DNA from: Clostridiales bacterium
GTDB lineage: Bacteria > Bacillota > Desulfotomaculia > Desulfotomaculales > VENG01
DNA length: 64,000 nt
NCBI GenBank assembly: GCA_016278505.1
Contig: JADQBQ010000007.1
Span: 1 to 64,000, forward strand
Direction of reading: 5' to 3'
The notes below the pieces were generated by a model. It saw only the letters and a list, made by a program, of their open reading frames with translations, had not been told where the DNA came from and searched no databases. Positions within the stretch are counted from its first letter, which is position 1. Each line of letters starts with the position of its first letter. The translations under genes and the position numbers were made by a program. This document shows positions 1-64,000 of the stretch, in pieces.

Positions 1-48
1 TGGGTGGGATTCGCACCCACTATATGACACGCCATTTCTCGGACGCAC
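1..48 (-). mobile_element. Group II intron, 5' end only (runs off left edge)
   Basis: Read on the minus strand from position 48, the sequence begins GTGCGTCCGAG, matching the conserved GUGYG 5' end of bacterial group II introns. It continues with a segment containing GTGGGTGCGAATCCCACCC, a short complementary stem of the kind found in intron domain I. Only 48 bases are inside the window, so the intron-encoded reverse transcriptase, domain V and the 3' splice site cannot be seen. The call rests on the terminal pentamer and my recollection of intron 5' ends. Confidence 0.42.
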
Positions 49-250
49 GGTCTGAACCCTTGTTCCAAGGTAAATATGAACTATAAAGATTGATAATGCA
101 TTCTTGTATATACTCAATTATGTCCTGTCTAATTAAATACATGTAGTTGTAACTCAAAATAATATTAGAATACATAAATTCACGCTGATTGTTGTTTAGT
201 TTTTTTGCTATAGATTTCTTACGGTGCAATAGAAAATAATATAATCCCAA
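20..250 (-). CDS. Reading frame of unknown function cut by the intron boundary
   Basis: A short open frame, read from a TTG at 250 and rich in Ile, Tyr and Asn, lies just after the pseH-like gene. It carries on through the proposed intron 5' end at 48 and stops at 20, so the last residues would be intron-encoded. In this frame a stop lies about 40 codons-worth of bases upstream of the TTG or less, and no strong ribosome binding site is visible. If real, it is the 5' part of a gene whose remainder lies left of the window beyond the intron. I do not recognise the protein, and it may be non-coding AT-rich sequence. Confidence 0.22.
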   Translation of the reverse strand: MGLYYFLLHRKKSIAKKLNNNQREFMYSNIILSYNYMYLIRQDIIEYIQECIINLYSSYLPWNKGSDRASEKWRVI

Positions 251-311
251 ATCATTCCAATCGGTGGTTAGAAAAGAGTATCTCCGCCGCTACTTTCAAC
301 ATATTTAATAA

Positions 312-788
312 TTATCTTTGTTGGCTTTCTAAACTTTTACGATAGTTAAGGTGTTCGTTTTTACCGTTAATATGTTCTCTTTCATACCCGCTATTCTCAA
401 ATATTCTTTGTGAAGCAATATTATCCAGCTTCACGCTAGCGAATAAATACTTAATATCAGGACGAGAAGTGATCACTTCAGCTTCTATCAACCTCATGAT
501 AATCCTTCCCAATCCTTGCCCTCTATACTTTTTAGCAATGCTATAACTAATTATTGCGGTTTCGTTATTATAATTTAGCCTTACCTGACCGACTGGCGCA
601 GTATTGAGGCAGCAAAGGTAAACGTCTATACTCTCATCTTGAATACAGTCTATAAACCAGCGTTTATGGCCTTCATACTCAATATCGGCAATATTAAATG
701 AGTTTTTCCTAACTTCAATATCATTTGCCCAATCAAACAGCAAATCAACGTCTGTCCATTCTGCTTTTCTTATATGTAACTTGATCAA
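312..788 (-). CDS. GNAT N-acetyltransferase, PseH-like
   Basis: A 158-residue GNAT-fold acetyltransferase. The acetyl-CoA pyrophosphate-binding loop (GQGLGRII, about residues 90-98) is clear, followed by a typical ASQRIFENSGY segment in the C-terminal part. It follows the pseI-like gene by 17 bp in what looks like one transcript with pseB and pseF-like genes. The likely role is therefore PseH: N-acetylation of the 4-amino group of the UDP-linked deoxy sugar on the way to pseudaminic acid. The start is a TTG at 788, preceded by GGAG about nine bases upstream. The acetyltransferase family is secure; the exact substrate is inferred from neighbours. Confidence 0.8.
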   Translation of the reverse strand: MIKLHIRKAEWTDVDLLFDWANDIEVRKNSFNIADIEYEGHKRWFIDCIQDESIDVYLCCLNTAPVGQVRLNYNNETAIISYSIAKKYRGQGLGRIIMRLIEAEVITSRPDIKYLFASVKLDNIASQRIFENSGYEREHINGKNEHLNYRKSLESQQR

Positions 789-805
789 TTTTTATCACTC
801 CGCTG

Positions 806-1858
806 CTAATCCTTGCTTACTAAATTAAATTGTATAGGCACTCCTCGTTTAATATCCCGAACAGCTTGTTTGCTAAGTACTTCTTTATAATATTTAGGCT
901 TTATCCCGTGGCCTGGCCGAATACATTGAATGTTTTCCTCTGTAAAGATCTCGCCTTTCTTAATATCTCTCACGGCAAAAATAGAACGCCTAAACACCAT
1001 GCTTTCTTTCTCCTTTGCCGAGACATCATAACTGACAATACCTTTAGCCTTTTCTGCAATTCTTATGTCTTCAACCATTTTTTTAAACTCTCCCGGTTCC
1101 ATTGAAAAGGAGGCATCCGGGTTATCAATTTCCCTGCTGAGGCAAAAATGCTTTTCAATTATACATGCCCCCATAGCAACTGCTGTAACAGCTCCGATAG
1201 AACCCATAGAGTGATCAGACAGTCCCACAGGTACATTGAAGGATTCGCTCATATGCTGCATCGTTTTTAAATTCATATCATCTGGTACGGCAGGGTAGGC
1301 GCTGGAACATTTAAGTAATGCTAAAGCCTTGTTACCTTGACCACTAACAGTATTCACAGCATCTTCTATTTCCTCAAAACTACCCATGCCCGTGGACATA
1401 ATGATGGGTTTGCCTTTTGAAGCAACGTATTCTATTAGCGGGATATCTACCAACTCAAATGAGGCAATTTTGTAAAATTCAATCCCAATGCTTTCCAAAA
1501 ATTCAACCGCTGTTTTGTCAAATGGAGTTGAGAAAAAGTCTAAACCAAGACTGTCTGCCTCCGCTTTAAGTTCTGCCTGCCACTCCCAGGGTGTATAGGC
1601 TTTGCCGTAAAGACTATATAGGTTTTCGCCTTCCCATGTTCCATCATTAATTTTAAAATACTCATTATCGCAATCTATGGTCAAAGTGTCAGGGGTATAT
1701 GTCTGGATTTTTATGCAGTCTGCACCACATTCTTTCGCCTTACGGATGATCTGCTTTGCATTTTCAATGCTTCCAGCGTGATTTGCTGACATTTCAGCAA
1801 TGATGTAGGCAGGATGTCCTTCGCCGATTATCCTATCTTTAATTTCAATAGTCTTCAT
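806..1858 (-). CDS. pseI: Pseudaminic acid synthase (NeuB/PseI family)
   Basis: A 350-residue NeuB-family enzyme that condenses phosphoenolpyruvate with a deoxy-diacetamido hexose to form a nine-carbon nonulosonic acid in the cytoplasm. It has the N-terminal TIM-barrel start (IIAEMSANHAG), the LYGKAYTPWEW segment typical of PseI rather than sialic acid synthases, the FFSTPFD and GLSDHS motifs, and a C-terminal SAF/antifreeze-like domain (about residues 285-350, RSIFAVRDIKKGE). Its ATG overlaps the stop of the cytidylyltransferase gene by one base (TAATG), indicating translational coupling. The length is normal for the family. PseI rather than legionaminic acid synthase is likely but not certain. 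Confidence 0.88.
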   Translation of the reverse strand: MKTIEIKDRIIGEGHPAYIIAEMSANHAGSIENAKQIIRKAKECGADCIKIQTYTPDTLTIDCDNEYFKINDGTWEGENLYSLYGKAYTPWEWQAELKAEADSLGLDFFSTPFDKTAVEFLESIGIEFYKIASFELVDIPLIEYVASKGKPIIMSTGMGSFEEIEDAVNTVSGQGNKALALLKCSSAYPAVPDDMNLKTMQHMSESFNVPVGLSDHSMGSIGAVTAVAMGACIIEKHFCLSREIDNPDASFSMEPGEFKKMVEDIRIAEKAKGIVSYDVSAKEKESMVFRRSIFAVRDIKKGEIFTEENIQCIRPGHGIKPKYYKEVLSKQAVRDIKRGVPIQFNLVSKD

Positions 1859-2607
1859 TAATGCTCACTCCCCTTTGAGTTTTTTTGTTCAATGTCCTTG
1901 TTGATTTCAAAAAACTCAGGGTTTTGTTCCATAACAGCTAAAATTTCATCCATATAGAAATCGTGCTCTCCATTGTACAAACTCTTATACAACTTTTGAA
2001 TAAGCTGCCAGTCTTCTTCTGTATCCAAAGTCCATCTGTGGCTTGAGTAATCTACATCGTTTTTATAGTAAAAAATGTGCTTTGCGTTCTCATAAAGATA
2101 TGGTGTTACATGTTCGCGCTGATACATTTCCTTGGCGTTATTATGCGCCTCCTGCAATGCTGCATAGTTAAAAATTTCAGTATCCAACCCCCTAGGATAT
2201 GTTCTTTGGGTTAAATCATTACCTGCATTCGTAACGATATCGTAATTGTTCTCCTTGAAAAAAGAAACCATATCATCTATTACTTTAGGGTCTATAAGTG
2301 GACAATCCGATGTAATTCTTACAATAATATCAGCCTTATTCTCAGTGGCAGCAAAATAATATCTACTCAGAACATCATCTTCGCTACCTCTGAAGAGCTT
2401 TGCACCATATTTTATAGCTTCTTCTGCTATTTTATCATCATCTACAGCAACAGTAGTGGCAATGATAATTTCATCCACAGTATTAGCTTGCTTCACCCTT
2501 TTAATGTCATGAGCAAGAACAGTTTGCCCATACAAATCCTTCATTACTTTTCCTGGTAATCTAGTAGAACCCATTCTCGCTTGAATAACAGCAATTGTCT
2601 TACTCAT
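1858..2607 (-). CDS. CMP-sugar cytidylyltransferase, SpsF/PseF-like
   Basis: A 249-residue nucleotidyltransferase of the SpsF/acylneuraminate cytidylyltransferase family. The nucleotide-binding start IQARMGSTRLPGK (about residues 8-20) and the DCPLIDP motif (about 101-107) are present. In this position it should activate the nonulosonic acid as CMP-pseudaminate for the Maf transferase, as PseF does. It starts 15 bp after pseB and overlaps pseI by one base. SpsF-type proteins also occur in spore-coat polysaccharide clusters, so the name is from context; the neighbouring pseB and pseI make the PseF role the best reading. Confidence 0.82.
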   Translation of the reverse strand: MSKTIAVIQARMGSTRLPGKVMKDLYGQTVLAHDIKRVKQANTVDEIIIATTVAVDDDKIAEEAIKYGAKLFRGSEDDVLSRYYFAATENKADIIVRITSDCPLIDPKVIDDMVSFFKENNYDIVTNAGNDLTQRTYPRGLDTEIFNYAALQEAHNNAKEMYQREHVTPYLYENAKHIFYYKNDVDYSSHRWTLDTEEDWQLIQKLYKSLYNGEHDFYMDEILAVMEQNPEFFEINKDIEQKNSKGSEH

Positions 2608-2622
2608 AAATTGTACCCCATT

Positions 2623-3621
2623 TTATGTGATTTCTTTATAAACAGTTTTAAGTTGTTCCTGTAACTCCTCAACCGAAAGCCAATCTGAGTTAGTATCAGA
2701 ACTATACTCAAAACCCTGCTCCACTCTTTTACCACCAGGTATTAAGCGATCTTCACTCCACCATGTAAAATGCGGATAAATAATATAATGCTTGTCATAT
2801 TCGTAAGTAAATAAGGAATCTTCCTTTGTAACCATAAATTCGTGTAGCTTTTCGCCCTCACGAATACCTTTCTCCGGCATCTCACAATTAGGTAGCATCG
2901 CTTTCGCTAAGTCAGTGACTTTAAATGAAGGTATTTTAGATATAAAGGTTTCTCCGCCTTTTGATTCTGTTAGAGCTTTAATGACTAGTTCTATACCTTC
3001 CTTTATGCTGATCCAAAACCTTGTCATTCTATAATCAGTTACAGGCAAAATCGTGCCTCCACTATCTACGATACCCTTAAAGAACGGTATAACCGAGCCT
3101 CTACTGCCAGCTACATTGCCATAACGTACTACAGAGAAACGAATATCTTTTTCCCCTGAATAGGCATTTGCAGCTATAAACAGTTTATCTGAAACAAGTT
3201 TCGTTCCACCATAAAGATTAACAGGATTTACAGCTTTATCCGTTGATAGCGCCACGACTCTAGTAATTCCTGAATCCAACGCAGCATCAATAACATTTGT
3301 TGCTCCATTTATATTTGTTTTTATTGCCTCGATCGGATTATATTCGCAGGCTGGAACTTGTTTCAGAGCCGCAGCATGAACTATATAGTCGATACCGTTT
3401 AATGCTCTGTAAAGTCTTTCTTTATCTCGCACATCACCTATGAAAAAGCGAAGTTTATCTGCATGCTCTTTAAATTTGTTTTCCAACACAAATTGCTTAT
3501 ACTCATCCCTTGAGTATATAACAATTTTTTTAGGGTTATATTTTTCTAATAAATACTCCGTAAAATGGTTACCAAAAGAACCGGTCCCGCCTGTTATAAG
3601 AATTGATTTATTGTTAAGCAT
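2623..3621 (-). CDS. pseB: UDP-GlcNAc 4,6-dehydratase, C5-inverting (PseB)
   Basis: A 332-residue short-chain dehydrogenase/reductase of the PseB/FlaA1 type, which converts UDP-GlcNAc to the 4-keto-6-deoxy-L-arabino sugar, the first pseudaminic acid step. Visible are the NAD(P)-binding GGTGSFG (about residues 10-16), AALKQVPACE, the STDKAVNP segment and the YGGTK form of the catalytic YxxxK motif. It is the first gene of the sugar unit. The usual next gene, the PseC aminotransferase, is absent; the cytidylyltransferase follows instead after 15 bp. Length and motifs match the family. Confidence 0.92.
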   Translation of the reverse strand: MLNNKSILITGGTGSFGNHFTEYLLEKYNPKKIVIYSRDEYKQFVLENKFKEHADKLRFFIGDVRDKERLYRALNGIDYIVHAAALKQVPACEYNPIEAIKTNINGATNVIDAALDSGITRVVALSTDKAVNPVNLYGGTKLVSDKLFIAANAYSGEKDIRFSVVRYGNVAGSRGSVIPFFKGIVDSGGTILPVTDYRMTRFWISIKEGIELVIKALTESKGGETFISKIPSFKVTDLAKAMLPNCEMPEKGIREGEKLHEFMVTKEDSLFTYEYDKHYIIYPHFTWWSEDRLIPGGKRVEQGFEYSSDTNSDWLSVEELQEQLKTVYKEIT

Positions 3622-4329
3622 TTCAAGTTTCTCCTTTATATCATGAGAATCGGTGTATGTAATAACCTTGAAAATATAGACCTTATAGCATCCTAGTAGT
3701 CAGTAAAGATGAGTCCTCCGATTTTTCCAAGCCCATAAGAAATGTACTACCCAATACAATAATTCAGCTATGTGTCAATTATCAGATTTAAAACCATTTA
3801 AGGATATATCTCATAAGAGCAGAAAGAATGAATGGCAGACTTAAAGCAAACATTACCTTTATTTAACTAAAGACAAGGTCAAGCTGGCCATTGAGGTGTT
3901 TAAGGGAAAGTGGGTTAAATATGGCTCAGTAATCCCTTATCCCGGGGGAACTAGGGGTGAACCAACTTATAATGTTTTTACCATGCTGCTTGCGCCAAGA
4001 TAGTATATATACAGACATCATTTAGGCTATTACCGATAGTTAGAGAAATTTACAACAAATAGGCACAAATCCTACTGAAGGCAATCATCAGAAAAAAATA
4101 ATCTATTTGGTAACTGTTAAAACCGCAAAAGTATACTATGCCCGATAAGGGTAAATGTGTACAAGAGATTGTTATTTAATTAACCGCTTGACTTAGTTGG
4201 AATAGGATACCTAAATTCTCCCCAAGGAGAGTTTATAAAATAAAGGATAGAGAGCACTATCATTTACCCCTACTATCCTCGGTATAGCTCAGTCAGTCTT
4301 TAAACTTTATGTAACTATAATTAAAATAG
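3622..4329. other. 708-bp gap between pseB and maf
   Basis: I find no convincing gene. A plus-strand stretch near 3870-4005 gives a short open frame (starting KDKVKLAIEVFKGKW) that could be a relic of something larger, but it has no start or ribosome binding site and I cannot name it. An imperfect hairpin at 4213-4234 lies downstream of maf but lacks a clear T-tract on the minus strand. The promoter of the pse unit should lie in the lower part of this gap; no strong consensus match stood out. Confidence 0.4.
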
Positions 4330-6192
4330 TTAGCTACATAGCGTTCTTATAATTTTCTTTATTTCTTCAAACTCAATACGGGTCCCTAATACATCCCTCT
4401 TACAAACATGAATAAACTTACCAAAGGAGTTGAGTATTTTTTCTGCTTTAACCCTGGGGTTTTTTTCATCTCTAATATAAATAGTCTCCCTGCTTAGTAT
4501 ATCGCTATACACCCTATTCATGGGCTTAATAAATACTCTAAAATAATAATTTTCACGCATTTCATTTATTGTATCATCAAGGCTCCTATACATTTTTTCC
4601 AACTGATTAACATTGCCATTTAATGCTAATGATCTTATTTTCCTAAAAAATTCATTAACTTGTTGCATTATCTTTAGCAAGTTTGTGTATGCTTCATTCA
4701 TTTTATCCAATTGACTTAATAAATAATCAAGGTCATAGCTATGACTATCCCTTGGTAGCCAACTTGATACGGTTAATTTGTCTTTTAGATTATTCACTAT
4801 GACTTCTTCCAAAGGGATAAAAGGGGCCCCTGTAATACTAGCTCCGCCCCGGGTGGTGTTAATCACTTTTACCCCTGATAATTTTTCTATATATATTTCC
4901 ATTTGCTGGCGCATCCTGTTAAAGCTTTCGTTAGTAAGCACTTGCTGGCCAAAAACGTCCTCAACCCACAAACCGTTATTAATTTCCGCTTCCGTCACTT
5001 CACTACTATAATCTACCCCTGAGGAGTGGCGTTTCTTATCCCTATACGCTAAGTTTTGGCCTACTAATATTATGGGATTAAAACCTAATTGGTACAATAA
5101 CTGAAGGGTAACAACGGCAATGGTGGGGGCATCGTAAACACCATCTATGGCCTTCCCGTTTTTGCTTTTTAGAAAATATTCCGATATAGTATCCTGACTA
5201 GTAAGCATGTGGTATTTAGGTCCAGGGTAATTTTCCAATGCTTCATAACCAACACTGCTGCCAAAAATCATGGAAATCTCTTTAATATCTCGTTCCACCA
5301 CCTTGGCAAAAACCTTCTGATTATGCACAGTGGGGTCATAGGTACAGGCAGCATGGGGATAGATGTTATTATCTATCAGTGTATTAATGGCGGAACCAAC
5401 ACTAAAAATATAGGCTAGGTTATTATCTTTTATATAACGGACATTTTCTATTTCTTCATTAAGGGAAGGACCGGCGGCTACCAGCAGGGCCGGCTGGCCG
5501 GCAAACGCACCTTTTTTTTCCATCAAAATGTTGGGTGTGTTAAGCACTTCCTTGAAATTTTTTATACTATTTAGAGTCCAGCGCTTTTGGAAGGCATAGT
5601 TTGTCCGCAGACTACTTCTTTTGTCTTTAACTAATTTATTGAAAAGCTTTTTGAATTGTTGATACTGTTGGTCAAAGACAGCTTTATGACTGGGTAATTC
5701 AATAATGAGTAACTTCCTGTTTATGCGGTCTATAAAGTTTTTGAAAAAGCCTACAGCCTGTTGCTCAGTATCTGCCAAAACTATGTTTTTCAACCTTTTC
5801 AAGGGTAATTGGGATAATTCCCCATGGGATATGTACTGGTTAAAAACTTCGGGTACCGGCTCATAAATATAATAATCTATATTGGAGTATTTTTGGGCAA
5901 AGGCAGTAATATGATAACCAAGACCGGTGCCATAAAAAATTACAGTGGAGTTTTCATCTAAATTATTATATTCATCAAGTATCATGTCCGCTTCCCGCAG
6001 CGGGTCGTATTTACTGTGTAGATAAATGGGGCGCCCGTTATCCTCCACCACCAAGGTTTTAATACCTTTACGGGAATCCTCAGCTTGTACAAGGTTAGGG
6101 TCAAATTGTTGTTCCTGATTATATTGTTCCCATTGTTTCCACAGAGTATAGTAATTATTTTTCAAAACATTAATGTTGTCAACCATGAGCAT
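4330..6192 (-). CDS. maf: Motility accessory factor, flagellin nonulosonic acid transferase
   Basis: A 620-residue protein of the Maf/DUF115 (MptE-like) family. Members transfer pseudaminic or legionaminic acid from the CMP donor to Ser/Thr of flagellin before export. The central domain is recognised by LLVAAGPSLNEEIE (about residues 230-245), the following VGSAIN segment and LVGQNLAYRDKKRHSSG. N- and C-terminal regions are mostly helical. It sits between the sugar synthesis genes and flagellin, which supports the role. It begins 4 bp after the unknown upstream gene, so both share the sigma-28-like promoter near 6873-6900. A GGGAGG lies about nine bases before the ATG. Confidence 0.9.
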   Translation of the reverse strand: MLMVDNINVLKNNYYTLWKQWEQYNQEQQFDPNLVQAEDSRKGIKTLVVEDNGRPIYLHSKYDPLREADMILDEYNNLDENSTVIFYGTGLGYHITAFAQKYSNIDYYIYEPVPEVFNQYISHGELSQLPLKRLKNIVLADTEQQAVGFFKNFIDRINRKLLIIELPSHKAVFDQQYQQFKKLFNKLVKDKRSSLRTNYAFQKRWTLNSIKNFKEVLNTPNILMEKKGAFAGQPALLVAAGPSLNEEIENVRYIKDNNLAYIFSVGSAINTLIDNNIYPHAACTYDPTVHNQKVFAKVVERDIKEISMIFGSSVGYEALENYPGPKYHMLTSQDTISEYFLKSKNGKAIDGVYDAPTIAVVTLQLLYQLGFNPIILVGQNLAYRDKKRHSSGVDYSSEVTEAEINNGLWVEDVFGQQVLTNESFNRMRQQMEIYIEKLSGVKVINTTRGGASITGAPFIPLEEVIVNNLKDKLTVSSWLPRDSHSYDLDYLLSQLDKMNEAYTNLLKIMQQVNEFFRKIRSLALNGNVNQLEKMYRSLDDTINEMRENYYFRVFIKPMNRVYSDILSRETIYIRDEKNPRVKAEKILNSFGKFIHVCKRDVLGTRIEFEEIKKIIRTLCS

Positions 6193-6195
6193 AGC

Positions 6196-6804
6196 CTATG
6201 CCTCCCACGGTAGCATATTACCTAATGATTTTTTTATTTGCTTAAAAAGATCGATAACTTCATAGTTAAGCAGGTCACCGATTAAAACCATATCCCTGCT
6301 TTCCATTGCCTGCCCTAACTGCTCCATATTTTCTTTTAAAGAATAGATTTGCTGCAGGTATTCATTCCAGTTTGAGTAACCCTGAATATGCGGATTCATA
6401 GCTATTTCCTTGTCAATTAAAGAGAATGAGTCTAAAAGCCACTTCACACCGTCCGTCAACTCTGCAAGCTGACGCCAGCAATCAGCATTGGATTCCCGGT
6501 AGAATTTAGGGGCAAGTTCCGTCAATACCGGTATAGCTCTGTCTAAATATTCGCCGGCAGACAGTATAACTTCATCGGCCAACTCCTTTAATGTACGGCA
6601 TTCTATTTTAATTTTTTCTGTACCGGTGATGTTATCTAGCAAAAAGCTTTCCAATTCATCAAAGCGGTCCACCCCGTCCAGGGTAAAGTGGCTGTAGTAA
6701 ACCTCAGCCAGATTTAGCTCTTGCTCTATGGATTGGATTATTTCAGGAACAGCTTCCCTTTTATTGGGAAAAACTAGAGTTTGGTTTAATATTTCGATTA
6801 ACAA
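6196..6804 (-). CDS. Unknown protein in the flagellin glycosylation unit
   Basis: I do not recognise this protein. From the preferred TTG start it has 202 residues, is acidic and predicted mainly helical, and has no signal peptide or membrane segment. The ATG 24 bp upstream (6828) is disfavoured because a perfect GGAGGT lies inside that extension, six bases before the TTG. The gene ends 4 bp before maf and begins after a sigma-28-like promoter, so it is expressed with late flagellar genes. A flagellin chaperone or Maf partner is a reasonable guess from position only. It contains one conspicuous Cys-containing segment (KIKIECRTLKELADEVI). Confidence 0.75.
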   Translation of the reverse strand: MLIEILNQTLVFPNKREAVPEIIQSIEQELNLAEVYYSHFTLDGVDRFDELESFLLDNITGTEKIKIECRTLKELADEVILSAGEYLDRAIPVLTELAPKFYRESNADCWRQLAELTDGVKWLLDSFSLIDKEIAMNPHIQGYSNWNEYLQQIYSLKENMEQLGQAMESRDMVLIGDLLNYEVIDLFKQIKKSLGNMLPWEA

Positions 6805-6872
6805 TATAAAACCTCCAAAGAATAACAAGACAGAAAGTCATTTTTTTCGGAAATAATACTATTATACACTAA

Positions 6873-6900
6873 CTATCGACATAACTAGCCTATTTCTTTA
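6873..6900 (-). promoter_or_regulatory. Sigma-28-like promoter of the unknown gene-maf unit
   Basis: On the minus strand TAAA (6897-6900) is followed after exactly 16 bases by GTCGATAG (6873-6880), close to the Firmicute sigma-D/sigma-28 consensus (TAAA, N14-16, GCCGATAT). Spacing and -35 are identical to the two other candidates in this window (flagellin and flgM). A TATAAT at 6861-6866 lies slightly downstream and could give a second, sigma-A start. Confidence 0.68.
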
Positions 6901-6955
6901 TAGGTTCCACTAAATGATCAATGATGAATCGTTAAATTTCTGGTTTTCCAAAAAA

Positions 6956-6988
6956 CAAAGGGTCTCAGAACAGACCCGAGACCCTTTG
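6956..6988 (-). terminator. Rho-independent terminator after flagellin
   Basis: A perfect 11-bp stem (CAAAGGGTCTC paired with GAGACCCTTTG) with an 11-base loop lies 18 bp after the flagellin stop and is followed on the minus strand by six T residues. It ends the flagellin transcript before the maf unit promoter. Confidence 0.92.
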
Positions 6989-7006
6989 TTGTGCATATCA
7001 GTGTAA

Positions 7007-7915
7007 TTATCGCAGGAGCTGTAACACACCCTGTGGAAGTTGGTTTGCTTGAGCCAACATGGCCTGAGATGCTTGATTTAAAATATTTAGTTTAGTGAAT
7101 TCCATCATTTCTTTAGCCATGTCAACATCTCGGATTCGAGACTCAGCTGCCGTTAAGTTCTCTGATGAAGTTCCCAAGTTATTTATGGTATGTTCCAAAC
7201 GATTTTGATAAGCACCAAGCTTTGCACGTTCCGCGGATACGACCTCAATTGCGTCATTGAAGACAGTAATTGCTGCATCAGCACCACTCTGGGTCAAAAT
7301 GCCTCCGCTTGTTGACGTATCTACTCCTGATACCATAAAGTCTTGAACAGATTCACCAGAGACAACCGCACCACCAGAGGTTGTACCAATGTTTGATGAA
7401 TCCATAGAGTTTACGGTGAGCGTAATGTTTTGATCTTCGTTAGCACCAATATGGAATGTAAATGACTGTCCACTACCGGTGAAATTACCGGATGTATCTG
7501 TTTTACCGAGTAGGTTTTGAGTATTAAATTCGGTATTTTTTGCAATCCGATCAATCTCATCGGTTAATTCGTTAATTTCCTTTTGCAGCTCTCTTCTGTC
7601 AGTAATGGTGTTTGAATCATTTGCTGATTGTACAGCAAGTTCACGCATACGCTGCAGAATGCTGTGAGTTTCATTTAAAGCACCTTCAGCTGTTTGAATT
7701 AAGGAAATACCATCTTGAGCGTTACGGGAAGCCTGATCCAAGCCTTTAATCTGCGCACGCATTTTTTCAGAAATGGCCAAACCCGCTGCATCATCAGCAG
7801 CACTGTTGATGCGAAGACCTGATGACAATTTCTCCAGCGAGCTCTGCTGCATTCTGCTATTGGATGTCATCTGCCGATACGTATTCAACGCTGCAATGTT
7901 GTGATTAATTCTCAC
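7007..7915 (-). CDS. hag: Flagellin
   Basis: A 302-residue flagellin, the filament subunit exported through the flagellar type III apparatus. The N-terminal D0/D1 helix (RINHNIAALNTYRQM, SSGLRINSAADDAAGLAIS, RNAQDGISLIQTAEGAL) and the C-terminal helix (ENLTAAESRIRDVDMAKEM, then ILNQASQAMLAQANQLPQ) are complete. The variable central region (about residues 145-215) is short and Ser/Thr/Gly-rich, the likely place for Maf-dependent glycosylation. The start is GTG with AGGAGG eight bases upstream. It has its own sigma-28-like promoter and a strong terminator. The leader holds a candidate CsrA hairpin. It follows fliW-csrA. Confidence 0.97.
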   Translation of the reverse strand: MRINHNIAALNTYRQMTSNSRMQQSSLEKLSSGLRINSAADDAAGLAISEKMRAQIKGLDQASRNAQDGISLIQTAEGALNETHSILQRMRELAVQSANDSNTITDRRELQKEINELTDEIDRIAKNTEFNTQNLLGKTDTSGNFTGSGQSFTFHIGANEDQNITLTVNSMDSSNIGTTSGGAVVSGESVQDFMVSGVDTSTSGGILTQSGADAAITVFNDAIEVVSAERAKLGAYQNRLEHTINNLGTSSENLTAAESRIRDVDMAKEMMEFTKLNILNQASQAMLAQANQLPQGVLQLLR

Positions 7916-7938
7916 TTAATCATTCCTCCTTGAAATAT

Positions 7939-7960
7939 AAAATCTGCATCCCTGCATTTT
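7939..7960 (-). promoter_or_regulatory. Candidate CsrA-binding hairpin in the flagellin leader
   Basis: The minus-strand leader contains TGCA-GGGA-TGCA (7945-7956), a hairpin presenting GGGA in a four-base loop. Flanking AAAA and TTTT tracts extend the stem by four pairs past a two-base bulge. CsrA binds GGA in hairpin loops. In Bacillus subtilis two sites, one upstream hairpin and one overlapping the Shine-Dalgarno, repress hag. Here the second site would be the AGGAGGA at the flagellin ribosome binding site. The csrA and fliW genes lie directly upstream. Confidence 0.6.
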
Positions 7961-8005
7961 AAGAATCCCCGGTGGCCACCTGGGACAAAATTCCCTACAT
8001 TTCTC

Positions 8006-8033
8006 TATTCGTCTGTCTAAACAAAGAACTTTA
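8006..8033 (-). promoter_or_regulatory. Sigma-28-like promoter of flagellin
   Basis: TAAA (8030-8033) and GACGAATA (8006-8013) are separated by 16 bases on the minus strand. The -10 octamer is identical to that before flgM. The -35 overlaps the csrA stop codon, so flagellin is transcribed from the end of csrA. Confidence 0.75.
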
Positions 8034-8261
8034 GGGTTTCCCAAATAATTCTTTAAGTAAATCTACCGTGGTATTATCATTTACTGCTGCGGTGGTGTTT
8101 TCATTTTTGACTTCCAGGTACAGCTCGCCGCGGAGTATGGTGATGTCTTTTGGAGCGTCGATACCGACTTTAACGAAGTCTTCGCCTATTTCCAGGACAG
8201 TTACTTTGATATCGCTGCCCAGCGTTATTGACTGATTTTTTTTGCGGGTAAGGACCAGCAT
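8031..8261 (-). CDS. csrA: Carbon storage regulator CsrA
   Basis: A 76-residue RNA-binding translational regulator. It has the standard start MLVLTRKKNQSITLG, the central IKVTVLEI strand and VKVGIDAPKDITILRGELY, which includes the conserved RNA-contacting region. In Firmicutes it represses flagellin translation until FliW, released from flagellin during filament growth, sequesters it. Its ATG overlaps the fliW stop (TAATG), which couples the two proteins. The C-terminal tail is slightly longer than in enteric CsrA, as usual for Firmicutes. The flagellin promoter overlaps its stop codon. Confidence 0.97.
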   Translation of the reverse strand: MLVLTRKKNQSITLGSDIKVTVLEIGEDFVKVGIDAPKDITILRGELYLEVKNENTTAAVNDNTTVDLLKELFGKP

Positions 8262-8737
8262 TATTCTCCCTCCCCGCTGCAGGCTTTTTCCTGCTGTTTT
8301 GTTTCTTTGTTCTGGGGAAATAGGTTGTGTTTGGTGGTATATGTTGATCCGTTAAGGATGATCTGCTTGGCTTTATTGTGCCTGGTGTTAATAACAATTG
8401 GCGCTACAAGGTTGGCGGTGGCAGCGCCGGGCTTGTTCTGAGGTACGGTAATGGTGGTTAATACCAGGGCATCAGAGGATTGTTTTATCCCCAGTTCCGT
8501 AAGTTCAGGTTCCGGAATCTCCACGGAGTAGTCTGCGAAGTATTGGAAAGGGTCAATTACCAAAAGTGCGATCTCTGGCTTGTCCACCGATTGGAGCCAC
8601 TGTATATGTTTAGTTCCCTCGGCCGGAAGCATGAAAAAACGGCGTAGTCGTTCAAAGCCGGGCAGGCCGGTGGGAAAGGTGATTATTTTTTCATCGTTAA
8701 TTTCCAGAGTGCCAAAACGGGTGGTTTTTACTTTCAA
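8261..8737 (-). CDS. fliW: Flagellar assembly factor FliW
   Basis: A 158-residue FliW. Recognisable parts are the N-terminal TTRFGTLEINDEKIITFPTG, with the following PGFERLRRF, then LQSVDKPEIALLVIDPF and DALVLTTITVP. FliW binds both flagellin and CsrA and acts as a non-competitive antagonist of CsrA. The start is TTG with GGAG nine bases upstream. It is coupled to csrA by a one-base overlap and precedes flagellin, the classic fliW-csrA-hag arrangement. Length is normal. Confidence 0.96.
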   Translation of the reverse strand: MKVKTTRFGTLEINDEKIITFPTGLPGFERLRRFFMLPAEGTKHIQWLQSVDKPEIALLVIDPFQYFADYSVEIPEPELTELGIKQSSDALVLTTITVPQNKPGAATANLVAPIVINTRHNKAKQIILNGSTYTTKHNLFPQNKETKQQEKACSGEGE

Positions 8738-8856
8738 TGACGGTGACTCCTTTCACATTAAGCTGATTCTTTATACTTGCTGAAAAGTCCACGCCATGTG
8801 CCCAAAATGTGTATAAGGGAGCTGATTTAGCGTGCTATTCTTGTGATTAACCAAAA

Positions 8857-8878
8857 GGTGACCTTATATAAGGTCACC
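8857..8878 (-). terminator. Terminator after flaG
   Basis: A perfect palindrome, GGTGACCTTAT and its complement, forms an 11-bp inverted repeat about 27 bp after the flaG stop. On the minus strand it is followed by TTTTGG. The T-tract is short, so termination may be partial. It separates flgL-flaG from fliW-csrA. Confidence 0.6.
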
Positions 8879-8904
8879 GATAGTAAAGCGTTATTTAGTA
8901 TTTA

Positions 8905-9264
8905 CTAAAAGTAATGATCAATAATCATCCCTATATTTTGTTCCATGCCCTGGACAAGCTTGGGCAGTTCGTCCGGGGTTACGTGGCGTTCTTTGCCGCT
9001 CTGGGTATTATTGATTCTGACAGTTGTCTTATCGTTATCATTCTTAACAGCAAACTCTAAAGGTAGGTTGTTAGCCTGGGCATGGTCGTTTAATTTTTCC
9101 ACGGCTTTATTCAGGGCGTTGATGTCCAGTTGGGTGCCCGATTCTTGTTTCTTGGTAGCTGCTTCGGTACCGTCTGGTTTTCTTAGCTGCTTTTCCTGGG
9201 CTTGCTTAATGGCCACATCATCATGGGTAGCCATGCTCTGCAGGCCGCCGTCTCCAATTTTCAT
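8905..9264 (-). CDS. flaG: FlaG family flagellar protein
   Basis: A 119-residue protein. The C-terminal half (LDINALNKAVEKLND, then PLEFAVKND, TTVRINN and the TPDELPKLVQGM segment) matches the FlaG family, small proteins thought to influence filament length and often encoded near flagellin and FliD. The N-terminal half is hydrophilic and rich in Gln, Lys and Thr. The start has GAGGTG about seven bases upstream. It follows flgL by about 14 bp and precedes fliW after a hairpin. Family assignment is good; the biochemical role is poorly known. Confidence 0.85.
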   Translation of the reverse strand: MKIGDGGLQSMATHDDVAIKQAQEKQLRKPDGTEAATKKQESGTQLDINALNKAVEKLNDHAQANNLPLEFAVKNDNDKTTVRINNTQSGKERHVTPDELPKLVQGMEQNIGMIIDHYF

Positions 9265-9278
9265 TTGTAATCACCTCT

Positions 9279-10229
9279 CTACTTTAGGAAGTTCAAAAGA
9301 CTGGTTTGTAACATATTGGCTCCCGCGGACAGTGTTGTTTGATAGGTGAGCTGCTGCTGCGTGAGGTCAATACTGAGCCGGGCTATATCAGCCGACTGAA
9401 GGTTTTGCATTACCTGGGAGAGTCTTACTTCCTGGTCCAGCATCTGATCCTTCACTGCTTCAAAGTGTCGGGTGCGGGCGCCCACGGCCACCCTGTTCAT
9501 TAGAATATGATCCGTGGTGGTTTGAATTTCTTCCACCATGTTGTTTACCTGATCCTGGTCGCCGCTGTTAAGGGCATCCCGCAGATCGATAAGGGTTTTG
9601 AAAACACCGCCGGTTACTTCTGCTTTACCGTCGGCACTTAAATCAGTTGCATTGATAGCGCCGAAGACACCGTTTTCCCCCTCAAGTACCCCCGGGGCAT
9701 CCACTGTGTGTTCCGACAAGTTGGCTACCTCGCGGGAGATTCTCTTCAAGTCACCCCTGTACATAATTTGGTCTGGGTTACTATCATCACGGTAAAAGGG
9801 TGGCCTACTGTTAGTCCGGCCTGCAAAAATGTATTTGCCGCCTGCTGTGGTATTGGCCACATCAACCATCTCATCAATCATTTTATCGATTTGCTCGCCA
9901 ATGGCCTCCATATCTGTATCGCTAAGCGTCCCGTTTGCCCCCTGTACCGCTAGTTCATTGGCCTGGGCCAGCATTTCGCCGGCTGTGCCCAGAGCAGTAT
10001 CGGTGGAATATAGATAAGTCAGCCCGTCATCTATATTCTGAGTATACTGCTTATTTATCTCTTTCTGTGCCTTGACAGCCATTAGCCGGCTGATGTCAGT
10101 GGGGTTATCACTGGGGCGCAGGATCGTCTTTCCCGTAGAAAGCTGTTCTTGGGTGCGGGAAAGCTGGCTCAGGTTATTTTGAATATGCTGTTTAAGGGCA
10201 TTTCCCATCATTTGATTGGTAACTCGCAC
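9279..10229 (-). CDS. flgL: Flagellar hook-associated protein 3 (FlgL)
   Basis: About 316 residues, the second hook-filament junction protein. It has the flagellin-like N-terminus (VTNQMM, QLSTGKTILRPSDNP), the FlgL segment TTAGGKYIFAGRTNSRPPF (about residues 133-151), and a C-terminal helix (LTYQTTLSAGANMLQTSLL). I prefer a GTG start at 10229, giving (V/M)RVTNQMM as in relatives, with GGGGGA seven bases upstream; an ATG 15 bp further up is possible. It follows flgK by about 25 bp and precedes flaG. Confidence 0.95.
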   Translation of the reverse strand: MRVTNQMMGNALKQHIQNNLSQLSRTQEQLSTGKTILRPSDNPTDISRLMAVKAQKEINKQYTQNIDDGLTYLYSTDTALGTAGEMLAQANELAVQGANGTLSDTDMEAIGEQIDKMIDEMVDVANTTAGGKYIFAGRTNSRPPFYRDDSNPDQIMYRGDLKRISREVANLSEHTVDAPGVLEGENGVFGAINATDLSADGKAEVTGGVFKTLIDLRDALNSGDQDQVNNMVEEIQTTTDHILMNRVAVGARTRHFEAVKDQMLDQEVRLSQVMQNLQSADIARLSIDLTQQQLTYQTTLSAGANMLQTSLLNFLK

Positions 10230-10253
10230 GAGGCATTCCCCCATTTTTTTAGT

Positions 10254-11702
10254 TTAGAGCATACGGTTAATCAGGGTATCTAAAAGACTGTCCATTACAT
10301 TCATTACTCGGGCCGATGCCTGGTAGCCGTATTGAAACTGTATCATGCGGCTTAACTCTTCATCCAGGGATACACCGGAAGCGGACTGCTGTAAGCTTGT
10401 TATTTGGTCTAAAATGGCCTGCTGGTTTTCGCTCATGTTCTGGGCGGATTTGGTTTTAGAACCCAGGGTGGCTATGAACCCCTGATAGAAATTCTCGAAT
10501 GTGGAATCCCCGATATCGGTAAAGGTTTTGTTGCGCAGGCGGGCCACATTTAATGCTTGGGTTCCGTCCAGTTGAGCGGGACTGTTTTTGATAGTGGTTT
10601 CCACGAAAATATTACCGGCCCCACCATTTGTACCGTCTAAGGGATCGCTACTTAAATTGACGAAAAAGTTAAGCGGAAGTCCCAATGAAACGTGAGGATC
10701 ATAAGCGCTATTTACTTGTTCTCCCAACTCATTGGCCAGAGCGTCTAGTTCGGTCATGAAAGAATTATTATTTTGCCAGGCCGAAACTGTTCCCACCAGG
10801 CTCCCGTTACTTGCTTCGGTAATATCACTTAAGGTTATTGTTTGAGTGGAAGCATTATCCATTGTGGTTTCCAAAGTTATATCACTGCCTGAAGCTGTTA
10901 CTTTGATGTCGATCAATTCGCGGCCGGGTTCTACGAGAGTAAGGGCGTCGTCAAACATAGTGACTTTTATGCCGCCGTCACTACCAGCGGTAACTTTTAT
11001 CGGCCCGAATTCCGACAGTTCATTTACAAGCATATCTCGTTTATCCAACAGGTCGTTAGGTTGTCTTCCTTCTTGCTTTACACGGACAATTGATTCATTG
11101 AGGTTTGTTAATTGGGCTGATAATTCCTTGACCCTACTTACCTGGTCAAATAATTTTCCCTTGAAAATCTCACCGGAACCGTCACCGATAATACTTTCAC
11201 TGACGTTATCCAGCTGTTCGCGGGTATCTCGAAACAGTCGTGCCAGTTCCTTGCCTGACTCCACCACCGCTGCCTTAATACCGTCATCTTGAGGAGAATT
11301 GTTCAGATCCTGCCAGTCGCTGAAGAAATTAAGCATTACTTCCTGGATGCCCCGGCCGTCCGGTTCGGGAAATATTGATTCTATTTGGTCCATGATTTCG
11401 GTTTTGCTTTCCCAGTAACTTTGCGCGGATGTGGAGTCACGCACCTGGGTGTCCAGGTATTCGTTGCGAATACGCCTTATCTCGCTTATCTCTACGCCAG
11501 AGCCCAGTTGTCCAGGGCTCGTGCCCGAGCCTGCACCGGGGGCGGGGTAGGGAATGCCTGCTGTATGTACTGCTTCCTGGCGGCTGTAGCCAGGGGTGTT
11601 GGCGTTGGCTATGTTATGCCCGGTGACTTCCAGGGACTTTTGGTGAGCGGCCAGCCCGCGGCGGGCAATTTCTAATCCGAAAAATGTACCGGGTGAGGAC
11701 AT
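10254..11702 (-). CDS. flgK: Flagellar hook-associated protein 1 (FlgK)
   Basis: About 482 residues, the first hook-filament junction protein, exported with FlgN as chaperone. The N-terminal rod/hook motif is clear: FFGLEIARRGLAAHQKSLE, then TGHNIANANTPGYSRQEA. The C-terminal motif FQYGYQASARVMNVMDSLLD is also present. The ATG at 11702 has GGTGG seven bases upstream; an ATG 30 bp further upstream lacks a good site. It lies about 600 bp from flgN, separated by a repeat-rich gap, so it may have its own promoter, although I found no good sigma-28 match there. Confidence 0.95.
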   Translation of the reverse strand: MSSPGTFFGLEIARRGLAAHQKSLEVTGHNIANANTPGYSRQEAVHTAGIPYPAPGAGSGTSPGQLGSGVEISEIRRIRNEYLDTQVRDSTSAQSYWESKTEIMDQIESIFPEPDGRGIQEVMLNFFSDWQDLNNSPQDDGIKAAVVESGKELARLFRDTREQLDNVSESIIGDGSGEIFKGKLFDQVSRVKELSAQLTNLNESIVRVKQEGRQPNDLLDKRDMLVNELSEFGPIKVTAGSDGGIKVTMFDDALTLVEPGRELIDIKVTASGSDITLETTMDNASTQTITLSDITEASNGSLVGTVSAWQNNNSFMTELDALANELGEQVNSAYDPHVSLGLPLNFFVNLSSDPLDGTNGGAGNIFVETTIKNSPAQLDGTQALNVARLRNKTFTDIGDSTFENFYQGFIATLGSKTKSAQNMSENQQAILDQITSLQQSASGVSLDEELSRMIQFQYGYQASARVMNVMDSLLDTLINRML

Positions 11703-11840
11703 TGGTTTACCACCTTTGATAAGAATTTGCAAATGATAAAAGAGTCTGGGTCGTAACTTACGGGTTGTTTTTTTACGAAAATAAATGTTTTAGCAGGATA
11801 AAAGGCTTTGCATGTGTGGCTTTGGGGTAAACAATTTTTT

Positions 11841-12300
11841 TAGACAGGATTAACAGGATCAACAGGATTTAAAAAATACAATAATATAATCGATAATCTT
11901 TATCACCTAAAGAGAGTGGAGCTTATAGACCAGTCCAATATATTAAACAAATAATTTAAAAATGTTTTTTAAGACCCCAATGCACTACCCTAAAGCATCC
12001 TGCAAATCCTGTAATCCTGTCTAAAGTCTTTTGATTTTCTTTTTTGTCTTTAACCTCATCCCGCGGATCCCGTTGATCTCGTCAAAAATTGCACTTTCCT
12101 TTTTTAACTTTTTACAATAATTATGTAAATATTTGTTCCCATAGCAACCGACCCTCTTAACACCCCGCCTTTAATCCCTTATCCTGCAATCCTGTAATCC
12201 TGTCTAATGCCTTTTGCCTTTTCTTTTCTCTTCGTTTTAATCTCTATCCCGCGAATCCCGTTAATCCCGTCAAAAATTGCTCTTTCATTTTTTAAGGTTT
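11841..12300. repeat. Degenerate duplicated repeat with an inverted arm, between flgK and flgN
   Basis: This AT-rich gap has no gene but clear internal structure. Two related units of about 120 bp lie in direct orientation (roughly 11994-12113 and 12181-12300). Each begins with a run built on ATCCTGCAA..ATCCTGTAATCCTGT and ends with a run built on ATCCCGCG..ATCCCGTT..CCCGTC, followed by AAAAATTGC. At 11841-11869 the motif TAGACAGGATTAACAGGATC is the inverted form of the ATCCTGT run. Similar ACAGGAT/ATCCTGT runs occur as dispersed intergenic repeats in many bacteria. Function unknown. Confidence 0.75.
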
Positions 12301-12303
12301 TAA

Positions 12304-12801
12304 TTAGATCGATTTATTTAATCGGGATTTATTGGTTAGTGTTTTGTTTAGGCTGCCTTCTTTTGTGTAGCCGGTTTGCTGTTGCGGTTGGAGTAGCCCC
12401 AGCATGAAGTTTGTGAATTGTAGGGCCTGGCCTGCTAGTGCCTGGTTTAAAATATTTACTTCTTTAAGGTGTTCTGTGTTTTTCTGCAACGAAGATTTAA
12501 TATTATTGAGGTCCAGTGCATCGTTTTGCCCGGCATATAGTGTTAGGTGCTCAAGGGACAATGCTCCGGGCAGCCCCAGTTCTTTTTCCAGGGCCTTTTG
12601 TACCTGCAGGCGGTCATTTTCTAGGTTCTTAAGAGTGTTGGATAGTACTTCTTGCTTTTGTGTAATTGTCTGCAGGTTATTGATATCATTACGACGCAGG
12701 TATTGAGTTTGCTCTTCTGCGGCGGCAATCAACTGTTTTATCGCGTGTTCCTGCCGCTGCAATAGTTGATATAGTTTTTCGAACTGCTGTTGTGCTTCCA
12801 T
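12304..12801 (-). CDS. flgN: Flagellar export chaperone FlgN
   Basis: A 165-residue, almost entirely helical protein with a FlgN pattern: an early KLYQLLQRQEHAIKQLIAAA helix, a QTQYLRRNDINNLQTITQ segment, and a C-terminal amphipathic helix. FlgN is the cytoplasmic chaperone of FlgK and FlgL. It begins 2 bp after flgM in the usual flgM-flgN order, ahead of flgK and flgL. The last 25 or so residues are Asn/Thr/Lys-rich and run into the repeat region. Assignment rests on context plus the coiled-coil pattern. Confidence 0.9.
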   Translation of the reverse strand: MEAQQQFEKLYQLLQRQEHAIKQLIAAAEEQTQYLRRNDINNLQTITQKQEVLSNTLKNLENDRLQVQKALEKELGLPGALSLEHLTLYAGQNDALDLNNIKSSLQKNTEHLKEVNILNQALAGQALQFTNFMLGLLQPQQQTGYTKEGSLNKTLTNKSRLNKSI

Positions 12802-12803
12802 TT

Positions 12804-13106
12804 TTAAACCTTCTCATCCAGTAATTTATCGTTGATCATGCCCTGGGCAATTTTATCCGGGTCAGGCTTGTAAGTACCATCCTGAATTTTTGCTTTCAAG
12901 GATTGTACAAGCTCCGGTCTTACTTCCGAGCGCTGTTTGAGTTCCTGGCGGTATGATGCCAGGTCGCGTGCTTCCCGGGAAATTTCAATACGGTCGCCTT
13001 TGTTGGGCGTATTGGTAGTGCCGGAAGTCTCTCGGCCGTCTTTATTGATGTTGGCATGGTTATTATAAGTTTGTAAAGCCTTTATGCCATTAGGATTTAT
13101 TTTCAT
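12804..13106 (-). CDS. flgM: Anti-sigma-28 factor FlgM
   Basis: A 100-residue FlgM. It binds the flagellar sigma factor and is exported once the hook is complete, releasing late gene expression. The N-terminal half is disordered and Asn/Thr-rich. The C-terminal half carries the sigma-binding helices: RIEISREARDLASYRQEL, then VRPELVQSLKAKIQDGTY and PDPDKIAQGMI. A sigma-28-like promoter precedes it, so its own production is under the factor it inhibits. It leads the flgM-flgN pair and follows cheB. Confidence 0.95.
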   Translation of the reverse strand: MKINPNGIKALQTYNNHANINKDGRETSGTTNTPNKGDRIEISREARDLASYRQELKQRSEVRPELVQSLKAKIQDGTYKPDPDKIAQGMINDKLLDEKV

Positions 13107-13147
13107 GGTACCGACCTACTTTCCAATGGTTGTATTCCTTATTTATC

Positions 13148-13175
13148 TATTCGTCTTTGTACCATTGGGACTTTA
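13148..13175 (-). promoter_or_regulatory. Sigma-28-like promoter of flgM-flgN
   Basis: On the minus strand TAAA (13172-13175), 16 bases, then GACGAATA (13148-13155), the same -10 octamer and spacing as before flagellin. The -35 overlaps the cheB stop codon, again mirroring the flagellin promoter at the end of csrA. Confidence 0.75.
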
Positions 13176-14261
13176 TACTTTTTTCAAAATTTCCCGTGCA
13201 ATTTGGGTCAGGGGCAGTATGGTGACAGCCGCACCTAATTCCGCGGCGGCCTTGGGCATGCCGTAAACCACGCATGTACTTTGGTCTTCAGCGATGGTGT
13301 ATGATCCTGCTTCCCTTAAAAGAGCCAATCCCTGGGCCCCGTCCTTACCCATCCCGGTTAGTAAAACACCCATGGCACGCTTGCCGTAAACACTTACAGC
13401 GGAGGACATCACCCAATCAACGGACGGCCGGAATTGCCCGGGCTTAAGGGGCCTGTCCAGGCCCTGGTCCAGCTTTATTGTTACGCGGCTGCCGGATGCT
13501 TTAAAATCCAAATCAAATCCAGCCGGGGCTACAAGTATTTGTCCTGGTATTACGGGATCATTATGTTGGGCATGCCGTACTTTAATGTTGCATTTTCTGG
13601 CCAGGTGGTCGGCCATGGGTTGGCTGAATCCGGCGGGTATGTGCTGTACCACTACGATAGCAGCGGGAAATTTTTGGGGAAGGGTGGGAAGCAGCGATTG
13701 TAGGGCCGCCGGCCCGCCGGTGGAAGAACCGATTACAACCAGGTCAGCCTTTTCCGATGTAACTCTTATACGAGGTCCGGGTGGAGGCAGTGGCTTTTCC
13801 GGTGTTTTTTTTGCCGGCGGTTTCTTTGGTTGTGCCCTGCTTGCCGGTGCAGCATGTACTGCCGCATGTTGTACTGCTGTAGAAAGCTTCTCTGCCAGCT
13901 GACCGGTTACTGATTTTACTTGGGCAGGGCTGGCGGGTTTAGGGACAAAATCCACCGCCCCGGCAGCCAGGGCTTCCATAGTGGCCCTGGCACCGGCAGT
14001 AGTTAATGTGCTCAGCATAATTACCGGCAGGGGGCAGCGGCGCATAACTTCTTTCAAGGCGGAAAGGCCGTCCATTTTGGGCATTTCCACATCCATGGTT
14101 ACGGCATCAGGCTTCAGTGCGCATATTTTTTGCAACCCTTCATCCCCGTTGGAAGCAGTTGCTATAATTTTAAACTTACCGGTTTCCTCCAGCAGGCGGC
14201 TGACCATCAGCCGCATCAGTGCGGAATCGTCAACAACCAGTACCCTAATTGGCTTCTGCAT
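13173..14261 (-). CDS. cheB: Protein-glutamate methylesterase CheB
   Basis: About 362 residues: an N-terminal response-regulator receiver domain (VLVVDDSALMRLMV, phospho-acceptor Asp in TMDVEMPKMDG), a Pro/Lys/Ala-rich linker, and a C-terminal methylesterase domain. The esterase has catalytic Ser in IGSSTGGPAAL, His in VVVQHIPAGF and Asp in LLTGMGKDGAQG. It demethylates or deamidates chemoreceptor glutamates for adaptation. The ATG at 14261 has GAGGA eight bases upstream and overlaps the cheA end by 17 bp; an ATG 18 bp further up is less likely. No cheR, cheD or cheY is in the window. Confidence 0.96.
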   Translation of the reverse strand: MQKPIRVLVVDDSALMRLMVSRLLEETGKFKIIATASNGDEGLQKICALKPDAVTMDVEMPKMDGLSALKEVMRRCPLPVIMLSTLTTAGARATMEALAAGAVDFVPKPASPAQVKSVTGQLAEKLSTAVQHAAVHAAPASRAQPKKPPAKKTPEKPLPPPGPRIRVTSEKADLVVIGSSTGGPAALQSLLPTLPQKFPAAIVVVQHIPAGFSQPMADHLARKCNIKVRHAQHNDPVIPGQILVAPAGFDLDFKASGSRVTIKLDQGLDRPLKPGQFRPSVDWVMSSAVSVYGKRAMGVLLTGMGKDGAQGLALLREAGSYTIAEDQSTCVVYGMPKAAAELGAAVTILPLTQIAREILKKV

Positions 14262-16353
14262 AACCGACATCCTCTGCATTGGTACCGGATTCCTTGATTA
14301 TTCCCCGTGGGTCTACAATGAGAGCTACCTTGCCGTCGCCCAGGATGGTAGCACCGGAGAGGTTATCGACGTGGCCCATGTAGGAACCCAGGGACTTAAT
14401 TACAATCTCCTGCTCTCCCAGTAATCTGTCTACCACAACACCTACTTTTCTGTCGCCTGAACCAAGTACCACTACATACAGCCTGCTGTTTTCTTCGTCG
14501 TCCGACTGTTGGTTGAAGACGCTCGACAACCGAACCAGCGGTAAAACTGAACCACGCACTATAACTACTTCACTGTGACGAACCAGTTTAATCTCATCCT
14601 GTTCAATGGCCAGTGTTTCCACAATGTGGGTTAGGGGGAAGGCATAGGTATGTTTACCCAGAGTTACCATCAGCGCATTAATGATGGCCAGGGTAAGCGG
14701 CAGTTTAATGGTAAAGGTGGTGCCCTGGCCGGGGATGCTGTTAAACTCTACCGAGCCGTTGATCTGCTCAATCTGGCTGCGCACAATATCCATCCCCACA
14801 CCTCGCCCGGATATGTCGTTTACGTTTTCTGTGGTGGAAAAACCAGCTGCAAAGATATAGTCCAGTATTTCTCTTTTATGTAACCTCTGGGCCTGCTCCG
14901 CGCTGATCAGACCTTTTTCTACAATTTTGCTGCGCAGCTTTTCCGGGTCCATTCCTTTACCGTCATCTTCCAGGGTAATTACAATATGGCTTTCCACATA
15001 GGAGGCTTTAAGCTGTACTTTTCCCTTGCGGGGCTTGCCGGCTTTGACGCGTTCTTCCGGCGGCTCAATGCCGTGGTCAATTGAATTTCTGAGTAAGTGA
15101 ATAAGGGGATCTCCGATTATTTCAATGACATTACGGTCTAATTCCGTCTCCTTACCTTCTATGGTAAACTCAACTTCCTTATTCATCTTCTGAGCAATAT
15201 CCCTAACCATACGTGGAAAGCGGTTAAAAACATAAGACACCGGCAACATGCGGGCTTTCATAATTTCGTCCTGTAGATCGGTGGTGACTTGTCCCAAGTG
15301 ACTGGATATCTCCATGAGGCTTTCGGCCAGGTCATCAGATCCATACTGGCTCTCAAAAACATCCGTAAAACGGTTTAGGCGAGTGCGGTCAATAACCAGT
15401 TCTCCCACCAGGTTCATTAAAGTATCAAGTTTTTGCACATCTACACGCACAGTTTTAGAAGTACTAATTTTCTTTTGGTCCTGTGTAGGCTTTTGCTGTT
15501 GATCCGCACGGGTTGGTAAGGTAGCGGACGGAGAGACTTCTTCTTCCTCCTCAGCAGCATCCCTGGACAATAATACCTCATGAACCCTCACATCTTTCAC
15601 ATCAGCTACTGAAGTGGCAAGATTGGTAATATGATCAGTATCTTCTTCTGTAAGTAAGATCACGGTAAAGTGATGTTCAAAATTACCTTCCTGTACATCT
15701 TCGGCCGGAGGGTCGCTCTTGATTATTTCCCCTTTTTCTTGTAGGGTCTCAAAAACAATGAAGGCCCTTACCTCTTTCATCTGGGTGTGACGGTCCAGCA
15801 CTACGGTAACCCAATAAGCGTTGAAACCTTTTAATTGGGCTTGAGCAATTAACGTCTCGTCCGTTTCTTCCAGCTGAGGGAGTGCAATATCCGCGGCCGC
15901 AGTATTATCGACTGCTGCTTTGGTCTCTGAACTGTTTGTTTGCCGGCCCGGATCTTCGCTTGTCCCACCTAATTCAGTATCTTCTTTAAAGGCCGCGATT
16001 TTAGCTGTCACGGCACTGGTGTCCACTTCTTCCCCTTCCCCGGTTATTTCATCGCGCAGCGCGTGCAGGGTATCAAGTGCTTCAAAAAGAGTATCTATTA
16101 AGGGTGCGGTGACGGGAAGCGAGTGCTGGCGCAGTTGCTCAAAAAGATTTTCAATTTGGTGGGTCAGGGTGGACATACGGTCATAGCCCATTACGGCAGA
16201 GGAGCCTTTAATGGTATGGGCTGCACGAAATATTTCCTGCAACACCTCAGGACTGTCCTCTTCCTTCTCCATAGTTAAAAGATTATCGCTAATGACTTGT
16301 ATTTTCTCATCCAGTTCTTCCATAAATACCGCAATTTCTTCATTAGAAAACAT
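14245..16353 (-). CDS. cheA: Chemotaxis histidine kinase CheA
   Basis: A 702-residue CheA. An N-terminal Hpt domain carries the phospho-accepting His (FRAAHTIKGSSAVMG, about residues 43-57). A linker follows with a second domain, then the dimerisation domain (VRVDVQKLDTLMNLVGELV). The HATPase domain includes LLRNSIDHGIEPPEER and DISGRGVGMDIV, and the C-terminal CheW-like regulatory domain ends the protein. It phosphorylates CheY and CheB in response to receptors. It sits between cheW and cheB in one unit, overlapping cheB. Confidence 0.97.
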   Translation of the reverse strand: MFSNEEIAVFMEELDEKIQVISDNLLTMEKEEDSPEVLQEIFRAAHTIKGSSAVMGYDRMSTLTHQIENLFEQLRQHSLPVTAPLIDTLFEALDTLHALRDEITGEGEEVDTSAVTAKIAAFKEDTELGGTSEDPGRQTNSSETKAAVDNTAAADIALPQLEETDETLIAQAQLKGFNAYWVTVVLDRHTQMKEVRAFIVFETLQEKGEIIKSDPPAEDVQEGNFEHHFTVILLTEEDTDHITNLATSVADVKDVRVHEVLLSRDAAEEEEEVSPSATLPTRADQQQKPTQDQKKISTSKTVRVDVQKLDTLMNLVGELVIDRTRLNRFTDVFESQYGSDDLAESLMEISSHLGQVTTDLQDEIMKARMLPVSYVFNRFPRMVRDIAQKMNKEVEFTIEGKETELDRNVIEIIGDPLIHLLRNSIDHGIEPPEERVKAGKPRKGKVQLKASYVESHIVITLEDDGKGMDPEKLRSKIVEKGLISAEQAQRLHKREILDYIFAAGFSTTENVNDISGRGVGMDIVRSQIEQINGSVEFNSIPGQGTTFTIKLPLTLAIINALMVTLGKHTYAFPLTHIVETLAIEQDEIKLVRHSEVVIVRGSVLPLVRLSSVFNQQSDDEENSRLYVVVLGSGDRKVGVVVDRLLGEQEIVIKSLGSYMGHVDNLSGATILGDGKVALIVDPRGIIKESGTNAEDVGYAEAN

Positions 16354-16363
16354 TTAGCTCACC

Positions 16364-16849
16364 TCAAACGTTTTGTTCTGCGTTCATTATAGACTCCAGA
16401 ACCTCTTTTTCTTCGTCTTGCAGTACCTTGGCCAGGTCAAGCAGGATAATCATCCGTTTTTCCAACAGGGCAACTCCCTGGATAAAGGATTGATCTACGC
16501 TGCCAATCACAGAAGGTGGGGGCTCCACGTTACCACTGGAAATCTGGAGCACTTCTGCTACGGAATCTACAATGATACCCATACTGTTGCTATCCATGTC
16601 TACTATAATAATGCGGGTTGACTGTGTGTGTTCCGCTACCTGAAGGCCAAAGCGCTTTCTTAGGTCCATTACCGGAATAACCCTGCCCCTTATTTCGATG
16701 ATGCCTTCGATAAAATCCGGAGCTTGCGGGATGGGGGTAATCTTTTCCATGCGGATTATTTCCAGAACAGCGTCAATTGGTACGCCGTAAACCTGCTGAT
16801 CCAGGTCAAACACAACAACCTGTTGGTTCAGGTAATTCGCGTCTACCAT
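16364..16849 (-). CDS. cheW: Chemotaxis coupling protein CheW
   Basis: About 161 residues, a single CheW domain that links chemoreceptors to CheA. Typical parts are QVVVFDLDQQVYGVPID, MEKITPIPQAPDFIEGIIEI, RGRVIPVMDLRKRFG and IIVDMDSNSMGIIVDSVAEV. I prefer the ATG at 16849, which has TTGGAG eight bases upstream; translation from the TTG 15 bp upstream would place the start inside that site. It lies 10 bp before cheA and about 11 bp after motA. Confidence 0.96.
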   Translation of the reverse strand: MVDANYLNQQVVVFDLDQQVYGVPIDAVLEIIRMEKITPIPQAPDFIEGIIEIRGRVIPVMDLRKRFGLQVAEHTQSTRIIIVDMDSNSMGIIVDSVAEVLQISSGNVEPPPSVIGSVDQSFIQGVALLEKRMIILLDLAKVLQDEEKEVLESIMNAEQNV

Positions 16850-16875
16850 TAAAATCAACTCCAATCAATAATATT

Positions 16876-17664
16876 CTAGCTTTCTTCCTCACTCTCCATT
16901 TCCGTGTTGTCTCCCCTTGAAGCAGGGGCAAGGAAGGCGGTAAGGCGCTCACGGATTAAAACCGGGTTGTAGCCGGCCTGAAGAGAAACTATGCCTTCCA
17001 TGGCTAGTTCGCGAATAAGTACTTCATTTTTACTCAGGTTTTGCAGTTTCGCACTCAATGGAATCCAGAGCACATTGGCGCTTCCTACACCGTATAATGT
17101 GGCCATAAACGCTACTGCGATGGCCGGAGCTAATTGATTAGGGTCCTCCATGCTTCCCAGTACGTGAATTAGCCCCATTACCGTACCGATAATTCCCATG
17201 GTGGGAGCATAGCCGCCTGCAGTTTCAAAAATGGCGCTGCCCACATGGTGACGTGCTTCAATGGTATAAAGTTCAGTTTCCAGTACATTTTTAACCATTT
17301 CCGGGTCAGTGCCGTCCACCACTAACTGAATGCCTTTGCGAATAAAAGGATCGTCGATTTCTTCAAGGCGTGTTTCCAGGTGTAAAAGGCCTTCTTTGCG
17401 TGCATCGTCGGCCAAACTAACCATGGTCTCTATGGTAGCCACTGCATCCGGCTGCTTGGAAAAGAAAGCAACCTTTAATAATTTGGGGATGCTGAGCACT
17501 TCCTGTAAGGAAGAAGAAATAATTGTGGCCCCAATGGTGCCACCAAAGACGATTATAGCGGCGCTGGGTTGGAAGAGAGCACCCACATGGCCTCCTTCCA
17601 GTAAGAAACCGCCTATTAGTGAGATAAGACCTAAAAATAAGCCACCGATGGCAGTAATATCCAT
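16876..17664 (-). CDS. motA: Flagellar stator protein MotA
   Basis: A 262-residue inner-membrane protein with four predicted membrane segments: two near the N-terminus (about residues 4-22 and 33-52) and two after the cytoplasmic loop (about 150-170 and 183-203). The TMGIIGTVMGLI and GVGSANVLWIPL parts are typical of MotA/TolQ/ExbB proteins. With MotB it forms the ion-driven stator. It follows motB here, the reverse of the usual motA-motB order, with a 69-bp gap. Confidence 0.95.
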   Translation of the reverse strand: MDITAIGGLFLGLISLIGGFLLEGGHVGALFQPSAAIIVFGGTIGATIISSSLQEVLSIPKLLKVAFFSKQPDAVATIETMVSLADDARKEGLLHLETRLEEIDDPFIRKGIQLVVDGTDPEMVKNVLETELYTIEARHHVGSAIFETAGGYAPTMGIIGTVMGLIHVLGSMEDPNQLAPAIAVAFMATLYGVGSANVLWIPLSAKLQNLSKNEVLIRELAMEGIVSLQAGYNPVLIRERLTAFLAPASRGDNTEMESEEES

Positions 17665-17733
17665 AATTAATCCCTTTCTGTCATAATATCTTCATTCTAA
17701 TTAATCCACTAGTTTAATAATTAACTAGGGGGA

Positions 17734-18507
17734 TCAATGCCTGGAGGGCGATATAATTTTTATTGCTTTTGGTTCTGAACCTTCAAATTTGCTGCGCAAG
17801 ATTACTATATCTACGCGCCGGTTGAGTTGCCTTTTATCCGAGGTATTGTTAACCACTCTGGGGCGATATTCACCGTAAGCTACAGCGGACAACCGGGCTG
17901 CACGCATATCTGCCGTCCTAAGCAACTCCTGCAGTACGCTGGTGGCCCTGGATGCGGACAGCTCCCAGTTAGAAGGAAATTTTTCGGTATGTATAGGTAA
18001 GTTATCGGTGTGCCCTTCTATGCGCAGGTTATTATCAGTTTCCTGCAGAACCGGTGCTACCTCGTCAATCAGTCTTTGGGCCTGCTCTGTCAATTGAGCC
18101 GATCCGGAAGGAAATAACACATTTTCCTGAAAACTGATTACGATACCCCTTTGCTCAGAAGTGACAACAATTTCTGCTGCCAGACCGCGTTCTTGGATCA
18201 GAACTTCCAATTGATTTTGAATGTCCTTAAATTCTTGTCTTTCTTCCAATTCTTCAGCAGCACTTTGACTGGCACCGGATACAAAAGAAGGCCCCGGACT
18301 TTCCATGATCATTCCCCCGGCCCCCATAGCCTGAGAGAGAGATGATGCCAGGGATTCAAATTTGGCTGCATCCACCTGGCTCATAGTATACATAACAATA
18401 AAAAAAATCAATAATAGAGTAATCATATCTGCATAGGTAACCAGCCAGCGTTCACTACCGTCTTTTTTTTGTGTTTCCACTCGCCTGCGTCTTGACAACG
18501 ATACCAC
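17734..18507 (-). CDS. motB: Flagellar stator protein MotB
   Basis: A 257-residue protein: a short basic N-terminus, one membrane helix with the ion-binding Asp (WLVTYADMITLLLIFFIVMY), a plug/linker region, and a C-terminal OmpA-like peptidoglycan-binding domain (LRIEGHTDNLPIHTEKFPSN, WELSASRATSVLQEL, VAYGEYRPRV). The ion (H+ or Na+) cannot be told with confidence from sequence alone. It precedes motA and starts the mot-che run, after a 110-bp gap from the UbiB-like gene. Confidence 0.95.
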   Translation of the reverse strand: MVSLSRRRRVETQKKDGSERWLVTYADMITLLLIFFIVMYTMSQVDAAKFESLASSLSQAMGAGGMIMESPGPSFVSGASQSAAEELEERQEFKDIQNQLEVLIQERGLAAEIVVTSEQRGIVISFQENVLFPSGSAQLTEQAQRLIDEVAPVLQETDNNLRIEGHTDNLPIHTEKFPSNWELSASRATSVLQELLRTADMRAARLSAVAYGEYRPRVVNNTSDKRQLNRRVDIVILRSKFEGSEPKAIKIISPSRH

Positions 18508-18618
18508 TCCAGTGCGCCATTGTTTGACTTGATTAGGTAAATATTCTGCTTGAGTCTAATACTTCCTGCCTAACTTGTTTAATTTGCAGAAATATGTCCC
18601 AATTAATGTCGAAATTGG

Positions 18619-20286
18619 TTATAGTTTTTTTGTTCGTATAAGTGAAACAATTAAACAAATCATGGTTAGTACGGTCATGGACAGCACAATATTTTCAGCT
18701 TCCAAACCAAGCAAGGTAACGCCCTTTCCTGCCAGCTGGCTGCAAGTTAACGCCAGGCTTCCGGTAAGAATGCTCAGAGACAGTTTATGGGCAGCTTTAT
18801 GCAGGTGGGTGATAATAATGTGTTGTTTGGGGTTTTCGGTTTTAAACCTTAATTCACCGCTTGATATGATATCCAGTACTTGGTTTAGGTGTTTTGGCAA
18901 CCGGGTAAATATGCTGTGGTACTCAGATATGTTTTCTGTCAACATTTTTTTAACACTCTTAAAGCTGTACCTCTGGGTGAGCAGTTCTTTACCCAAAGGC
19001 TCAACTACCTCCATGATGCTAAGGTCAGGGTCTAGCTTGGCGGCAATTCCCTCCATAGTAATCAAAGCCTTTACCAGTAGGGTAAATTCAGTGGGAACGC
19101 GAATATTGTAGTCAAAAGTAATCTGCATAATGTCGCCCAGTGACTCAGAGAGACTAACATCCATTAAGGGGATTTCATAATATTTTTGCCTCAGCCGGTC
19201 AATGTCCCGCCGCAGTGAATTAAAATCTGTACTACCGGGAATGGCACCAAGGCTAACTATGGCGCGTATTATATCTTGCGTGCTGCGGTTTACCAAGCCC
19301 AGTACCAGGTTTGTAATTTTGTCGCGCACTTCTTCATCCAGGCGGCCTACAATGCCAAAATCGATAAATGCAATTTTTCCCCTTTGTACTACCATAAGAT
19401 TGCCTGGATGCGGGTCGGCATGAAAAAATCCATGCATGAATATTTGCCTCAGCATGGCGTCCGTCAACCGCCGGGCTATTGCCTTTTTGTCTATTTTTTG
19501 CCGGTTTAATAGTTCCGGCTTGGTAAGTTTAATCCCTTCCAGGTATTCCATGGTTAGGATTTTACCGGTGGTGTATTCCCAGTTTACACTAGGGGCAAAG
19601 ATATGAGAGTCATTGGCAAAATTTTGCCTGAAGGTCTTAATATGCTTTCCTTCTCTGGTGAAGTCCAATTCTTCCTGTAGCATGTGGTCAAATTCTTCTA
19701 CCACTTCCACTACGCTGTAGTTTTCTCCCCAAGGGGCATGACGGTCTACCAGCGCGGCAAGGTCATAAAGTATTTCAATATCCACTTCTGTGGTTGCATT
19801 TATCCCGGGCCGCTGCACTTTTACCACTACCTGTTCACCTGTTTTAAGTGTAGCCCGGTGTACTTGTCCTATGGAAGCAGCTGCCAGGGGATCTTTTTCA
19901 AAGGATAGAAAGATGTCATCAAGATTGTCACCCAATTCCATTTGAACGCGTTCTTTTACAGTGTGGAACGGAAAACGGGGAACCTCATCCTGCAGTTTGG
20001 CAAGTTCATCTATGTAATCTGCAGCAAGCAGGTCGGAGCGAGTAGATAAAAGTTGTCCTAATTTAATAAAAGTGGGACCCAATTCTTCCAGTACAAGGCG
20101 CAGCCGGCGCGCCTTTGAAGTTGCGAAACTTTCCGGTTTATGTGAATATTTATTCCAAGTTGCATTAATAAACTCGGCTAAGCCCAGTTGGTTGAGCATG
20201 TGCCCAAAGCCGTGCTTGGCCATTACATTAGCAATTTCCCTATAGCGTTTAAAATGCTTGTACCGTTTGCGGAGGTGAAGTTGCAA
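18619..20286 (-). CDS. ABC1/AarF/UbiB family atypical kinase
   Basis: A 555-residue membrane-associated atypical kinase. The UbiB signature appears as KLGQLLSTRSDLL, with PLAAASIGQVHRA (A-rich loop in place of a P-loop), VVKVQRPGI with the catalytic Lys, and HGFFHADPHPGNLMV and FIDFGIVGRL for the catalytic and metal-binding loops. Two hydrophobic helices close the protein (about residues 500-550). UbiB supports quinone synthesis in proteobacteria; in Firmicutes the role is not defined. It is monocistronic here, divergent from comB. Confidence 0.92.
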   Translation of the reverse strand: MQLHLRKRYKHFKRYREIANVMAKHGFGHMLNQLGLAEFINATWNKYSHKPESFATSKARRLRLVLEELGPTFIKLGQLLSTRSDLLAADYIDELAKLQDEVPRFPFHTVKERVQMELGDNLDDIFLSFEKDPLAAASIGQVHRATLKTGEQVVVKVQRPGINATTEVDIEILYDLAALVDRHAPWGENYSVVEVVEEFDHMLQEELDFTREGKHIKTFRQNFANDSHIFAPSVNWEYTTGKILTMEYLEGIKLTKPELLNRQKIDKKAIARRLTDAMLRQIFMHGFFHADPHPGNLMVVQRGKIAFIDFGIVGRLDEEVRDKITNLVLGLVNRSTQDIIRAIVSLGAIPGSTDFNSLRRDIDRLRQKYYEIPLMDVSLSESLGDIMQITFDYNIRVPTEFTLLVKALITMEGIAAKLDPDLSIMEVVEPLGKELLTQRYSFKSVKKMLTENISEYHSIFTRLPKHLNQVLDIISSGELRFKTENPKQHIIITHLHKAAHKLSLSILTGSLALTCSQLAGKGVTLLGLEAENIVLSMTVLTMICLIVSLIRTKKL

Positions 20287-20396
20287 GGAATATGCCCCCT
20301 TAATCCGCTTTTAATAGAGTCTTCCGATTATTGTCTATAATACCATATCAGATATAATTATACTTGTCCTTAGGGAGGCAAAAAAAGGAGATTTAA

Positions 20397-21143
20397 ATGA
20401 GAATAGATGTATGTATGCGTGTGGATGATTTGCAGCCTGAATTGATCTCAGCCACCTGTGCTGTGGTGTTTGATGTGTTACGAGCTACGAGTACTATTAT
20501 TACCGCTCTGGCCAACGGCTGCAGTGGTGTTATTCCTGTCACTGATACCGAGGATGCCATAGCAAGAGCACACCAAAATAGACATCAGGGCCTGGCAACT
20601 TTGCTGGGTGGCGAACGGGGAGGGCGAAAACTAACCGGCTTTGATACCGGGAATTCGCCGTTGGAATACTCGGGTGATGTAATTGCCGGAAAGTTTTTGA
20701 TTCTTACCACTACCAACGGAACCAGGACCATTGAAGTTTGTAAAACCGCCTCCAATGTATACATGGGAAGCCTATTAAATGCCCGGGCAGTGGCCCGGCG
20801 CTTATACAATAAAAAAAGCGATGTTACCCTTGTCTGTGCCGGTACAAAGGGAAGATTTTCACTGGAGGACGCCGTGGCTGCCGGTCTAGTCATGCTGGAA
20901 CTTAAAGTGCTGGCATCCAAAGATGCGCGCAAAGATAAACTTCAAATGACTGACGCGGCAACCGCTGTTGCGCTTCTTGCTGCCGGTTACGAAAAAGGGA
21001 TAGGACAGTGTTTGTATGATTCCGCACACGGGCAAAGGCTCCTGCAACTGGGGTTTGACGAGGACTTAGTGTGGTGCGGGAAGGCCAACAAGTTTTCTGT
21101 GGTTCCTGTGCTTGACCGGGACAAAGGTTTAATAACCCTCTAA
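20397..21143 (+). CDS. comB: 2-phosphosulfolactate phosphatase family protein (ComB)
   Basis: A 248-residue ComB-family Mg-dependent phosphatase. Matching parts include CAVVFDVLRATSTIITAL (about residues 21-38), LGGERGG, GNSPLEY, LTTTNGTRTIE and VCAGTKGRFSLEDAVAAG. The named reaction is dephosphorylation of 2-phosphosulfolactate to sulfolactate in coenzyme M synthesis; in spore formers sulfolactate may instead be the end product. GGAGA lies seven bases before the ATG. No comA or comC is in the window, so the pathway here is unproven. Confidence 0.85.
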   Translation: MRIDVCMRVDDLQPELISATCAVVFDVLRATSTIITALANGCSGVIPVTDTEDAIARAHQNRHQGLATLLGGERGGRKLTGFDTGNSPLEYSGDVIAGKFLILTTTNGTRTIEVCKTASNVYMGSLLNARAVARRLYNKKSDVTLVCAGTKGRFSLEDAVAAGLVMLELKVLASKDARKDKLQMTDAATAVALLAAGYEKGIGQCLYDSAHGQRLLQLGFDEDLVWCGKANKFSVVPVLDRDKGLITL

Positions 21144-21197
21144 CTATTGTTTTTTTTACGAAAATGCCTGGGATATTGTGAGTTTTACCGGTTATAA

Positions 21198-22997
21198 CTA
21201 GCTTTTGGGCTTTGTGGACTTTTTGCCTGGTGTCCACTTGACAAACTCTACAACTCCGTACACATCAAGGCGCGCCTCGTTGTGGTTCTTAATTTGGTTT
21301 ATTAGATAATGTTGCTCACCTATTTCCAGGGTTACGTTTTCGTAAGCCTTGGTGAAAAAAACAGACTTATCGGCAGGTACTTTAATGTGGGTGGGAACAC
21401 CTGTTTTTGAGCCCGCCTCGGATAAAGTAACATTATCCCCGGCCTCGATACTGCCCCCGCGAAAGAGGCCCTGCACCATGACTGTCCCTCCGGCTATGAT
21501 CTTTGTTTCAATGCAGCCCTGTCCTGTAATAATAGCATTACCCGTAGCCTCAATGGTACTGTTTAAAGAATAAGGCAGCTGAATATTGGCTTTGTTATCT
21601 GTTAAGAACTCAAGATGGGTTTTGGTTTTATGAACTGCTTCGCTCAGTTCTTTAATGTCCTCAATGCCGGATAGCTCAAGTACCTTAATTCCCCTAAATT
21701 TTTGATTTAAAATGGCGGCGAGAGATTCAATTTCCCTGGGCAGGCTGGCATCCTTAGAGTAAATCTTTAATATGTTATTGATGTTAGACTGGAATGAAGG
21801 AAATCTTTTCTCCATGAGAAGCGCCGTAACTTTGCCAAAGGATGTTTGTCCCTTTAATTGTGCAAAGGTTTGTTTAAGTGCCATTTGCAGCTGGGACATT
21901 AATTGCTCAAGGTCTTCCAACAGGGGCAGTATACGGCTAATGGAAGATATGGCTGCCCCTGCACTAATCTTTGATGCCAGTACATGCCCATTTAGAGTAA
22001 TATGGCTGCCGGAGGTGACGGTGGCGCTGCTTATAAGTCCATCCACCCGTACCTTCCCGTTGCCGGAAACAACCATGTTTTGTTCTATGGTGCCCTTTAT
22101 GTGGACATCTCCCTTAAATCTAATATTGCCTGAATCCAGGTTAACAGAACCGTTGTGTATCATGTTGGGCTGTACCGTAAAATAATAACTATCCTTCCCT
22201 GCCCTTATATCCGGCTGGCCGGCTTTTGTAGCGACTACTTTGGTCTTTTCTTCTATCAGCTCTGTCCCGGGGCCTGCCTGCATTGATATTGTCCGGGGCT
22301 CATTTGGCTTGATGATGTTACCAAAAACATCATGCCCCGGCTCACCCTGAGCGCTCGGCTGCTTAACCGCTAATATATCCCCCTGGTCAACACTGCTGAT
22401 ATTAGATGCACTCTCCCTGTAATCAACTCTACCATCAGCCTTAACGAGCGGCGCAGTTTTTCCTGATGGAATATTTATTTCCACCTTTTCATCCAGAGGC
22501 GGTGTAGGAGCGGTACCGAAAGCAATAAGGACTTTCTTACCGCCTGCAATATCTAAAGTTTCTTTTACTGCCTGTAAATCGGGTTGAACAATCCCTTTCT
22601 TTTTAATTAAGTTTAAAATATCAGCAATACTGTACGGGATTTGTAACTTTGTCTGTTGTTCAGTGGCGAGAACTAGGTTAGGAGTCGGGGGTTGATCCTT
22701 GAGGGAAAAAGTTATTTTAATTTCCGGTTTGATTTCTAAGTATGCTGCCATTTTATCTTTAGATACATCGATGTTAATTTCGGCAGGTGTCAGCTCGGAT
22801 TTCGGCACTGTTTCAATGGTATCATTTTGATTAACCTCAGTCTCTGAATCAATTTGCTCCCCGTTAATTTTAAGAACTATTCCTTCTGCCGCAATAATTT
22901 TTGCGGGTTGTTCTCCCGGAGAGGGATCGAAAATTTTGAGTTTACCGTTCTCTACAGCTGCCAGTCCGGGCTTTGTTTGGTTTATATTCTTTTGCAT
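21198..22997 (-). CDS. FapA/DUF342 family protein
   Basis: About 599 residues, of the FapA (DUF342) family: a mixed N-terminal region, then a central parallel beta-helix built of short polar repeats (about residues 270-370, including GSVNLDSGNIRFKGDV, VRVDGLISSATVTSG, GHVLASKISAG). A coiled-coil insert follows, then a second helix portion (IITGQGCIETKIIAGG, VMVQGLFRGGSIEAGD). Members are polymer-forming or cell-surface-linked proteins; some act in flagellar assembly, others in capsule or spore coats. The ATG at 22997 has AAGGTGG six bases upstream; an in-frame ATG 66 bp further up lacks one. Function here is unknown. Confidence 0.85.
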   Translation of the reverse strand: MQKNINQTKPGLAAVENGKLKIFDPSPGEQPAKIIAAEGIVLKINGEQIDSETEVNQNDTIETVPKSELTPAEINIDVSKDKMAAYLEIKPEIKITFSLKDQPPTPNLVLATEQQTKLQIPYSIADILNLIKKKGIVQPDLQAVKETLDIAGGKKVLIAFGTAPTPPLDEKVEINIPSGKTAPLVKADGRVDYRESASNISSVDQGDILAVKQPSAQGEPGHDVFGNIIKPNEPRTISMQAGPGTELIEEKTKVVATKAGQPDIRAGKDSYYFTVQPNMIHNGSVNLDSGNIRFKGDVHIKGTIEQNMVVSGNGKVRVDGLISSATVTSGSHITLNGHVLASKISAGAAISSISRILPLLEDLEQLMSQLQMALKQTFAQLKGQTSFGKVTALLMEKRFPSFQSNINNILKIYSKDASLPREIESLAAILNQKFRGIKVLELSGIEDIKELSEAVHKTKTHLEFLTDNKANIQLPYSLNSTIEATGNAIITGQGCIETKIIAGGTVMVQGLFRGGSIEAGDNVTLSEAGSKTGVPTHIKVPADKSVFFTKAYENVTLEIGEQHYLINQIKNHNEARLDVYGVVEFVKWTPGKKSTKPKS

Positions 22998-23189
22998 CAG
23001 GACCCACCTTCTCAAGGAAAAATGTCTGAACCATTTCGAGGCTACGTAGCCATTTTCCTGCAAAAACTGTTTTATTTTGTTAAATATTAATCTGCCTGAA
23101 ATAAATCCTATAGAAGGCCGGGTTTCAACAAATGGCCATTATAATTAATTGTAATTTAGCGGTATTTTACTAATAGCCCATTGGCAATA

Positions 23190-23378
23190 TCACTTACCCT
23201 TTTTCAGTTGTTTTCTTTCTTTGAAACACATACAACCTTCCCCGGTTGCCCTGTAAACTTGGACCGATGGGTTATACCTACTTTTTATGCCGTAGCAATG
23301 GCAGCCATTTGGCAAGCTTTTATCCCACGTTACATAAAAATGTTTACATCTAATGCAGTTTTGCCTGGGAATGCTCAT
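23190..23378 (-). CDS. Small Cys-rich conserved protein
   Basis: A 62-residue protein with NCIRCKHFYVTWDKSLPNGC (about residues 7-26), then a CYG pair and a late GEGCMCF. This matches a small conserved family I know from other bacteria, sometimes wrongly called uracil-DNA glycosylase. Six cysteines, including a CxxC at residues 8-11, suggest a zinc or iron-sulfur site. The longer open frame upstream (to 23627) is AT-rich, runs through the c-di-GMP riboswitch on the other strand and should not be counted. GGGG lies about seven bases before the ATG. Confidence 0.72.
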   Translation of the reverse strand: MSIPRQNCIRCKHFYVTWDKSLPNGCHCYGIKSRYNPSVQVYRATGEGCMCFKERKQLKKGK

Positions 23379-23596
23379 AAAATTACCCCGCTTAAATCTA
23401 CGTAAAACACTATGTATGCTATGGTAATGCCTTAAATTAACTAAGCATTGAATATATGGGTTAATATTATCGCGATTATATGCAAATGTAAAGAATATAC
23501 GGGCAACAGGCTTAATCGAACTCAACATCTTATGGTATAATTTTTTACAATAATTAATCTGAATGCAGGAAATGGTCGAGAATGATAGAATGTATG

Positions 23597-23602
23597 TATA
23601 AT
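23597..23602 (+). promoter_or_regulatory. Likely -10 element of the riboswitch transcript
   Basis: TATAAT lies 10-15 bases before the riboswitch aptamer. The -35 region is not a good match. The position suits a transcript starting near 23609. Confidence 0.45.
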
Positions 23603-23614
23603 ATGTATAAATTG

Positions 23615-23700
23615 TAAAAATGGGCAAACCGGCTTAAAAGTCGGGACGCAAAGTTATGGGCCTAAAGCTTTTATGCCATGGTTGCCAGGCTGCTTAAAAA
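23615..23700 (+). promoter_or_regulatory. c-di-GMP-I (GEMM-I) riboswitch
   Basis: The plus strand shows the aptamer landmarks in order: AAAAATGGGCAAACCGGC, a short hairpin loop, the highly conserved GGGACGCAAAG, a second stem starting TATGGGCCTAAAG, then ATGCCATGGTTGCCAGGCTGC closing the structure. These match the GEMM-I consensus, including GGGCAAACC, GACGCAAAG and the tetraloop-receptor pairing region. It is followed within 25 bases by an intrinsic terminator, so it probably controls transcription elongation into the two downstream genes. Whether c-di-GMP turns them on or off cannot be settled by eye. Confidence 0.92.
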
Positions 23701-23719
23701 GAAAGCAAAAGACTTTTGA

Positions 23720-23749
23720 GGCGGCCATTGATTTTGGGTCGCTTTTTTT
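23720..23749 (+). terminator. Riboswitch expression-platform terminator
   Basis: GCGGCC (23721-23726) pairs with GGTCGC across an ATTGATTTTG loop, with one G-U pair, and is followed by seven T residues. It ends about 28 bp before the first gene, the normal place for a riboswitch terminator. Confidence 0.82.
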
Positions 23750-23776
23750 GAATTATTTCAATTTGGTGGTGTGATA

Positions 23777-24109
23777 ATGGATCAGTTTGTTGGCATTTAT
23801 GCTACGCTTATAAGCTATTTCTCCAGCTATTTTGAAATCAAGAGATTAGGTCAATTTCAGTATGTTTCCTTATTCGAAGTAGCTCAATTAGCCAGACCGG
23901 AGGTCAGCTCCCCATTTGATTCCATTGTTATTGAGGAAGTTTATTTGCAGAAAGACAGTGGTGAAAAAATGGTAGTAACCTATGGATGGTATCAGTATGA
24001 CTCCTTAACGCGAACGTTAACGGAAGCGGAAAAGCCGGAAAAACTAGATGATAAAAGAAATTTTTACTCGATGGTTCAGCCTCCTGAAACCACGAAGATA
24101 TATATTTAA
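23777..24109 (+). CDS. Unknown protein under the c-di-GMP riboswitch
   Basis: I do not recognise this 110-residue protein. It has an aromatic-rich N-terminal helix (about residues 1-25: FVGIYATLISYFSSYFEIKR), which may be amphipathic or membrane-peripheral. A mixed beta region with YGWYQYDSLTRTLTEAEKPE follows. The ATG at 23777 has GGTGGT six bases upstream; a GTG two codons earlier is inside the spacing. It ends 10 bp before the HD-domain gene and shares its riboswitch, so it is likely a partner in c-di-GMP signalling or its output. Confidence 0.75.
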   Translation: MDQFVGIYATLISYFSSYFEIKRLGQFQYVSLFEVAQLARPEVSSPFDSIVIEEVYLQKDSGEKMVVTYGWYQYDSLTRTLTEAEKPEKLDDKRNFYSMVQPPETTKIYI

Positions 24110-24119
24110 GGTGTGAGAC

Positions 24120-25220
24120 ATGCGAATAGTTAGAATATCGGACCTGGACAATTACATAGGTAAAGAAGTTGCAAAGCCGCTGCGCCTAAAGGATGGCAGG
24201 ATTTATGTAAATAGCAATATAAGGATCACCAAGGGCAGTGTTAATGCTCTTCAACGTAATATAGATAACCTGGCACACAGGTTTATCACCATCCATACTG
24301 ATGATAGTGAAGATATCGATTTATATGACGACATTATTAGCGATGAGTTAAAATTCGAAGCCAAAGATAAAATTGAAGCCACATTAAAACAATTTTCATC
24401 GCGCAGAACGGAAAGAGTTAAAAAAATGACTAATGAAATTATTAATAACCTCTATTCTAATCCCAATACAATCTTTGGTACTAATATGCTTTTTTTGGCA
24501 GGTGGGGAAGATCATGCGGTACACTGTCTGAATGTAGCTATTTTGTCAGCCATAATGGCCATAAAGGCCGGTTATAACAAGAATGAGCTGGAGAAGATTG
24601 TATTGGGGGCTGCGCTGCACGACATCGGAATGGCCAAGATAGACAAAAGGCTGCTTGATATCAATTATACGTATAATAAAAAAGAAGATTACCTGGAAAT
24701 GCAAAAGCATCCGTTAGAAGGGTACAACCTGGTTAAAAATAAAATAAATGTACTGTCTAAACGAATAATCCTTATGCATCATGTGTGGGAGGACTTCAAT
24801 GCCAGTTACGACAGTGGTATGGACACATACATGTCCTATCCGCATAAGTTGAATAACACTCTGCTTGATGGGCAGTACAAGGATTTAAGTATTAGTATAG
24901 TACAAACAGCCGATGTATTTGAGGCCATGACGAATAAAGAAGCAGGTTACAAGTCCGCAAAGAGTAAAGCCGAAGCCATGGAGTATATACGCTCCATGAA
25001 GTTTGTTCAGTTTGGGGCCGGAGCTGATTATTTAGTGAATTATATAACTCCTTATGATACCGGTACGGAAGTTATCTTAAATAACAGGGAAAAAGCAGTC
25101 GTAATGCGTTATACCAATTTGCCACAAAGGCCTATACTTAAGCTACTAACCGGAGATGACAAGGGAGAAATAATTAATCTTATGGATAAAAAATTCTTAA
25201 CCCTAAAGATAATGAGTTAA
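24120..25220 (+). CDS. HD-GYP-related protein with a degenerate GYP motif
   Basis: A 366-residue HD-domain protein related to c-di-GMP phosphodiesterases. After a DUF3391-like N-terminal region (about residues 1-120), the HD domain shows EDHAVHCLNVAILSAI (about 136-151), GAALHDIGMAKIDKR (about 162-176) and LMHHVWEDF (about 218-226). The canonical HHExxDGxGYP is altered: Glu is replaced and an insertion separates the Asp/Gly part from SYP. The metal-binding HD and HH residues remain. The C-terminus (about 310-366) is a small beta region. Cotranscribed with the preceding gene behind a c-di-GMP riboswitch. Activity could be changed or lost. Confidence 0.85.
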   Translation: MRIVRISDLDNYIGKEVAKPLRLKDGRIYVNSNIRITKGSVNALQRNIDNLAHRFITIHTDDSEDIDLYDDIISDELKFEAKDKIEATLKQFSSRRTERVKKMTNEIINNLYSNPNTIFGTNMLFLAGGEDHAVHCLNVAILSAIMAIKAGYNKNELEKIVLGAALHDIGMAKIDKRLLDINYTYNKKEDYLEMQKHPLEGYNLVKNKINVLSKRIILMHHVWEDFNASYDSGMDTYMSYPHKLNNTLLDGQYKDLSISIVQTADVFEAMTNKEAGYKSAKSKAEAMEYIRSMKFVQFGAGADYLVNYITPYDTGTEVILNNREKAVVMRYTNLPQRPILKLLTGDDKGEIINLMDKKFLTLKIMS

Positions 25221-25246
25221 GAATTGTTAGTCAGATTGCATAGAAA

Positions 25247-25277
25247 AGGACCATGCCTACCGCGTAGGTGTGGTCCT
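25247..25277 (-). terminator. Terminator after tRNA-Val
   Basis: A 14-bp stem with two G-U pairs and a CGC loop lies directly downstream of the tRNA on the minus strand and is followed by TTTTCT. On the plus strand it might slow transcription from the HD gene, but there is no T-tract on that side. Confidence 0.72.
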
Positions 25278-25280
25278 AAA

Positions 25281-25355
25281 TGGTGGGGACGACTGGTTTC
25301 GAACCAGTGGCTTCTTGAATGTGAATCAAGCGCTCTCCCGCTGAGCTACGCCCCC
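25281..25355 (-). tRNA. tRNA-Val (anticodon CAC)
   Basis: A full cloverleaf reads on the minus strand. The acceptor stem is GGGGGCG with CGTCCCC (one G-U). The D-arm contains GCTCAGCGGGAGAGC. The anticodon stem CTTGA/TCAAG encloses loop TTCACAT, giving anticodon CAC, which reads GUG valine codons. The T-arm is CTGGTTCGAAACCAG. CCA is encoded. It stands alone with its own downstream terminator. Confidence 0.94.
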
Positions 25356-25436
25356 TTATAATCACTTAATTTCATTTTACCATAAATAACTCGCATGTCA
25401 AATTTCATTTTAAAACGCGGGCAAAAGAGCCAATAT

Positions 25437-25463
25437 TGTCATTCTGAGTGCAGCGAAGAATCT
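25437..25463. repeat. TGTCATTCTGAG-type dispersed repeat
   Basis: The segment TGTCATTCTGAGTGCAGCG, followed by AAGAATCT, resembles a short intergenic repeat (TGTCATTCTGAGCGAAGCG and variants) found in many unrelated genomes. A single copy is seen in this window, between the tRNA and the YlbF-like gene. Confidence 0.55.
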
Positions 25464-25499
25464 AAGTTTTAATGCCGACGAATCTGGATTTTTTATTGT

Positions 25500-25545
25500 A
25501 AGCGGACAGTCATTGTTTCATTTGTTGCAAAATGTCTGTCCGCTT
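25500..25545. other. Long hairpin after the YlbF-like gene
   Basis: AAGCGGACAG pairs with CTGTCCGCTT, and after one T-T mismatch CATT pairs with AATG, giving a 15-position stem with a 16-base loop. It lies 22 bp beyond the end of the minus-strand YlbF-like gene. No T-tract follows on either strand, so it may be an mRNA 3'-end stabiliser or a weak terminator. Confidence 0.5.
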
Positions 25546-25567
25546 ATTAATAGCAGCTGCCTTTTGA

Positions 25568-25951
25568 TCAGCAGCTGCAGCCACCGGAACCGCAACTACC
25601 GGAGTCACAGCTTTTTTCACCCTGATTTTTACCCATTCCCTCGTTAATTTTTGCATTTACGTCTGCCAGTAATTGGTCAAATTCTGAACGTGCTTCTTCG
25701 TACTGTTTTACCAGCCGATTCTCCATCATTTTATCATGAAGTTCTTTTAATTTTTCTAAATGCTTTTCTTCTAGTTCGTGACCCATGGACTGCATTCTGT
25801 CGTAAGAATTGCGAAGTTTTTGGAAATCCTGTACCAGTTTTTGTGCTTCGCCATCTTCAATCATTGCCGCCTGTACCTTTTGTAGGTTCTTATACGCATC
25901 TGTTTCCGTCACGGCTCTTCCCAAATCAATTGCCTTGTCGTTTACAGTCAT
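25568..25951 (-). CDS. YlbF/YmcA family regulator with Cys-rich tail
   Basis: A 127-residue helical protein of the YlbF family (KAIDLGRAVTETDAYKNLQ, then AQKLVQDFQKLRNSYDRMQ). In Bacillus YlbF, YmcA and YaaT form an iron-sulfur-containing complex that affects RNase Y, competence, biofilm formation and sporulation. The last 16 residues are CDSGSCGSGGCSC and neighbours, with four cysteines that could help bind a metal cluster. It is monocistronic between two hairpins, upstream of the tRNA in transcription order. Family is good; the pathway in this organism is inferred. Confidence 0.85.
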   Translation of the reverse strand: MTVNDKAIDLGRAVTETDAYKNLQKVQAAMIEDGEAQKLVQDFQKLRNSYDRMQSMGHELEEKHLEKLKELHDKMMENRLVKQYEEARSEFDQLLADVNAKINEGMGKNQGEKSCDSGSCGSGGCSC

Positions 25952-26025
25952 TTTATCCTCCTGCTTTTAGTGCAATTTTTCATAATGATAACAAATATCT
26001 TGAAGCGTGTCCATGCCGGAAATGG

Positions 26026-26060
26026 AAAGAGCGGTAGGTTAAGTTAACCTACCGCTCTTT
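26026..26060 (-). terminator. Terminator between the methyltransferase cluster and the YlbF-like gene
   Basis: A near-perfect 17-bp inverted repeat (AAAGAGCGGTAGGTTAA and its complement, one centre base) lies 14 bp after the end of the MetH-activation-domain gene. The minus strand ends in CTCTTTCC, the plus strand in CTCTTTTTG. It most likely ends the corrinoid methyltransferase transcript and could act in both directions. Confidence 0.82.
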
Positions 26061-26073
26061 TTGAGCTATTTTA

Positions 26074-26745
26074 TTATGCTTCCTTGGCTGTTTTCCTGCA
26101 TACTCCTTCTTCTGCGCTAAATGCACAGCGACCGCGCATATTACAGGATGCACACTTTTGCCCTTTATTTATTTCTACCATGTCCTGAGTGCTTAGCTTG
26201 CAGGCAAAGGACACAGATTTAATAGGCAACATGATGCCGGAGGAAGTTAGCTTAACGCCGGCGGTGAATTTGCCCAGCTTGGCAAATACCAATTTTTGAT
26301 CTCGAACATTCCAACCACTGTAGCCGGGGCTAAAGCGGCGTGTTATGTTTAACTTGTTTTTTGATGCCCACTCTTCCGCCTCGGCATTTACCAGGTCGGT
26401 AGTAGCTTCGGCACATACTGAGCCTACAGCATCTAGGAGAACACCCCGGGTACCCTCACCTGACTTAAACAACCTTTTAACTTCTTTATCCAACTTTTCA
26501 CCAATGGTGCACACGCCAAAAGCAATTTGTTGGGCATCATGGAAAAACTTATGGTTTCTCAGTTCTCCAACTTCCACCACCCGATAAAGCCCGCGGGGGG
26601 TAATTAGTGTACGGGCCTTTTCCATTTCTTCATCTAAAAGGCGTAATATCTTTTTCCCGATTTTTCGTTTGCCGGGTTTGTACCCCAGATAACGAAGGGC
26701 CTCTGCCCTGTCAATGGGTAATTCTTGAGGGTTCACCGTAAACAA
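26074..26745 (-). CDS. MetH activation-domain protein, probable corrinoid reductive activator
   Basis: A 223-residue stand-alone relative of the cobalamin-dependent methionine synthase activation domain. The SAM-binding motif is present as RRFSPGYSGW (about residues 137-146). After the domain comes a C-terminal cluster of four cysteines (C198, C201, C207, C216; core CASCNMRGRC), not part of standard MetH and suggestive of an iron-sulfur or zinc site. It is the last gene of the corrinoid cluster. Corrinoid proteins are oxidised to Co(II) now and then and need reduction. This protein may do that with SAM or an electron donor, in place of a RamA-type activase, none of which is in the window. Confidence 0.82.
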   Translation of the reverse strand: MFTVNPQELPIDRAEALRYLGYKPGKRKIGKKILRLLDEEMEKARTLITPRGLYRVVEVGELRNHKFFHDAQQIAFGVCTIGEKLDKEVKRLFKSGEGTRGVLLDAVGSVCAEATTDLVNAEAEEWASKNKLNITRRFSPGYSGWNVRDQKLVFAKLGKFTAGVKLTSSGIMLPIKSVSFACKLSTQDMVEINKGQKCASCNMRGRCAFSAEEGVCRKTAKEA

Positions 26746-26791
26746 GCTCTTTCACTCTCCTTCTAATTTTGGTGATACTTTGAAAAGAGGG

Positions 26792-27421
26792 TTAAATCAT
26801 GCCCTTAACGGTATTTGCTGCTTCTATGGCATTGTCTGCATAGAAATCTGCACCGATCTCCTTGGCAAAATCCTCGGTAACAGGGGCTCCGCCGACCATA
26901 ATTTGCAAACCATTATGCAGACCCTTGGAATTAATAAGCTCAATTGTCTTAGACATTTCCGGCATGGTAGTGGTCAATAATGCTGATAAACCGAGAACTT
27001 GTGGCTTATGTTCCTCTAATGCCGCGGCAAATTTTTCCGCCGACACATCCACTCCCATGTCGATAACTTCGAAACCGTTAGCCGTAAACATCATTTTTAC
27101 CAGGTTTTTACCCAGATCGTGTACATCATTAGCTACGGTACCAATCACAATCTTGGCTTTATACGAAGACTGTTCTTTGGTTAGAAAAGGATTAATGGTG
27201 TTAATTCCGGCCTGCAGTGCTTGTGCACACATCATTACTTCCGGAATGAATAATTCATCGCGCCCAAATTTTTCCCCCACTATTTCAATACCGGGCATGA
27301 GAGCGCTATTTAATACATCTAAAGCATTGTTGCCTTCCTCCAGGGCTTGCTTAGATAGTGACCCAACTTCTTCAATTTCGCCCTTCTGAACAGCAAGGCT
27401 GATTTGCTCGTATAAGCTCAT
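26792..27421 (-). CDS. Corrinoid (B12-binding) methyl-carrier protein, MtgC-like (copy 1)
   Basis: A 209-residue methyltransferase corrinoid protein. The N-terminal helical cap domain (about residues 1-85) is followed by a B12-binding Rossmann domain with the DxHxxG cobalt-ligand motif (ANDVHDLGKNLV), SALLTTTM and the VGGAPV loop. It accepts a methyl group from an MttB-type enzyme and donates it to tetrahydrofolate through the MtgA-like protein, whose gene lies 12 bp upstream. Length and motifs are as expected for MtbC/MtgC. Its substrate-side partner is probably the 478-residue MttB homologue. Confidence 0.92.
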   Translation of the reverse strand: MSLYEQISLAVQKGEIEEVGSLSKQALEEGNNALDVLNSALMPGIEIVGEKFGRDELFIPEVMMCAQALQAGINTINPFLTKEQSSYKAKIVIGTVANDVHDLGKNLVKMMFTANGFEVIDMGVDVSAEKFAAALEEHKPQVLGLSALLTTTMPEMSKTIELINSKGLHNGLQIMVGGAPVTEDFAKEIGADFYADNAIEAANTVKGMI

Positions 27422-27433
27422 TCAAAACTCCTC

Positions 27434-28237
27434 CTAGTCTTTAAGTAGGCCCTGACGATAGGCTTTCAAGTAATTAATGCACATTTGGTCCGTACCGATC
27501 AATGCTTCGGTAGCTTTTAATACACCCATTGTAGAACGGTCAGTGGGGTTCAACAGAGCAGCGTCCAAACCTGCTTGGATACAAAGAGCCATAAAAATTT
27601 GGTTTAATAATTTTCTGTTGGGCAGCCCATAAGAAACATTACTTAAGCCAATCAGAGTTTTAGCACCTGTAATTTGCTCTTTAACCTTTCGAATGGTATC
27701 AATAGTAACCGAAGGGTTAGCTGAGTCTACACCAAGAGGTAATACAAGTGGATCAAAGTATAATCTCTCCGGTGCAATGTTTCTTTTTGCTGCCTCTTCA
27801 GTAATTAACTTGCATACATCCAGTCTCTCCTCGGCACTGGGAGGAATGCCACTGTCTTTAATGGGTAGAGCTACCGCAGGTGTTTGATACTTTTCGGCCA
27901 AGTCCAAAAAAGGCTTTAGTCTACCCGGTTCAGCGCTGACAGAGTTTAATAACGGGGTTTGCTTGCTGCAAGTTTTCAGTCCTACTTCCATGGCCTCCTG
28001 GCTGGAACTGTCAATGGCCAGGGGTATGTCTGTCACTTGTTCAATCAACTTTACAGCCCACTCCATATCGGAGGGCTCCTTGTCACCGTGGCCGGTGGCC
28101 ACATTTATATCTATATAATTTGCCCCGGCTTCAGCCTGCTGCTTAGCCAAGTCTTTAATAAATTGTTCGTCATGGTTTATTACAGCTTCTTTAACGGACT
28201 TTCTGGTACCGTTTATAAGTTCACCAACAACTAAAAT
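27434..28237 (-). CDS. Methyltetrahydrofolate:corrinoid methyltransferase, MtgA-like; irregular start
   Basis: A pterin-binding TIM-barrel enzyme of the MtrH/MtgA family that moves the methyl group from methyl-Co(III) corrinoid protein to tetrahydrofolate. Typical parts are AGANYIDINVATG, PLAIDSSSQEAMEVGL, NSVSAEPGR and IGLSNVSYGLPNR. The first normal start in frame, TTG at 28150, would remove the family's VGELINGTRKSVKEAV strand and helix. That segment is encoded upstream in frame, back to ATT at 28237, where a TGA lies two codons before. An ATG at 28244 is one base out of frame. Removing one T from TTTT (28233-28236) would restore MTNLVVGELINGTR. Either rare ATT initiation, a frameshift or a sequence error applies. 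Confidence 0.85.
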   Translation of the reverse strand: MLVVGELINGTRKSVKEAVINHDEQFIKDLAKQQAEAGANYIDINVATGHGDKEPSDMEWAVKLIEQVTDIPLAIDSSSQEAMEVGLKTCSKQTPLLNSVSAEPGRLKPFLDLAEKYQTPAVALPIKDSGIPPSAEERLDVCKLITEEAAKRNIAPERLYFDPLVLPLGVDSANPSVTIDTIRKVKEQITGAKTLIGLSNVSYGLPNRKLLNQIFMALCIQAGLDAALLNPTDRSTMGVLKATEALIGTDQMCINYLKAYRQGLLKD

Positions 28238-28373
28238 TTGTCATTCACTCCTTTCACAAACAGCAACCCATGCACCTAAACTAAGTTGTTAGTCTAAGCC
28301 TAACATAAGTAAAAGTTTTAGTATAGGGTAGACATGTTAAATTTAAGTTAAAATCCTTTTGGTAACTTTATCC

Positions 28374-29810
28374 TTAAATGTCCAATTGAGGGTACTTTGC
28401 TTTAATGTCGTTTATCACTTCATCTGCAATCTGCAGCGGTTTGTGCTCGGACAGAATTAATTTGGCTTTTTCTATTGACCTTTGCCGTGCATCCTGGGCA
28501 CCGTTTTTCTCCCAGAGCTTTCTGGACTGCCTGTCGCCAATAGTGGGGTAAAAGAATTCCGACCGGCAGTGCTTCATGGTGTGCGGGTTGGCCAGGAAAT
28601 TACCGCCTGCACCGACACTTCTGATTACTTCCTCGGCCAGTGTTTCCTCGGTAACCTCAATGCCTTTTACTGCCCGCATACAAATGCCAATCATTTCATC
28701 ATCCAGGACCATCTGTTCATAGGAAATAGTGGTACAAAACTCCAAGAATCCGGCAGCGTCATGAATGAAATTAGCTCCTGCCAGCGCAGTAATCATAGCG
28801 GTAGCCATTTTTTCGTATCCTGCCTGCGCATCGGGTAATTTAGAGTCGGACATACCGGCAGTTGCATAAATAGGAATTTCATAATATTGAGCCATTTGTG
28901 CACTGGCAGCATTGATTAAACCCATTTCGATGTTACCGGACAGATAAGACCCGGTTTTCATATCCATGCTGCTGCTTACTGTACCGTAAATAGTGGGAGT
29001 ACCCTTGTTAGTTAACTGGGCTAACACTATCCCGGAAAGTGTTTCAGCATTGGAAATGGCAACTGTGCCGGCAATGGTACTTGGGGCTGTGGCACCGGCT
29101 AAAGGCTCCGCCGGACACACCACCGGTATTCCCTGCCCGGCTACTTCCATCAGCAATCCACCGTAGGTATCATCAATTACCAGCGGGCTCATTACGCATG
29201 TAACCATGGAAACAATGGGACGCTGGCGCAATTTTTCCGGACCACCGGATATTTTTTCCGCAATATCAATTACGCTGCGAATACCGTCAACTGTATAAAC
29301 GCCACCCATAATATGCTTGGAGGTATTAGCCAGTGCCCAAAAAAAACGGTTAACATCAATGTTTTGTACTTCTATATCGTTAGGGTAAAGCGGGAGCATA
29401 AAAAAGTGAATGTTATCAAGAGCATCAACCAGTTTGGCAAAATCTTTCATGTCCTTCCTAACGGTGGGGCGTCTTTCCCCTGTTTCGAGGTCAAGGGCGT
29501 TAAGAACGGTACCTCCTGTTCCAAGGTGTGTTCTCTTGCCTTCGAGAATAAGGTCGTTCTTTTCTTCCCTGCCGCACAATGTAACACGGGAGGGAGCAGA
29601 GGCAATAGCATCCTCCAACATACCCCTGGGTATTTTAACCATCTTAGTTTCCTTGTTCACTTCCGCTCCGTTTTGGGCAAATAACTCCAATGCCTTCTCA
29701 TTGTCGCAGCGAATTCCCGGATTTTGCAAAAGATTTGCACTGGTTTCGTGTACTGCCTTTATGTTTTCATCGGTTAAAGGGCGGTATTGCCCTGCCGTAA
29801 GTCCGCGCAA
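28374..29810 (-). CDS. MttB-family amine methyltransferase without pyrrolysine (copy 1)
   Basis: A 478-residue member of the trimethylamine methyltransferase (MttB) superfamily, a TIM-barrel enzyme that moves a methyl group from a methylated amine to a corrinoid protein. The frame is uninterrupted, so no amber/pyrrolysine codon is used; such members include MtgB (glycine betaine), MtpB (proline betaine) and MtcB (carnitine). Recognisable parts are TGGTVLNALDLETGERR, SKHIMGGVYTVDGI, VVCPAEPLAGATAPST and the C-terminal GAGGNFLANPHTMKHCRSEF. A TTG start has AAGGAGG seven bases upstream. It is followed by mtgA-like and mtgC-like genes. The exact substrate is unknown; a betaine is likely. Confidence 0.88.
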   Translation of the reverse strand: MRGLTAGQYRPLTDENIKAVHETSANLLQNPGIRCDNEKALELFAQNGAEVNKETKMVKIPRGMLEDAIASAPSRVTLCGREEKNDLILEGKRTHLGTGGTVLNALDLETGERRPTVRKDMKDFAKLVDALDNIHFFMLPLYPNDIEVQNIDVNRFFWALANTSKHIMGGVYTVDGIRSVIDIAEKISGGPEKLRQRPIVSMVTCVMSPLVIDDTYGGLLMEVAGQGIPVVCPAEPLAGATAPSTIAGTVAISNAETLSGIVLAQLTNKGTPTIYGTVSSSMDMKTGSYLSGNIEMGLINAASAQMAQYYEIPIYATAGMSDSKLPDAQAGYEKMATAMITALAGANFIHDAAGFLEFCTTISYEQMVLDDEMIGICMRAVKGIEVTEETLAEEVIRSVGAGGNFLANPHTMKHCRSEFFYPTIGDRQSRKLWEKNGAQDARQRSIEKAKLILSEHKPLQIADEVINDIKAKYPQLDI

Positions 29811-29835
29811 TTTAATTCCTCCTTAAGTGTATGCT

Positions 29836-31056
29836 TTATACAACTTGCATGATGGCGACAATTCCGTGAGCCCTTCCCTCGCCCTTTTGCAATTCTGCTT
29901 CCAAGCCTCTGAGTTGGTAAGCAAGCTGAGGTTCTATTATATTGGCCCGGACGTCCTCTAAGTCAAGAATTGCTGTTGCTCTAACCAATTGCTGCATAGT
30001 TCCGGCTGCTCGCTGCAAGGCAGGAGGGCCTGCCGGAGGAAAAACATTATTTCCTGCCATAATTTCAGATACATATTGGACCAGGCTATTCCAGCATCGT
30101 ACCAACTGTTCAAAATAACTGTTAGCTGCTTGGAAGCCCTGCCGCGGTTCGTATTTGATAAAGGCGCGCTTGAGATCAGTACGCAGTCCCTGTTCTAAGA
30201 GAGAATTCATTACCCAACGTATTGGCTGCGGTTTGGGGTAATAGTCCCCGGTTTCCATATGGCGACCTATAAATACTGATCGATCAAAAGTTGAGAGTAG
30301 TTTAAGATTATTATTGCTTTGTTGGGCAGCATTATTTACTATAGCTTGAATTGTATTTTTATTCATCAGCCGGAGTTCAAACGGATCAAATTCAGTGTTT
30401 TCCTTTTCCTCCGGATCTGTGAGGTATGATATTATATATTGCATTACTTGATCTTCAGCAAGGGTTTCTGTCCAAAGATTCTGCCATTCATAGGCCTGCC
30501 ATCCCAACCAATCGGAAACAACGATGGCGCCTTGGTTAGCATGATCAGCAATGTCTGCCAGAAGCTTTATGGATTCCTTATCGGTACAGTGCGAAAAAGT
30601 ACCGTAAGTACTTAAATATAGGTCAAAGGGTTTCTCTCCTTCAGCAAGGGGTAATCCCTCTGAAAAGCTTCCCTCTTGAAATTGGACTCTTTCATTCTTT
30701 CTGAATACAGCTCGGCCTTGTTCCAACAAGCCGGGATTGATATCAATACCAAGGTAGGTCTCTATGCTGTTATCAGGTAATAATCTGTTATCCTGTTCGG
30801 ATGAAGCTGCCTTACGGTCTGCAGCGGATGTAAGTAACTCATACCCATCGCCGCTGCCACATCCCAGATCAAGGATGCGTACGCCACGCTCGGCACTTTC
30901 TGCATGCTTACGAATGTCTTCCAGATGAGGTTTTAAGAATAAACAGGTTATCTCATCTTCCCAAAAGCGCCTTACATTGTCATATTTACCTCTTAAACTA
31001 GCCGGTTTTTCGTACAATCCGGTTTGCTGTGCTTGTTCGTATGATTTATTAACCAT
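29836..31056 (-). CDS. SAM-dependent methyltransferase of unknown role inside the corrinoid cluster
   Basis: About 406 residues. The first half is a class I SAM methyltransferase domain with motif I RILDLGCGSGDG (about residues 60-71), acidic motif II (YLGIDINPGLLEQG) and a post-motif YLSTYGTFSH. The second half (about residues 235-406) is helical, with AFIKYEPRQGFQAANSYFEQ, and I do not recognise it. The ATG at 31056 has GGAGG upstream and overlaps the end of the preceding corrinoid protein gene by 8 bp, so it is firmly in the operon. A SAM methyltransferase is unexpected in a demethylation unit. It might make the methylated substrate, modify a pathway protein or act on a cofactor. Confidence 0.75.
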   Translation of the reverse strand: MVNKSYEQAQQTGLYEKPASLRGKYDNVRRFWEDEITCLFLKPHLEDIRKHAESAERGVRILDLGCGSGDGYELLTSAADRKAASSEQDNRLLPDNSIETYLGIDINPGLLEQGRAVFRKNERVQFQEGSFSEGLPLAEGEKPFDLYLSTYGTFSHCTDKESIKLLADIADHANQGAIVVSDWLGWQAYEWQNLWTETLAEDQVMQYIISYLTDPEEKENTEFDPFELRLMNKNTIQAIVNNAAQQSNNNLKLLSTFDRSVFIGRHMETGDYYPKPQPIRWVMNSLLEQGLRTDLKRAFIKYEPRQGFQAANSYFEQLVRCWNSLVQYVSEIMAGNNVFPPAGPPALQRAAGTMQQLVRATAILDLEDVRANIIEPQLAYQLRGLEAELQKGEGRAHGIVAIMQVV

Positions 31057-31750
31057 TGGCGCCGCCTCCACCTGCCATTTCATTAGCTGTGTTTACTGCG
31101 GCAAAGGCATCCTTACAGTGGGCATCAGCCCCTATTTTGCCGGCAAACTCAGGTGAGGTGGGGGCACCTCCTATAATTACTTTCAGGTCCGAACGCAAAC
31201 CTTTCTCTTGCAGTAAACTAATAGTTTCCTGCATATGACGCATCGTTGTATCCAACAGGGCGGAAAGACCCAGGTAGTCCGGCTTTTCCTTTTCCACCGC
31301 CGTCACTATGTCTGCAGTGGGAACACTGATGCCCAGGTCAACCACATGAAAACCGGCACCCTTAAGCATAATGCCCACTATGTTTTTGCCAATGTCGTGC
31401 TGATCCTTTTCCACTGTAGCCAACAGAAATTTTCCTTTAGAAGTTGTTCCTTCTTGCAGCAAATAGGGCTCTAATGTTTCCATGACAGCACCCACTGCTT
31501 CTGCGGCGGACAACATGTCAGGGATAAAGTACTCCTTTTTTTCGAATTTTTCTCCCACTTGCTTCATGCCTTCGGTAAGCCCGTGCAGTAGAATATCGTG
31601 TACCGGAACTTTTTTTTGCAGGGCTTCTTTAACCAGCTCCTCTACGCCCGGCTCCCCTACTAAATCATCCTCTAATCCCTCGTCATCTTTATCCCTTCTG
31701 CCTTGTAAAACATTATACCGTATGGCGCTGATCAATTCGCTTCCGCTCAC
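31049..31750 (-). CDS. Corrinoid (B12-binding) methyl-carrier protein (copy 2)
   Basis: A 233-residue corrinoid protein with a longer, charged N-terminus (about 25 extra residues with RRDKDDEGLEDD) than copy 1. The cap domain is followed by the B12 domain with EKDQHDIGKNIV carrying the cobalt-ligand His, SALLDTTM and the IGGAPT loop. It is encoded 48 bp after the second MttB homologue and overlaps the SAM methyltransferase, so it is presumably that MttB's partner. The C-terminus is Gly-rich (AGGGGANG). The GTG start has GGAGG eight bases upstream. Confidence 0.92.
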   Translation of the reverse strand: MSGSELISAIRYNVLQGRRDKDDEGLEDDLVGEPGVEELVKEALQKKVPVHDILLHGLTEGMKQVGEKFEKKEYFIPDMLSAAEAVGAVMETLEPYLLQEGTTSKGKFLLATVEKDQHDIGKNIVGIMLKGAGFHVVDLGISVPTADIVTAVEKEKPDYLGLSALLDTTMRHMQETISLLQEKGLRSDLKVIIGGAPTSPEFAGKIGADAHCKDAFAAVNTANEMAGGGGANG

Positions 31751-31797
31751 TATAAAGCCTCCTTTAAAATTGTTTCAACTAATTAAGTTATTGAGCT

Positions 31798-33330
31798 TCA
31801 CCTTATCCGGTCTAATATTCCAGGGATTTCTGCAAAAATCTGATCACTGGTTGCATCAGGTAAGTGATCAACAGGCTCAGCCAGTATACGCTGCGTTTCT
31901 GCCTTTACGTTGGCCATTGTTTCATCCTGTATTTCTCCCCCCTCAAAGGGATAAGCCAGGAAAAGTTGACCGGAATGGATGCGTTTTCTGGCGTAGCGAG
32001 CAAAAAGCCTGTGCGATGTGTTCATTACTTTCCGTACTACATCCAGGCTGTAGGAAACGTTATCCTGTGATACTTCCGGCGGCTGCATCAATGTCTTAAC
32101 CATTCCTATGTGTTGGTTATCAAGGACCGCCTGTTCAAAGCAAAAAGTCTGAGTTTCTTCCAATAGACCGAAAGCGTAATGCAGCAAGTGTGGGCCGGCC
32201 ATACAGACATAAAGATGGGAAAACACTTTTTCGGCAGTTGCTTGAATACCCGGAACCTTGGCATCGGCAACTCCTCCGGTGGAGTAACAGGGCATTTTGT
32301 AATACCGCGCCATTTGTACACAATCAATGTTGTATTGATTAAATTCAGGTGCACCGTACATATCGTGCAGATTATCCATGCGTGCCCTTACCGGAACACT
32401 GCCATAAATGACCTTGGCCCCTGGGTGAGCTAACTGGCTTAATGTTACAGCAGCCAATATTTCGGCGTTAATTTGGGCTACCATGCCCACTTCGTCGATG
32501 GGTGCCGATGAGCCACCCTGGGGGCTGCTGGAAAGAACTACAGGCATATCCCGTTTTATTATGGACAGCATCTTTTCAGTCGAATCTCCCTCTAATTGGA
32601 GAGGACTTTTGTTGACGCAGGTTATGAACGACATCACCGGGTTTTCTTTAAGTTGTTCGGGGCCCCCGGTAATTATTTCACCCATGCGTATTATATTGTC
32701 CAATTGATTAAGGTCTGTAAGTCCAGCCATAACATGTTTGGTCATGTTGTTTAAACAGGCGTAAAATTTGTTTACATCCTTGCTATCTTCCGATATGTCG
32801 TCATCTTGGATGTTAACCGGGCGAATAAAGAAGTCTAAGTGCTCCAGGTGTTCACCCAACCGTGCCGCCGCGCATAAGTCGGCTACCATTCCCCTGCGCC
32901 TTTTATGCACGGGAAATTTTAACTTTTTGTCGGGGTCAGAGGTAGAAGTAAATTCCTCCAGGTTAGTATCCAGTATGTTATTCGTTTCTGAGCCGCTGCC
33001 AAAGTAAACCCGCGGCGTTTCCCCGTCCAGAATAAGTTTATGCTCCGGGTTTCTGGCACCAAGCGTTACTTGAGAAGGGGCTGTTTCCAGGGCTTGAAGA
33101 ACCAGCTTTTCCGGGATCTTTACTACCCAAGTACCTTTTGCTCTCTCTGATTTAGTAACGGTAGCCCCGGCTTTGTCAAAGATGCCGGCGGCTTCTTCAT
33201 GAGATAGTTCAATGCCGGGATCAGAAAGCAATTCCATTGATGCGCTATGAATCGTCTTTAATTCCTTGTCTCGCAGTCGCAAGTAAGGATTAACAGTTAC
33301 ACCTTCTCGTCCGAAAAAATCCATTACCAT
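31798..33330 (-). CDS. MttB-family methyltransferase without pyrrolysine (copy 2, divergent)
   Basis: A 510-residue MttB-superfamily protein clearly different from copy 1: it is longer, begins DFFGREGVTVNPYLRLRDKE, and has a charged insertion near residues 125-150 (SDPDKKLKFPVHKRRR). Shared family parts include VYFGSGSETN, TKHVMAGLTDL, MSFITCVNKSPLQLEGD and YSTGGVADAKVPG. No in-frame amber codon. The C-terminal region (AYPFEGGEIQDETMANV) differs from copy 1, so the substrate probably differs too. Two in-frame ATGs lie six bases apart after GGAGGG. It is the first gene of the cluster, behind a likely sigma-A promoter and a leader hairpin. Confidence 0.87.
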   Translation of the reverse strand: MVMDFFGREGVTVNPYLRLRDKELKTIHSASMELLSDPGIELSHEEAAGIFDKAGATVTKSERAKGTWVVKIPEKLVLQALETAPSQVTLGARNPEHKLILDGETPRVYFGSGSETNNILDTNLEEFTSTSDPDKKLKFPVHKRRRGMVADLCAAARLGEHLEHLDFFIRPVNIQDDDISEDSKDVNKFYACLNNMTKHVMAGLTDLNQLDNIIRMGEIITGGPEQLKENPVMSFITCVNKSPLQLEGDSTEKMLSIIKRDMPVVLSSSPQGGSSAPIDEVGMVAQINAEILAAVTLSQLAHPGAKVIYGSVPVRARMDNLHDMYGAPEFNQYNIDCVQMARYYKMPCYSTGGVADAKVPGIQATAEKVFSHLYVCMAGPHLLHYAFGLLEETQTFCFEQAVLDNQHIGMVKTLMQPPEVSQDNVSYSLDVVRKVMNTSHRLFARYARKRIHSGQLFLAYPFEGGEIQDETMANVKAETQRILAEPVDHLPDATSDQIFAEIPGILDRIR

Positions 33331-33355
33331 TTTCCCTCCAAATTGTTGAGCATAT

Positions 33356-33385
33356 TTTTAACGGCCTCCAAAAAGGCCGTTAAAA
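33356..33385 (-). promoter_or_regulatory. Perfect 12-bp leader hairpin before the methyltransferase cluster
   Basis: TTTTAACGGCCT and its exact complement flank a six-base loop, in the 5' leader between the proposed promoter and the first MttB gene. No T-tract follows, so it is not a standard terminator; the ribosome binding site is outside it. It may be a protein- or RNA-binding regulatory element or a stabiliser of the long transcript. Confidence 0.6.
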
Positions 33386-33414
33386 GACTTGTAGAGTACG
33401 TGAAGTTAATTAAC

Positions 33415-33443
33415 ATTTTACCACCCATAGGATAAAATTACAA
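33415..33443 (-). promoter_or_regulatory. Likely sigma-A promoter of the methyltransferase cluster
   Basis: On the minus strand TTGTAA (33438-33443), 17 bases, TAAAAT (33415-33420). A second set, TTTACA-N17-TTATAT, lies just upstream, and an inverted repeat TTACAT..ATGTAA overlaps its -35. The rest of the 348-bp gap between the MFS gene and the cluster (33331-33678) holds no gene that I can see. Confidence 0.55.
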
Positions 33444-33678
33444 ACAACCCACATAACCAATATAAGTTGTTACATGGCAATATGTAAAGCAAACCGGCTT
33501 TATCTCATAATAGCTGTTTAATGTCTACACATAAAACCAGTATTCTTCTACTCCCTCCGTTTTATGACCGGTGGAATAGTATGTGATGATATTAACAAAT
33601 AAAAGGTAATGATAGAGGCAGGTGATTAGGGTATAGAGGAAAATACGGTATTTTAGGCCGGAAGGCTAGCTTGTTTTC

Positions 33679-34842
33679 TTAGCCGCAATTTTTTTGCACT
33701 GTGCTTTTGTAATGCCTGTAAAAAAACCAAAATGTACATAGGGATACAATGGCTAGTGAAATGTAGAGTAAACGGGGCCCGGAGGAAAACAGAATGCCTC
33801 CCATATAAGAGCCGAAAATCCCCGCCACGCCGCCGATAAATGTAGACAGCAATCCTTGTCCGCTGGCCCGTAAGTTCTGAGGCACAAGCCTGCTCATATA
33901 CCCCACTGCGGACATAAAAAATAAGCCGAAGGTTAAGCTATGCAGCAGTTGTACCGGTATCAGCATTTCCGGTGACTGCACTAGGCTGAACAAGATCCAA
34001 CGCAGGCCAAAAGCAATAGATGCCAGCGCTAAAAGATATAGCTCATGAAATCTGGTCATTAGATACCCGGAAAAAGCAAAAATGGGAATTTCACTTAATG
34101 GTGCTACTGTCCAAGCCCAACCTACCGCCTGTTCTGACCCGCCAAGATGTTGAATATAAAGACCCAAGAAGGCGTCGTTAGCTTTGTTAGTTGTGCTCAG
34201 TAAAGTAGCAATAAGCAAAAAGACTAATATTTCTTTTCTACCCAAAATCCTTTTGGCTTCATTTAAAGTGACCCGGTGTGCCGACGGCCGGGTGTCAAGT
34301 ATGAGCATGCACATGAGTATACATGCGCAAAGAAGACTCTGATAAAGGTAGCCAACATTTTCAATGCCAATTGTTTTAAGTATTGTCCCACCCAATAATG
34401 CCGATATGGCAAATCCCAACGATCCCCACAAGCGGTAACTTCCATATCCTTCGCCGGTTTCCTTTACCGTCGCCAGCGTAAGACTGTCAAGTAAGGGAAT
34501 TACCGGCCAGGCAAATGCGTAGAATATAAAAACCGCTGCCAACAAGGAACGGAAGGAATCACTACTAAATATTAAATTGCTGGACAGGCCTCCCATAATA
34601 AGAAGAAAAATAACAAGTTTTTTCACTGTTTGCAGACGATCGCTTACTATTCCCCAAAGAAATTGAACCAAGGTTGAAACAAAGGGGCCAATGGCTAGAA
34701 GAGTTCCAATTTGGCTGCTATCCAATCCCCGGTGAGAAAACAAAAGAGGAAAGTAAGGCAGTATTATACCCACCGTAGAAAAGTATAATAGTATAGTAAA
34801 TTTTAAAAACCATTTGCGATTGTTCGTTATTTTATGTTCCAT
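33679..34842 (-). CDS. MFS transporter (MFS_1-like/LacY-type)
   Basis: A 387-residue integral membrane protein with about 12 predicted membrane segments. It resembles the MFS_1-like group: an N-terminal FTILLYFSTVGIILPYFPL helix, a SDRLQTVKK loop between helices 2 and 3 (the RxxGRR-like MFS signature region), EGYGSYRLWGSLGFAI at helix 5, and a C-terminal basic tail. Substrate is unknown. It lies 348 bp downstream of the first MttB gene's start, in the same strand direction but upstream in transcription order, so it is not in the methyltransferase operon. A link to methylated amine uptake is possible, not shown. Confidence 0.85.
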   Translation of the reverse strand: MEHKITNNRKWFLKFTILLYFSTVGIILPYFPLLFSHRGLDSSQIGTLLAIGPFVSTLVQFLWGIVSDRLQTVKKLVIFLLIMGGLSSNLIFSSDSFRSLLAAVFIFYAFAWPVIPLLDSLTLATVKETGEGYGSYRLWGSLGFAISALLGGTILKTIGIENVGYLYQSLLCACILMCMLILDTRPSAHRVTLNEAKRILGRKEILVFLLIATLLSTTNKANDAFLGLYIQHLGGSEQAVGWAWTVAPLSEIPIFAFSGYLMTRFHELYLLALASIAFGLRWILFSLVQSPEMLIPVQLLHSLTFGLFFMSAVGYMSRLVPQNLRASGQGLLSTFIGGVAGIFGSYMGGILFSSGPRLLYISLAIVSLCTFWFFYRHYKSTVQKNCG

Positions 34843-34923
34843 AAGTCATCAAGTTTAGCCAGCCTTAAAATATTTATTCTGGATATACCGACAATATGCC
34901 GGAAAAATTAGTGAGTTTACCTA

Positions 34924-35268
34924 TTAGTTTTCCCCGCGGCGGGCTTTTTGCTGTTCTATAATTGTTTCGTTAATGTGTTCTACCAGGCTCAATGTGGAGA
35001 TAGAGTGAAAGAATTGAGTAATTACACTTTCCACAGGCCCATCTAATTCCAGCAGTTGTTTATTAATTTCGAAATCTTTGCCCAGGCCAAAATCTGTTAT
35101 AAGTTTGTCCCGAAAAGCTGCAAGGATCAATGCCCGTTGGTTAATGTCGCCAATTTCATTCCAGCGGGAAAAGGTGTCTGTATTACAATTGTTGGTGTTT
35201 AGTATTTCAACAAACAAATTGTGAAACTGTGTAAAGGTAGGTCTTTTTTTGCTAAAGCCAGTGGCCAT
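34924..35268 (-). CDS. Unknown small protein
   Basis: I do not recognise this 114-residue soluble protein. It is predicted to be helical, with a basic, aromatic N-terminus (FSKKRPTFTQFHNLF) and an acidic C-terminal half ending in QQKARRGEN. There is no signal peptide, membrane segment or Cys motif beyond a single CN. It lies between the MFS gene and a divergent 78-residue gene, with about 125 bp on the upstream side for promoters of both. A GGGAG lies about nine bases upstream of the ATG. Confidence 0.6.
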   Translation of the reverse strand: MATGFSKKRPTFTQFHNLFVEILNTNNCNTDTFSRWNEIGDINQRALILAAFRDKLITDFGLGKDFEINKQLLELDGPVESVITQFFHSISTLSLVEHINETIIEQQKARRGEN

Positions 35269-35393
35269 GTGTGAATATATCTCCCTTCCAAAATAAACCT
35301 TAGAATCAATATTTTAAAAAACAAATGTCAAATACTACGTTATTGATTTGCAGATAATTATTAAAAGAAAATAATATTGAGGGGGCATTAAGT

Positions 35394-35630
35394 GTGACGT
35401 GGCTAAAAAGTATCTTTACCAATAACTCAAATCATGAAATGGAACAAGAACAGCTTTTATACCAGTTGCGACAAGCTCAAAATGAAGCCATGGAGATAGG
35501 CACTATTCTCAGCCAGGTTACCTCCGGTCAGGTCGACTCGCAGCAAGTTCAGCAGTTAGACCAGTTAAATGCCAGCGTTGGTGGCTTTTTGCAGAGACTC
35601 CGACAGCGCATAGACCGAGAAATAAAATAA
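35394..35630 (+). CDS. Unknown small helical protein
   Basis: A 78-residue Gln-rich helical protein (LLYQLRQAQNEAMEIGTIL, then QVDSQQVQQLDQLNASVGGF and LQRLRQRIDREIK), likely a coiled coil. I do not recognise the family. The GTG start has GGGGG about seven bases upstream. It is divergent from the 114-residue gene and convergent with apgM, whose terminator follows. Good start site and clear frame support it as real; function unknown. Confidence 0.58.
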   Translation: MTWLKSIFTNNSNHEMEQEQLLYQLRQAQNEAMEIGTILSQVTSGQVDSQQVQQLDQLNASVGGFLQRLRQRIDREIK

Positions 35631-35646
35631 TGCATTTTTCTACAAA

Positions 35647-35666
35647 AACCCCCTGTGTAGGGGGTT
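35647..35666 (-). terminator. Terminator after apgM
   Basis: AACCCCCT and AGGGGGTT form an 8-bp GC-rich stem with a GTGT loop, 10 bp after the apgM stop. The minus strand continues TTTGTAG (five T in all with the stem end). It may also stop the convergent small gene. Confidence 0.85.
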
Positions 35667-35675
35667 CTAAAATCT

Positions 35676-36881
35676 CTATTTGGTGAGGAAATAATCCATT
35701 AGCTTATGACCTTCCGCAATTACCAAGGGCGCCTCCGCGGCCGTATCTTCGCTGAATGTACGGTTTTCCCTCTTCTCAGTTCGGGAATCATAAATGACAA
35801 AAGGTACCGGATCAGAAGAATGAGTCCTCGTACGCATGGGAGTTGGGTGGTCCGGCAAAACCATAATCTTAAACTCTTCATGTATTTTTAGCCCTTGAAG
35901 TATTTGCCCCAGAATCTCATCAATCTTCTCAATGGACTTAATTTTAGTTTTTAAACAACCTTGATGCGATGCTTCATCCGGGGCCTCAATGTGAATATAA
36001 ACATAGTCAAGGCCACTCTCCAAACTTCTCAGTGCCGTTTCGGCCTTCCCAACAAAATTGGTATGTATGTTACCCGTGGCCCCCGGCACATCAAGAACTT
36101 CCATTCCGGCACAGATACCAATTCCTTTAATCAAGTCTACTGCCGAGATTACAGCCCCTTTCAGTCCGTACTTCTCTGTAAAACCATCTAAACCGGGTTT
36201 TTTACCCTGCCCCCAGAGCCAGATAGAATTTGCCGGGTTGGTTCCTTTTTCAATGCGGGCTATGTTTACCGGCTCATCTTTTAACATACTATAACTATTC
36301 TTCATTAAATTGTATAAAGTCTCACTGCCTTCACCTTCAGGTAAATAAGAGGCTATTTTTTCTCCTGAAATATCATGGGGAGGTGTAAGACTAGTATCTT
36401 CGGCTCCGGAAGGCCAAACCATTAGATGGCGATAGCTTACCCCCGGATAAAAACGAACATTCTCAGATGCAAAGGATGCATTTATTTGTGCAATTAGCTG
36501 TGCCGATTCCTCTGACGATATTTCCCCGGCACAGTAATCCAACATTTTTTTTTCTTTGTAATCTTCCTCTCCGGACAATGTCACCAGGTTGCACCGGAAA
36601 GCAGTATCTTTGTCATCCAAATGAATGCCCATACTTACTGCCTCCAAGGGTGAGCGACCTGTATAAAAAATTTTAGGGCTGTAACCCATTACGGATAGGT
36701 TGGCAACGTCACTACCTGGCGGGAAGCCCTCCGGTATAGTATAAGCCGTGCCTATTTCCCCTTTGCAGGCCAACCAATCCATATGGGGTGTATTTGCGAC
36801 TTCAAGAGGTGTCTTTCCGTTTAGTTCTTCACAACTTTCATCGGCCATGCCATCGGCTAAAAGCACAACGTATTTCAACAA
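35676..36881 (-). CDS. apgM: Cofactor-independent phosphoglycerate mutase, archaeal type (ApgM)
   Basis: A 401-residue alkaline-phosphatase-superfamily enzyme of the ApgM type. It has the metal/phosphate start YVVLLADGMADE (about residues 4-15), the catalytic Ser region FPPGSDVANLSVMGY (about 53-67) and the late metal ligands (IHIEAPDEASHQG and VLPDHPTP). The nominal reaction interconverts 2- and 3-phosphoglycerate. The gene ends the hom-thrB-lysC unit, an arrangement known in many Clostridia, where a role linked to homoserine phosphorylation has been proposed for some members. Here a normal thrB is also present. Length matches the family. Confidence 0.88.
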   Translation of the reverse strand: MLKYVVLLADGMADESCEELNGKTPLEVANTPHMDWLACKGEIGTAYTIPEGFPPGSDVANLSVMGYSPKIFYTGRSPLEAVSMGIHLDDKDTAFRCNLVTLSGEEDYKEKKMLDYCAGEISSEESAQLIAQINASFASENVRFYPGVSYRHLMVWPSGAEDTSLTPPHDISGEKIASYLPEGEGSETLYNLMKNSYSMLKDEPVNIARIEKGTNPANSIWLWGQGKKPGLDGFTEKYGLKGAVISAVDLIKGIGICAGMEVLDVPGATGNIHTNFVGKAETALRSLESGLDYVYIHIEAPDEASHQGCLKTKIKSIEKIDEILGQILQGLKIHEEFKIMVLPDHPTPMRTRTHSSDPVPFVIYDSRTEKRENRTFSEDTAAEAPLVIAEGHKLMDYFLTK

Positions 36882-36898
36882 TTATCCCTCCGGTTTTC

Positions 36899-38137
36899 CT
36901 AGCTACAGCAGCAAACGGAATCATTTTCATCTCCCAGATTGAATTTCTTGTGCAGCGCCTTTACCGCTATATCCGCCAGCTCTTTTTTAATAATACAAGA
37001 AACTTTTATGTCAGATGTGGATATCATTTCCAAATTTATGTTTTCCAAAGCAAGTGCTTCGAACATCATGGCAGCGACCCCGGGATTGCTGACCATTCCG
37101 GCGCCTACGATAGAAACTTTGGCTACGTCCTGATCGTGGGTGTAACCTTTATAACCAATATCATCTTTGATGTTTTCCACCACGTTAAGTGCATGTCGTA
37201 GATCGGTTTGAGAGACGGTAAAGGAGATGCTATTTACCTGGTTGCGCATAGCACTTTGAATAATCATATCTACATTTACATTTTTTTCCGCCAGTGAGCT
37301 GAATATCTTGTGAGCTATACCTGGTTCGTCGGGAACATCAAAAATTCCAATCTTAGTAACGTTTAGATCATAAGCTATACCGGCTACAACCATGTCCTTT
37401 TCCAAGTCGGTTACCTCCTTAACAATGGTTCCTAAATTATGGTTAAAACTGGAGCGCACATGGATAGGTATATTGTACAATTTAGCGCACTCAACGGCGC
37501 GGGGGTGAAGAACAACAGCCCCTAAGTGCGCTAGTTCCAACATTTCATCGTAAGTTATGGCGTCCAGTTTCCGGGCTTCAGGAACCATCCGCGGGTCAGT
37601 GGTATAGACTCCGTCAACGTCGGTGAATATTTCACACAAGTCTGCATTCATAGAGGCGGCAATGGCAACCGCAGTGGTATCAGAACCTCCTCTTCCGAGA
37701 GTGGTTATGTCATTTTCTTCATTGATTCCTTGAAATCCCGCTACTACTATAATTTTATCGTCATTTATCTCCTGCTGCAGGCGGCCTGTATCAATATCGA
37801 TAATCCTGGCTTTACTATGAATACTGTCGGTCTTTATACCCACCTGGGGGCCGGTTAAAGAAATTACGTCTTCTCCGATAGAATTGATAGCCATGGCCAG
37901 TAAAGCAATTGTAACTTGCTCTCCGGTCGACAACAGCCTGTCCATCTCGCGTTCCGAGGGATTTGTAGTTATTTCCTTGACTAGTTCGATTAATTTGTCG
38001 GTAGTGTCGCCCATGGCGGATACAACCACAATTATTTGGTGCCCCTGGCGATGCATCTCCACCACCCTTTGGGCAACGCGGCGGATTCTTTTGGGATTGG
38101 CGACACTACTGCCCCCGTATTTTTGCACTACCAACAT
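36899..38137 (-). CDS. lysC: Aspartate kinase
   Basis: A 412-residue aspartokinase that makes aspartyl-phosphate, the entry to lysine, threonine and methionine. The kinase domain (about residues 1-250) starts VVQKYGGSSVANPKRIRR and has TLGRGGSDTTAVAIA and EIFTDVDGVYTTDPR. Two C-terminal ACT domains (about 260-410, VTKIGIFDVPDEPGIAH and VSIVGAGMVSNPGVAA) give allosteric control. It lies between thrB and apgM with 17-25 bp gaps, so feedback by threonine or lysine is likely. The protein ends in a CCCS tail, a minor oddity. Confidence 0.96.
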   Translation of the reverse strand: MLVVQKYGGSSVANPKRIRRVAQRVVEMHRQGHQIIVVVSAMGDTTDKLIELVKEITTNPSEREMDRLLSTGEQVTIALLAMAINSIGEDVISLTGPQVGIKTDSIHSKARIIDIDTGRLQQEINDDKIIVVAGFQGINEENDITTLGRGGSDTTAVAIAASMNADLCEIFTDVDGVYTTDPRMVPEARKLDAITYDEMLELAHLGAVVLHPRAVECAKLYNIPIHVRSSFNHNLGTIVKEVTDLEKDMVVAGIAYDLNVTKIGIFDVPDEPGIAHKIFSSLAEKNVNVDMIIQSAMRNQVNSISFTVSQTDLRHALNVVENIKDDIGYKGYTHDQDVAKVSIVGAGMVSNPGVAAMMFEALALENINLEMISTSDIKVSCIIKKELADIAVKALHKKFNLGDENDSVCCCS

Positions 38138-38162
38138 TTATCGTACACTCCCATGCATTTTT

Positions 38163-39068
38163 CTAGTTCTTTATTTCCAGTGCTCTAGCTCCGGTAAGGC
38201 TTGGGTCAAGAACAACGGATTTGGCCTTTACCCCGCTTTGCAAAAAGGTTTCTTTCATAACCTTGGCAATAAGGTCCGGGTTTTTATCAGTAAGGGCGAT
38301 TAAAGTAGGTCCTGCGCCGCTTAAGGCTACACCCTTAGCACCGGCAAGCCGGGCAGCGGCAAATACTTTTCTCATACCGGGTATGAGACCGGCCCTGTAG
38401 CTCTGATGTAATCTGTCTTCCATAGCCACGGACAGCAAATTAAGGTCTCCCCTTTGCAAAGAAGCTATTAATAAGGCCGTCCGGCCAATGTTAAATACCG
38501 CATCTTCAAGGCTAATTTGTTTGGGCAGTGCCTCCCGGGCATCTTTAGTGGAAAGAGTAAAGTCCGGTATACTCACGATAGCTTTTAACCCTGAGGGGGG
38601 ATCAATCTTTAAATACTTTACTTCTTCATCGGTATGGGCATAAACTGTTATGCCTCCGAATAGAGCGGGAGTAACATTATCAGGGTGTCCTTCTATTTGA
38701 ATAGCAATCCTTAATAATTGCACCGGGTTTAGTGTGCCGCCTGAAATAACATTTGCCGCCACCAACCCGCCAATAATTGCTGCGGCACTACTTCCGAGCC
38801 CTCTGGACATAGGAATATTGTTATGCAGGCGTATTCTCAAACCTTTAGGGTTATGTCCCACTGTCTTAAATACCTGCTGGGCACAAGTATAAACAACATT
38901 GGTAGTATCCCGCGGGATATAACTCTTTCCTTCCCCTGTCACTTCGATGCTTAGACCTAAATTGGTTTCTGACATTTCTACAAAGTTAAACAGTTTAAGT
39001 GCCATTCCCAGGCAATCAAAACCGGGACCTAGATTTGCAGTGCTGGCCGGTACCTGAACGCGGACCAC
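38163..39068 (-). CDS. thrB: Homoserine kinase
   Basis: A 301-residue GHMP-family kinase that phosphorylates homoserine for threonine synthesis. The GHMP motifs are VQVPASTANLGPGFDCLG (N-terminal), the ATP-binding PMSRGLGSSAAAIIGG (about residues 83-98) and the C-terminal GVALSGAGPTLIAL. The GTG start has GGGAGG seven bases upstream. It follows hom by 70 bp and precedes lysC. Length is normal for ThrB. Confidence 0.97.
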   Translation of the reverse strand: MVRVQVPASTANLGPGFDCLGMALKLFNFVEMSETNLGLSIEVTGEGKSYIPRDTTNVVYTCAQQVFKTVGHNPKGLRIRLHNNIPMSRGLGSSAAAIIGGLVAANVISGGTLNPVQLLRIAIQIEGHPDNVTPALFGGITVYAHTDEEVKYLKIDPPSGLKAIVSIPDFTLSTKDAREALPKQISLEDAVFNIGRTALLIASLQRGDLNLLSVAMEDRLHQSYRAGLIPGMRKVFAAARLAGAKGVALSGAGPTLIALTDKNPDLIAKVMKETFLQSGVKAKSVVLDPSLTGARALEIKN

Positions 39069-39138
39069 TTTGTTCCTCCCGCAAATAAAAATTTTGCTAA
39101 TTCTTATGACTCCTACTTATTCAGCTGAACGAGTTCAC

Positions 39139-40437
39139 TTACTGATCTTCGCCTGCTACTCGAATAAAGTTACAGACATCAATCACTGATGACAGATGCC
39201 GAATCATCTCCAGAGCTTCTCGTAAGTTTTTTTCCCTCACTTTGTGAGTTACCATAACTAATTCAGCCTCATCACCTTCGTTTTGCTCCTGAATGACCGA
39301 TGCTAAGCTTACTTCCTTGTCACCAAATGCATATGCAATGGAAGCTAGAACGCCGGGACGGTCGGCAACCCGCAGGCGAATATAATATTTACTCTCCGTC
39401 AATCCCATGGATTTAACCGGTTTTTCATCATAACAGGTACAACCTATTAAGCTGGGAACATTATATAAACAGGCCCGCGCCGCATCCATTATATCAGCCG
39501 TAACGGCACTGGCAGTAGGCATTTCACCGGCACCCTGGCCGTAAAACATAGCATCTCCCACTGCATCTCCCCTGACAAAAATAGCATTAAACACGTCATT
39601 AACTGAAGCCAGGGGGTGGTGATTGGGAATCAAAGCAGGGTGTACTCTGACTTCAATTCCGTCAGATGTTTCTTTGGAAATTGCTAACAATTTAATGACA
39701 TAATTGAGCTCTTGCGCATAAGTAATATCTTGAGAGGTAATTTTAGTAATTCCTTCCACGTAAACATCATTTAGCGTAATGCGGCTGTTAAAGGCTATTG
39801 ATGACAATATGGCCAGCTTGCGCGCAGCATCATAGCCTTCGATGTCAGACGTGGGGTCTGATTCAGCAAAACCCTTAGCCTGGGCTTCTTCTAAAACTTC
39901 ATTAAAGTCAGAGCCCTCAGCTGTCATTTTTGTAAGCATGAAATTAGTGGTTCCATTTATTATGCCCATAACTTCCTGCATGCGATTTGCAGCCAGACAT
40001 TCCTTCAAGGGTCTAATAATGGGTATTCCACCAGCCACGCTGGCCTCAAATAAAAGGTCACATTGATTGGCCTCGGCCAGTTCAAAGAGTTCTTTTCCAT
40101 GCATAGCAATCATATCTTTATTGGCGGTAATCACACTCTTGCCATTAGTAAGAGCCTTTTTGACATAATCTAAAGCAGGCTCTAAGCCACCCATTAATTC
40201 AACAACCAAATCTATATCAGGATTATCAATAATATCCGCTACTTCAGTTGTCAGTTTGCTGGGCTCAATTTCCAGGCCTCTGTCTTTGCCAAGGTCTTTA
40301 ACCAGAATTTTTTCAATATCTACCGGAGCACCAACTTTACGCTGAATATTGGCGCAGTTATCTGTAAGAATGCGGTAAACACCCCGGCCGACTGTTCCTA
40401 TTCCCATTAATCCCACCGAAATTTTTGTATCTGACAC
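39139..40437 (-). CDS. hom: Homoserine dehydrogenase
   Basis: A 432-residue enzyme that reduces aspartate semialdehyde to homoserine. NAD(P)-binding GLMGIGTVGRGVY (about residues 9-21), the catalytic domain with GIINGTTNFMLTKM and a Lys-containing DIEGYDAARKLAIL, and a C-terminal ACT domain (about 350-425, YYIRLRVADRPGVLASIA) are all present. It leads the hom-thrB-lysC-apgM unit. The GTG start has AAGGAG seven bases upstream. The 70-bp gap to thrB starts with an 18-bp repeat that spans the hom stop codon. Confidence 0.97.
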   Translation of the reverse strand: MSDTKISVGLMGIGTVGRGVYRILTDNCANIQRKVGAPVDIEKILVKDLGKDRGLEIEPSKLTTEVADIIDNPDIDLVVELMGGLEPALDYVKKALTNGKSVITANKDMIAMHGKELFELAEANQCDLLFEASVAGGIPIIRPLKECLAANRMQEVMGIINGTTNFMLTKMTAEGSDFNEVLEEAQAKGFAESDPTSDIEGYDAARKLAILSSIAFNSRITLNDVYVEGITKITSQDITYAQELNYVIKLLAISKETSDGIEVRVHPALIPNHHPLASVNDVFNAIFVRGDAVGDAMFYGQGAGEMPTASAVTADIMDAARACLYNVPSLIGCTCYDEKPVKSMGLTESKYYIRLRVADRPGVLASIAYAFGDKEVSLASVIQEQNEGDEAELVMVTHKVREKNLREALEMIRHLSSVIDVCNFIRVAGEDQ

Positions 40438-40555
40438 GGTATCTCTCCTTCCCGGGATGATCTTTATCGCTGTAAATGGACATTATTCCATACATAGCAG
40501 AAATTATATCACTATTAATTTAGAGTGACAATAGTCAGACGATGGAAAGAAAAAA

Positions 40556-40576
40556 AACCGGTCTTAGTAACCGGTT
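40556..40576 (-). terminator. Terminator after spoIVA
   Basis: AACCGGT and ACCGGTT form a 7-bp stem with loop TACTAAG, followed on the minus strand by seven or more T residues. It overlaps the spoIVA stop codon and isolates spoIVA from hom. Confidence 0.9.
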
Positions 40577-42053
40577 AAATGATGATACAAATTAGGCCTC
40601 CACTTCCTTCATTGACAATTTTCTGAAGTGTTTCTTGCAATTTTCGCTGGGCGTTCTCCGGCATGCGGTAGAGTTTGTTCTGGATCCCCTCGCGAACGAG
40701 GTCATTCACCGATTTTCCAAATATCTCTGAGTTCCAAAACTTAGTGGGGTTCTCTTCAAATTGATTGAGCATATAGCTTACCAGTTCTTCACATTGTTTC
40801 TCAGTGCCTATAATCGGTGTAATTTCCGTTGTTATATCTGCTTTAATTATGTGCAGGGAAGGTGCTGCCGCCTTTAGTTTGACGCCGAACCGGCTACCCT
40901 GCCGAATCAATTCAGGTTCTTCTAACTGCATCTCATCGACGTTAGGTGTTACCACCCCGTATCCGTTTTCCATAACTTCTTCCATGGCAGGAGCAAACTT
41001 ATCATATTCGCGTTTTGCGACCGCCAGCTCTTTAACCAAGCGGAATAGCTGCTGCTCACCTTCCAATTCAAATCCTGTTTCTTCTTCTAATACCTTGTAA
41101 AACAGACCTGGTTGAGAAGTTACTGTAATACCCGCTGAACCCGTTCCCATGTCCATTTTCTCCAGTTGCACGGTTTCCACAAATTCGTAAGTGCCCAGCT
41201 TTTCCACTGCTCCGTCAATATCACGGAGGCGACGTACACCCTGGACCACTTCTCGTACCGCATCTTCAAATTGCTCCCTCAGCCAGTGCTTTGTTTGAAG
41301 TTCTTCTATCCAAGAAGGCAGAGAGATGTTAACTTCATTTACCGGGAATTCAAAAAGCACTTTCTCCAGCACCATAAAAATATCTTGCTGAGTTAATTCC
41401 ATAACATTTAAGGGAATTACCGGTACATCATATTTTTCGGTTAGCTCATCAGCCAGGGTTAATGTTTCTTCCGAAAAGGGATTAACCGCATTGAGAATGA
41501 TCAAAAACGGACGGTTGATACCTTTTAATTCTTCTACTACACGTTCTTCTGCTTGCACATAATTCTCTCTGGGGATATCAATAATACTCCCGTCAGTAGT
41601 CATCAGAATGCCCATGGTTGAGTGGTCGCTTATTACTTTTCTGGTTCCGATTTCGGCGGCCTCTTCAAAAGGAATTGGTTCATCAAACCACGGCGTGGAC
41701 ACCATGCGTGGGCCTTCGTCTTCATCATAACCCAGCGCCCCTTCTACCCGGTAACCCACACAGTCAACAAGGCGCACTTTGACTTCGATTTCGGGAGTTA
41801 TCTCTAACTCCACGGCCTCATTTGGAATGAATTTAGGTTCCGTGGTCATTATGGTCCGTCCCGCTCCGCTCTGGGGGAGTTCATCGGTAGCGCGCTCCTG
41901 ATCATAGATATTTTCAATATTCGGCAAAACCATAAGTTCCATAAACTTTTTAATAAAAGTTGATTTGCCTGTGCGAACACCGCCAACTACTCCGAGGTAA
42001 ATATCACCCCCGGTGCGTTCAACCATATCACGGAAAATGTCCTGCTTTTCCAT
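40575..42053 (-). CDS. spoIVA: Stage IV sporulation protein A
   Basis: A 492-residue ATPase, the same length as Bacillus subtilis SpoIVA, that polymerises on the forespore surface as the coat basement layer. The Walker A motif (GGVRTGKSTFIKK, about residues 24-36), the DCVGYRVEGALGYDEDEGP region (about 103-121), NAVNPFSEETL, and the C-terminal GSGGLICIII membrane-targeting end are clear. The ATG at 42053 has GGAGGG nine bases upstream; an in-frame ATG 72 bp further up lies in a low-complexity G-rich stretch and is not supported. It is monocistronic. Confidence 0.97.
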   Translation of the reverse strand: MEKQDIFRDMVERTGGDIYLGVVGGVRTGKSTFIKKFMELMVLPNIENIYDQERATDELPQSGAGRTIMTTEPKFIPNEAVELEITPEIEVKVRLVDCVGYRVEGALGYDEDEGPRMVSTPWFDEPIPFEEAAEIGTRKVISDHSTMGILMTTDGSIIDIPRENYVQAEERVVEELKGINRPFLIILNAVNPFSEETLTLADELTEKYDVPVIPLNVMELTQQDIFMVLEKVLFEFPVNEVNISLPSWIEELQTKHWLREQFEDAVREVVQGVRRLRDIDGAVEKLGTYEFVETVQLEKMDMGTGSAGITVTSQPGLFYKVLEEETGFELEGEQQLFRLVKELAVAKREYDKFAPAMEEVMENGYGVVTPNVDEMQLEEPELIRQGSRFGVKLKAAAPSLHIIKADITTEITPIIGTEKQCEELVSYMLNQFEENPTKFWNSEIFGKSVNDLVREGIQNKLYRMPENAQRKLQETLQKIVNEGSGGLICIII

Positions 42054-42367
42054 CCATACACTCCCTCCTCGTTCAAGATTCCAACAAAACTTCCGGCACC
42101 CCCCCCCACCCTTTTTGGCGAGCAAGACGTACTTATACCGGTCAAAGTGTATTATTCTTCGGTGGCATACATTAACAATATATATATATGTTTGGTAAAA
42201 ATAATTATTACCGGCTGCTGAATATTAGCAGGAATAATTTAGTAAATAAATATTTTGTTTAAAAGATCAATTAATTTTTCCATACTTTGTAGGATTTAAT
42301 GGTAAAGTTGTCGAAAAACAACAACAGACAACTCCGTAATTAATTCAGAAAGGAGAATTTAAAAATA
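42054..42367. other. Divergent promoter region of spoIVA and the NlpC/P60 gene
   Basis: No gene. It contains a run of nine C (42099-42107; G on the spoIVA strand) about 50 bp before the spoIVA start, and a (TA)n-like run near 42180. A mother-cell (sigma-E) promoter is expected for spoIVA; I saw only a weak -10-like AATACACT, so I do not call it. Confidence 0.5.
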
Positions 42368-42967
42368 GTGCATAGGAAAGTATTGCTGGTTTTACTTTTG
42401 TTACTGATAGTAATGCTGTTTCCACCACTAGCACAGGCTGTGCCGGTTGAGCCTTCATCAGAATGGGTGCACAGGGACCCGGATACGGGTCTGCTGAAGG
42501 TTACGCAATCTACAACTGCTCAATACAAAACTGAGTTTAAAGCTGTTAATACACGTCCCGAATATAATACAGTTTCGCGCTCAGCAAACCGGCCGGATGT
42601 CCGAAAGTTATTGGCTACGGCTAAATCTCACTTGGGACAGCCATATGTATACGGATCGGCAGGTCCATCCAGCTTTGATTGTTCGGGCTTTACATTATAC
42701 GTATTTAAAAAAGTAGGGGTTAATCTGCCACATTTAGCTTCGGCCCAGGCAAAATATGGATCAAGGATAGATAAGCAAGACCTTCGTCCCGGTGACCTGG
42801 TATTTTTTAGTTACCATGGTTCCCGAAACATAGAACATGTAGGTATTTATGTTGGAAACGGCGAATTTATTCATGCTTCATCCAGCAAAGGTATTACCGT
42901 TACACCACTGGCTATGGGTTATTACGCCAAAAATTACCGAGGGGCCAATAGAATACTGCCGTCTTAA
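42368..42967 (+). CDS. Secreted NlpC/P60 cell-wall hydrolase
   Basis: A 199-residue secreted peptidase. A signal peptide (residues 1-24: VLLVLLLLLIVMLFPPLAQA, cleavage after AQA) is followed by a short linker and an NlpC/P60 domain. The catalytic Cys lies in SFDCSGFTLYVFKK, His in NIEHVGIYVGNG and the third polar residue in EFIHASSSKG. It should cleave peptidoglycan stem peptides. The start is GTG with GGAG a rather long 12 bases upstream. It is alone on the plus strand, beside spoIVA, so a spore or germination role is possible but not shown. Confidence 0.9.
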   Translation: MHRKVLLVLLLLLIVMLFPPLAQAVPVEPSSEWVHRDPDTGLLKVTQSTTAQYKTEFKAVNTRPEYNTVSRSANRPDVRKLLATAKSHLGQPYVYGSAGPSSFDCSGFTLYVFKKVGVNLPHLASAQAKYGSRIDKQDLRPGDLVFFSYHGSRNIEHVGIYVGNGEFIHASSSKGITVTPLAMGYYAKNYRGANRILPS

Positions 42968-42986
42968 AAAAAGCGCGTGTAACCAA

Positions 42987-43035
42987 AAAGTGGACAGGAA
43001 CCTTTTAAAAATTCAAAAAGGTTCCTGTCCACTTT
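42987..43035. terminator. 20-bp perfect hairpin between convergent genes
   Basis: AAAGTGGACAGGAACCTTTT pairs with its exact complement across a 9-base loop. It lies between the NlpC/P60 gene (plus) and gpsA (minus), 20 bp after the first. The stem ends in TTT on both strands, but no further T-tract follows. It may be a bidirectional terminator or a mobile/REP-like palindrome. Confidence 0.6.
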
Positions 43036-43052
43036 AGGTTAGCTGAACGAGT

Positions 43053-44102
43053 TCACTTGGAGGGAGGCCACCAGTTTATTCTGGCTTCAACTACTTCCTC
43101 CATCTCATGCCGTTTGCCCCGGCTCATTAAATTACTTACCGCGGCTCTCGGGGAAAGGTTTTTGAATAGCACATTATACATCTGTTCTGTAATAGGCATC
43201 TCTACGTTTAACCTTTGAGCAAGTTTTAGTGCCGCTTTAGTGGTGCGTACTCCCTCCACCACCATATCTACCTTGTCCAGAGCCTCCTGCAGAGTATACC
43301 CCTTTCCGATGGCTGTACCTGCTCTCCGGTTGCGGCTGTGGTTACTTGAACAAGTAACCATTAGATCTCCAACTCCCGCCAGGCCAATAAATGTGAGGGG
43401 GTTGGCACCTAAATTGATCCCCAGGCGTGTGATTTCGGCAAGCCCACGTGTTACCAGTGCTGCGCTGGTATTATCACCGTAACCCAATCCGTCCGCAATA
43501 CCGGTCCCCAGGGCAATTATGTTTTTTAACGCTCCCCCCACCTCCACGCCGATAACGTCGGGGTTGGTATAAACTCGGAGGTGTTCATCCATAAATATCT
43601 GTTGGGCTTTTTGGGCCGATTCTATATCCGATGAAGCAACCACCAGGGCGGTGGGAATGTTACGCGCCACCTCTTCTGCATGACTGGGACCTGAAAGAAC
43701 TACATACCGACTGACACCCTCTTTGCCCATTTCTTCCTTAAACACTTCTGACAATCTTAACTGTGTATTCTCTTCCAGCCCCTTGGCTACATTAATGATT
43801 ATAGCTTGCGGTTCTAGAATCTTTTTTGCTTTTTGCAAGACTGTACGAAAGGAATGGGAAGGGACACCGAAAACTACAGCTTTGGCTCCCGAAATTGCTT
43901 CCTCCATTGATTCAGAAGCAATAATCTGCTCAGGAAGGGATACTCCTGGTAGGTATCGGCTATTTTTTTTGTATTCGTTGATCTCCTGAACCTGATCCTT
44001 GCGCCTGGCCCACATATAAATGGTCTTATGACGGCGCGCGAGAGTAACTGCAATAGCAGTAGCCCAGCTTCCTGCACCCAACACTGCTATTTTGTTGGCC
44101 AT
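43053..44102 (-). CDS. gpsA: Glycerol-3-phosphate dehydrogenase (NAD(P)+)
   Basis: A 349-residue soluble dehydrogenase that makes sn-glycerol-3-phosphate for phospholipids. NAD-binding [18 protein letters not shown] (about residues 6-23), [13 protein letters not shown], the catalytic Lys region [18 protein letters not shown] (about 186-203) and [17 protein letters not shown] are present. I choose the ATG at 44102; a GTG three codons up overlaps the GGGGG run. It follows plsY, with which it shares the pathway, by 34 bp. Its stop codon lies inside an 18-bp repeat also found at the end of hom. Confidence 0.96.
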
Positions 44103-44135
44103 TTGGGGCACTGCCCCCTTTCTCTTTGGGATAGG

Positions 44136-44726
44136 TTACAATTTTTTACTTTGACCGACCTTAAACTCTGTGCCGGCAAGAATTCTCTTTATATTGGAAC
44201 GATGTTTAAAAATAGCAAATACTGCAACTGAAGTGCCAAAAATTAAATACGGCAGATCAAGTTTCAGTACAAGCATCCAAATAGGTACTGAAATAGCAGC
44301 AATTATGGAACCTAAAGATACATATTTACTAATTGCTACGGTAATTAACCATACAGCGGCAGCAAGCAGCGCAGTTTCGTAGGAAAAACCAATCAAAACT
44401 CCCAGGCTGGTAGCGATTATTTTCCCACCCTTGAAACGTAAAAAAAGTGGCCAACTATGCCCGGCAATGGCGGCAAGACCGCATACCAGACCGAGATTTT
44501 GCCCCCCTACGTATGTTCCGAGCAGGAGAGCCAAAACACCCTTTAAAATATCACCGATTAGCGTTATAATGCCGGGAACAGGGCCTAAATTGCGCCAAAC
44601 GTTGGTGGTTCCAATGTTGCCGCTTCCATGCTCCCTGATATCGAATCCTTTTGCTTTGGCAATGACGTAACCTACCGGCAGTGAACCGATCAGGTATCCG
44701 GCCATAACTGCCAGAAAAAAAACCAT
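44136..44726 (-). CDS. plsY: Acyl-phosphate:glycerol-3-phosphate acyltransferase PlsY
   Basis: A 196-residue membrane protein with about five predicted membrane segments. It adds the first acyl chain to glycerol-3-phosphate from acyl-phosphate. The PlsY motifs are GYLIGSLPVGYVIAK, HGSGNIGTTNVWRNLG (about residues 34-49) and GHSWPLFLRFKGGK (about 89-102). It sits between der and gpsA, a grouping conserved in Firmicutes. Start ATG has GAGGTGAG upstream. Confidence 0.96.
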   Translation of the reverse strand: MVFFLAVMAGYLIGSLPVGYVIAKAKGFDIREHGSGNIGTTNVWRNLGPVPGIITLIGDILKGVLALLLGTYVGGQNLGLVCGLAAIAGHSWPLFLRFKGGKIIATSLGVLIGFSYETALLAAAVWLITVAISKYVSLGSIIAAISVPIWMLVLKLDLPYLIFGTSVAVFAIFKHRSNIKRILAGTEFKVGQSKKL

Positions 44727-44746
44727 AAGCTCACCTCAAAACCAAC

Positions 44747-46069
44747 TCAATTGCTAGTATTCCGCCTGCGAAATACAATTCTTAATGGGGTTCCTTCAAA
44801 ACCATAAGTTTCGCGGAGCCGGTTTTCCACGTAACGCATGTAAGAGAAGTGGACCAGGTCAGGATCGTTGGCAAAAATTAAGAATGTAGGGGGATTTACA
44901 CCCGCCTGGGTTGCATAAAAGATCTTAAGCCGCTTACCTTTTTTTGCGGGAGGTGGATTGTGCAGGATTGCGTCTTCCATTAGCTGATTTAAACTGGCGG
45001 TAGAAATACGCATGTTTGCTTGTTCGGCCACATAGTTCACTAAACTTAACACTTTGTGCATTCCCCGCCCGGTCAGCGCACTTACAAAGATTATTGGCGT
45101 ATACGATAAAAAGGACAGGTTATACCTGATGTGCTCCATAAACCGGCTGGCCGTCTTTTCATCCTTATCCACTAAATCCCACTTATTGACTACGATAATG
45201 GTTGCTTTTCCCCTGTCATGGGCGTAACCGGCAATTCTTTTATCCTGGTCTGTAACACCCTCCACAGAATCAATGAGCATCAGAGCAACATCGCATCTCT
45301 CCACTGCTTTAAATGAACGGTTAACACTGTACCATTCGGTGGAACGGTCAATACGGCTTTTTCTTCTGATACCCGCGGTATCAATAAGTATATAAGAATT
45401 ATCTTCTATAAAAAAGGGGCTGTCGATAGCATCCCGGGTTGTACCCGGTATATCACTTACAATTACCCTTTCCTCACCTAAAATATTATTTACAAGTGAA
45501 GATTTGCCGACATTGGGACGTCCGATTACGGCTATCCTTACTGCTTCATTACCGGTCTTGGCATCAACAGGTTCCGGTAAGGCAGACGTCACTGCATCCA
45601 GAAGCTCACCGATATTCAAACCCTGGACAGCAGAAATGGGTAAGGGTTCCCCTAAACCTAACTGAAAAAATTCCATAAACTGGGTATTATTGTTAAAGTT
45701 ATCTGTTTTATTTGCTACTAAAATAACCGGCTTTTGGGCTTTACGGAGTATGGCGGCAGTCTCTTCATCTGCAGGTACTGTTCCCTGTTTGGAATCTACA
45801 AGAAACAGTATCAAATCACATTCACGAATAGCCATGTTTACTTGCGCGCGTATTTTGGCAGTTATGCTGTTTGCCTCATCAAAGTCAATTCCACCTGTAT
45901 CAATAACTGTAAACTCCTTGCCGTTCCAGTCAGTATCTTGATACAGTCGGTCCCGGGTTATCCCCGGTTTATCTTCGACGATGGCAATTCTTTTTCCAAC
46001 GATACGGTTAAAAAGAGTGGATTTCCCCACATTGGGGCGCCCAACAATGGCAACAACCGGCTTGGACAT
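44747..46069 (-). CDS. der: Ribosome-assembly GTPase Der (EngA)
   Basis: A 440-residue double-GTPase that helps 50S subunit maturation. Both G domains are intact: GRPNVGKSTLFNRI (about residues 10-23) with VIDTGGI and NKTDN, then GRPNVGKSSLVNNI (about 185-198) with LIDTAGIRRKSRI and NKWDLVDKD. A C-terminal KH-like domain (about 355-440) follows. It lies 24 bp after the DUF512 gene and 20 bp before plsY. Length is normal for EngA. Confidence 0.97.
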   Translation of the reverse strand: MSKPVVAIVGRPNVGKSTLFNRIVGKRIAIVEDKPGITRDRLYQDTDWNGKEFTVIDTGGIDFDEANSITAKIRAQVNMAIRECDLILFLVDSKQGTVPADEETAAILRKAQKPVILVANKTDNFNNNTQFMEFFQLGLGEPLPISAVQGLNIGELLDAVTSALPEPVDAKTGNEAVRIAVIGRPNVGKSSLVNNILGEERVIVSDIPGTTRDAIDSPFFIEDNSYILIDTAGIRRKSRIDRSTEWYSVNRSFKAVERCDVALMLIDSVEGVTDQDKRIAGYAHDRGKATIIVVNKWDLVDKDEKTASRFMEHIRYNLSFLSYTPIIFVSALTGRGMHKVLSLVNYVAEQANMRISTASLNQLMEDAILHNPPPAKKGKRLKIFYATQAGVNPPTFLIFANDPDLVHFSYMRYVENRLRETYGFEGTPLRIVFRRRNTSN

Positions 46070-46093
46070 TTGATATCACCAGCTTTACAAGTT

Positions 46094-47413
46094 TTATTTT
46101 ATAGTTATACCAGTTGTAACGTAAGCCAGTTCCCGCGCACTGTCAGCCGGTAACACCGGTATGCCGAATTGGAATGCAAGGTCGTCAATGGACGGCCCAT
46201 CCAGGAATACCGGTTTATCACTTCTGATTGTTGCGCCTGGAATAATAACTGCGTCGGTATTACTTTCCAAGTTGGTTTGCTTTACTATGTCAGACGCGGT
46301 TACAAGCCCCGCCACTGTTACACTAGGACCGAAAAAATTATTTTCTACTACATTCATTTCCACCGTAAGATTCGTTATCTCATTTAATCGTTCAACGATT
46401 GGCTTTAGTACGGATGCAGCCAGTTTGCCGGTAACTATGGCCAGGTTACGGCTATTTGGAATTTGTGCCGGCAACTTAGGTTCAATTTCTTTCCAGTCAT
46501 CCATGAATAAACGAATTAATCCGATTCCGTTCTCCGTTTGCGGAAAACCGCCGTAGCGGCCGGCAGAGGGTATAGGTTTTGAAGCCAGTAAATAAAACTC
46601 ATCGCTGGCAAAAACCAGGGGATATCCACATCGGTCTATACATTTATCCTGCCAATCTTGAACTTTTTGTACAATTTCCCCGGCCTCGGAATTAGTGAAC
46701 CCGCGTAACGGGAAGAGTGTTTGCCGGTGGCCGGTAAGGCCAACAGGAACTACAGCAAGGGAAACTACGGAAGGCCAAAGACCTGTAAGATCATTTAAGG
46801 TTCTATCCAATTCTTTACCGTCATTGATGCCCGGACAAAGAACGGCCTGCGTATGAATCTCTATTCCTGCAGAGGCTAGAAATTTTAGTTGATCCATGAT
46901 TTTGCCGGCACCGGGATTTTTCATCATTTTTGTCCGCAGTTCAGGGCTGGTGGTATGAACTGAAACATAAAGTGGGCTTAATCGCCTGTGGGCGATCCTT
47001 TCCAGATCGCTGTCACTTATATTAGTTAGGGTAACAAAATTCCCCTGAAAAAAAGACAGCCGGTAATCATCATCTTTTACGTACAGGCTTTTTCGCATTT
47101 GTAAAGGCATCTGATCCACAAAACAAAAGATACATTTATTACGGCAGTTTTTTGTTCTGCCCAAGCCACCGTCTTTAAACGAAAATCCCAAGTCCTCGTC
47201 CCAATCTTTTTCAATTTCCAATAGCCAATGATCACCATCTGGTTTCCGTAATAATATGTTTATTTCCTCATCCACTGCCAGAAAACGGTAATCTATTATG
47301 TCCAACGCCAGATTATCATTTATACGCATGATTATATCCCCCGGTTCTATGCCCAGTTCCTCACCAATGCTACCGGGGGACACGGATTCTATTTCTAATT
47401 GGTGGTCCCTCAC
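46094..47413 (-). CDS. DUF512 radical-SAM-like protein with N-terminal PDZ
   Basis: A 439-residue protein. It has an N-terminal PDZ-like domain (about residues 5-60, IESVSPGSIGEELGIEPGDI), then a radical SAM type cluster motif (RNKCIFCFVDQMP, about 92-104, C-x2-C), a TIM-barrel body with YVSVHTTSPELR, and a C-terminal DUF512 domain (about 215-430). It is widespread and syntenic with der in Clostridia, but its reaction is unknown. It follows the first DUF3189 gene by 22 bp. Confidence 0.88.
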   Translation of the reverse strand: MRDHQLEIESVSPGSIGEELGIEPGDIIMRINDNLALDIIDYRFLAVDEEINILLRKPDGDHWLLEIEKDWDEDLGFSFKDGGLGRTKNCRNKCIFCFVDQMPLQMRKSLYVKDDDYRLSFFQGNFVTLTNISDSDLERIAHRRLSPLYVSVHTTSPELRTKMMKNPGAGKIMDQLKFLASAGIEIHTQAVLCPGINDGKELDRTLNDLTGLWPSVVSLAVVPVGLTGHRQTLFPLRGFTNSEAGEIVQKVQDWQDKCIDRCGYPLVFASDEFYLLASKPIPSAGRYGGFPQTENGIGLIRLFMDDWKEIEPKLPAQIPNSRNLAIVTGKLAASVLKPIVERLNEITNLTVEMNVVENNFFGPSVTVAGLVTASDIVKQTNLESNTDAVIIPGATIRSDKPVFLDGPSIDDLAFQFGIPVLPADSARELAYVTTGITIK

Positions 47414-47435
47414 AGGGACACTCCTCTCTAAAATA

Positions 47436-47912
47436 TTATGGTAACATTATCTGATAACTGGCAGTTTTAGTCAAGTTATGGTGGCAACTTCGTCCTACAG
47501 CAAGGGCAATCTGTGGATAATGCCTGGCTAAAATTGCTTTAACTAACCATGTGTATAATTGTAAGTTGCCATAATTTATCATTAAGTTGGTGGTTAGCGA
47601 GAGCAGGTCATCTTTTATGCCTAAGTTAGAAAACACCACACTGGCTTGGGGTATATCATAAGCTTGTAAAAAGCTAGAGATCATTTTCATTACCATTTCC
47701 GGAGCGCCTACATTCCAAACGGCATAAATATTATTCCCACAACAATCTTTTCCGGCATATAGGGGCTTTCTTTTACCATGAGTACAAAGATGCAGTTGTT
47801 TTATGGAATCAGCAGGAAAAGGGGGCTGGTTGGGGAGTATTCCCATATGCATGGCCGAAGCCAAGTAGGCATACGCGAAGTAACTGTTGCTATAATAAAA
47901 AAAACATTTCAT
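47436..47912 (-). CDS. DUF3189-like protein, divergent copy
   Basis: A 158-residue protein with the general DUF3189 layout but weak motifs: MKCFFYYSNSYFAYAYLASA replaces the usual YHCYGGTHSS start, and the first His is missing. Several cysteines (CTHGKRKPLYAGKDCCG) lie in the first half. It overlaps the second DUF3189 gene by 4 bp. It may be a diverged subunit that pairs with the intact copy. Function is unknown for the whole family, which is mostly restricted to spore-forming Clostridia. Confidence 0.68.
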   Translation of the reverse strand: MKCFFYYSNSYFAYAYLASAMHMGILPNQPPFPADSIKQLHLCTHGKRKPLYAGKDCCGNNIYAVWNVGAPEMVMKMISSFLQAYDIPQASVVFSNLGIKDDLLSLTTNLMINYGNLQLYTWLVKAILARHYPQIALAVGRSCHHNLTKTASYQIMLP

Positions 47913-48373
47913 TTATTCGACTCCCAGTCATTTTTCACCTTGGCAACTAGTTTTTGTATACATGGAATGGCCTTTAGTGTCCCCTTTGTTACAATAGGCC
48001 TTCCCAGTTTTACCAGCTTACATTTCCTGGAGAGAACACCACCGATACGCATGGTGAGATTCACGCTTGGCATGGCATTAATAAGACAAAAGCTGTTTTT
48101 AGGGACATTAAAGGCTACTGTTAACTCTTCAATCAGCGTAATAAGCAAATGCGGTTGGTTACGTCTACCCACAATATAAACCTGATTATTGTGTTTGTCC
48201 TTGCCAAACAAAGTTAATTCACCCTGCTCGGATGCGTTTTTGGTATCAAAATGAGGAATTTCCATTAATTGCTTGGCCGTAGGAGTTCTGTCAGCAGGGA
48301 GCCACCCCAGGTGGATCGCCGCGGCGGTTACGGAAGAGTGCGTACCACCGTAGCAGTGGTAAATAAATTTCAA
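47909..48373 (-). CDS. DUF3189 family protein
   Basis: About 154 residues with the canonical start KFIYHCYGGTHSSVTAAAIH (after the initiator) and GWLPADRTPTAKQLMEIPHF. I prefer a TTG at 48373, which gives the family's usual N-terminus and has GGTG five bases upstream; a longer frame to 48412 would overlap the YIEGIA-capping gene. DUF3189 is a family of unknown function found beside YIEGIA and SpoIIP genes in sporulating Clostridia. It overlaps the divergent copy by 4 bp, so the two are probably made together. Confidence 0.8.
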   Translation of the reverse strand: MKFIYHCYGGTHSSVTAAAIHLGWLPADRTPTAKQLMEIPHFDTKNASEQGELTLFGKDKHNNQVYIVGRRNQPHLLITLIEELTVAFNVPKNSFCLINAMPSVNLTMRIGGVLSRKCKLVKLGRPIVTKGTLKAIPCIQKLVAKVKNDWESNK

Positions 48374-48387
48374 TGCTTCACCATCTT

Positions 48388-48579
48388 TCAATGCCGGATA
48401 ATAATGTAACAACCGTTTTCAAGGTCGTGTACCATAGCATTAAGCGACTTGGATACGAATAGTGCTATTTTTTCTCTTTCTTCTTCGTTCCTGGCCAAAA
48501 AAATTGGTACTCCACCGGTTACTAAGTCTTTGTCCAGCGTTACTGCGGCCAGTATGCCGCTCGTTTCATATGAACTCAA
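48388..48579 (-). CDS. YIEGIA-associated small protein (capping subunit)
   Basis: A 63-residue protein (GILAAVTLDKDLVTGGVPIF, then KIALFVSKSLNAMVHDLENG) that matches the small family annotated as the capping subunit for YIEGIA. It lies 21 bp after the YIEGIA gene. The capping role is from family annotation that I recall, not from features I can test here. It ends 14 bp before the DUF3189 start. Confidence 0.78.
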   Translation of the reverse strand: MSSYETSGILAAVTLDKDLVTGGVPIFLARNEEEREKIALFVSKSLNAMVHDLENGCYIIIRH

Positions 48580-48600
48580 TCTAATTTATCTCCCTTAAAG

Positions 48601-49491
48601 TTAATCAGCAGCTATGCGCCCGGCCTGTGTCTTTGAAGGGCGAACACGTGCACTTTCCAAAATAGGTGTTCTGTTTACCGCAGCGACAAGTGCATCCTGG
48701 TCCTTTTCGGCAGGTACTATGTATAAGGCTACTTTTCCGGTATCTGGATCTTTGCGCACCAGTGGTGTAAATTCGGGGATATCCACATCTTTCTTTGTTC
48801 CAAGCACTATGGAAGCTGTATGAGCGATGGCTAAACGCTGCCCGTAATTGCTTAAGGTGGCCCTAGCGTCGTCATCCTTAGGTTTTATCATTACCCCCAG
48901 CGCATCTTGTCTGATTTTCCCCTGCATTTCCTTTAATCCAACAGACATAAAATTTATATTTCCCACACAGAGAAGCGATCCTTTAAAGTAAACCTTTTCC
49001 GGGATGACCTCACATATGTCTCCGATGCTGTCTCCGGTTCTAAAGCTTAAAGCAAAAATAATAAGGAAAACTCCCATGCCTATGCCTCCGGTGAGGCCGG
49101 CTAATTCGTAAGCCAGGCTGGAAAAGAATGCAGCTACCATGACCAGGTAATTCCTAGCCTCAAAGGTGCGGGCAATGCCCTCTATATAATCAGCACCCCT
49201 TTGCACCATCCACGTCTCTTCCATGTTTTCCAGTGTTTTGCGCTCCATGTTCCTGATTTCTCGAAATTGCTGTGCGGCTAAGGCCAAAAATGTAAATGCT
49301 GTATAATCCGGCTTCATTATCGCGGGGACTGCTACAGCCCCAAGGGCAGACGCAATAAATCCAAGCGCAAGGTGAGTTATATATCCGTGCGGAAAGCCGG
49401 GATACTGCCTGTAATCGACCCTTAGGAGGAGCACCCTGGTAAGTGATCCTACCAGGGTGCCAATAATAATAGTAATTATATAATGTTCCAT
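48601..49491 (-). CDS. YIEGIA family membrane protein
   Basis: A 296-residue membrane protein with about four predicted membrane segments (around residues 4-22, 40-62, 118-135, 138-156). The motif GADYIEGIARTFEARNY (about 99-115) names the family. The C-terminal half is soluble (PKDDDARATLSNYGQRLAIA, VDIPEFTPLVRKDPDTGK). The family occurs in spore formers; I believe Bacillus YphB/SeaA near der is the counterpart, but cannot check. It is followed closely by its small partner gene and lies 35 bp after spoIIP. A role in spore envelope assembly is the working guess. Confidence 0.85.
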   Translation of the reverse strand: MEHYIITIIIGTLVGSLTRVLLLRVDYRQYPGFPHGYITHLALGFIASALGAVAVPAIMKPDYTAFTFLALAAQQFREIRNMERKTLENMEETWMVQRGADYIEGIARTFEARNYLVMVAAFFSSLAYELAGLTGGIGMGVFLIIFALSFRTGDSIGDICEVIPEKVYFKGSLLCVGNINFMSVGLKEMQGKIRQDALGVMIKPKDDDARATLSNYGQRLAIAHTASIVLGTKKDVDIPEFTPLVRKDPDTGKVALYIVPAEKDQDALVAAVNRTPILESARVRPSKTQAGRIAAD

Positions 49492-49526
49492 AATTCACCT
49501 GCACATTTGGTTATTCTAGTGACAGT

Positions 49527-50792
49527 TTAATCCTTTCTTATATCGTCCAAACGCTGCTTTGCAGCCTCGTTGGCATCCGGGTCGTAAATACCTTCTTGTT
49601 CTTTATTTCTCCGCTTGTGGCGTCTTGGCAGAAGTAAGCTGGCAAACTCTTTACTAAAGTAACTATTAAGTCTGTCTTTAGCATTTTTCAGATTGCCGGA
49701 GCTTATCAACAGAAATGCTCCACCGCCTATGACCAGAACAGCAATTAAAATGCCTATTGCAGCCCAACCTCCAGGAGTACCGGCGCCGGGGTCACCGTAT
49801 GTTCCCTTCGCGGCACCTGCTTTGCCTATACCAAGTACGTCCGGCAAAGCAGAGCCAAAAAGTGATACTCCTTTTTCAGCTGCTTTTCTGGAATTAGTAT
49901 GTGTCCCCACCTCAATAAGCATGGAAGTGGGAGTTAAATCCTGGTTGTAATTACCTTTAGCAATAAAGATTTCTTTTACCAGACCCGGGTACTTTTTATT
50001 GACTGCCGCCATTACTTTTTTGGCGTAGTCCTTATTCGCCTGCATTTTGGGGTTTTGCCGTCCCACAACCAGACGTAGGGAAGTTAACTTTTCACCGTTA
50101 ATATTTTTACGATAGTAATTGGCGTCCGGTATTCCGTCCCTGTGCACATCGATTAGTGTTGCCGGGTTTTCCTTTAATAATTTAGTGGCTGTACGCCGAG
50201 AACGATTGTATGAATTACTATCCCTTGGTTCATGTTTGGATTCATCATGAACCACTTTAACGCCCTCTTTTTTCAATTGTTCGGCGAAGGCATCACCAAC
50301 CTTAAAAATACCCCCATTGCCTGGTTGGCTTTGTGTTCCGTCGGTAGGTACATATGATTCCTCACTGTGTGTATGATAGATAGCAATTTTATTTTTATTA
50401 TCTTTGGTAGACGGCTGTTGTTTGGCTACGGGCACCGTTCCAGTGGAGAAATAGTCTTGATAGGCAAGGAATGATTTATCCATACCATGGTAATCAGCGG
50501 CAGCACTTTGACCTTTCACTTTGGTAATTCGGTAGACCTTGCCTTCAGCGGTAATAATTTCGTCGCCGATAGAGACTAACCGTGACATTTTGCTGATTAG
50601 ATTGTTATCACTGTCTTTTATTGTGAATACCCTACCGTCTACGTGGGATGCTTCCACGGAATTTAGCACAAACTCAGGTATATTGGCAGGTGAAAAAGCA
50701 GGTGATGATTCTTCGGACAGATAAGACGCAATGGATACAACAAACACTAACAGGCCTGTCCCAACTAATAACTGTATACTACGTTTTTTCAT
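49527..50792 (-). CDS. spoIIP: Stage II sporulation protein P
   Basis: A 421-residue membrane-anchored amidase/endopeptidase that, with SpoIID and SpoIIM, degrades septal peptidoglycan during engulfment. After an N-terminal anchor (about residues 8-26) comes a linker with KGQSAAADYHGM. The catalytic domain then runs from KIAIYHTHSEESYVPTDG (about 133-150, His and Glu ligands) through LIDVHRDGIPDANYYRK and SMLIEVGTHTNSRKAAE. A second hydrophobic segment (about 345-366) and a basic/acidic cytoplasmic tail follow. Its start overlaps DUF1614 by 4 bp. Confidence 0.95.
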   Translation of the reverse strand: MKKRSIQLLVGTGLLVFVVSIASYLSEESSPAFSPANIPEFVLNSVEASHVDGRVFTIKDSDNNLISKMSRLVSIGDEIITAEGKVYRITKVKGQSAAADYHGMDKSFLAYQDYFSTGTVPVAKQQPSTKDNKNKIAIYHTHSEESYVPTDGTQSQPGNGGIFKVGDAFAEQLKKEGVKVVHDESKHEPRDSNSYNRSRRTATKLLKENPATLIDVHRDGIPDANYYRKNINGEKLTSLRLVVGRQNPKMQANKDYAKKVMAAVNKKYPGLVKEIFIAKGNYNQDLTPTSMLIEVGTHTNSRKAAEKGVSLFGSALPDVLGIGKAGAAKGTYGDPGAGTPGGWAAIGILIAVLVIGGGAFLLISSGNLKNAKDRLNSYFSKEFASLLLPRRHKRRNKEQEGIYDPDANEAAKQRLDDIRKD

Positions 50793-51586
50793 TCCTGCTT
50801 CCCCCTTTTATCCCCGTCTTTGTCAGGTATTTCATCTCCTGCTATTAATTCATTAGAATATTCCTCTGAACCTAATGCCTTTGCACCTAATCCCCTTGAT
50901 TCAGGACTTTTTAACCCTTTGATTACTGCATCCGGCCGGTGAGAAGATGGACCGCCCTGAATGCGTTCCCGAACTTCACCAATAACTTCAGCGAGCAATA
51001 CGGCAAATACTCCCGCTAACACTATAGCATCAAAGGCACCCGCCCCGCCTATAGCCACTGTTCCGGCGGGGGCACCACCCGTAGTGAGCCATACCAGGTA
51101 AGCTAAATCAACTAAGACTAATCCTAATGTAGCTGCAATGAATGCCGAACGGCGAGACCTTCCTGCTACATAGGCAACAATACCGGCAATAAGCGGGTAA
51201 GCCCAAATGGCATCTAAACTTCCAAATAAGCGCCCTCCAGGTTCAGCGTTTACACCTCCGAAAGCAAATCCGGCACCATAGATAACTCCGGCGGTTACGA
51301 ATGTAGCAAAGACAGCCCTAATCCATTCCTTGGATGTACCGGCCTTGCTGAGCAGGTACCCGGCAAGGATAATGGGGACTAGAGCACCACCGACGTTTAG
51401 GGAAACATCGTAACGGCCCGCAGATAATGGAATGGTAATAAAACTTCCCACAATAAGGGCTGCTATGATCAAAAATGCCGACCTGTCAGATAATCTGAGC
51501 CGATCTAATACTCTTTGGGCCAGGCCAAAATAAATTAGGACAGAAACGAGAATTAATACAATTAGACCTATAGGCAACTGCGTCAT
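50789..51586 (-). CDS. DUF1614 family membrane protein
   Basis: A 265-residue membrane protein with about seven predicted membrane segments up to residue 205. A hydrophilic tail of about 60 residues ends in DKDGDKRGKQE. Phrases such as YDVSLNVGGALVPIILAGYL and GGAGAFDAIVLAGVFAVLLA match DUF1614. The family is uncharacterised and frequent in sporulating Clostridia and some archaea. The four-base ATGA overlap with spoIIP means coordinated translation, so a sporulation membrane role is likely by context. Confidence 0.82.
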   Translation of the reverse strand: MTQLPIGLIVLILVSVLIYFGLAQRVLDRLRLSDRSAFLIIAALIVGSFITIPLSAGRYDVSLNVGGALVPIILAGYLLSKAGTSKEWIRAVFATFVTAGVIYGAGFAFGGVNAEPGGRLFGSLDAIWAYPLIAGIVAYVAGRSRRSAFIAATLGLVLVDLAYLVWLTTGGAPAGTVAIGGAGAFDAIVLAGVFAVLLAEVIGEVRERIQGGPSSHRPDAVIKGLKSPESRGLGAKALGSEEYSNELIAGDEIPDKDGDKRGKQE

Positions 51587-51688
51587 TATATTTCCCCCTG
51601 TTTCTTGCCCGCTGATGCTTACCCAGCGGGAACATTATGTTCGCAATGTTTAGACTTCCCTGCTTCAGGGGAAATATGCAATGAAAAA

Positions 51689-51711
51689 AATAAGGCCCTG
51701 AGGGCCTTATT
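51689..51711 (-). terminator. Terminator after ispH-rpsA
   Basis: AATAAGGCC pairs with GGCCTTATT around CTGAG, then six or more T residues on the minus strand, 21 bp after the ispH-rpsA stop. It separates the fusion gene from DUF1614-spoIIP. Confidence 0.92.
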
Positions 51712-51731
51712 GATCAATCATTAACTCCTTA

Positions 51732-53948
51732 TTACTTATCTCTGTTTTTAAAAATATCTCCCACCATTTCACCGATAGTGGCAGTCGCACCATCACTGAC
51801 GGAATCCTGGTCATTATCATTTTGCTGCGGCTGAGGTTGGGCCTGGGGTTGGCGCTGTGGACGCTCTACTTTCTGCTCACGTTTAGCTTCCCGCTTAGGC
51901 TCACTTTGCTTTTCCTGCTTTTCCTCACTCTGGTTGCCCCCGTTGACTTCTCTGACTGAGAGGCGAATCCGCTTCTCGTCGGGGTCTACGTTTAACACTT
52001 TTACCTTGATTTCATCGCCCTCACTGACAATCTCTGCCGGTTCGGAAACGTAATGTTCTGCCAAGTGAGATATGTGCACCAACCCCTCCACTCCGGGTTC
52101 CATCTGCACGAAAGCACCAAATGGAGCGAGGCGTACTACTTTTGCATCAACAATACTGTCAACGGGATATTTGTTTTCCACGTTTTCCCACGGGTTGGGG
52201 AGAACTTGTTTTAATCCCAAAGAAACCTTTTCGTTTTCCTTATCAACCCGAAGTACTTTAACTTCCAGTTCATCGCCTACACTGACGACGTCAGAAGGAT
52301 GCTCAATGCGATACCAGGCCATTTCGGAAATGTGAAGAAGTCCGTCAATACCACCAATATCCACAAATGCCCCAAAGTTAGTCAGGCGGCGTACAACACC
52401 TTTAACAATATCGTCCTCTGCGAGGTTCTCCATTAACTCATGACGTTTCTTAACGGATTCCTCTTCCAAAATAGCTTTGCGCGATATAATTACTTTGCGC
52501 CGAGGGCGATTAAGTTCAATCACTTTGGCTTGTACGGTTTGCCCTACATACTGGTTTAAATCTTCTACGTACCCCAACTCCACCAGGGATGCCGGAAGAA
52601 AGGCACGTAGTCCCACATCAACTAAAAGCCCACCCTTAACAACGTCTCGAACAGTACCTTCAACAGGCTCTTCATTGTCCAGGTATTTTTCCAATTCGGA
52701 CCAGGCTGCTTCGGCATCGGCCCGTTCCTTGGAAAGGATAATTCTGCCGTCGCTGTCTTCTGTTTTTAAGACCAACACTTCTATTTCATCTCCCACTTGG
52801 ACAATGTCTTGGGGAGAATTAACATCGTAACAGGAAAGTTCTTTAATAGGAATGACACCTTCGGATTTTGCGCCCACATCGACGAGAACTTCATCGTCAT
52901 TTATTTGGACTATGGTGCCCTTTACAACCTCTCCTGAGCGAATTGACCTTACATCCATTGCTTCTGCCATGTTTTCCTGCATTTGTTCATTGGAAGTAGT
53001 GTCATCCGCAGTTTCCTGGGCTGAGTCTTCCTCTGTAGTTACTTCCTCTGAAGTCACTTCTTCTGCAGTTACTTCTTCCGCCGGCTGTACTTCTTCGTTC
53101 AAATTCTTGTCGTCCTTTTCCATCATGCGCCTATAAACCTCCTCTATAATCCAGTCAGGTGTGGATGCGCCCGCAGTTATGCCTACTGATTTAACATCCC
53201 TAAACCATTGTGGTTCAAGCTGACTAGCAGTTTCCACATGGTGGGTAGGTCTACCTGTGTTTCGGCATAACATGGCTAACTTCTGAGTGTTGGCGCTGTT
53301 GTAACCGCCAACCACTATCATTACGTCAACTTTCTTGGCCAACTCTACGGCTGCAGTTTGACGTTCATTAGTGGCGCTACAAATTGTATCACACACCTGA
53401 ATCCGGTCACACTTACTTTTCAAAACTTCTACCACCGCCCGAAAATTCTGTTCAGGCTGGGTAGTTTGAGCTATTATACCTATGGATGAATAGCGGGGCA
53501 GTCCAACAGCTTCACTGGGGTCTGCAATTACTAACGCATCACCCCTTGCCCACCCAATTAAAGCCCGTACTTCGGCATGGTCCTTTTCTCCAACTATAAC
53601 CACTTGGAATCCATTTTCTTTTAACTCTCGGGCTATTTTTTGTGATTTAGTTACATATGGGCAGGTTGCATCCACAACATGGAGGTTAAGTTCAGCGGCC
53701 CTTTGATGCAAGCCCGGACTAACTCCGTGTGATCTTATAATTATCGTGCCATGCGGAGTGGCATCGTTAATATCTTCTATTTTTTTAATGCCTTTTTCTG
53801 CAAGGCTTTTTACTACCTGGGGATTATGAATTAACGGACCAAGAGAAAATAAAGGTCCGTCTCTATCCCGGGCAGACCGTGCGGCCATTTCAATAGCTCT
53901 TTTCACACCAAAGCAAAACCCTGCTTTGGCGGCAACATAAACTTTCAT
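51732..53948 (-). CDS. IspH-ribosomal protein S1 fusion
   Basis: A 738-residue two-part protein. Residues 1-280 are IspH, the iron-sulfur reductase that ends the MEP isoprenoid pathway, with three cluster cysteines in AKAGFCFGVKRAI, VVDATCPYVTK and CDTICSATNERQ. A Glu/Thr-rich linker with a repeated VTxEE motif (about 285-330) follows, then four S1 RNA-binding domains (about 333-665; last one APFGAFVQMEPGVEGLVHIS). A Lys/Gln-rich tail closes the protein. The fusion is known in Clostridia. The ATG at 53948 has GGTGG upstream; a start 51 bp earlier lacks a site. It follows plsC by 28 bp. Confidence 0.95.
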   Translation of the reverse strand: MKVYVAAKAGFCFGVKRAIEMAARSARDRDGPLFSLGPLIHNPQVVKSLAEKGIKKIEDINDATPHGTIIIRSHGVSPGLHQRAAELNLHVVDATCPYVTKSQKIARELKENGFQVVIVGEKDHAEVRALIGWARGDALVIADPSEAVGLPRYSSIGIIAQTTQPEQNFRAVVEVLKSKCDRIQVCDTICSATNERQTAAVELAKKVDVMIVVGGYNSANTQKLAMLCRNTGRPTHHVETASQLEPQWFRDVKSVGITAGASTPDWIIEEVYRRMMEKDDKNLNEEVQPAEEVTAEEVTSEEVTTEEDSAQETADDTTSNEQMQENMAEAMDVRSIRSGEVVKGTIVQINDDEVLVDVGAKSEGVIPIKELSCYDVNSPQDIVQVGDEIEVLVLKTEDSDGRIILSKERADAEAAWSELEKYLDNEEPVEGTVRDVVKGGLLVDVGLRAFLPASLVELGYVEDLNQYVGQTVQAKVIELNRPRRKVIISRKAILEEESVKKRHELMENLAEDDIVKGVVRRLTNFGAFVDIGGIDGLLHISEMAWYRIEHPSDVVSVGDELEVKVLRVDKENEKVSLGLKQVLPNPWENVENKYPVDSIVDAKVVRLAPFGAFVQMEPGVEGLVHISHLAEHYVSEPAEIVSEGDEIKVKVLNVDPDEKRIRLSVREVNGGNQSEEKQEKQSEPKREAKREQKVERPQRQPQAQPQPQQNDNDQDSVSDGATATIGEMVGDIFKNRDK

Positions 53949-53976
53949 CCTACCACCACTATTTACTGTTCTAAAT

Positions 53977-54558
53977 TTACTTTCTTTGCATTTTGGCAAC
54001 TTCAGTCATCACCTGGCGACTTACCGTCTCCAGTTCTTCTTTGCTTGGTTTTTTACTGGATAAATTATTAAATTCCAGAGGTTCACCTATAGAAACATAT
54101 ACCTTCTGAAATACACCCTTTGTACCGGTGACTGCGACGGGCACTATTGGTACTCCCACCTTTAAAGCCAGCATGGCTGCACCTAAATGCGGAGCAAGTA
54201 TATCTCCTGAATGGCTCCTGGTTCCTTCCGGGAAAATCCCGATTAACTGGTTATTTTTAAGTAATTTTATGGAGCGCCGGAGGGAGGAAGGGTCCGGGCC
54301 GTCCCGCCGTACAGGAAATGCTCCCAGTCGTGAAATCACCGGCCCCAAGACAGGTATATTAAAAAGCTCAGCCTTGGCCATAAAATATATTCTGCGTTTA
54401 AGAGCGCATCCGACAACCACCGGGTCCCAGTAGCTGATATGGTTTGCTATTACTATTGCGCCTCCGCTGAGTGGCATTTTTTCAGTTCCGTGAACTTCCC
54501 AACGGCGGATCAATGCTAATACTATGCGGCAAATTAATTTTGCCGTTTGGTACAACAC
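53977..54558 (-). CDS. plsC: 1-acyl-sn-glycerol-3-phosphate acyltransferase
   Basis: A 193-residue membrane-bound acyltransferase that adds the second acyl chain in phosphatidic acid synthesis. The catalytic HX4D motif is NHISYWDPV (about residues 37-45); FPVRRDGPD and FPEGTRSHSG (about 114-123) are the other two blocks. The GTG start has GGGAGG eight bases upstream. It begins 5 bp after cmk and precedes ispH-rpsA, a grouping common in Firmicutes. Confidence 0.93.
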   Translation of the reverse strand: MLYQTAKLICRIVLALIRRWEVHGTEKMPLSGGAIVIANHISYWDPVVVGCALKRRIYFMAKAELFNIPVLGPVISRLGAFPVRRDGPDPSSLRRSIKLLKNNQLIGIFPEGTRSHSGDILAPHLGAAMLALKVGVPIVPVAVTGTKGVFQKVYVSIGEPLEFNNLSSKKPSKEELETVSRQVMTEVAKMQRK

Positions 54559-54563
54559 TAAGT

Positions 54564-55235
54564 TTACCTCCCGGTAACTTTGGAGACAATTATATCGACC
54601 ACTTCTTCAATTTTCATTTGAGAACAGTCAACAACTATTGCATTAGGAGCAGGTACCAGTGGAGCTATTTTCCGGGTACTGTCAATCCTGTCCCGCTCCT
54701 TTATCTCCTTAAGTAAAGTATCCCAATCAACCTGATAGCCCGAGGCGACTAGTTCGGTATACCGGCGTCTGGCTCTTTCTTCCGGCGCCGCCGTAAGAAA
54801 AAACTTAAAATCAGCTTCAGGGAATACCTTTGTCCCGATATCTCTTCCTTCCATTACTACCCTGCCTAAACTTGCCATGTCCCTTTGTTTCTCCAATAGA
54901 CTTTCTCTGACTCCGGGAATCTTGGCCACTTGAGAAACTTGGCGGGAGATTTGGGGTTTTCTTATTTCCTCGGTAACTTCACTTCCGTCCATAAAAATGC
55001 GGTATAATTTTTCATTGTCCTGAACCATATCAATAGAAATCTCTTTGGCCAATGACGAAAGCACATCTTCATTGCTTAAATCTATATTACGCCGGACGGC
55101 AGCTAATGTCACTGCCCGGTAAATGGCCCCTGTATCTATGTACAAAATACCCAGCTCTTTTGCTACCTTTTGAGCCACAGTGCTTTTCCCTGCACCGGCA
55201 GGCCCATCTATTGCGATTTTCATATTTCGATTCAT
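54564..55235 (-). CDS. cmk: Cytidylate kinase
   Basis: A 223-residue kinase for CMP/dCMP. The P-loop is IDGPAGAGKSTVAQK (about residues 8-22); YIDTGAIYRAVTLAA, VMEGRDIGTKVFPEAD and the LID-like ARRRYTELVASG follow. The ATG at 55235 has GGAGG six bases upstream. It starts the cmk-plsC-ispH/rpsA unit and lies behind the aroA terminator. Confidence 0.96.
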   Translation of the reverse strand: MNRNMKIAIDGPAGAGKSTVAQKVAKELGILYIDTGAIYRAVTLAAVRRNIDLSNEDVLSSLAKEISIDMVQDNEKLYRIFMDGSEVTEEIRKPQISRQVSQVAKIPGVRESLLEKQRDMASLGRVVMEGRDIGTKVFPEADFKFFLTAAPEERARRRYTELVASGYQVDWDTLLKEIKERDRIDSTRKIAPLVPAPNAIVVDCSQMKIEEVVDIIVSKVTGR

Positions 55236-55319
55236 TAGTGCCTCCAAAATTGGTACACGAACAATTCCCTGATATTTTCGACATACATATGTAATTTCCT
55301 TTTTTAAATTGAAATAAAA

Positions 55320-55349
55320 AGCCCAAAGGAGAAAAATCTCCTCCAGGCT
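55320..55349 (-). terminator. Terminator after aroA
   Basis: A stem of AGCC and AGGAGA paired with TCTCCT and GGCT, with an internal loop, followed on the minus strand by TTTTTATTTC. It begins 4 bp after aroA and ends the aroF-tyrA-aroA transcript. Confidence 0.85.
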
Positions 55350-55352
55350 GTA

Positions 55353-56648
55353 TTATTCTACCACAAGAGAATTTAATACATCACCAAATTGCGGGAACGA
55401 GATATCGACACAGTCAGCATCATTAACAGTGGTTTCACCTGCAGCTGCCAGACCGGCAATGGAAAGGGCCATGGCCATGCGGTGGTCTCCCCGGCTGTGG
55501 CAGCAGGCGCCGTTAAATTTAGTATTGCCCTCGATCACCAAGCCATCAGGCAGTTCCTTGATATTAACGCCCATTTTACGAAGTTCCTCTGCTACCGCTT
55601 TAAGGCGGTCGGTCTCCTTATATTTTAACTCCTCTGCACCAGTGATGACCGTTTCCCCCTGTGCAGCGGCGGCGGCAACAGACAGAATGGGAATCTCGTC
55701 TATTAAACGTGGTATTATGTCTCCTCCAATGGAAGTGCCCTGCAAAGGGGCGTAAAGGACTCTAATATCGGCCACTGACTCACCACATTCAATACGCTCA
55801 TTTTGGATACTGATGTTGGCACCCATTTTAGTGAGAACATCAATGATACCCGCGCGGGTAGGGTTTACACCTACTCCGCAAATAGTAATATCTGATGCCG
55901 GAATGATGCAGGCGGCAATAATGAAAAATGCTGCTGAAGATATATCCCCGGGGACGGTGAAGTCTCCTCCTGCCTTCAATGTGCATGGTCCACGAACAGA
56001 TACAGTGAGTCCCGATTTTGTTACCGGTATCCCAAAGTGTTCCAACATTTTCTCAGTGTGATCGCGGGAAAGTGCAGGCTCTGTAAATGTGGTTTTTCCA
56101 TAAGCCTGCAGTCCGGCTAAAAGCACCGCTGTCTTGACCTGAGCGCTGGCCACTGTTGAAACATATTGTATGCCGCTGAGCTTCTTTCCGGTGATGGCCA
56201 GGGGTGCCCGGGTGCTTCCTTTGCGCCCGGCTATTTCCGCGCCCATTTTTTGCAAGGGATAAAGCACCCTTTCCATGGGGCGTTCACGAAGGGATCTGTC
56301 CCCTGTAATTACGCTATAAAAAGGGAAGGAAGCTAGTACGCCGGTTAAGAGTCTCATTGAAGTTCCCGAATTGCCGGCATTAAGAACGTCCAATGGCTCT
56401 TTGATACCTGCCGGCCCTTGGCCATGAACAACTAATGTGTTATTTACAGGACCTTCAATGCTTACGCCCATTTTCTTTAAACATTCAACTGTGGAAAGGC
56501 AGTCGGCCGCGGTGAGAAAATTATAAATTTTGGTGGTGCCCTGGGCTAAAGAGCTCAAAATAGCCGCCCGGTGTGATATAGATTTATCTCCAGGTATGGA
56601 AACGCATCCAGACAGTGTTTTAACGGGTTTTATCGTTAAGGTATTCAT
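55353..56648 (-). CDS. aroA: EPSP synthase
   Basis: A 431-residue 3-phosphoshikimate 1-carboxyvinyltransferase. Key parts are SIPGDKSISHRAAIL (about residues 16-30), NAGNSGTSMRLLTGVL (about 86-101), GDRSLRERPMERV (about 113-125) and the C-terminal SRGDHRMAMALSIAG. The ATG at 56648 overlaps the tyrA stop by four bases (ATGA), indicating coupling. The motif pattern resembles the Firmicute class II enzymes, which tend to be less sensitive to glyphosate. It ends the aroF-tyrA-aroA unit. Confidence 0.96.
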   Translation of the reverse strand: MNTLTIKPVKTLSGCVSIPGDKSISHRAAILSSLAQGTTKIYNFLTAADCLSTVECLKKMGVSIEGPVNNTLVVHGQGPAGIKEPLDVLNAGNSGTSMRLLTGVLASFPFYSVITGDRSLRERPMERVLYPLQKMGAEIAGRKGSTRAPLAITGKKLSGIQYVSTVASAQVKTAVLLAGLQAYGKTTFTEPALSRDHTEKMLEHFGIPVTKSGLTVSVRGPCTLKAGGDFTVPGDISSAAFFIIAACIIPASDITICGVGVNPTRAGIIDVLTKMGANISIQNERIECGESVADIRVLYAPLQGTSIGGDIIPRLIDEIPILSVAAAAAQGETVITGAEELKYKETDRLKAVAEELRKMGVNIKELPDGLVIEGNTKFNGACCHSRGDHRMAMALSIAGLAAAGETTVNDADCVDISFPQFGDVLNSLVVE

Positions 56649-57526
56649 TGGCAATATTCATCCTTTATACGACAAGTAATGTGGTCACGTACTTCCCGGG
56701 CTTTTTTGAGCTCTCCCAAAAGGACATTTTTGTCACCCATTTCCAGCATTATTTTATAATGTTGCAATAAATCTATCAAGTTATCCAGTATGGGCACTAT
56801 TTTTTCACTGTTAGAGTGTAAAATTTGCTGCCACATGATGGGATTGCTGGATGCGATACGAGTGGTATCCTTAAAGCCCCCTGCGGCCAACTGCAAAAAG
56901 TCTGGAAACCCAGGCCGGTCACGAAGAATATTGACCAGGGCTGTCGCAGTAAGGTAAGGAAGGTGGCTTAGTGTTGCCACCACCTGATCATGTTCCCCGG
57001 GTGTTATCTCTAACGGAACAGCACCTATTGCTTTGACCAAGGATTTTATTTTTTCTATAGCATCCCGTGATGTATGTTTCGTGGGAGTAATAAAATAGTA
57101 TGCTGCATTAAAAAGATAAGGCATTGAATTCCTAAAGCCGCTTTTCTCTGATCCGGCCATAGGATGCCCGCCCACGAATAATACATTATCAGGCAAGACC
57201 GTAGAGGCGCGGGAAACAATTTTTTCTTTGGTACTGGCCACATCGGTTACTATTATGCCGGGCCTCAGATGGGGGGAGATTTTATTGATCAGGTCTAATG
57301 TAGTATCCACCGGGGTAGCAAGTATCAACATATCGGCTCCCTCTAAGGCCCCGGGCATTTCCCCACAGGAATGAATAGCACCTTCGTCCAGAGCTTCCTT
57401 TAGGTTACGGTGATCGACATCAATGCCGGTAATATGAGACGCTAAACTCCGTTTGCTTATGGCCCGAGCCAAAGATCCTCCTATTAAACCGAGCCCCATA
57501 ATGCAGACTTTTTTAAAAATAGCCAT
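56645..57526 (-). CDS. tyrA: Prephenate dehydrogenase
   Basis: A 293-residue enzyme that turns prephenate into 4-hydroxyphenylpyruvate for tyrosine. NAD-binding CIMGLGLIGGSLARAI (about residues 8-23), GGHPMAGSEKSGF (about 118-130) and the HLPYLTATALVN segment are present. No C-terminal ACT domain is visible; the protein ends about where one would start. It lies 3 bp after aroF and overlaps aroA by four bases. Confidence 0.94.
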   Translation of the reverse strand: MAIFKKVCIMGLGLIGGSLARAISKRSLASHITGIDVDHRNLKEALDEGAIHSCGEMPGALEGADMLILATPVDTTLDLINKISPHLRPGIIVTDVASTKEKIVSRASTVLPDNVLFVGGHPMAGSEKSGFRNSMPYLFNAAYYFITPTKHTSRDAIEKIKSLVKAIGAVPLEITPGEHDQVVATLSHLPYLTATALVNILRDRPGFPDFLQLAAGGFKDTTRIASSNPIMWQQILHSNSEKIVPILDNLIDLLQHYKIMLEMGDKNVLLGELKKAREVRDHITCRIKDEYCQ

Positions 57527-57529
57527 TGT

Positions 57530-58552
57530 CTACTCACATCCAACTTTTCTGCCCATGGCTGAAGCACTGGAATTTATCTCTGCCATAGTCAAGTTAAAAT
57601 TGTCCGGGTTTAAAGACTGGGGACCGTCACAAAGGGCACGGGCCGGATCAGGATGAACCTCAATAAGCAGCCCATCTGCGCCGGCTGCAACTGCTGCCCT
57701 GGCCATAGGTTTAACAAACCGCCACTTGCCAATGGCATGACTGGGGTCGACTATTACAGGTAAATGGGTTAGATGCTTTAAAACCGGGACAACAGTTAAA
57801 TCAAGAGTGTTTCTAACATAGTTTTCAAAAGTTATTATTCCTCGCTCACAGAGAATAACGTTGGGGTTGCCGCCGGCTAAGATATACTCAGCGGCCAAAA
57901 GCCATTCTTCCACAGTTGCAGAAGGAGAGCGTTTTAACAGTATGGGTTTACCGGTTTTGGCCACTTCACGAAGGAGAAAGAAGTTTTGCATATTGCGGGC
58001 TCCGATTTGAAGAATATCTGCATATTGGGCTACCAGTGAAAGGTTGCTTGTATCCATTACTTCAGTGACAAAAGGTAAGCCTGTCAAAGTTCTGGCTTCA
58101 GCGAGTAACTTTAACCCTTCTTCCTCCATCCCTTGAAAAGAATAAGGTGATGTACGGGGTTTAAAGGCTCCCCCTCGCAAAACAGTTGCCCCCGCTTCTT
58201 TTACCAACCGGGCCACAGTCAGTAATTGCTCTCTGCTTTCTACAGCACAAGGCCCGGCCATTACCTGTACTGCATTATCTCCTATTTTAAGATTACGTAC
58301 AGAGATTATTGTATCCTCGTCCTTAAAGCTCCTACTGGCCAGCTTGTACGGCTCTAAAATGGGTACTACTTTTTCAACTCCCGGCAGGGATTCAACAGTC
58401 ATTTCGTTCATCCTGGTTTTACTTCCAATTGCTCCTATAATAGTGCGTTCTTCACCTTTAGACGCATGAATACTAAGCCCTGATTCTTCTAAACGCGCCA
58501 TTACTGCTTTAATCTGATCTGTTTTTGCTTTTTGGGCCATTACTATAATCAT
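57530..58552 (-). CDS. aroF: DAHP synthase with N-terminal regulatory domain
   Basis: A 340-residue class I-beta 3-deoxy-7-phosphoheptulonate synthase, first step of the shikimate pathway. An N-terminal ferredoxin-like domain (about residues 1-75) precedes the barrel, as in enzymes inhibited by tyrosine or phenylalanine. The barrel has VMAGPCAVESREQL, LRGGAFKPRTSPYSFQG, IGARNMQNFFLLRE and VIVDPSHAIGKW. It starts the aroF-tyrA-aroA unit. The ATG has a GGGGG run about ten bases upstream. Confidence 0.95.
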   Translation of the reverse strand: MIIVMAQKAKTDQIKAVMARLEESGLSIHASKGEERTIIGAIGSKTRMNEMTVESLPGVEKVVPILEPYKLASRSFKDEDTIISVRNLKIGDNAVQVMAGPCAVESREQLLTVARLVKEAGATVLRGGAFKPRTSPYSFQGMEEEGLKLLAEARTLTGLPFVTEVMDTSNLSLVAQYADILQIGARNMQNFFLLREVAKTGKPILLKRSPSATVEEWLLAAEYILAGGNPNVILCERGIITFENYVRNTLDLTVVPVLKHLTHLPVIVDPSHAIGKWRFVKPMARAAVAAGADGLLIEVHPDPARALCDGPQSLNPDNFNLTMAEINSSASAMGRKVGCE

Positions 58553-58821
58553 CAGTTGTCAACCCCCATTTCGATTATTTTGGGGCAGGATGGAGGTTGT
58601 TTTGTAAACTCAAAATAGACACTCACTGGGAGTGCCTTAAATAGCCATAATACAAGATTATCGCCTCCCTACCATACTACTTTAACCTTACATTTGACGT
58701 CAGATTCCCTTTTTGCCTGAATCATTCTGATTAAATAACCTACTATCCAACCATCCTACCGTGCATATATATTAGCATAACAGCTTTTAATGGGCAACAG
58801 CTTTTGGAAAATATTCAATAA

Positions 58822-59616
58822 TTACCGCTTTTGTAGTTGTACTATCAAAGTTTGCATTTGTTCAGGCAGCAAACTTTGAAAACCGTCACAAAGAGCGTCT
58901 TCCGGTTGGCGGTGAACTTCCACCATTATCCCGTCCGCTCCGGCGGCTACTGCGGCCTTGGCTACTGGTGCCACCAGTTCGGGCCTGCCGGTAGCATGGC
59001 TGGGATCACCAATCACCGGCAGGTGTGAGAGGTATTTGATAGCCGGTATAGCACTAATATCAAAAGTGTTGCGAGTATATTTCTCGAAAGTGCGAATACC
59101 TCTTTCGCAGAGCATTACTTGCCAATTTCCCGCAGCCAGTATATACTCCGCCGCTAATAACCACTCCTCAATGGTGGCTGCAAAACCCCGTTTTAATAAA
59201 ACCGGACGGTTAATCTTTCCCACTTCTTTTAAAAGCTCAAAATTCTGCATATTGCGGCTGCCCACTTGTAAGATGTCCGCGTATTTCAAAACCAACTCGA
59301 TGTCGCGAATATCAGTTACTTCAGTTATCACCGGCAGGCCGGCAGCTCTCCCGGCTTCCTGTAATATGAGCAACCCTTCTTCTCTCATCCCCTGAAATTC
59401 ATAGGGTGATGTACGGGGTTTGTACGCACCACCCCGTAAAATATGTACACCCATTGCTTTGAGCTGTTTGGCCAAAGATATCAGCTCGTCCCGGTCCTCT
59501 ACGGCGCAGGGACCGGCGATAACAGTAGTAATGTCACCGCCTATGGGGTGATTATTATGTACAGTAATAACCGTACTTTGTTTCTGCTCTTTACTTGTTA
59601 ACATCACGGTGGACAC
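58822..59616 (-). CDS. DAHP synthase, short form without regulatory domain
   Basis: A 264-residue paralogue of the neighbouring aroF, lacking the N-terminal ferredoxin-like domain. The barrel motifs are the same (VIAGPCAVEDRDEL, LRGGAYKPRTSPYEFQG, VGSRNMQNFELLKE, VIGDPSHATGRP). It may be unregulated or controlled differently from the long form. The GTG start has AGGAGG eight bases upstream. The 269-bp gap to the long aroF has no gene I can see, so the two are probably separate transcripts. Confidence 0.93.
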   Translation of the reverse strand: MSTVMLTSKEQKQSTVITVHNNHPIGGDITTVIAGPCAVEDRDELISLAKQLKAMGVHILRGGAYKPRTSPYEFQGMREEGLLILQEAGRAAGLPVITEVTDIRDIELVLKYADILQVGSRNMQNFELLKEVGKINRPVLLKRGFAATIEEWLLAAEYILAAGNWQVMLCERGIRTFEKYTRNTFDISAIPAIKYLSHLPVIGDPSHATGRPELVAPVAKAAVAAGADGIMVEVHRQPEDALCDGFQSLLPEQMQTLIVQLQKR

Positions 59617-59828
59617 CCCAAATTCCTCCTCGGCTCGGCATCAACACAATAGTATCAATAAGATGGTACTAATACGAAGATATAACTAACATAATGCTTC
59701 CGAAAAAATATACTCTTAAAAAGATAATTTGTCCATAGCAGAAAATGCAATTCGGTAAAAACAAAACTCATGCCATAGGGAATATAATAGCCGGCAAGGG
59801 GAAAGATGCATGCAAAGGGGGAGTGATA

Positions 59829-60236
59829 ATGCCTAAAAGAGAAAGCTGTCCTGATGATCATTCAGAGTTGGAAAAGGTTTTAGCTTATGGAATTTACGGT
59901 ACACCTGTGCTAAAGAAAGACGAGCGTTTGCAATTTTTGGGTCAACTAAGAGAACGAGTAATCTTTGCCCTTTCCGAGATACAGGTGAAAAGAGAAGAAA
60001 TACCGGATCAGTTACGTCAAGCTTTAAATGACATAAGGGCTTCAAAATTGGTGGTAAAGGGAACCACCGGTGTAGATGCAATATTAAAATATGAAGGAGT
60101 GGCCAAAGAACATGGAGTTAAGATGACCACCGTATCCGATCCTAAATTTATAGGGAGCATTGGGTTGGTAGTGGTAAGTAACCATGCCGTTGATGTTCCT
60201 GATGACCAGGTCTTCTCCACAAGTGTTATACACTAA
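59829..60236 (+). CDS. YueI family protein (DUF1694)
   Basis: A 135-residue protein matching YueI: AYGIYGTPVLKKDERLQFLG, RERVIFALSEIQVKREEIP and the C-terminal DPKFIGSIGLVVVSNHAVDV. The family is of unknown function and common in Firmicutes. The ATG at 59829 has GGGGGA about six bases upstream; an ATG 84 bp further up is not supported. It is alone on the plus strand and convergent with aroH. Confidence 0.85.
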   Translation: MPKRESCPDDHSELEKVLAYGIYGTPVLKKDERLQFLGQLRERVIFALSEIQVKREEIPDQLRQALNDIRASKLVVKGTTGVDAILKYEGVAKEHGVKMTTVSDPKFIGSIGLVVVSNHAVDVPDDQVFSTSVIH

Positions 60237-60247
60237 GTAAATCCATT

Positions 60248-60619
60248 TCAATTCAGATCCGGGCGCAGTACTTTTGCTCCATGAAGATATACATGTTTTA
60301 TTTGATGCCTGGCTCTAGGCGTATAACAATGAATCATAACCCTTATACACATGGGCAATTCACTACGAACAGCCACCTCGTTTGCACACAGCATGGGAAT
60401 CAAATTCCAGCCTGGTAATTCCCTGGCGGCAGCGGCCGGAAAACTTGCATCAAGGTCACGGGTTAATGTGAAAAAAGCGCTGATTATATCTTCCGGCAGC
60501 AGCCGGTTCTGCTGAATAATTTCCTGTAACAATTCTATAGTTGCCTTGGCAATTGCTATTGGATTGTTACCATCCACGGTAATGGCACCTCTGACTGCAC
60601 AGACATTACGATGGGTCAT
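60248..60619 (-). CDS. aroH: Chorismate mutase, AroH type
   Basis: A 123-residue monofunctional chorismate mutase of the Bacillus AroH trimer type, making prephenate. Matching parts are VCAVRGAITVDGNNPIA (about residues 6-22), FFTLTRDLDASFPAAAAREL (about 49-68), the active-site Cys/Arg region and the C-terminal VYLHGAKVLRPDL. It lies 21 bp after the HutP-family gene, likely cotranscribed with it. Confidence 0.93.
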   Translation of the reverse strand: MTHRNVCAVRGAITVDGNNPIAIAKATIELLQEIIQQNRLLPEDIISAFFTLTRDLDASFPAAAARELPGWNLIPMLCANEVAVRSELPMCIRVMIHCYTPRARHQIKHVYLHGAKVLRPDLN

Positions 60620-60640
60620 GGCGAATACCCCCTTGCACGG

Positions 60641-61060
60641 TTAAGAAGACACTGCCCTGTGCCCAAGGCCTACAGCTACCTCATCCAGGTGTAAAAGTCC
60701 AACACCGAAAAAGATAGCCACGCTAATATGATCTTTATAGCGGGCAATACCGATTTTTCCACCTACATTGAGCCCTATGGCCTTGGGCATTACCTGTGAA
60801 ATTGCCTCCCGTGTAGCCCCTGCAACAGCACCTTCATCGGCATGTAATTCCTGGATAACCTTCTCCCTTTTAGCGGCCACAACTGACCTCTCGGTAATCT
60901 TATTAACTGAAGTAACAAAATCACCACCATAATCTACAGCTGCGGTTTTTATATTCAATTTGGCAAATGCATTTTTGAGCTCCCTCTCTTCTTCACGGCT
61001 TTCACTGAGAGACATTTTAATGGCCGCTCTGGCCACTTCTCTGCTTCCAGGATTAGACAT
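60641..61060 (-). CDS. HutP family protein
   Basis: About 139 residues that match HutP, an RNA-binding antiterminator (histidine operon in Bacillus). The resemblance is strongest in the C-terminal half: HISVAIFFGVGLLHLDEVAV with GLGHRAV. Compared by eye with Bacillus HutP, two of the three metal-binding histidines (equivalents of H77 and H138) appear kept, the third (H73) is replaced. The ATG at 61060 has AGGAGG about ten bases upstream. It precedes aroH by 21 bp, so it may act on an aromatic or shikimate mRNA rather than on hut genes, none of which are in the window. Confidence 0.78.
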   Translation of the reverse strand: MSNPGSREVARAAIKMSLSESREEERELKNAFAKLNIKTAAVDYGGDFVTSVNKITERSVVAAKREKVIQELHADEGAVAGATREAISQVMPKAIGLNVGGKIGIARYKDHISVAIFFGVGLLHLDEVAVGLGHRAVSS

Positions 61061-61193
61061 CGGGTGCATACCTCCTAAAATAAAATGCACTCCCTGAGGA
61101 AGCGCGATTTTACTATTTCCCTAGATTTTAAGAACTTTACCTTTTAATTATAGTTAAGGGTAAAATTAAATGCAAGATAGAATCGGGAACCAC

Positions 61194-61694
61194 CTACCGT
61201 GAATTTTGAATTGTTACTTTGCCCAGTGATGTTATTCCGGTGGCCTTTAAGGTCTGACCTTGCTTAGGATAAACAACTTGGGCTGATGTCTCTAGCACCT
61301 CAATTTGTGCAGGGTTGTTGTAAAAGGTGGCATCAAGTTCAATCAGGTCCCCCTCCTGCACTTGAACAGTTACATAACGGTCGTTAAACTTTCCAACAGA
61401 CTCACCGTTGATTAAAACCTGTAATTTCGGTAAGCCTGCGTATTCCTTAAGATAAAATGTAACGGTTGGCTTACCCGGGACTAATTGTTGACCTGCGTTG
61501 GGTGATTCTTTTATGTCCTTCAGGTCAACATAACCAACAACGTGCCGCAAGGGATCGGTGGCTAAAAAAGATTGGGTAACCACCAAAAGCACTGCGCCTA
61601 GGATCACTGAACGAACAAGCAATTTTTCCAATCTTTTCCACCAGCTTAGATAAGGGTTACGGTTACGCAAGCCAAGACACACTCCTTTAAGCAA
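61194..61694 (-). CDS. Unknown membrane-anchored protein
   Basis: I do not recognise this 166-residue protein. It has a short basic N-terminus, one membrane segment (about residues 27-45, VRSVILGAVLLVVTQSFL) and an exported C-terminal domain rich in beta strands (VGYVDLKDIKESPNAGQQL, VTVQVQEGDLIELDATFYNN, ASAQVVYP-like end). The layout suits a small extracytoplasmic domain, perhaps sporulation-linked because of neighbours. It lies 73 bp after another unknown gene on the same strand and may share its transcript. Confidence 0.65.
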   Translation of the reverse strand: MLKGVCLGLRNRNPYLSWWKRLEKLLVRSVILGAVLLVVTQSFLATDPLRHVVGYVDLKDIKESPNAGQQLVPGKPTVTFYLKEYAGLPKLQVLINGESVGKFNDRYVTVQVQEGDLIELDATFYNNPAQIEVLETSAQVVYPKQGQTLKATGITSLGKVTIQNSR

Positions 61695-61767
61695 AAAACT
61701 GACTTGGCTAATTATATATGCTGTGTAAGGTTAATTTATCCATAAAAGGCGCTGTATAAAAAAAGAG

Positions 61768-62241
61768 TTATTTTAAGTACTTCCGCTCCAGGTTGTCGAT
61801 ATGGCTTTTCAACTGTTGGTTAATTTTAAAAAAAAGCTTTTCCGTATTATGTTTAGACAAAGAAAAATTGCGGGGTTCAATGATTTCTATTTTTCTGAAT
61901 TCAGTCCGGGTAATGAACTGTATTACATCCTCAAGGGTATCTGTCTGAATAGTTAAGATTACCGGTGCGTAAGCAATTTCAGTGCTTGACACATCGTCAA
62001 AAACAGTAAAAACGTCTACGCTAATGTCTATATCTTCAATATAAACACCCTGCATAGGCACGTTTCGAAACAGGGCCACCTGTTGTTCACGTGCATCCTC
62101 CGCACCCTTTTCCTGTGATTTGCCGCCAAAAAGAAAACGGCCGGGCTTGCCCGTTCCTTTAAAATCTAATCGTATTTTAACCTTTATTGGCTTATCATTT
62201 GTTACTTTTTCTGCAGTTAGCTGTTCAGTTTGGTTATCCAT
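61768..62241 (-). CDS. Unknown soluble protein
   Basis: I do not recognise this 157-residue protein. It has no signal peptide or membrane segment. The N-terminal region is polar (DNQTEQLTAEKVTNDK), followed by a beta-rich middle (QGVYIEDIDISVDVFTVFDD, YAPVILTIQTDTLEDVIQFI) and a Lys-rich helical end (HNTEKLFFKINQQLKSHI). It lies between the rluB gene and the membrane-anchored unknown gene. GGGAG is found about 12 bases upstream of the ATG. Confidence 0.62.
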   Translation of the reverse strand: MDNQTEQLTAEKVTNDKPIKVKIRLDFKGTGKPGRFLFGGKSQEKGAEDAREQQVALFRNVPMQGVYIEDIDISVDVFTVFDDVSSTEIAYAPVILTIQTDTLEDVIQFITRTEFRKIEIIEPRNFSLSKHNTEKLFFKINQQLKSHIDNLERKYLK

Positions 62242-62334
62242 ATCATGCAGTCACTCCCTGGTAAATTATGCCTCTCAATTATAACCTTATTCTACAAAAA
62301 ATATAACAAATCCTACCTAAGACTGCATAAAATC

Positions 62335-63066
62335 TTAATATTTACTTTTGGGTAATGCCATAGTTGTAAGCTGTTTAATCTCCTGATGTGTTAAGTGCCT
62401 GTGCCTGCCTTTTGATAATCCGTGCAGAGTGAGGTTGCCAATTTTAACCCGTTTAAGCTGCAAAACAGGATGTCCTATATGTTCACACATACGCCTAACC
62501 TGCCGGTTTTTTCCTTCATGAATGCCAATTTCCAGCAGGGTATCTCCCATTTGTTTACCAATAATGCGTACGCGTGCAGGAGCGGTGGTACCGTCAGATA
62601 GATCAATGCCCTTTTTCATTTGATTGATCTTTTCTATGGACGGCACCCCTTTAACCAGGGCATGGTAGATTTTTTGTATTTCGTGGCGAGGGTGTGTGAG
62701 TGCATAAGCAAGGCGTCCGTCGTTGGTCAGCAGCAAGAGCCCCTCGGTGCTATAATCCAGCCTCCCCACGGGGTATACACGTTGTGGAATCTCTTTTGAG
62801 AGATCGGTGACAACCGGTCTTCCCTGAGGGTCTTTTAATGTTGTTACATACCCTGAGGGCTTATTTAGTAATATGTAAACTTTTTTCTCCACTTTCGCGG
62901 TTTTATTATCCACAGTTACGACATCATGACCAGGCTCAATTTTTGCGCCTGGTTCTCTCACAACAGCACCGTTAACTTTGACTCTGCCGGCGGCGATAAT
63001 TTCCTCTGAATGCCGGCGTGACGCTATTCCTGCCCGAGCCATATACTTTTGCAGGCGCTCTTTCAT
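62335..63066 (-). CDS. rluB: Pseudouridine synthase, RluB type
   Basis: A 243-residue RNA pseudouridine synthase of the RsuA/RluB group. An N-terminal S4 domain (about residues 1-60, RLQKYMARAGIASRRHSEEI) precedes the catalytic domain with the Asp in YPVGRLDYSTEGLLLLTNDG (about 97-116) and HEGKNRQVRRMCEHIGHPV. It should modify 23S rRNA. Length is in the RluB range; the precise site is inferred. It lies 145 bp after spmB. Confidence 0.9.
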   Translation of the reverse strand: MKERLQKYMARAGIASRRHSEEIIAAGRVKVNGAVVREPGAKIEPGHDVVTVDNKTAKVEKKVYILLNKPSGYVTTLKDPQGRPVVTDLSKEIPQRVYPVGRLDYSTEGLLLLTNDGRLAYALTHPRHEIQKIYHALVKGVPSIEKINQMKKGIDLSDGTTAPARVRIIGKQMGDTLLEIGIHEGKNRQVRRMCEHIGHPVLQLKRVKIGNLTLHGLSKGRHRHLTHQEIKQLTTMALPKSKY

Positions 63067-63137
63067 ATTTTAATTTAGCTCCTTATGTGTTTTGTCTTCT
63101 TAAGTAACCAGTTTGTCCTAAATTATATAATAAATAA

Positions 63138-63153
63138 GACGCCACGGGGCGTC
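63138..63153 (-). terminator. Probable terminator after spmAB
   Basis: GACGCC and GGCGTC form a 6-bp GC-rich stem with a four-base loop, followed on the minus strand by TTATTTATT. It lies about 57 bp after the spmB stop. The short stem and interrupted T-tract make it moderate. Confidence 0.55.
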
Positions 63154-63210
63154 AATGGCGTATAAGGTATAAGTGCAATATATAACATGCAATGTATGGG
63201 GTCAATTGTT

Positions 63211-63744
63211 TTATCCGAAAACTTTGTGGGCAATGTATATTGATGCCACCAGAGTAGTGAAATCCGCGGCAAGACCGGAAATAATGGAATATCGATAACG
63301 GCTGATCCCTACCGACCCGAAATAAAGAGTAAGGATATAGAAAGTAGTGTCGCTGCTGCCCTGCATAGTGGAAACAAGGTTACCAATAAAAGAATCAGGC
63401 CCGTAAGTTTTTATCAAGTCGGTAGATATGCCCAAGGCCGCCCCCCCTGAAAGCGGACGCATAATGGCGTGGGGAAGCACTTCCGCCGGTACTCCCACCA
63501 GGTTTAAAACCGGAGAAAATAAGTTGACCAGAACATCCATGGCACCGGATGCACGAAATACGCTTATTGACACCAACATGGCCACAAGATACGGAATGGT
63601 CTTTATTGCGGTGCCAAATCCGGCTTCGGCCCCTTCAACAAAAGTTTCGAAGACATTTACCCCTCGCAAGTGAGCAACCAGGGGAACCACTAACAGTACT
63701 ATGGGAATAGCCCAACGGGATAGGTCAGAAATCAGGCTAAACAA
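63211..63744 (-). CDS. spmB: Spore maturation protein B
   Basis: A 177-residue membrane protein of the SpmB family, with about five predicted membrane segments and a nucleoside-recognition-like layout (PLSGGAALGISTDLIKTYG, GSSDTTFYILTLYFGSVG). SpmA and SpmB together are needed for full dehydration of the spore core. It begins 4 bp after spmA, the normal order. Length matches the family. Confidence 0.93.
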   Translation of the reverse strand: MFSLISDLSRWAIPIVLLVVPLVAHLRGVNVFETFVEGAEAGFGTAIKTIPYLVAMLVSISVFRASGAMDVLVNLFSPVLNLVGVPAEVLPHAIMRPLSGGAALGISTDLIKTYGPDSFIGNLVSTMQGSSDTTFYILTLYFGSVGISRYRYSIISGLAADFTTLVASIYIAHKVFG

Positions 63745-63748
63745 TACA

Positions 63749-64000
63749 TTACCTCCCCTGGCGCCGATAAATTGTCCTTAATAACCGATCTGCAAATATG
63801 GCGATGGACATGCCGCAGGCGGTGGCAAAAATGGTAGTACCGACAATCTGGGTGGGATCCTGTGAGCCATATATTAACCTAATACCAATAATGGTAGTGG
63901 GGATTAGGGTTATGCAGGAAGTATTGAGGGCAAGAAAAGTGCACATGGCATCGGATGCAGTCTTTTTGTCACTCCAGTTAAGTTTTTGTAATTCCTGCAT
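63749..64000 (-). CDS. spmA: Spore maturation protein A, C-terminal part only
   Basis: The last 83 residues of SpmA, which is usually about 195 residues; the 5' part is beyond the right edge of the window. Recognisable are ELQKLNWSDKKTASDAMCTF, the LNTSCITLIPTTIIGIR segment and the basic tail. The Met at the edge is internal, not the true start. It is followed 4 bp later by spmB. Confidence 0.9.
   Translation of the reverse strand: MQELQKLNWSDKKTASDAMCTFLALNTSCITLIPTTIIGIRLIYGSQDPTQIVGTTIFATACGMSIAIFADRLLRTIYRRQGR

Follow-up and report, generated by a model that had tools for sequence, protein, structure and literature searches.

A c-di-GMP-I riboswitch predicted to repress an orphan gene and a divergent HD-GYP-lineage gene with a rebuilt active-site loop

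In this study, we analysed a 64,000-nucleotide stretch of a Clostridiales genome (the window; contig JADQBQ010000007.1) in which a c-di-GMP-I riboswitch aptamer and an intrinsic terminator precede two genes, an orphan ORF and a gene for a protein of the HD-GYP lineage (Table 1). With moderate confidence, we propose that the riboswitch is a transcription-termination OFF switch acting on both genes as one operon, and that the second product is a divergent hydrolase derived from HD-GYP proteins. The riboswitch and its setting are ordinary; the genes that it would control are an orphan and one for a rare variant of the HD-GYP proteins. The gene layout, with a 110-residue ORF followed by an HD protein, is as an earlier reading made from the sequence alone (the sequence-only reading) had described it.

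Table 1. Features of the riboswitch-controlled locus and of related leaders in the same genome.
Feature	Position	Strand	Basis and remarks
c-di-GMP-I (GEMM-I) riboswitch aptamer	23613-23697	+	cmscan, RF01051; G20-equivalent 23623
Switching strand	23688-23701	+	3' strand of aptamer helix (23688-23691) and 5' strand of predicted antiterminator
Predicted antiterminator 3' strand	23713-23726	+	folding; 23718-23726 doubles as 5' arm of terminator
Intrinsic terminator	23718-23749	+	stem 23718-23726/23737-23745, U tract 23743-23749; RNA fold -12.0 kcal/mol
Orphan ORF, 110 aa	23777-24109	+	ATG at 23777, SD-like GGTGGTG upstream
HD protein, HD-GYP lineage, 366 aa	24120-25220	+	ATG at 24120; Pfam, alignment, tree
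Altered HHExxDGxGYP loop	24777-24842	+	HHVWEDFNASYDSGMDTYMSYP; alignments; 11 residues beyond canonical length
Antiterminator pairing, C29 leader			GACUGC:GCGGUC, by inspection
Antiterminator pairing, C25 leader			GGUUGCUU:AAGCGGCC, by inspection
Antiterminator pairing, C19 leader			GGUUGCUUAAA:UUUAAGUGGCC, by inspection

The HD protein consists of an N-terminal domain, an HD-GYP-like domain and a C-terminal beta-rich domain. Pfam assigns it to HD (E 3.6e-12) and, barely over the cut-off, to HD_5. Aligned over its length, it is about 24-29% identical to three-part clostridial HD-GYP proteins, and in a midpoint-rooted tree it groups beside them on a long branch (0.8), the nearest forks being modestly supported. 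Descent from ordinary three-part HD-GYP proteins is therefore suggested, with modest support. Size, N- and C-terminal domains and metal ligands are common to the window protein and its canonical counterparts (L012 in genome G056 and L065 in the window genome), from which it differs by 11 additional residues between HH and YP, five additional residues before the last metal Asp, the absence of the GYP triplet and a change of HDIGK to HDIGM. Querying the GTDB contig set with the HD protein gave a single relative (L009:3742-4821, from a Syntrophomonas sp. MAG), which is 43% identical and is the only other protein found with the altered loop. Profile searches of 398 genomes of the phylum and 29 genomes of another class yielded no further member, their nearest matches being canonical, and viral contigs contained no relatives of the HD protein. 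The Syntrophomonas protein keeps HDIGK, has no 110-aa neighbour and is encoded on a 6-kb contig without a c-di-GMP-I aptamer. Since this only close relative is without a riboswitch, the regulatory link is seen once in the altered-loop subfamily. The AlphaFold model of the HD protein (pLDDT 42) was too poor for use.

The active site is changed in a defined way. HHE...GYP is kept in all other displayed homologues except the Syntrophomonas protein, and the HHExxDGxGYP signature is lost from the window protein, in which 18 residues separate H220-H221 from Y240-P241, compared with the canonical seven. An insertion before YP and retained HD residues (H167-D168) had both been noted from the sequence alone, and both were borne out. 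The accompanying statement that the Glu is absent depends on the alignment: no Glu directly follows HH, but Glu224 is found two inserted residues later (HH-VW-E-DF), is paired with the Glu of HHE by MAFFT and is conserved in the Syntrophomonas protein. The "missing" residue may thus be Glu224. The metal ligands listed for PmGH of Persephonella marina do not include the HHE Glu. The metal-ligand motif of HD-GYP enzymes, H...HD...H...HH...D (PMC8177086), is present with all seven ligands (H135, H167, D168, H197, H220, H221 and D265), which are identical in the Syntrophomonas protein. Other positions differ from PmGH. The lysine of HDxGK (PmGH Lys225) is Met171 in the window protein and Lys in its relative, PmGH Asp308 corresponds to Glu268, and the guanine-contact region (PmGH R314/K317) is altered in the window protein and deleted in the relative. 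Both proteins carry an acidic residue four positions before the first ligand (Asp131 before H135 in the window protein), and MAFFT places a gap at the position of PmGH E185, where an acidic residue is the criterion for a trinuclear, PmGH-like site.

The rebuilt loop is conserved between the two proteins. From HH to KLN, 18 of 26 residues are identical (69%), against 135 of 330 elsewhere (41%; Fisher p 0.005, two sequences compared), and the best-conserved 24-residue window of the whole alignment falls on the loop. Because the loop is better conserved than the rest of the protein, this comparison of two sequences argues for selection on the altered loop, and not for its decay. The changed active site claimed by the sequence-only reading is thus real and is shared with one distant relative.

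Most likely, to judge from its ligands, the HD protein would be a hydrolase that depends on metal and acts on a cyclic dinucleotide or pGpG, and its rebuilt lid loop may change access, specificity or partner binding. In PmGH, activity requires the metal ligands and Lys225, and an alanine change at Lys225 abolishes it (PMC4159591). PmGH activity was not much reduced by alanine substitutions in GYP or at R314/K317 (PMC4159591), so an altered GYP loop alone does not equal inactivity. Profile matches of the HD protein to PDB entries were all weak. PmGH (PDB 4mcw/4mdz/4me4) was matched in HD fold and metal ligands (E 4.6e-7), the match ending at the HH motif; Lys225 is missing from the window protein, and the GYP loop and R314/K317 region differ. 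Bd1817, an unconventional HD-GYP protein of Bdellovibrio with a degenerate GYP loop (PDB 3tm8), was matched over residues 64-210 (E 2.8e-6). In Bd1817, which shows no activity on c-di-GMP, the last metal Asp is replaced by Asn, whereas the window protein retains Asp; the match is therefore not decisive for activity.

It is conceivable, though rather unlikely, that the HD protein has no hydrolase activity and serves as a c-di-GMP- or protein-binding effector, a trigger-type regulator made only at low c-di-GMP. Met171 in place of the lysine essential in PmGH, the changed guanine-contact region and the match to the inactive Bd1817 would fit such a role, as would the fact that the GYP loop, which is held to mediate GGDEF contacts, is here both rebuilt and conserved. 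However, two distant members have the same seven HD-GYP metal ligands, the relative keeps the lysine, and the Asp lost from Bd1817 is retained. A little more doubtful is an active hydrolase of another substrate (e.g., 3',3'-cGAMP, pGpG or another nucleotide) for which c-di-GMP only controls expression. HD-GYP enzymes are known to vary in substrate, and the GYP motif is regarded as a determinant of specificity; in the window protein, both the longer HH-to-YP loop and the segment that follows the last metal Asp (changed here, deleted in the relative) lie in the substrate cleft. However, the G20 of the riboswitch is the base to be expected for c-di-GMP.

The aptamer itself is clear. A cmscan of the whole window with Rfam found RF01051 over the full model (1-87) with 67.9 bits and an E value of 3.6e-11, about twice the gathering score of 35. 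A GEMM-I aptamer had been proposed at 23615-23700 from the sequence alone, with a covariance-model search named as the test that could refute it; that search recovered it. Position 11 of the hit is a G, which in our own mapping to Vc2 numbering is equivalent to Vc2 G20, and a preference for c-di-GMP is therefore expected. Aptamers of the cGAMP type are known to carry an A at this position. A cGAMP-bound G20A mutant aptamer has been described (PMC6274999). The promoter scan revealed no prominent sigma-70 promoter upstream of the aptamer on the forward strand. The start of the aptamer is overlapped by a small reverse-strand ORF (23190-23627) with a Cys-rich C-terminal part (CIRCKHFYVTW...) and no Pfam hit. 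Elsewhere in the window, a PYLIS_3 match (28754-28853, reverse strand, 73.1 bits) is located within an MttB-family ORF (28374-29810); no UAG pyrrolysine codon is read in this ORF, as it has no in-frame stop.

Folding located the terminator that the sequence-only reading had placed after the aptamer, with a tract of seven U. It was overlooked by a simple terminator scan, probably since its loop has 10 nt and the scan allows no more than 8. The 14-nt switching strand GGCUGCUUAAAAAG is complementary to CUUUUGAGGCGGCC just downstream, and the resulting antiterminator duplex has a predicted energy of -17.7 kcal/mol, against a shuffle mean of -11.0. As 39 of 2000 shuffles were as low, this test on its own gives moderate support. 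Matching pairings, with compensatory changes, were read by inspection at three other aptamers of the window genome (Table 1). The automatic survey of expression platforms chose wrong hairpins in some leaders, and only directly read pairings were used. In the folding analysis, aptamer and antiterminator both need 23688-23691 and are mutually exclusive, whereas aptamer and terminator are compatible. Riboswitches of the GEMM family act as ON and as OFF switches with similar aptamers (PMC9262584). In the Cd1 OFF switch of Clostridioides difficile, the aptamer can form together with the terminator, and both compete with the antiterminator, whereas the pilM ON switch allows either its aptamer or its terminator but not both (PMC9262584). 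Because 23688-23691 are common to antiterminator and aptamer and the terminator leaves the aptamer intact, we predict a transcriptional OFF switch of the Cd1 type. Cd1 and the window switch have in common the aptamer family, the compatible terminator and an antiterminator drawn from the 3' strand of the aptamer. At low c-di-GMP the antiterminator would form and the operon would be transcribed; at high c-di-GMP the ligand-bound aptamer would hold 23688-23691, the terminator would form and the operon would be off. Cd1 controls a flagellar operon, whereas the window switch, in its predicted direction, controls the orphan and the divergent HD-GYP gene. The minimum-energy fold of the full-length leader is a mixture of parts and no clean switch, and the direction therefore stays a prediction. 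An ON switch, by which c-di-GMP would raise the HD protein and establish negative feedback (homeostasis), is improbable: the mixed fold and the likeness of ON and OFF aptamers would allow it, but the compatibility of aptamer and terminator and the strand shared by aptamer and antiterminator are the OFF arrangement.

That the HD gene is a functionless, decaying HD-GYP copy can hardly be believed, since its long branch and lost lysine are set against an intact frame, gene-like codon usage and an unusual loop that is the best-conserved 24-residue stretch in common with the relative. The 110-aa ORF also looks like a real gene, with a codon-usage score (0.148) within the range of real genes that only one of 60 shadow ORFs reached. 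Its product has no Pfam or NCBIfam match, no relatives in phages, plasmids or viral contigs, and nothing beyond chance level in 398 genomes of the phylum and 113 of the class; a comparison of its structural model (pLDDT 62.7) with known folds yielded nothing significant (best E 0.9). The ORF may be a young gene. A partnership with the HD protein, suggested by the sequence-only reading, is only a guess from adjacency, as no relatives were found and the ORF does not accompany the HD gene of the Syntrophomonas contig. The search for it beside other GEMM riboswitches, suggested in the same place, found it absent next to the 98 other aptamers examined.

Control of HD-GYP genes by c-di-GMP-I riboswitches is routine in the class. 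The riboswitch is present in 97 of 113 genomes, and for 16 of 99 aptamers examined (ten from the window genome, including that of the window itself, and 89 from relatives) an HD-GYP-type ORF starts within 900 bases downstream; these are loci and not independent events, as some are near-duplicates (L082/L135 and L145/L156). The window genome contains ten c-di-GMP-I matches, of which one (in C48) is degenerate and lacks a gene. The others lie before three HD-GYP-type genes (in the window and on C22 and C29), a flagellar operon and genes for chemotaxis receptors and surface proteins, and the 21 GGDEF and 20 HD_5 matches of the genome indicate a c-di-GMP network. A review likewise places GEMM riboswitches upstream of cyclase and phosphodiesterase genes (PMC3971182). 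The idea that c-di-GMP controls an HD-GYP-lineage gene here is well supported, but c-di-GMP governing its own turnover is not new, because the pairing is common in the class and stated in the review.

Several loci of this survey deserve mention in their own right. Six short stand-alone HD-GYP-type proteins (189-251 aa; L041, L084, L157, L161, L164 and L098), encoded right after c-di-GMP-I aptamers, retain HHE and HD and have GY-X-G (X = Y, F, N, S or E) in place of GYP. At L103 (G097), an aptamer lies 87 bases upstream of a three-part HD-GYP gene whose frame is broken before the C-terminal domain, by a frameshift or an assembly error. A degenerate c-di-GMP-I match (G000:C48:107487-107570, L042; 43.7 bits) lacks GACGCAAAG and has a terminator, with no ORF of at least 80 aa listed downstream; it is probably a decayed riboswitch. 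At L104 (G056), the genes downstream of an aptamer, all on its strand, encode a sensor-kinase-like protein, FapA/DUF342, a STAS-like protein, a canonical HD-GYP protein and a PP2C-like protein, and this HD-GYP protein is the nearest same-class relative of the window HD protein. In the window, a FapA gene (21198-23063, reverse strand) is the divergently oriented neighbour. A shared FapA/HD-GYP neighbourhood was seen only in G056 and was too weak to use.

Returning to the proposed OFF switch on the two-gene operon, a hydrolase repressed by c-di-GMP would probably create positive feedback: if the HD protein degrades c-di-GMP, the loop would close on itself and could sharpen the switch between motile and sessile states. 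It is tempting to speculate, albeit tentatively, that the window protein and its Syntrophomonas relative form a small HD-GYP-derived subfamily, in which the changes in the loop and the guanine-contact region would provide a new cyclic-nucleotide specificity or partner surface; its repression by c-di-GMP in the window would then link two signalling activities. The riboswitch is a further example of a known association, now with a predicted sign. If true, c-di-GMP turning off its own possible degrader would be a self-reinforcing switch. In summary, this naturally occurring HD-GYP variant, with its metal ligands intact, its loop rebuilt and conserved and its catalytic lysine lost, is a good test of the poorly understood role of the GYP loop.
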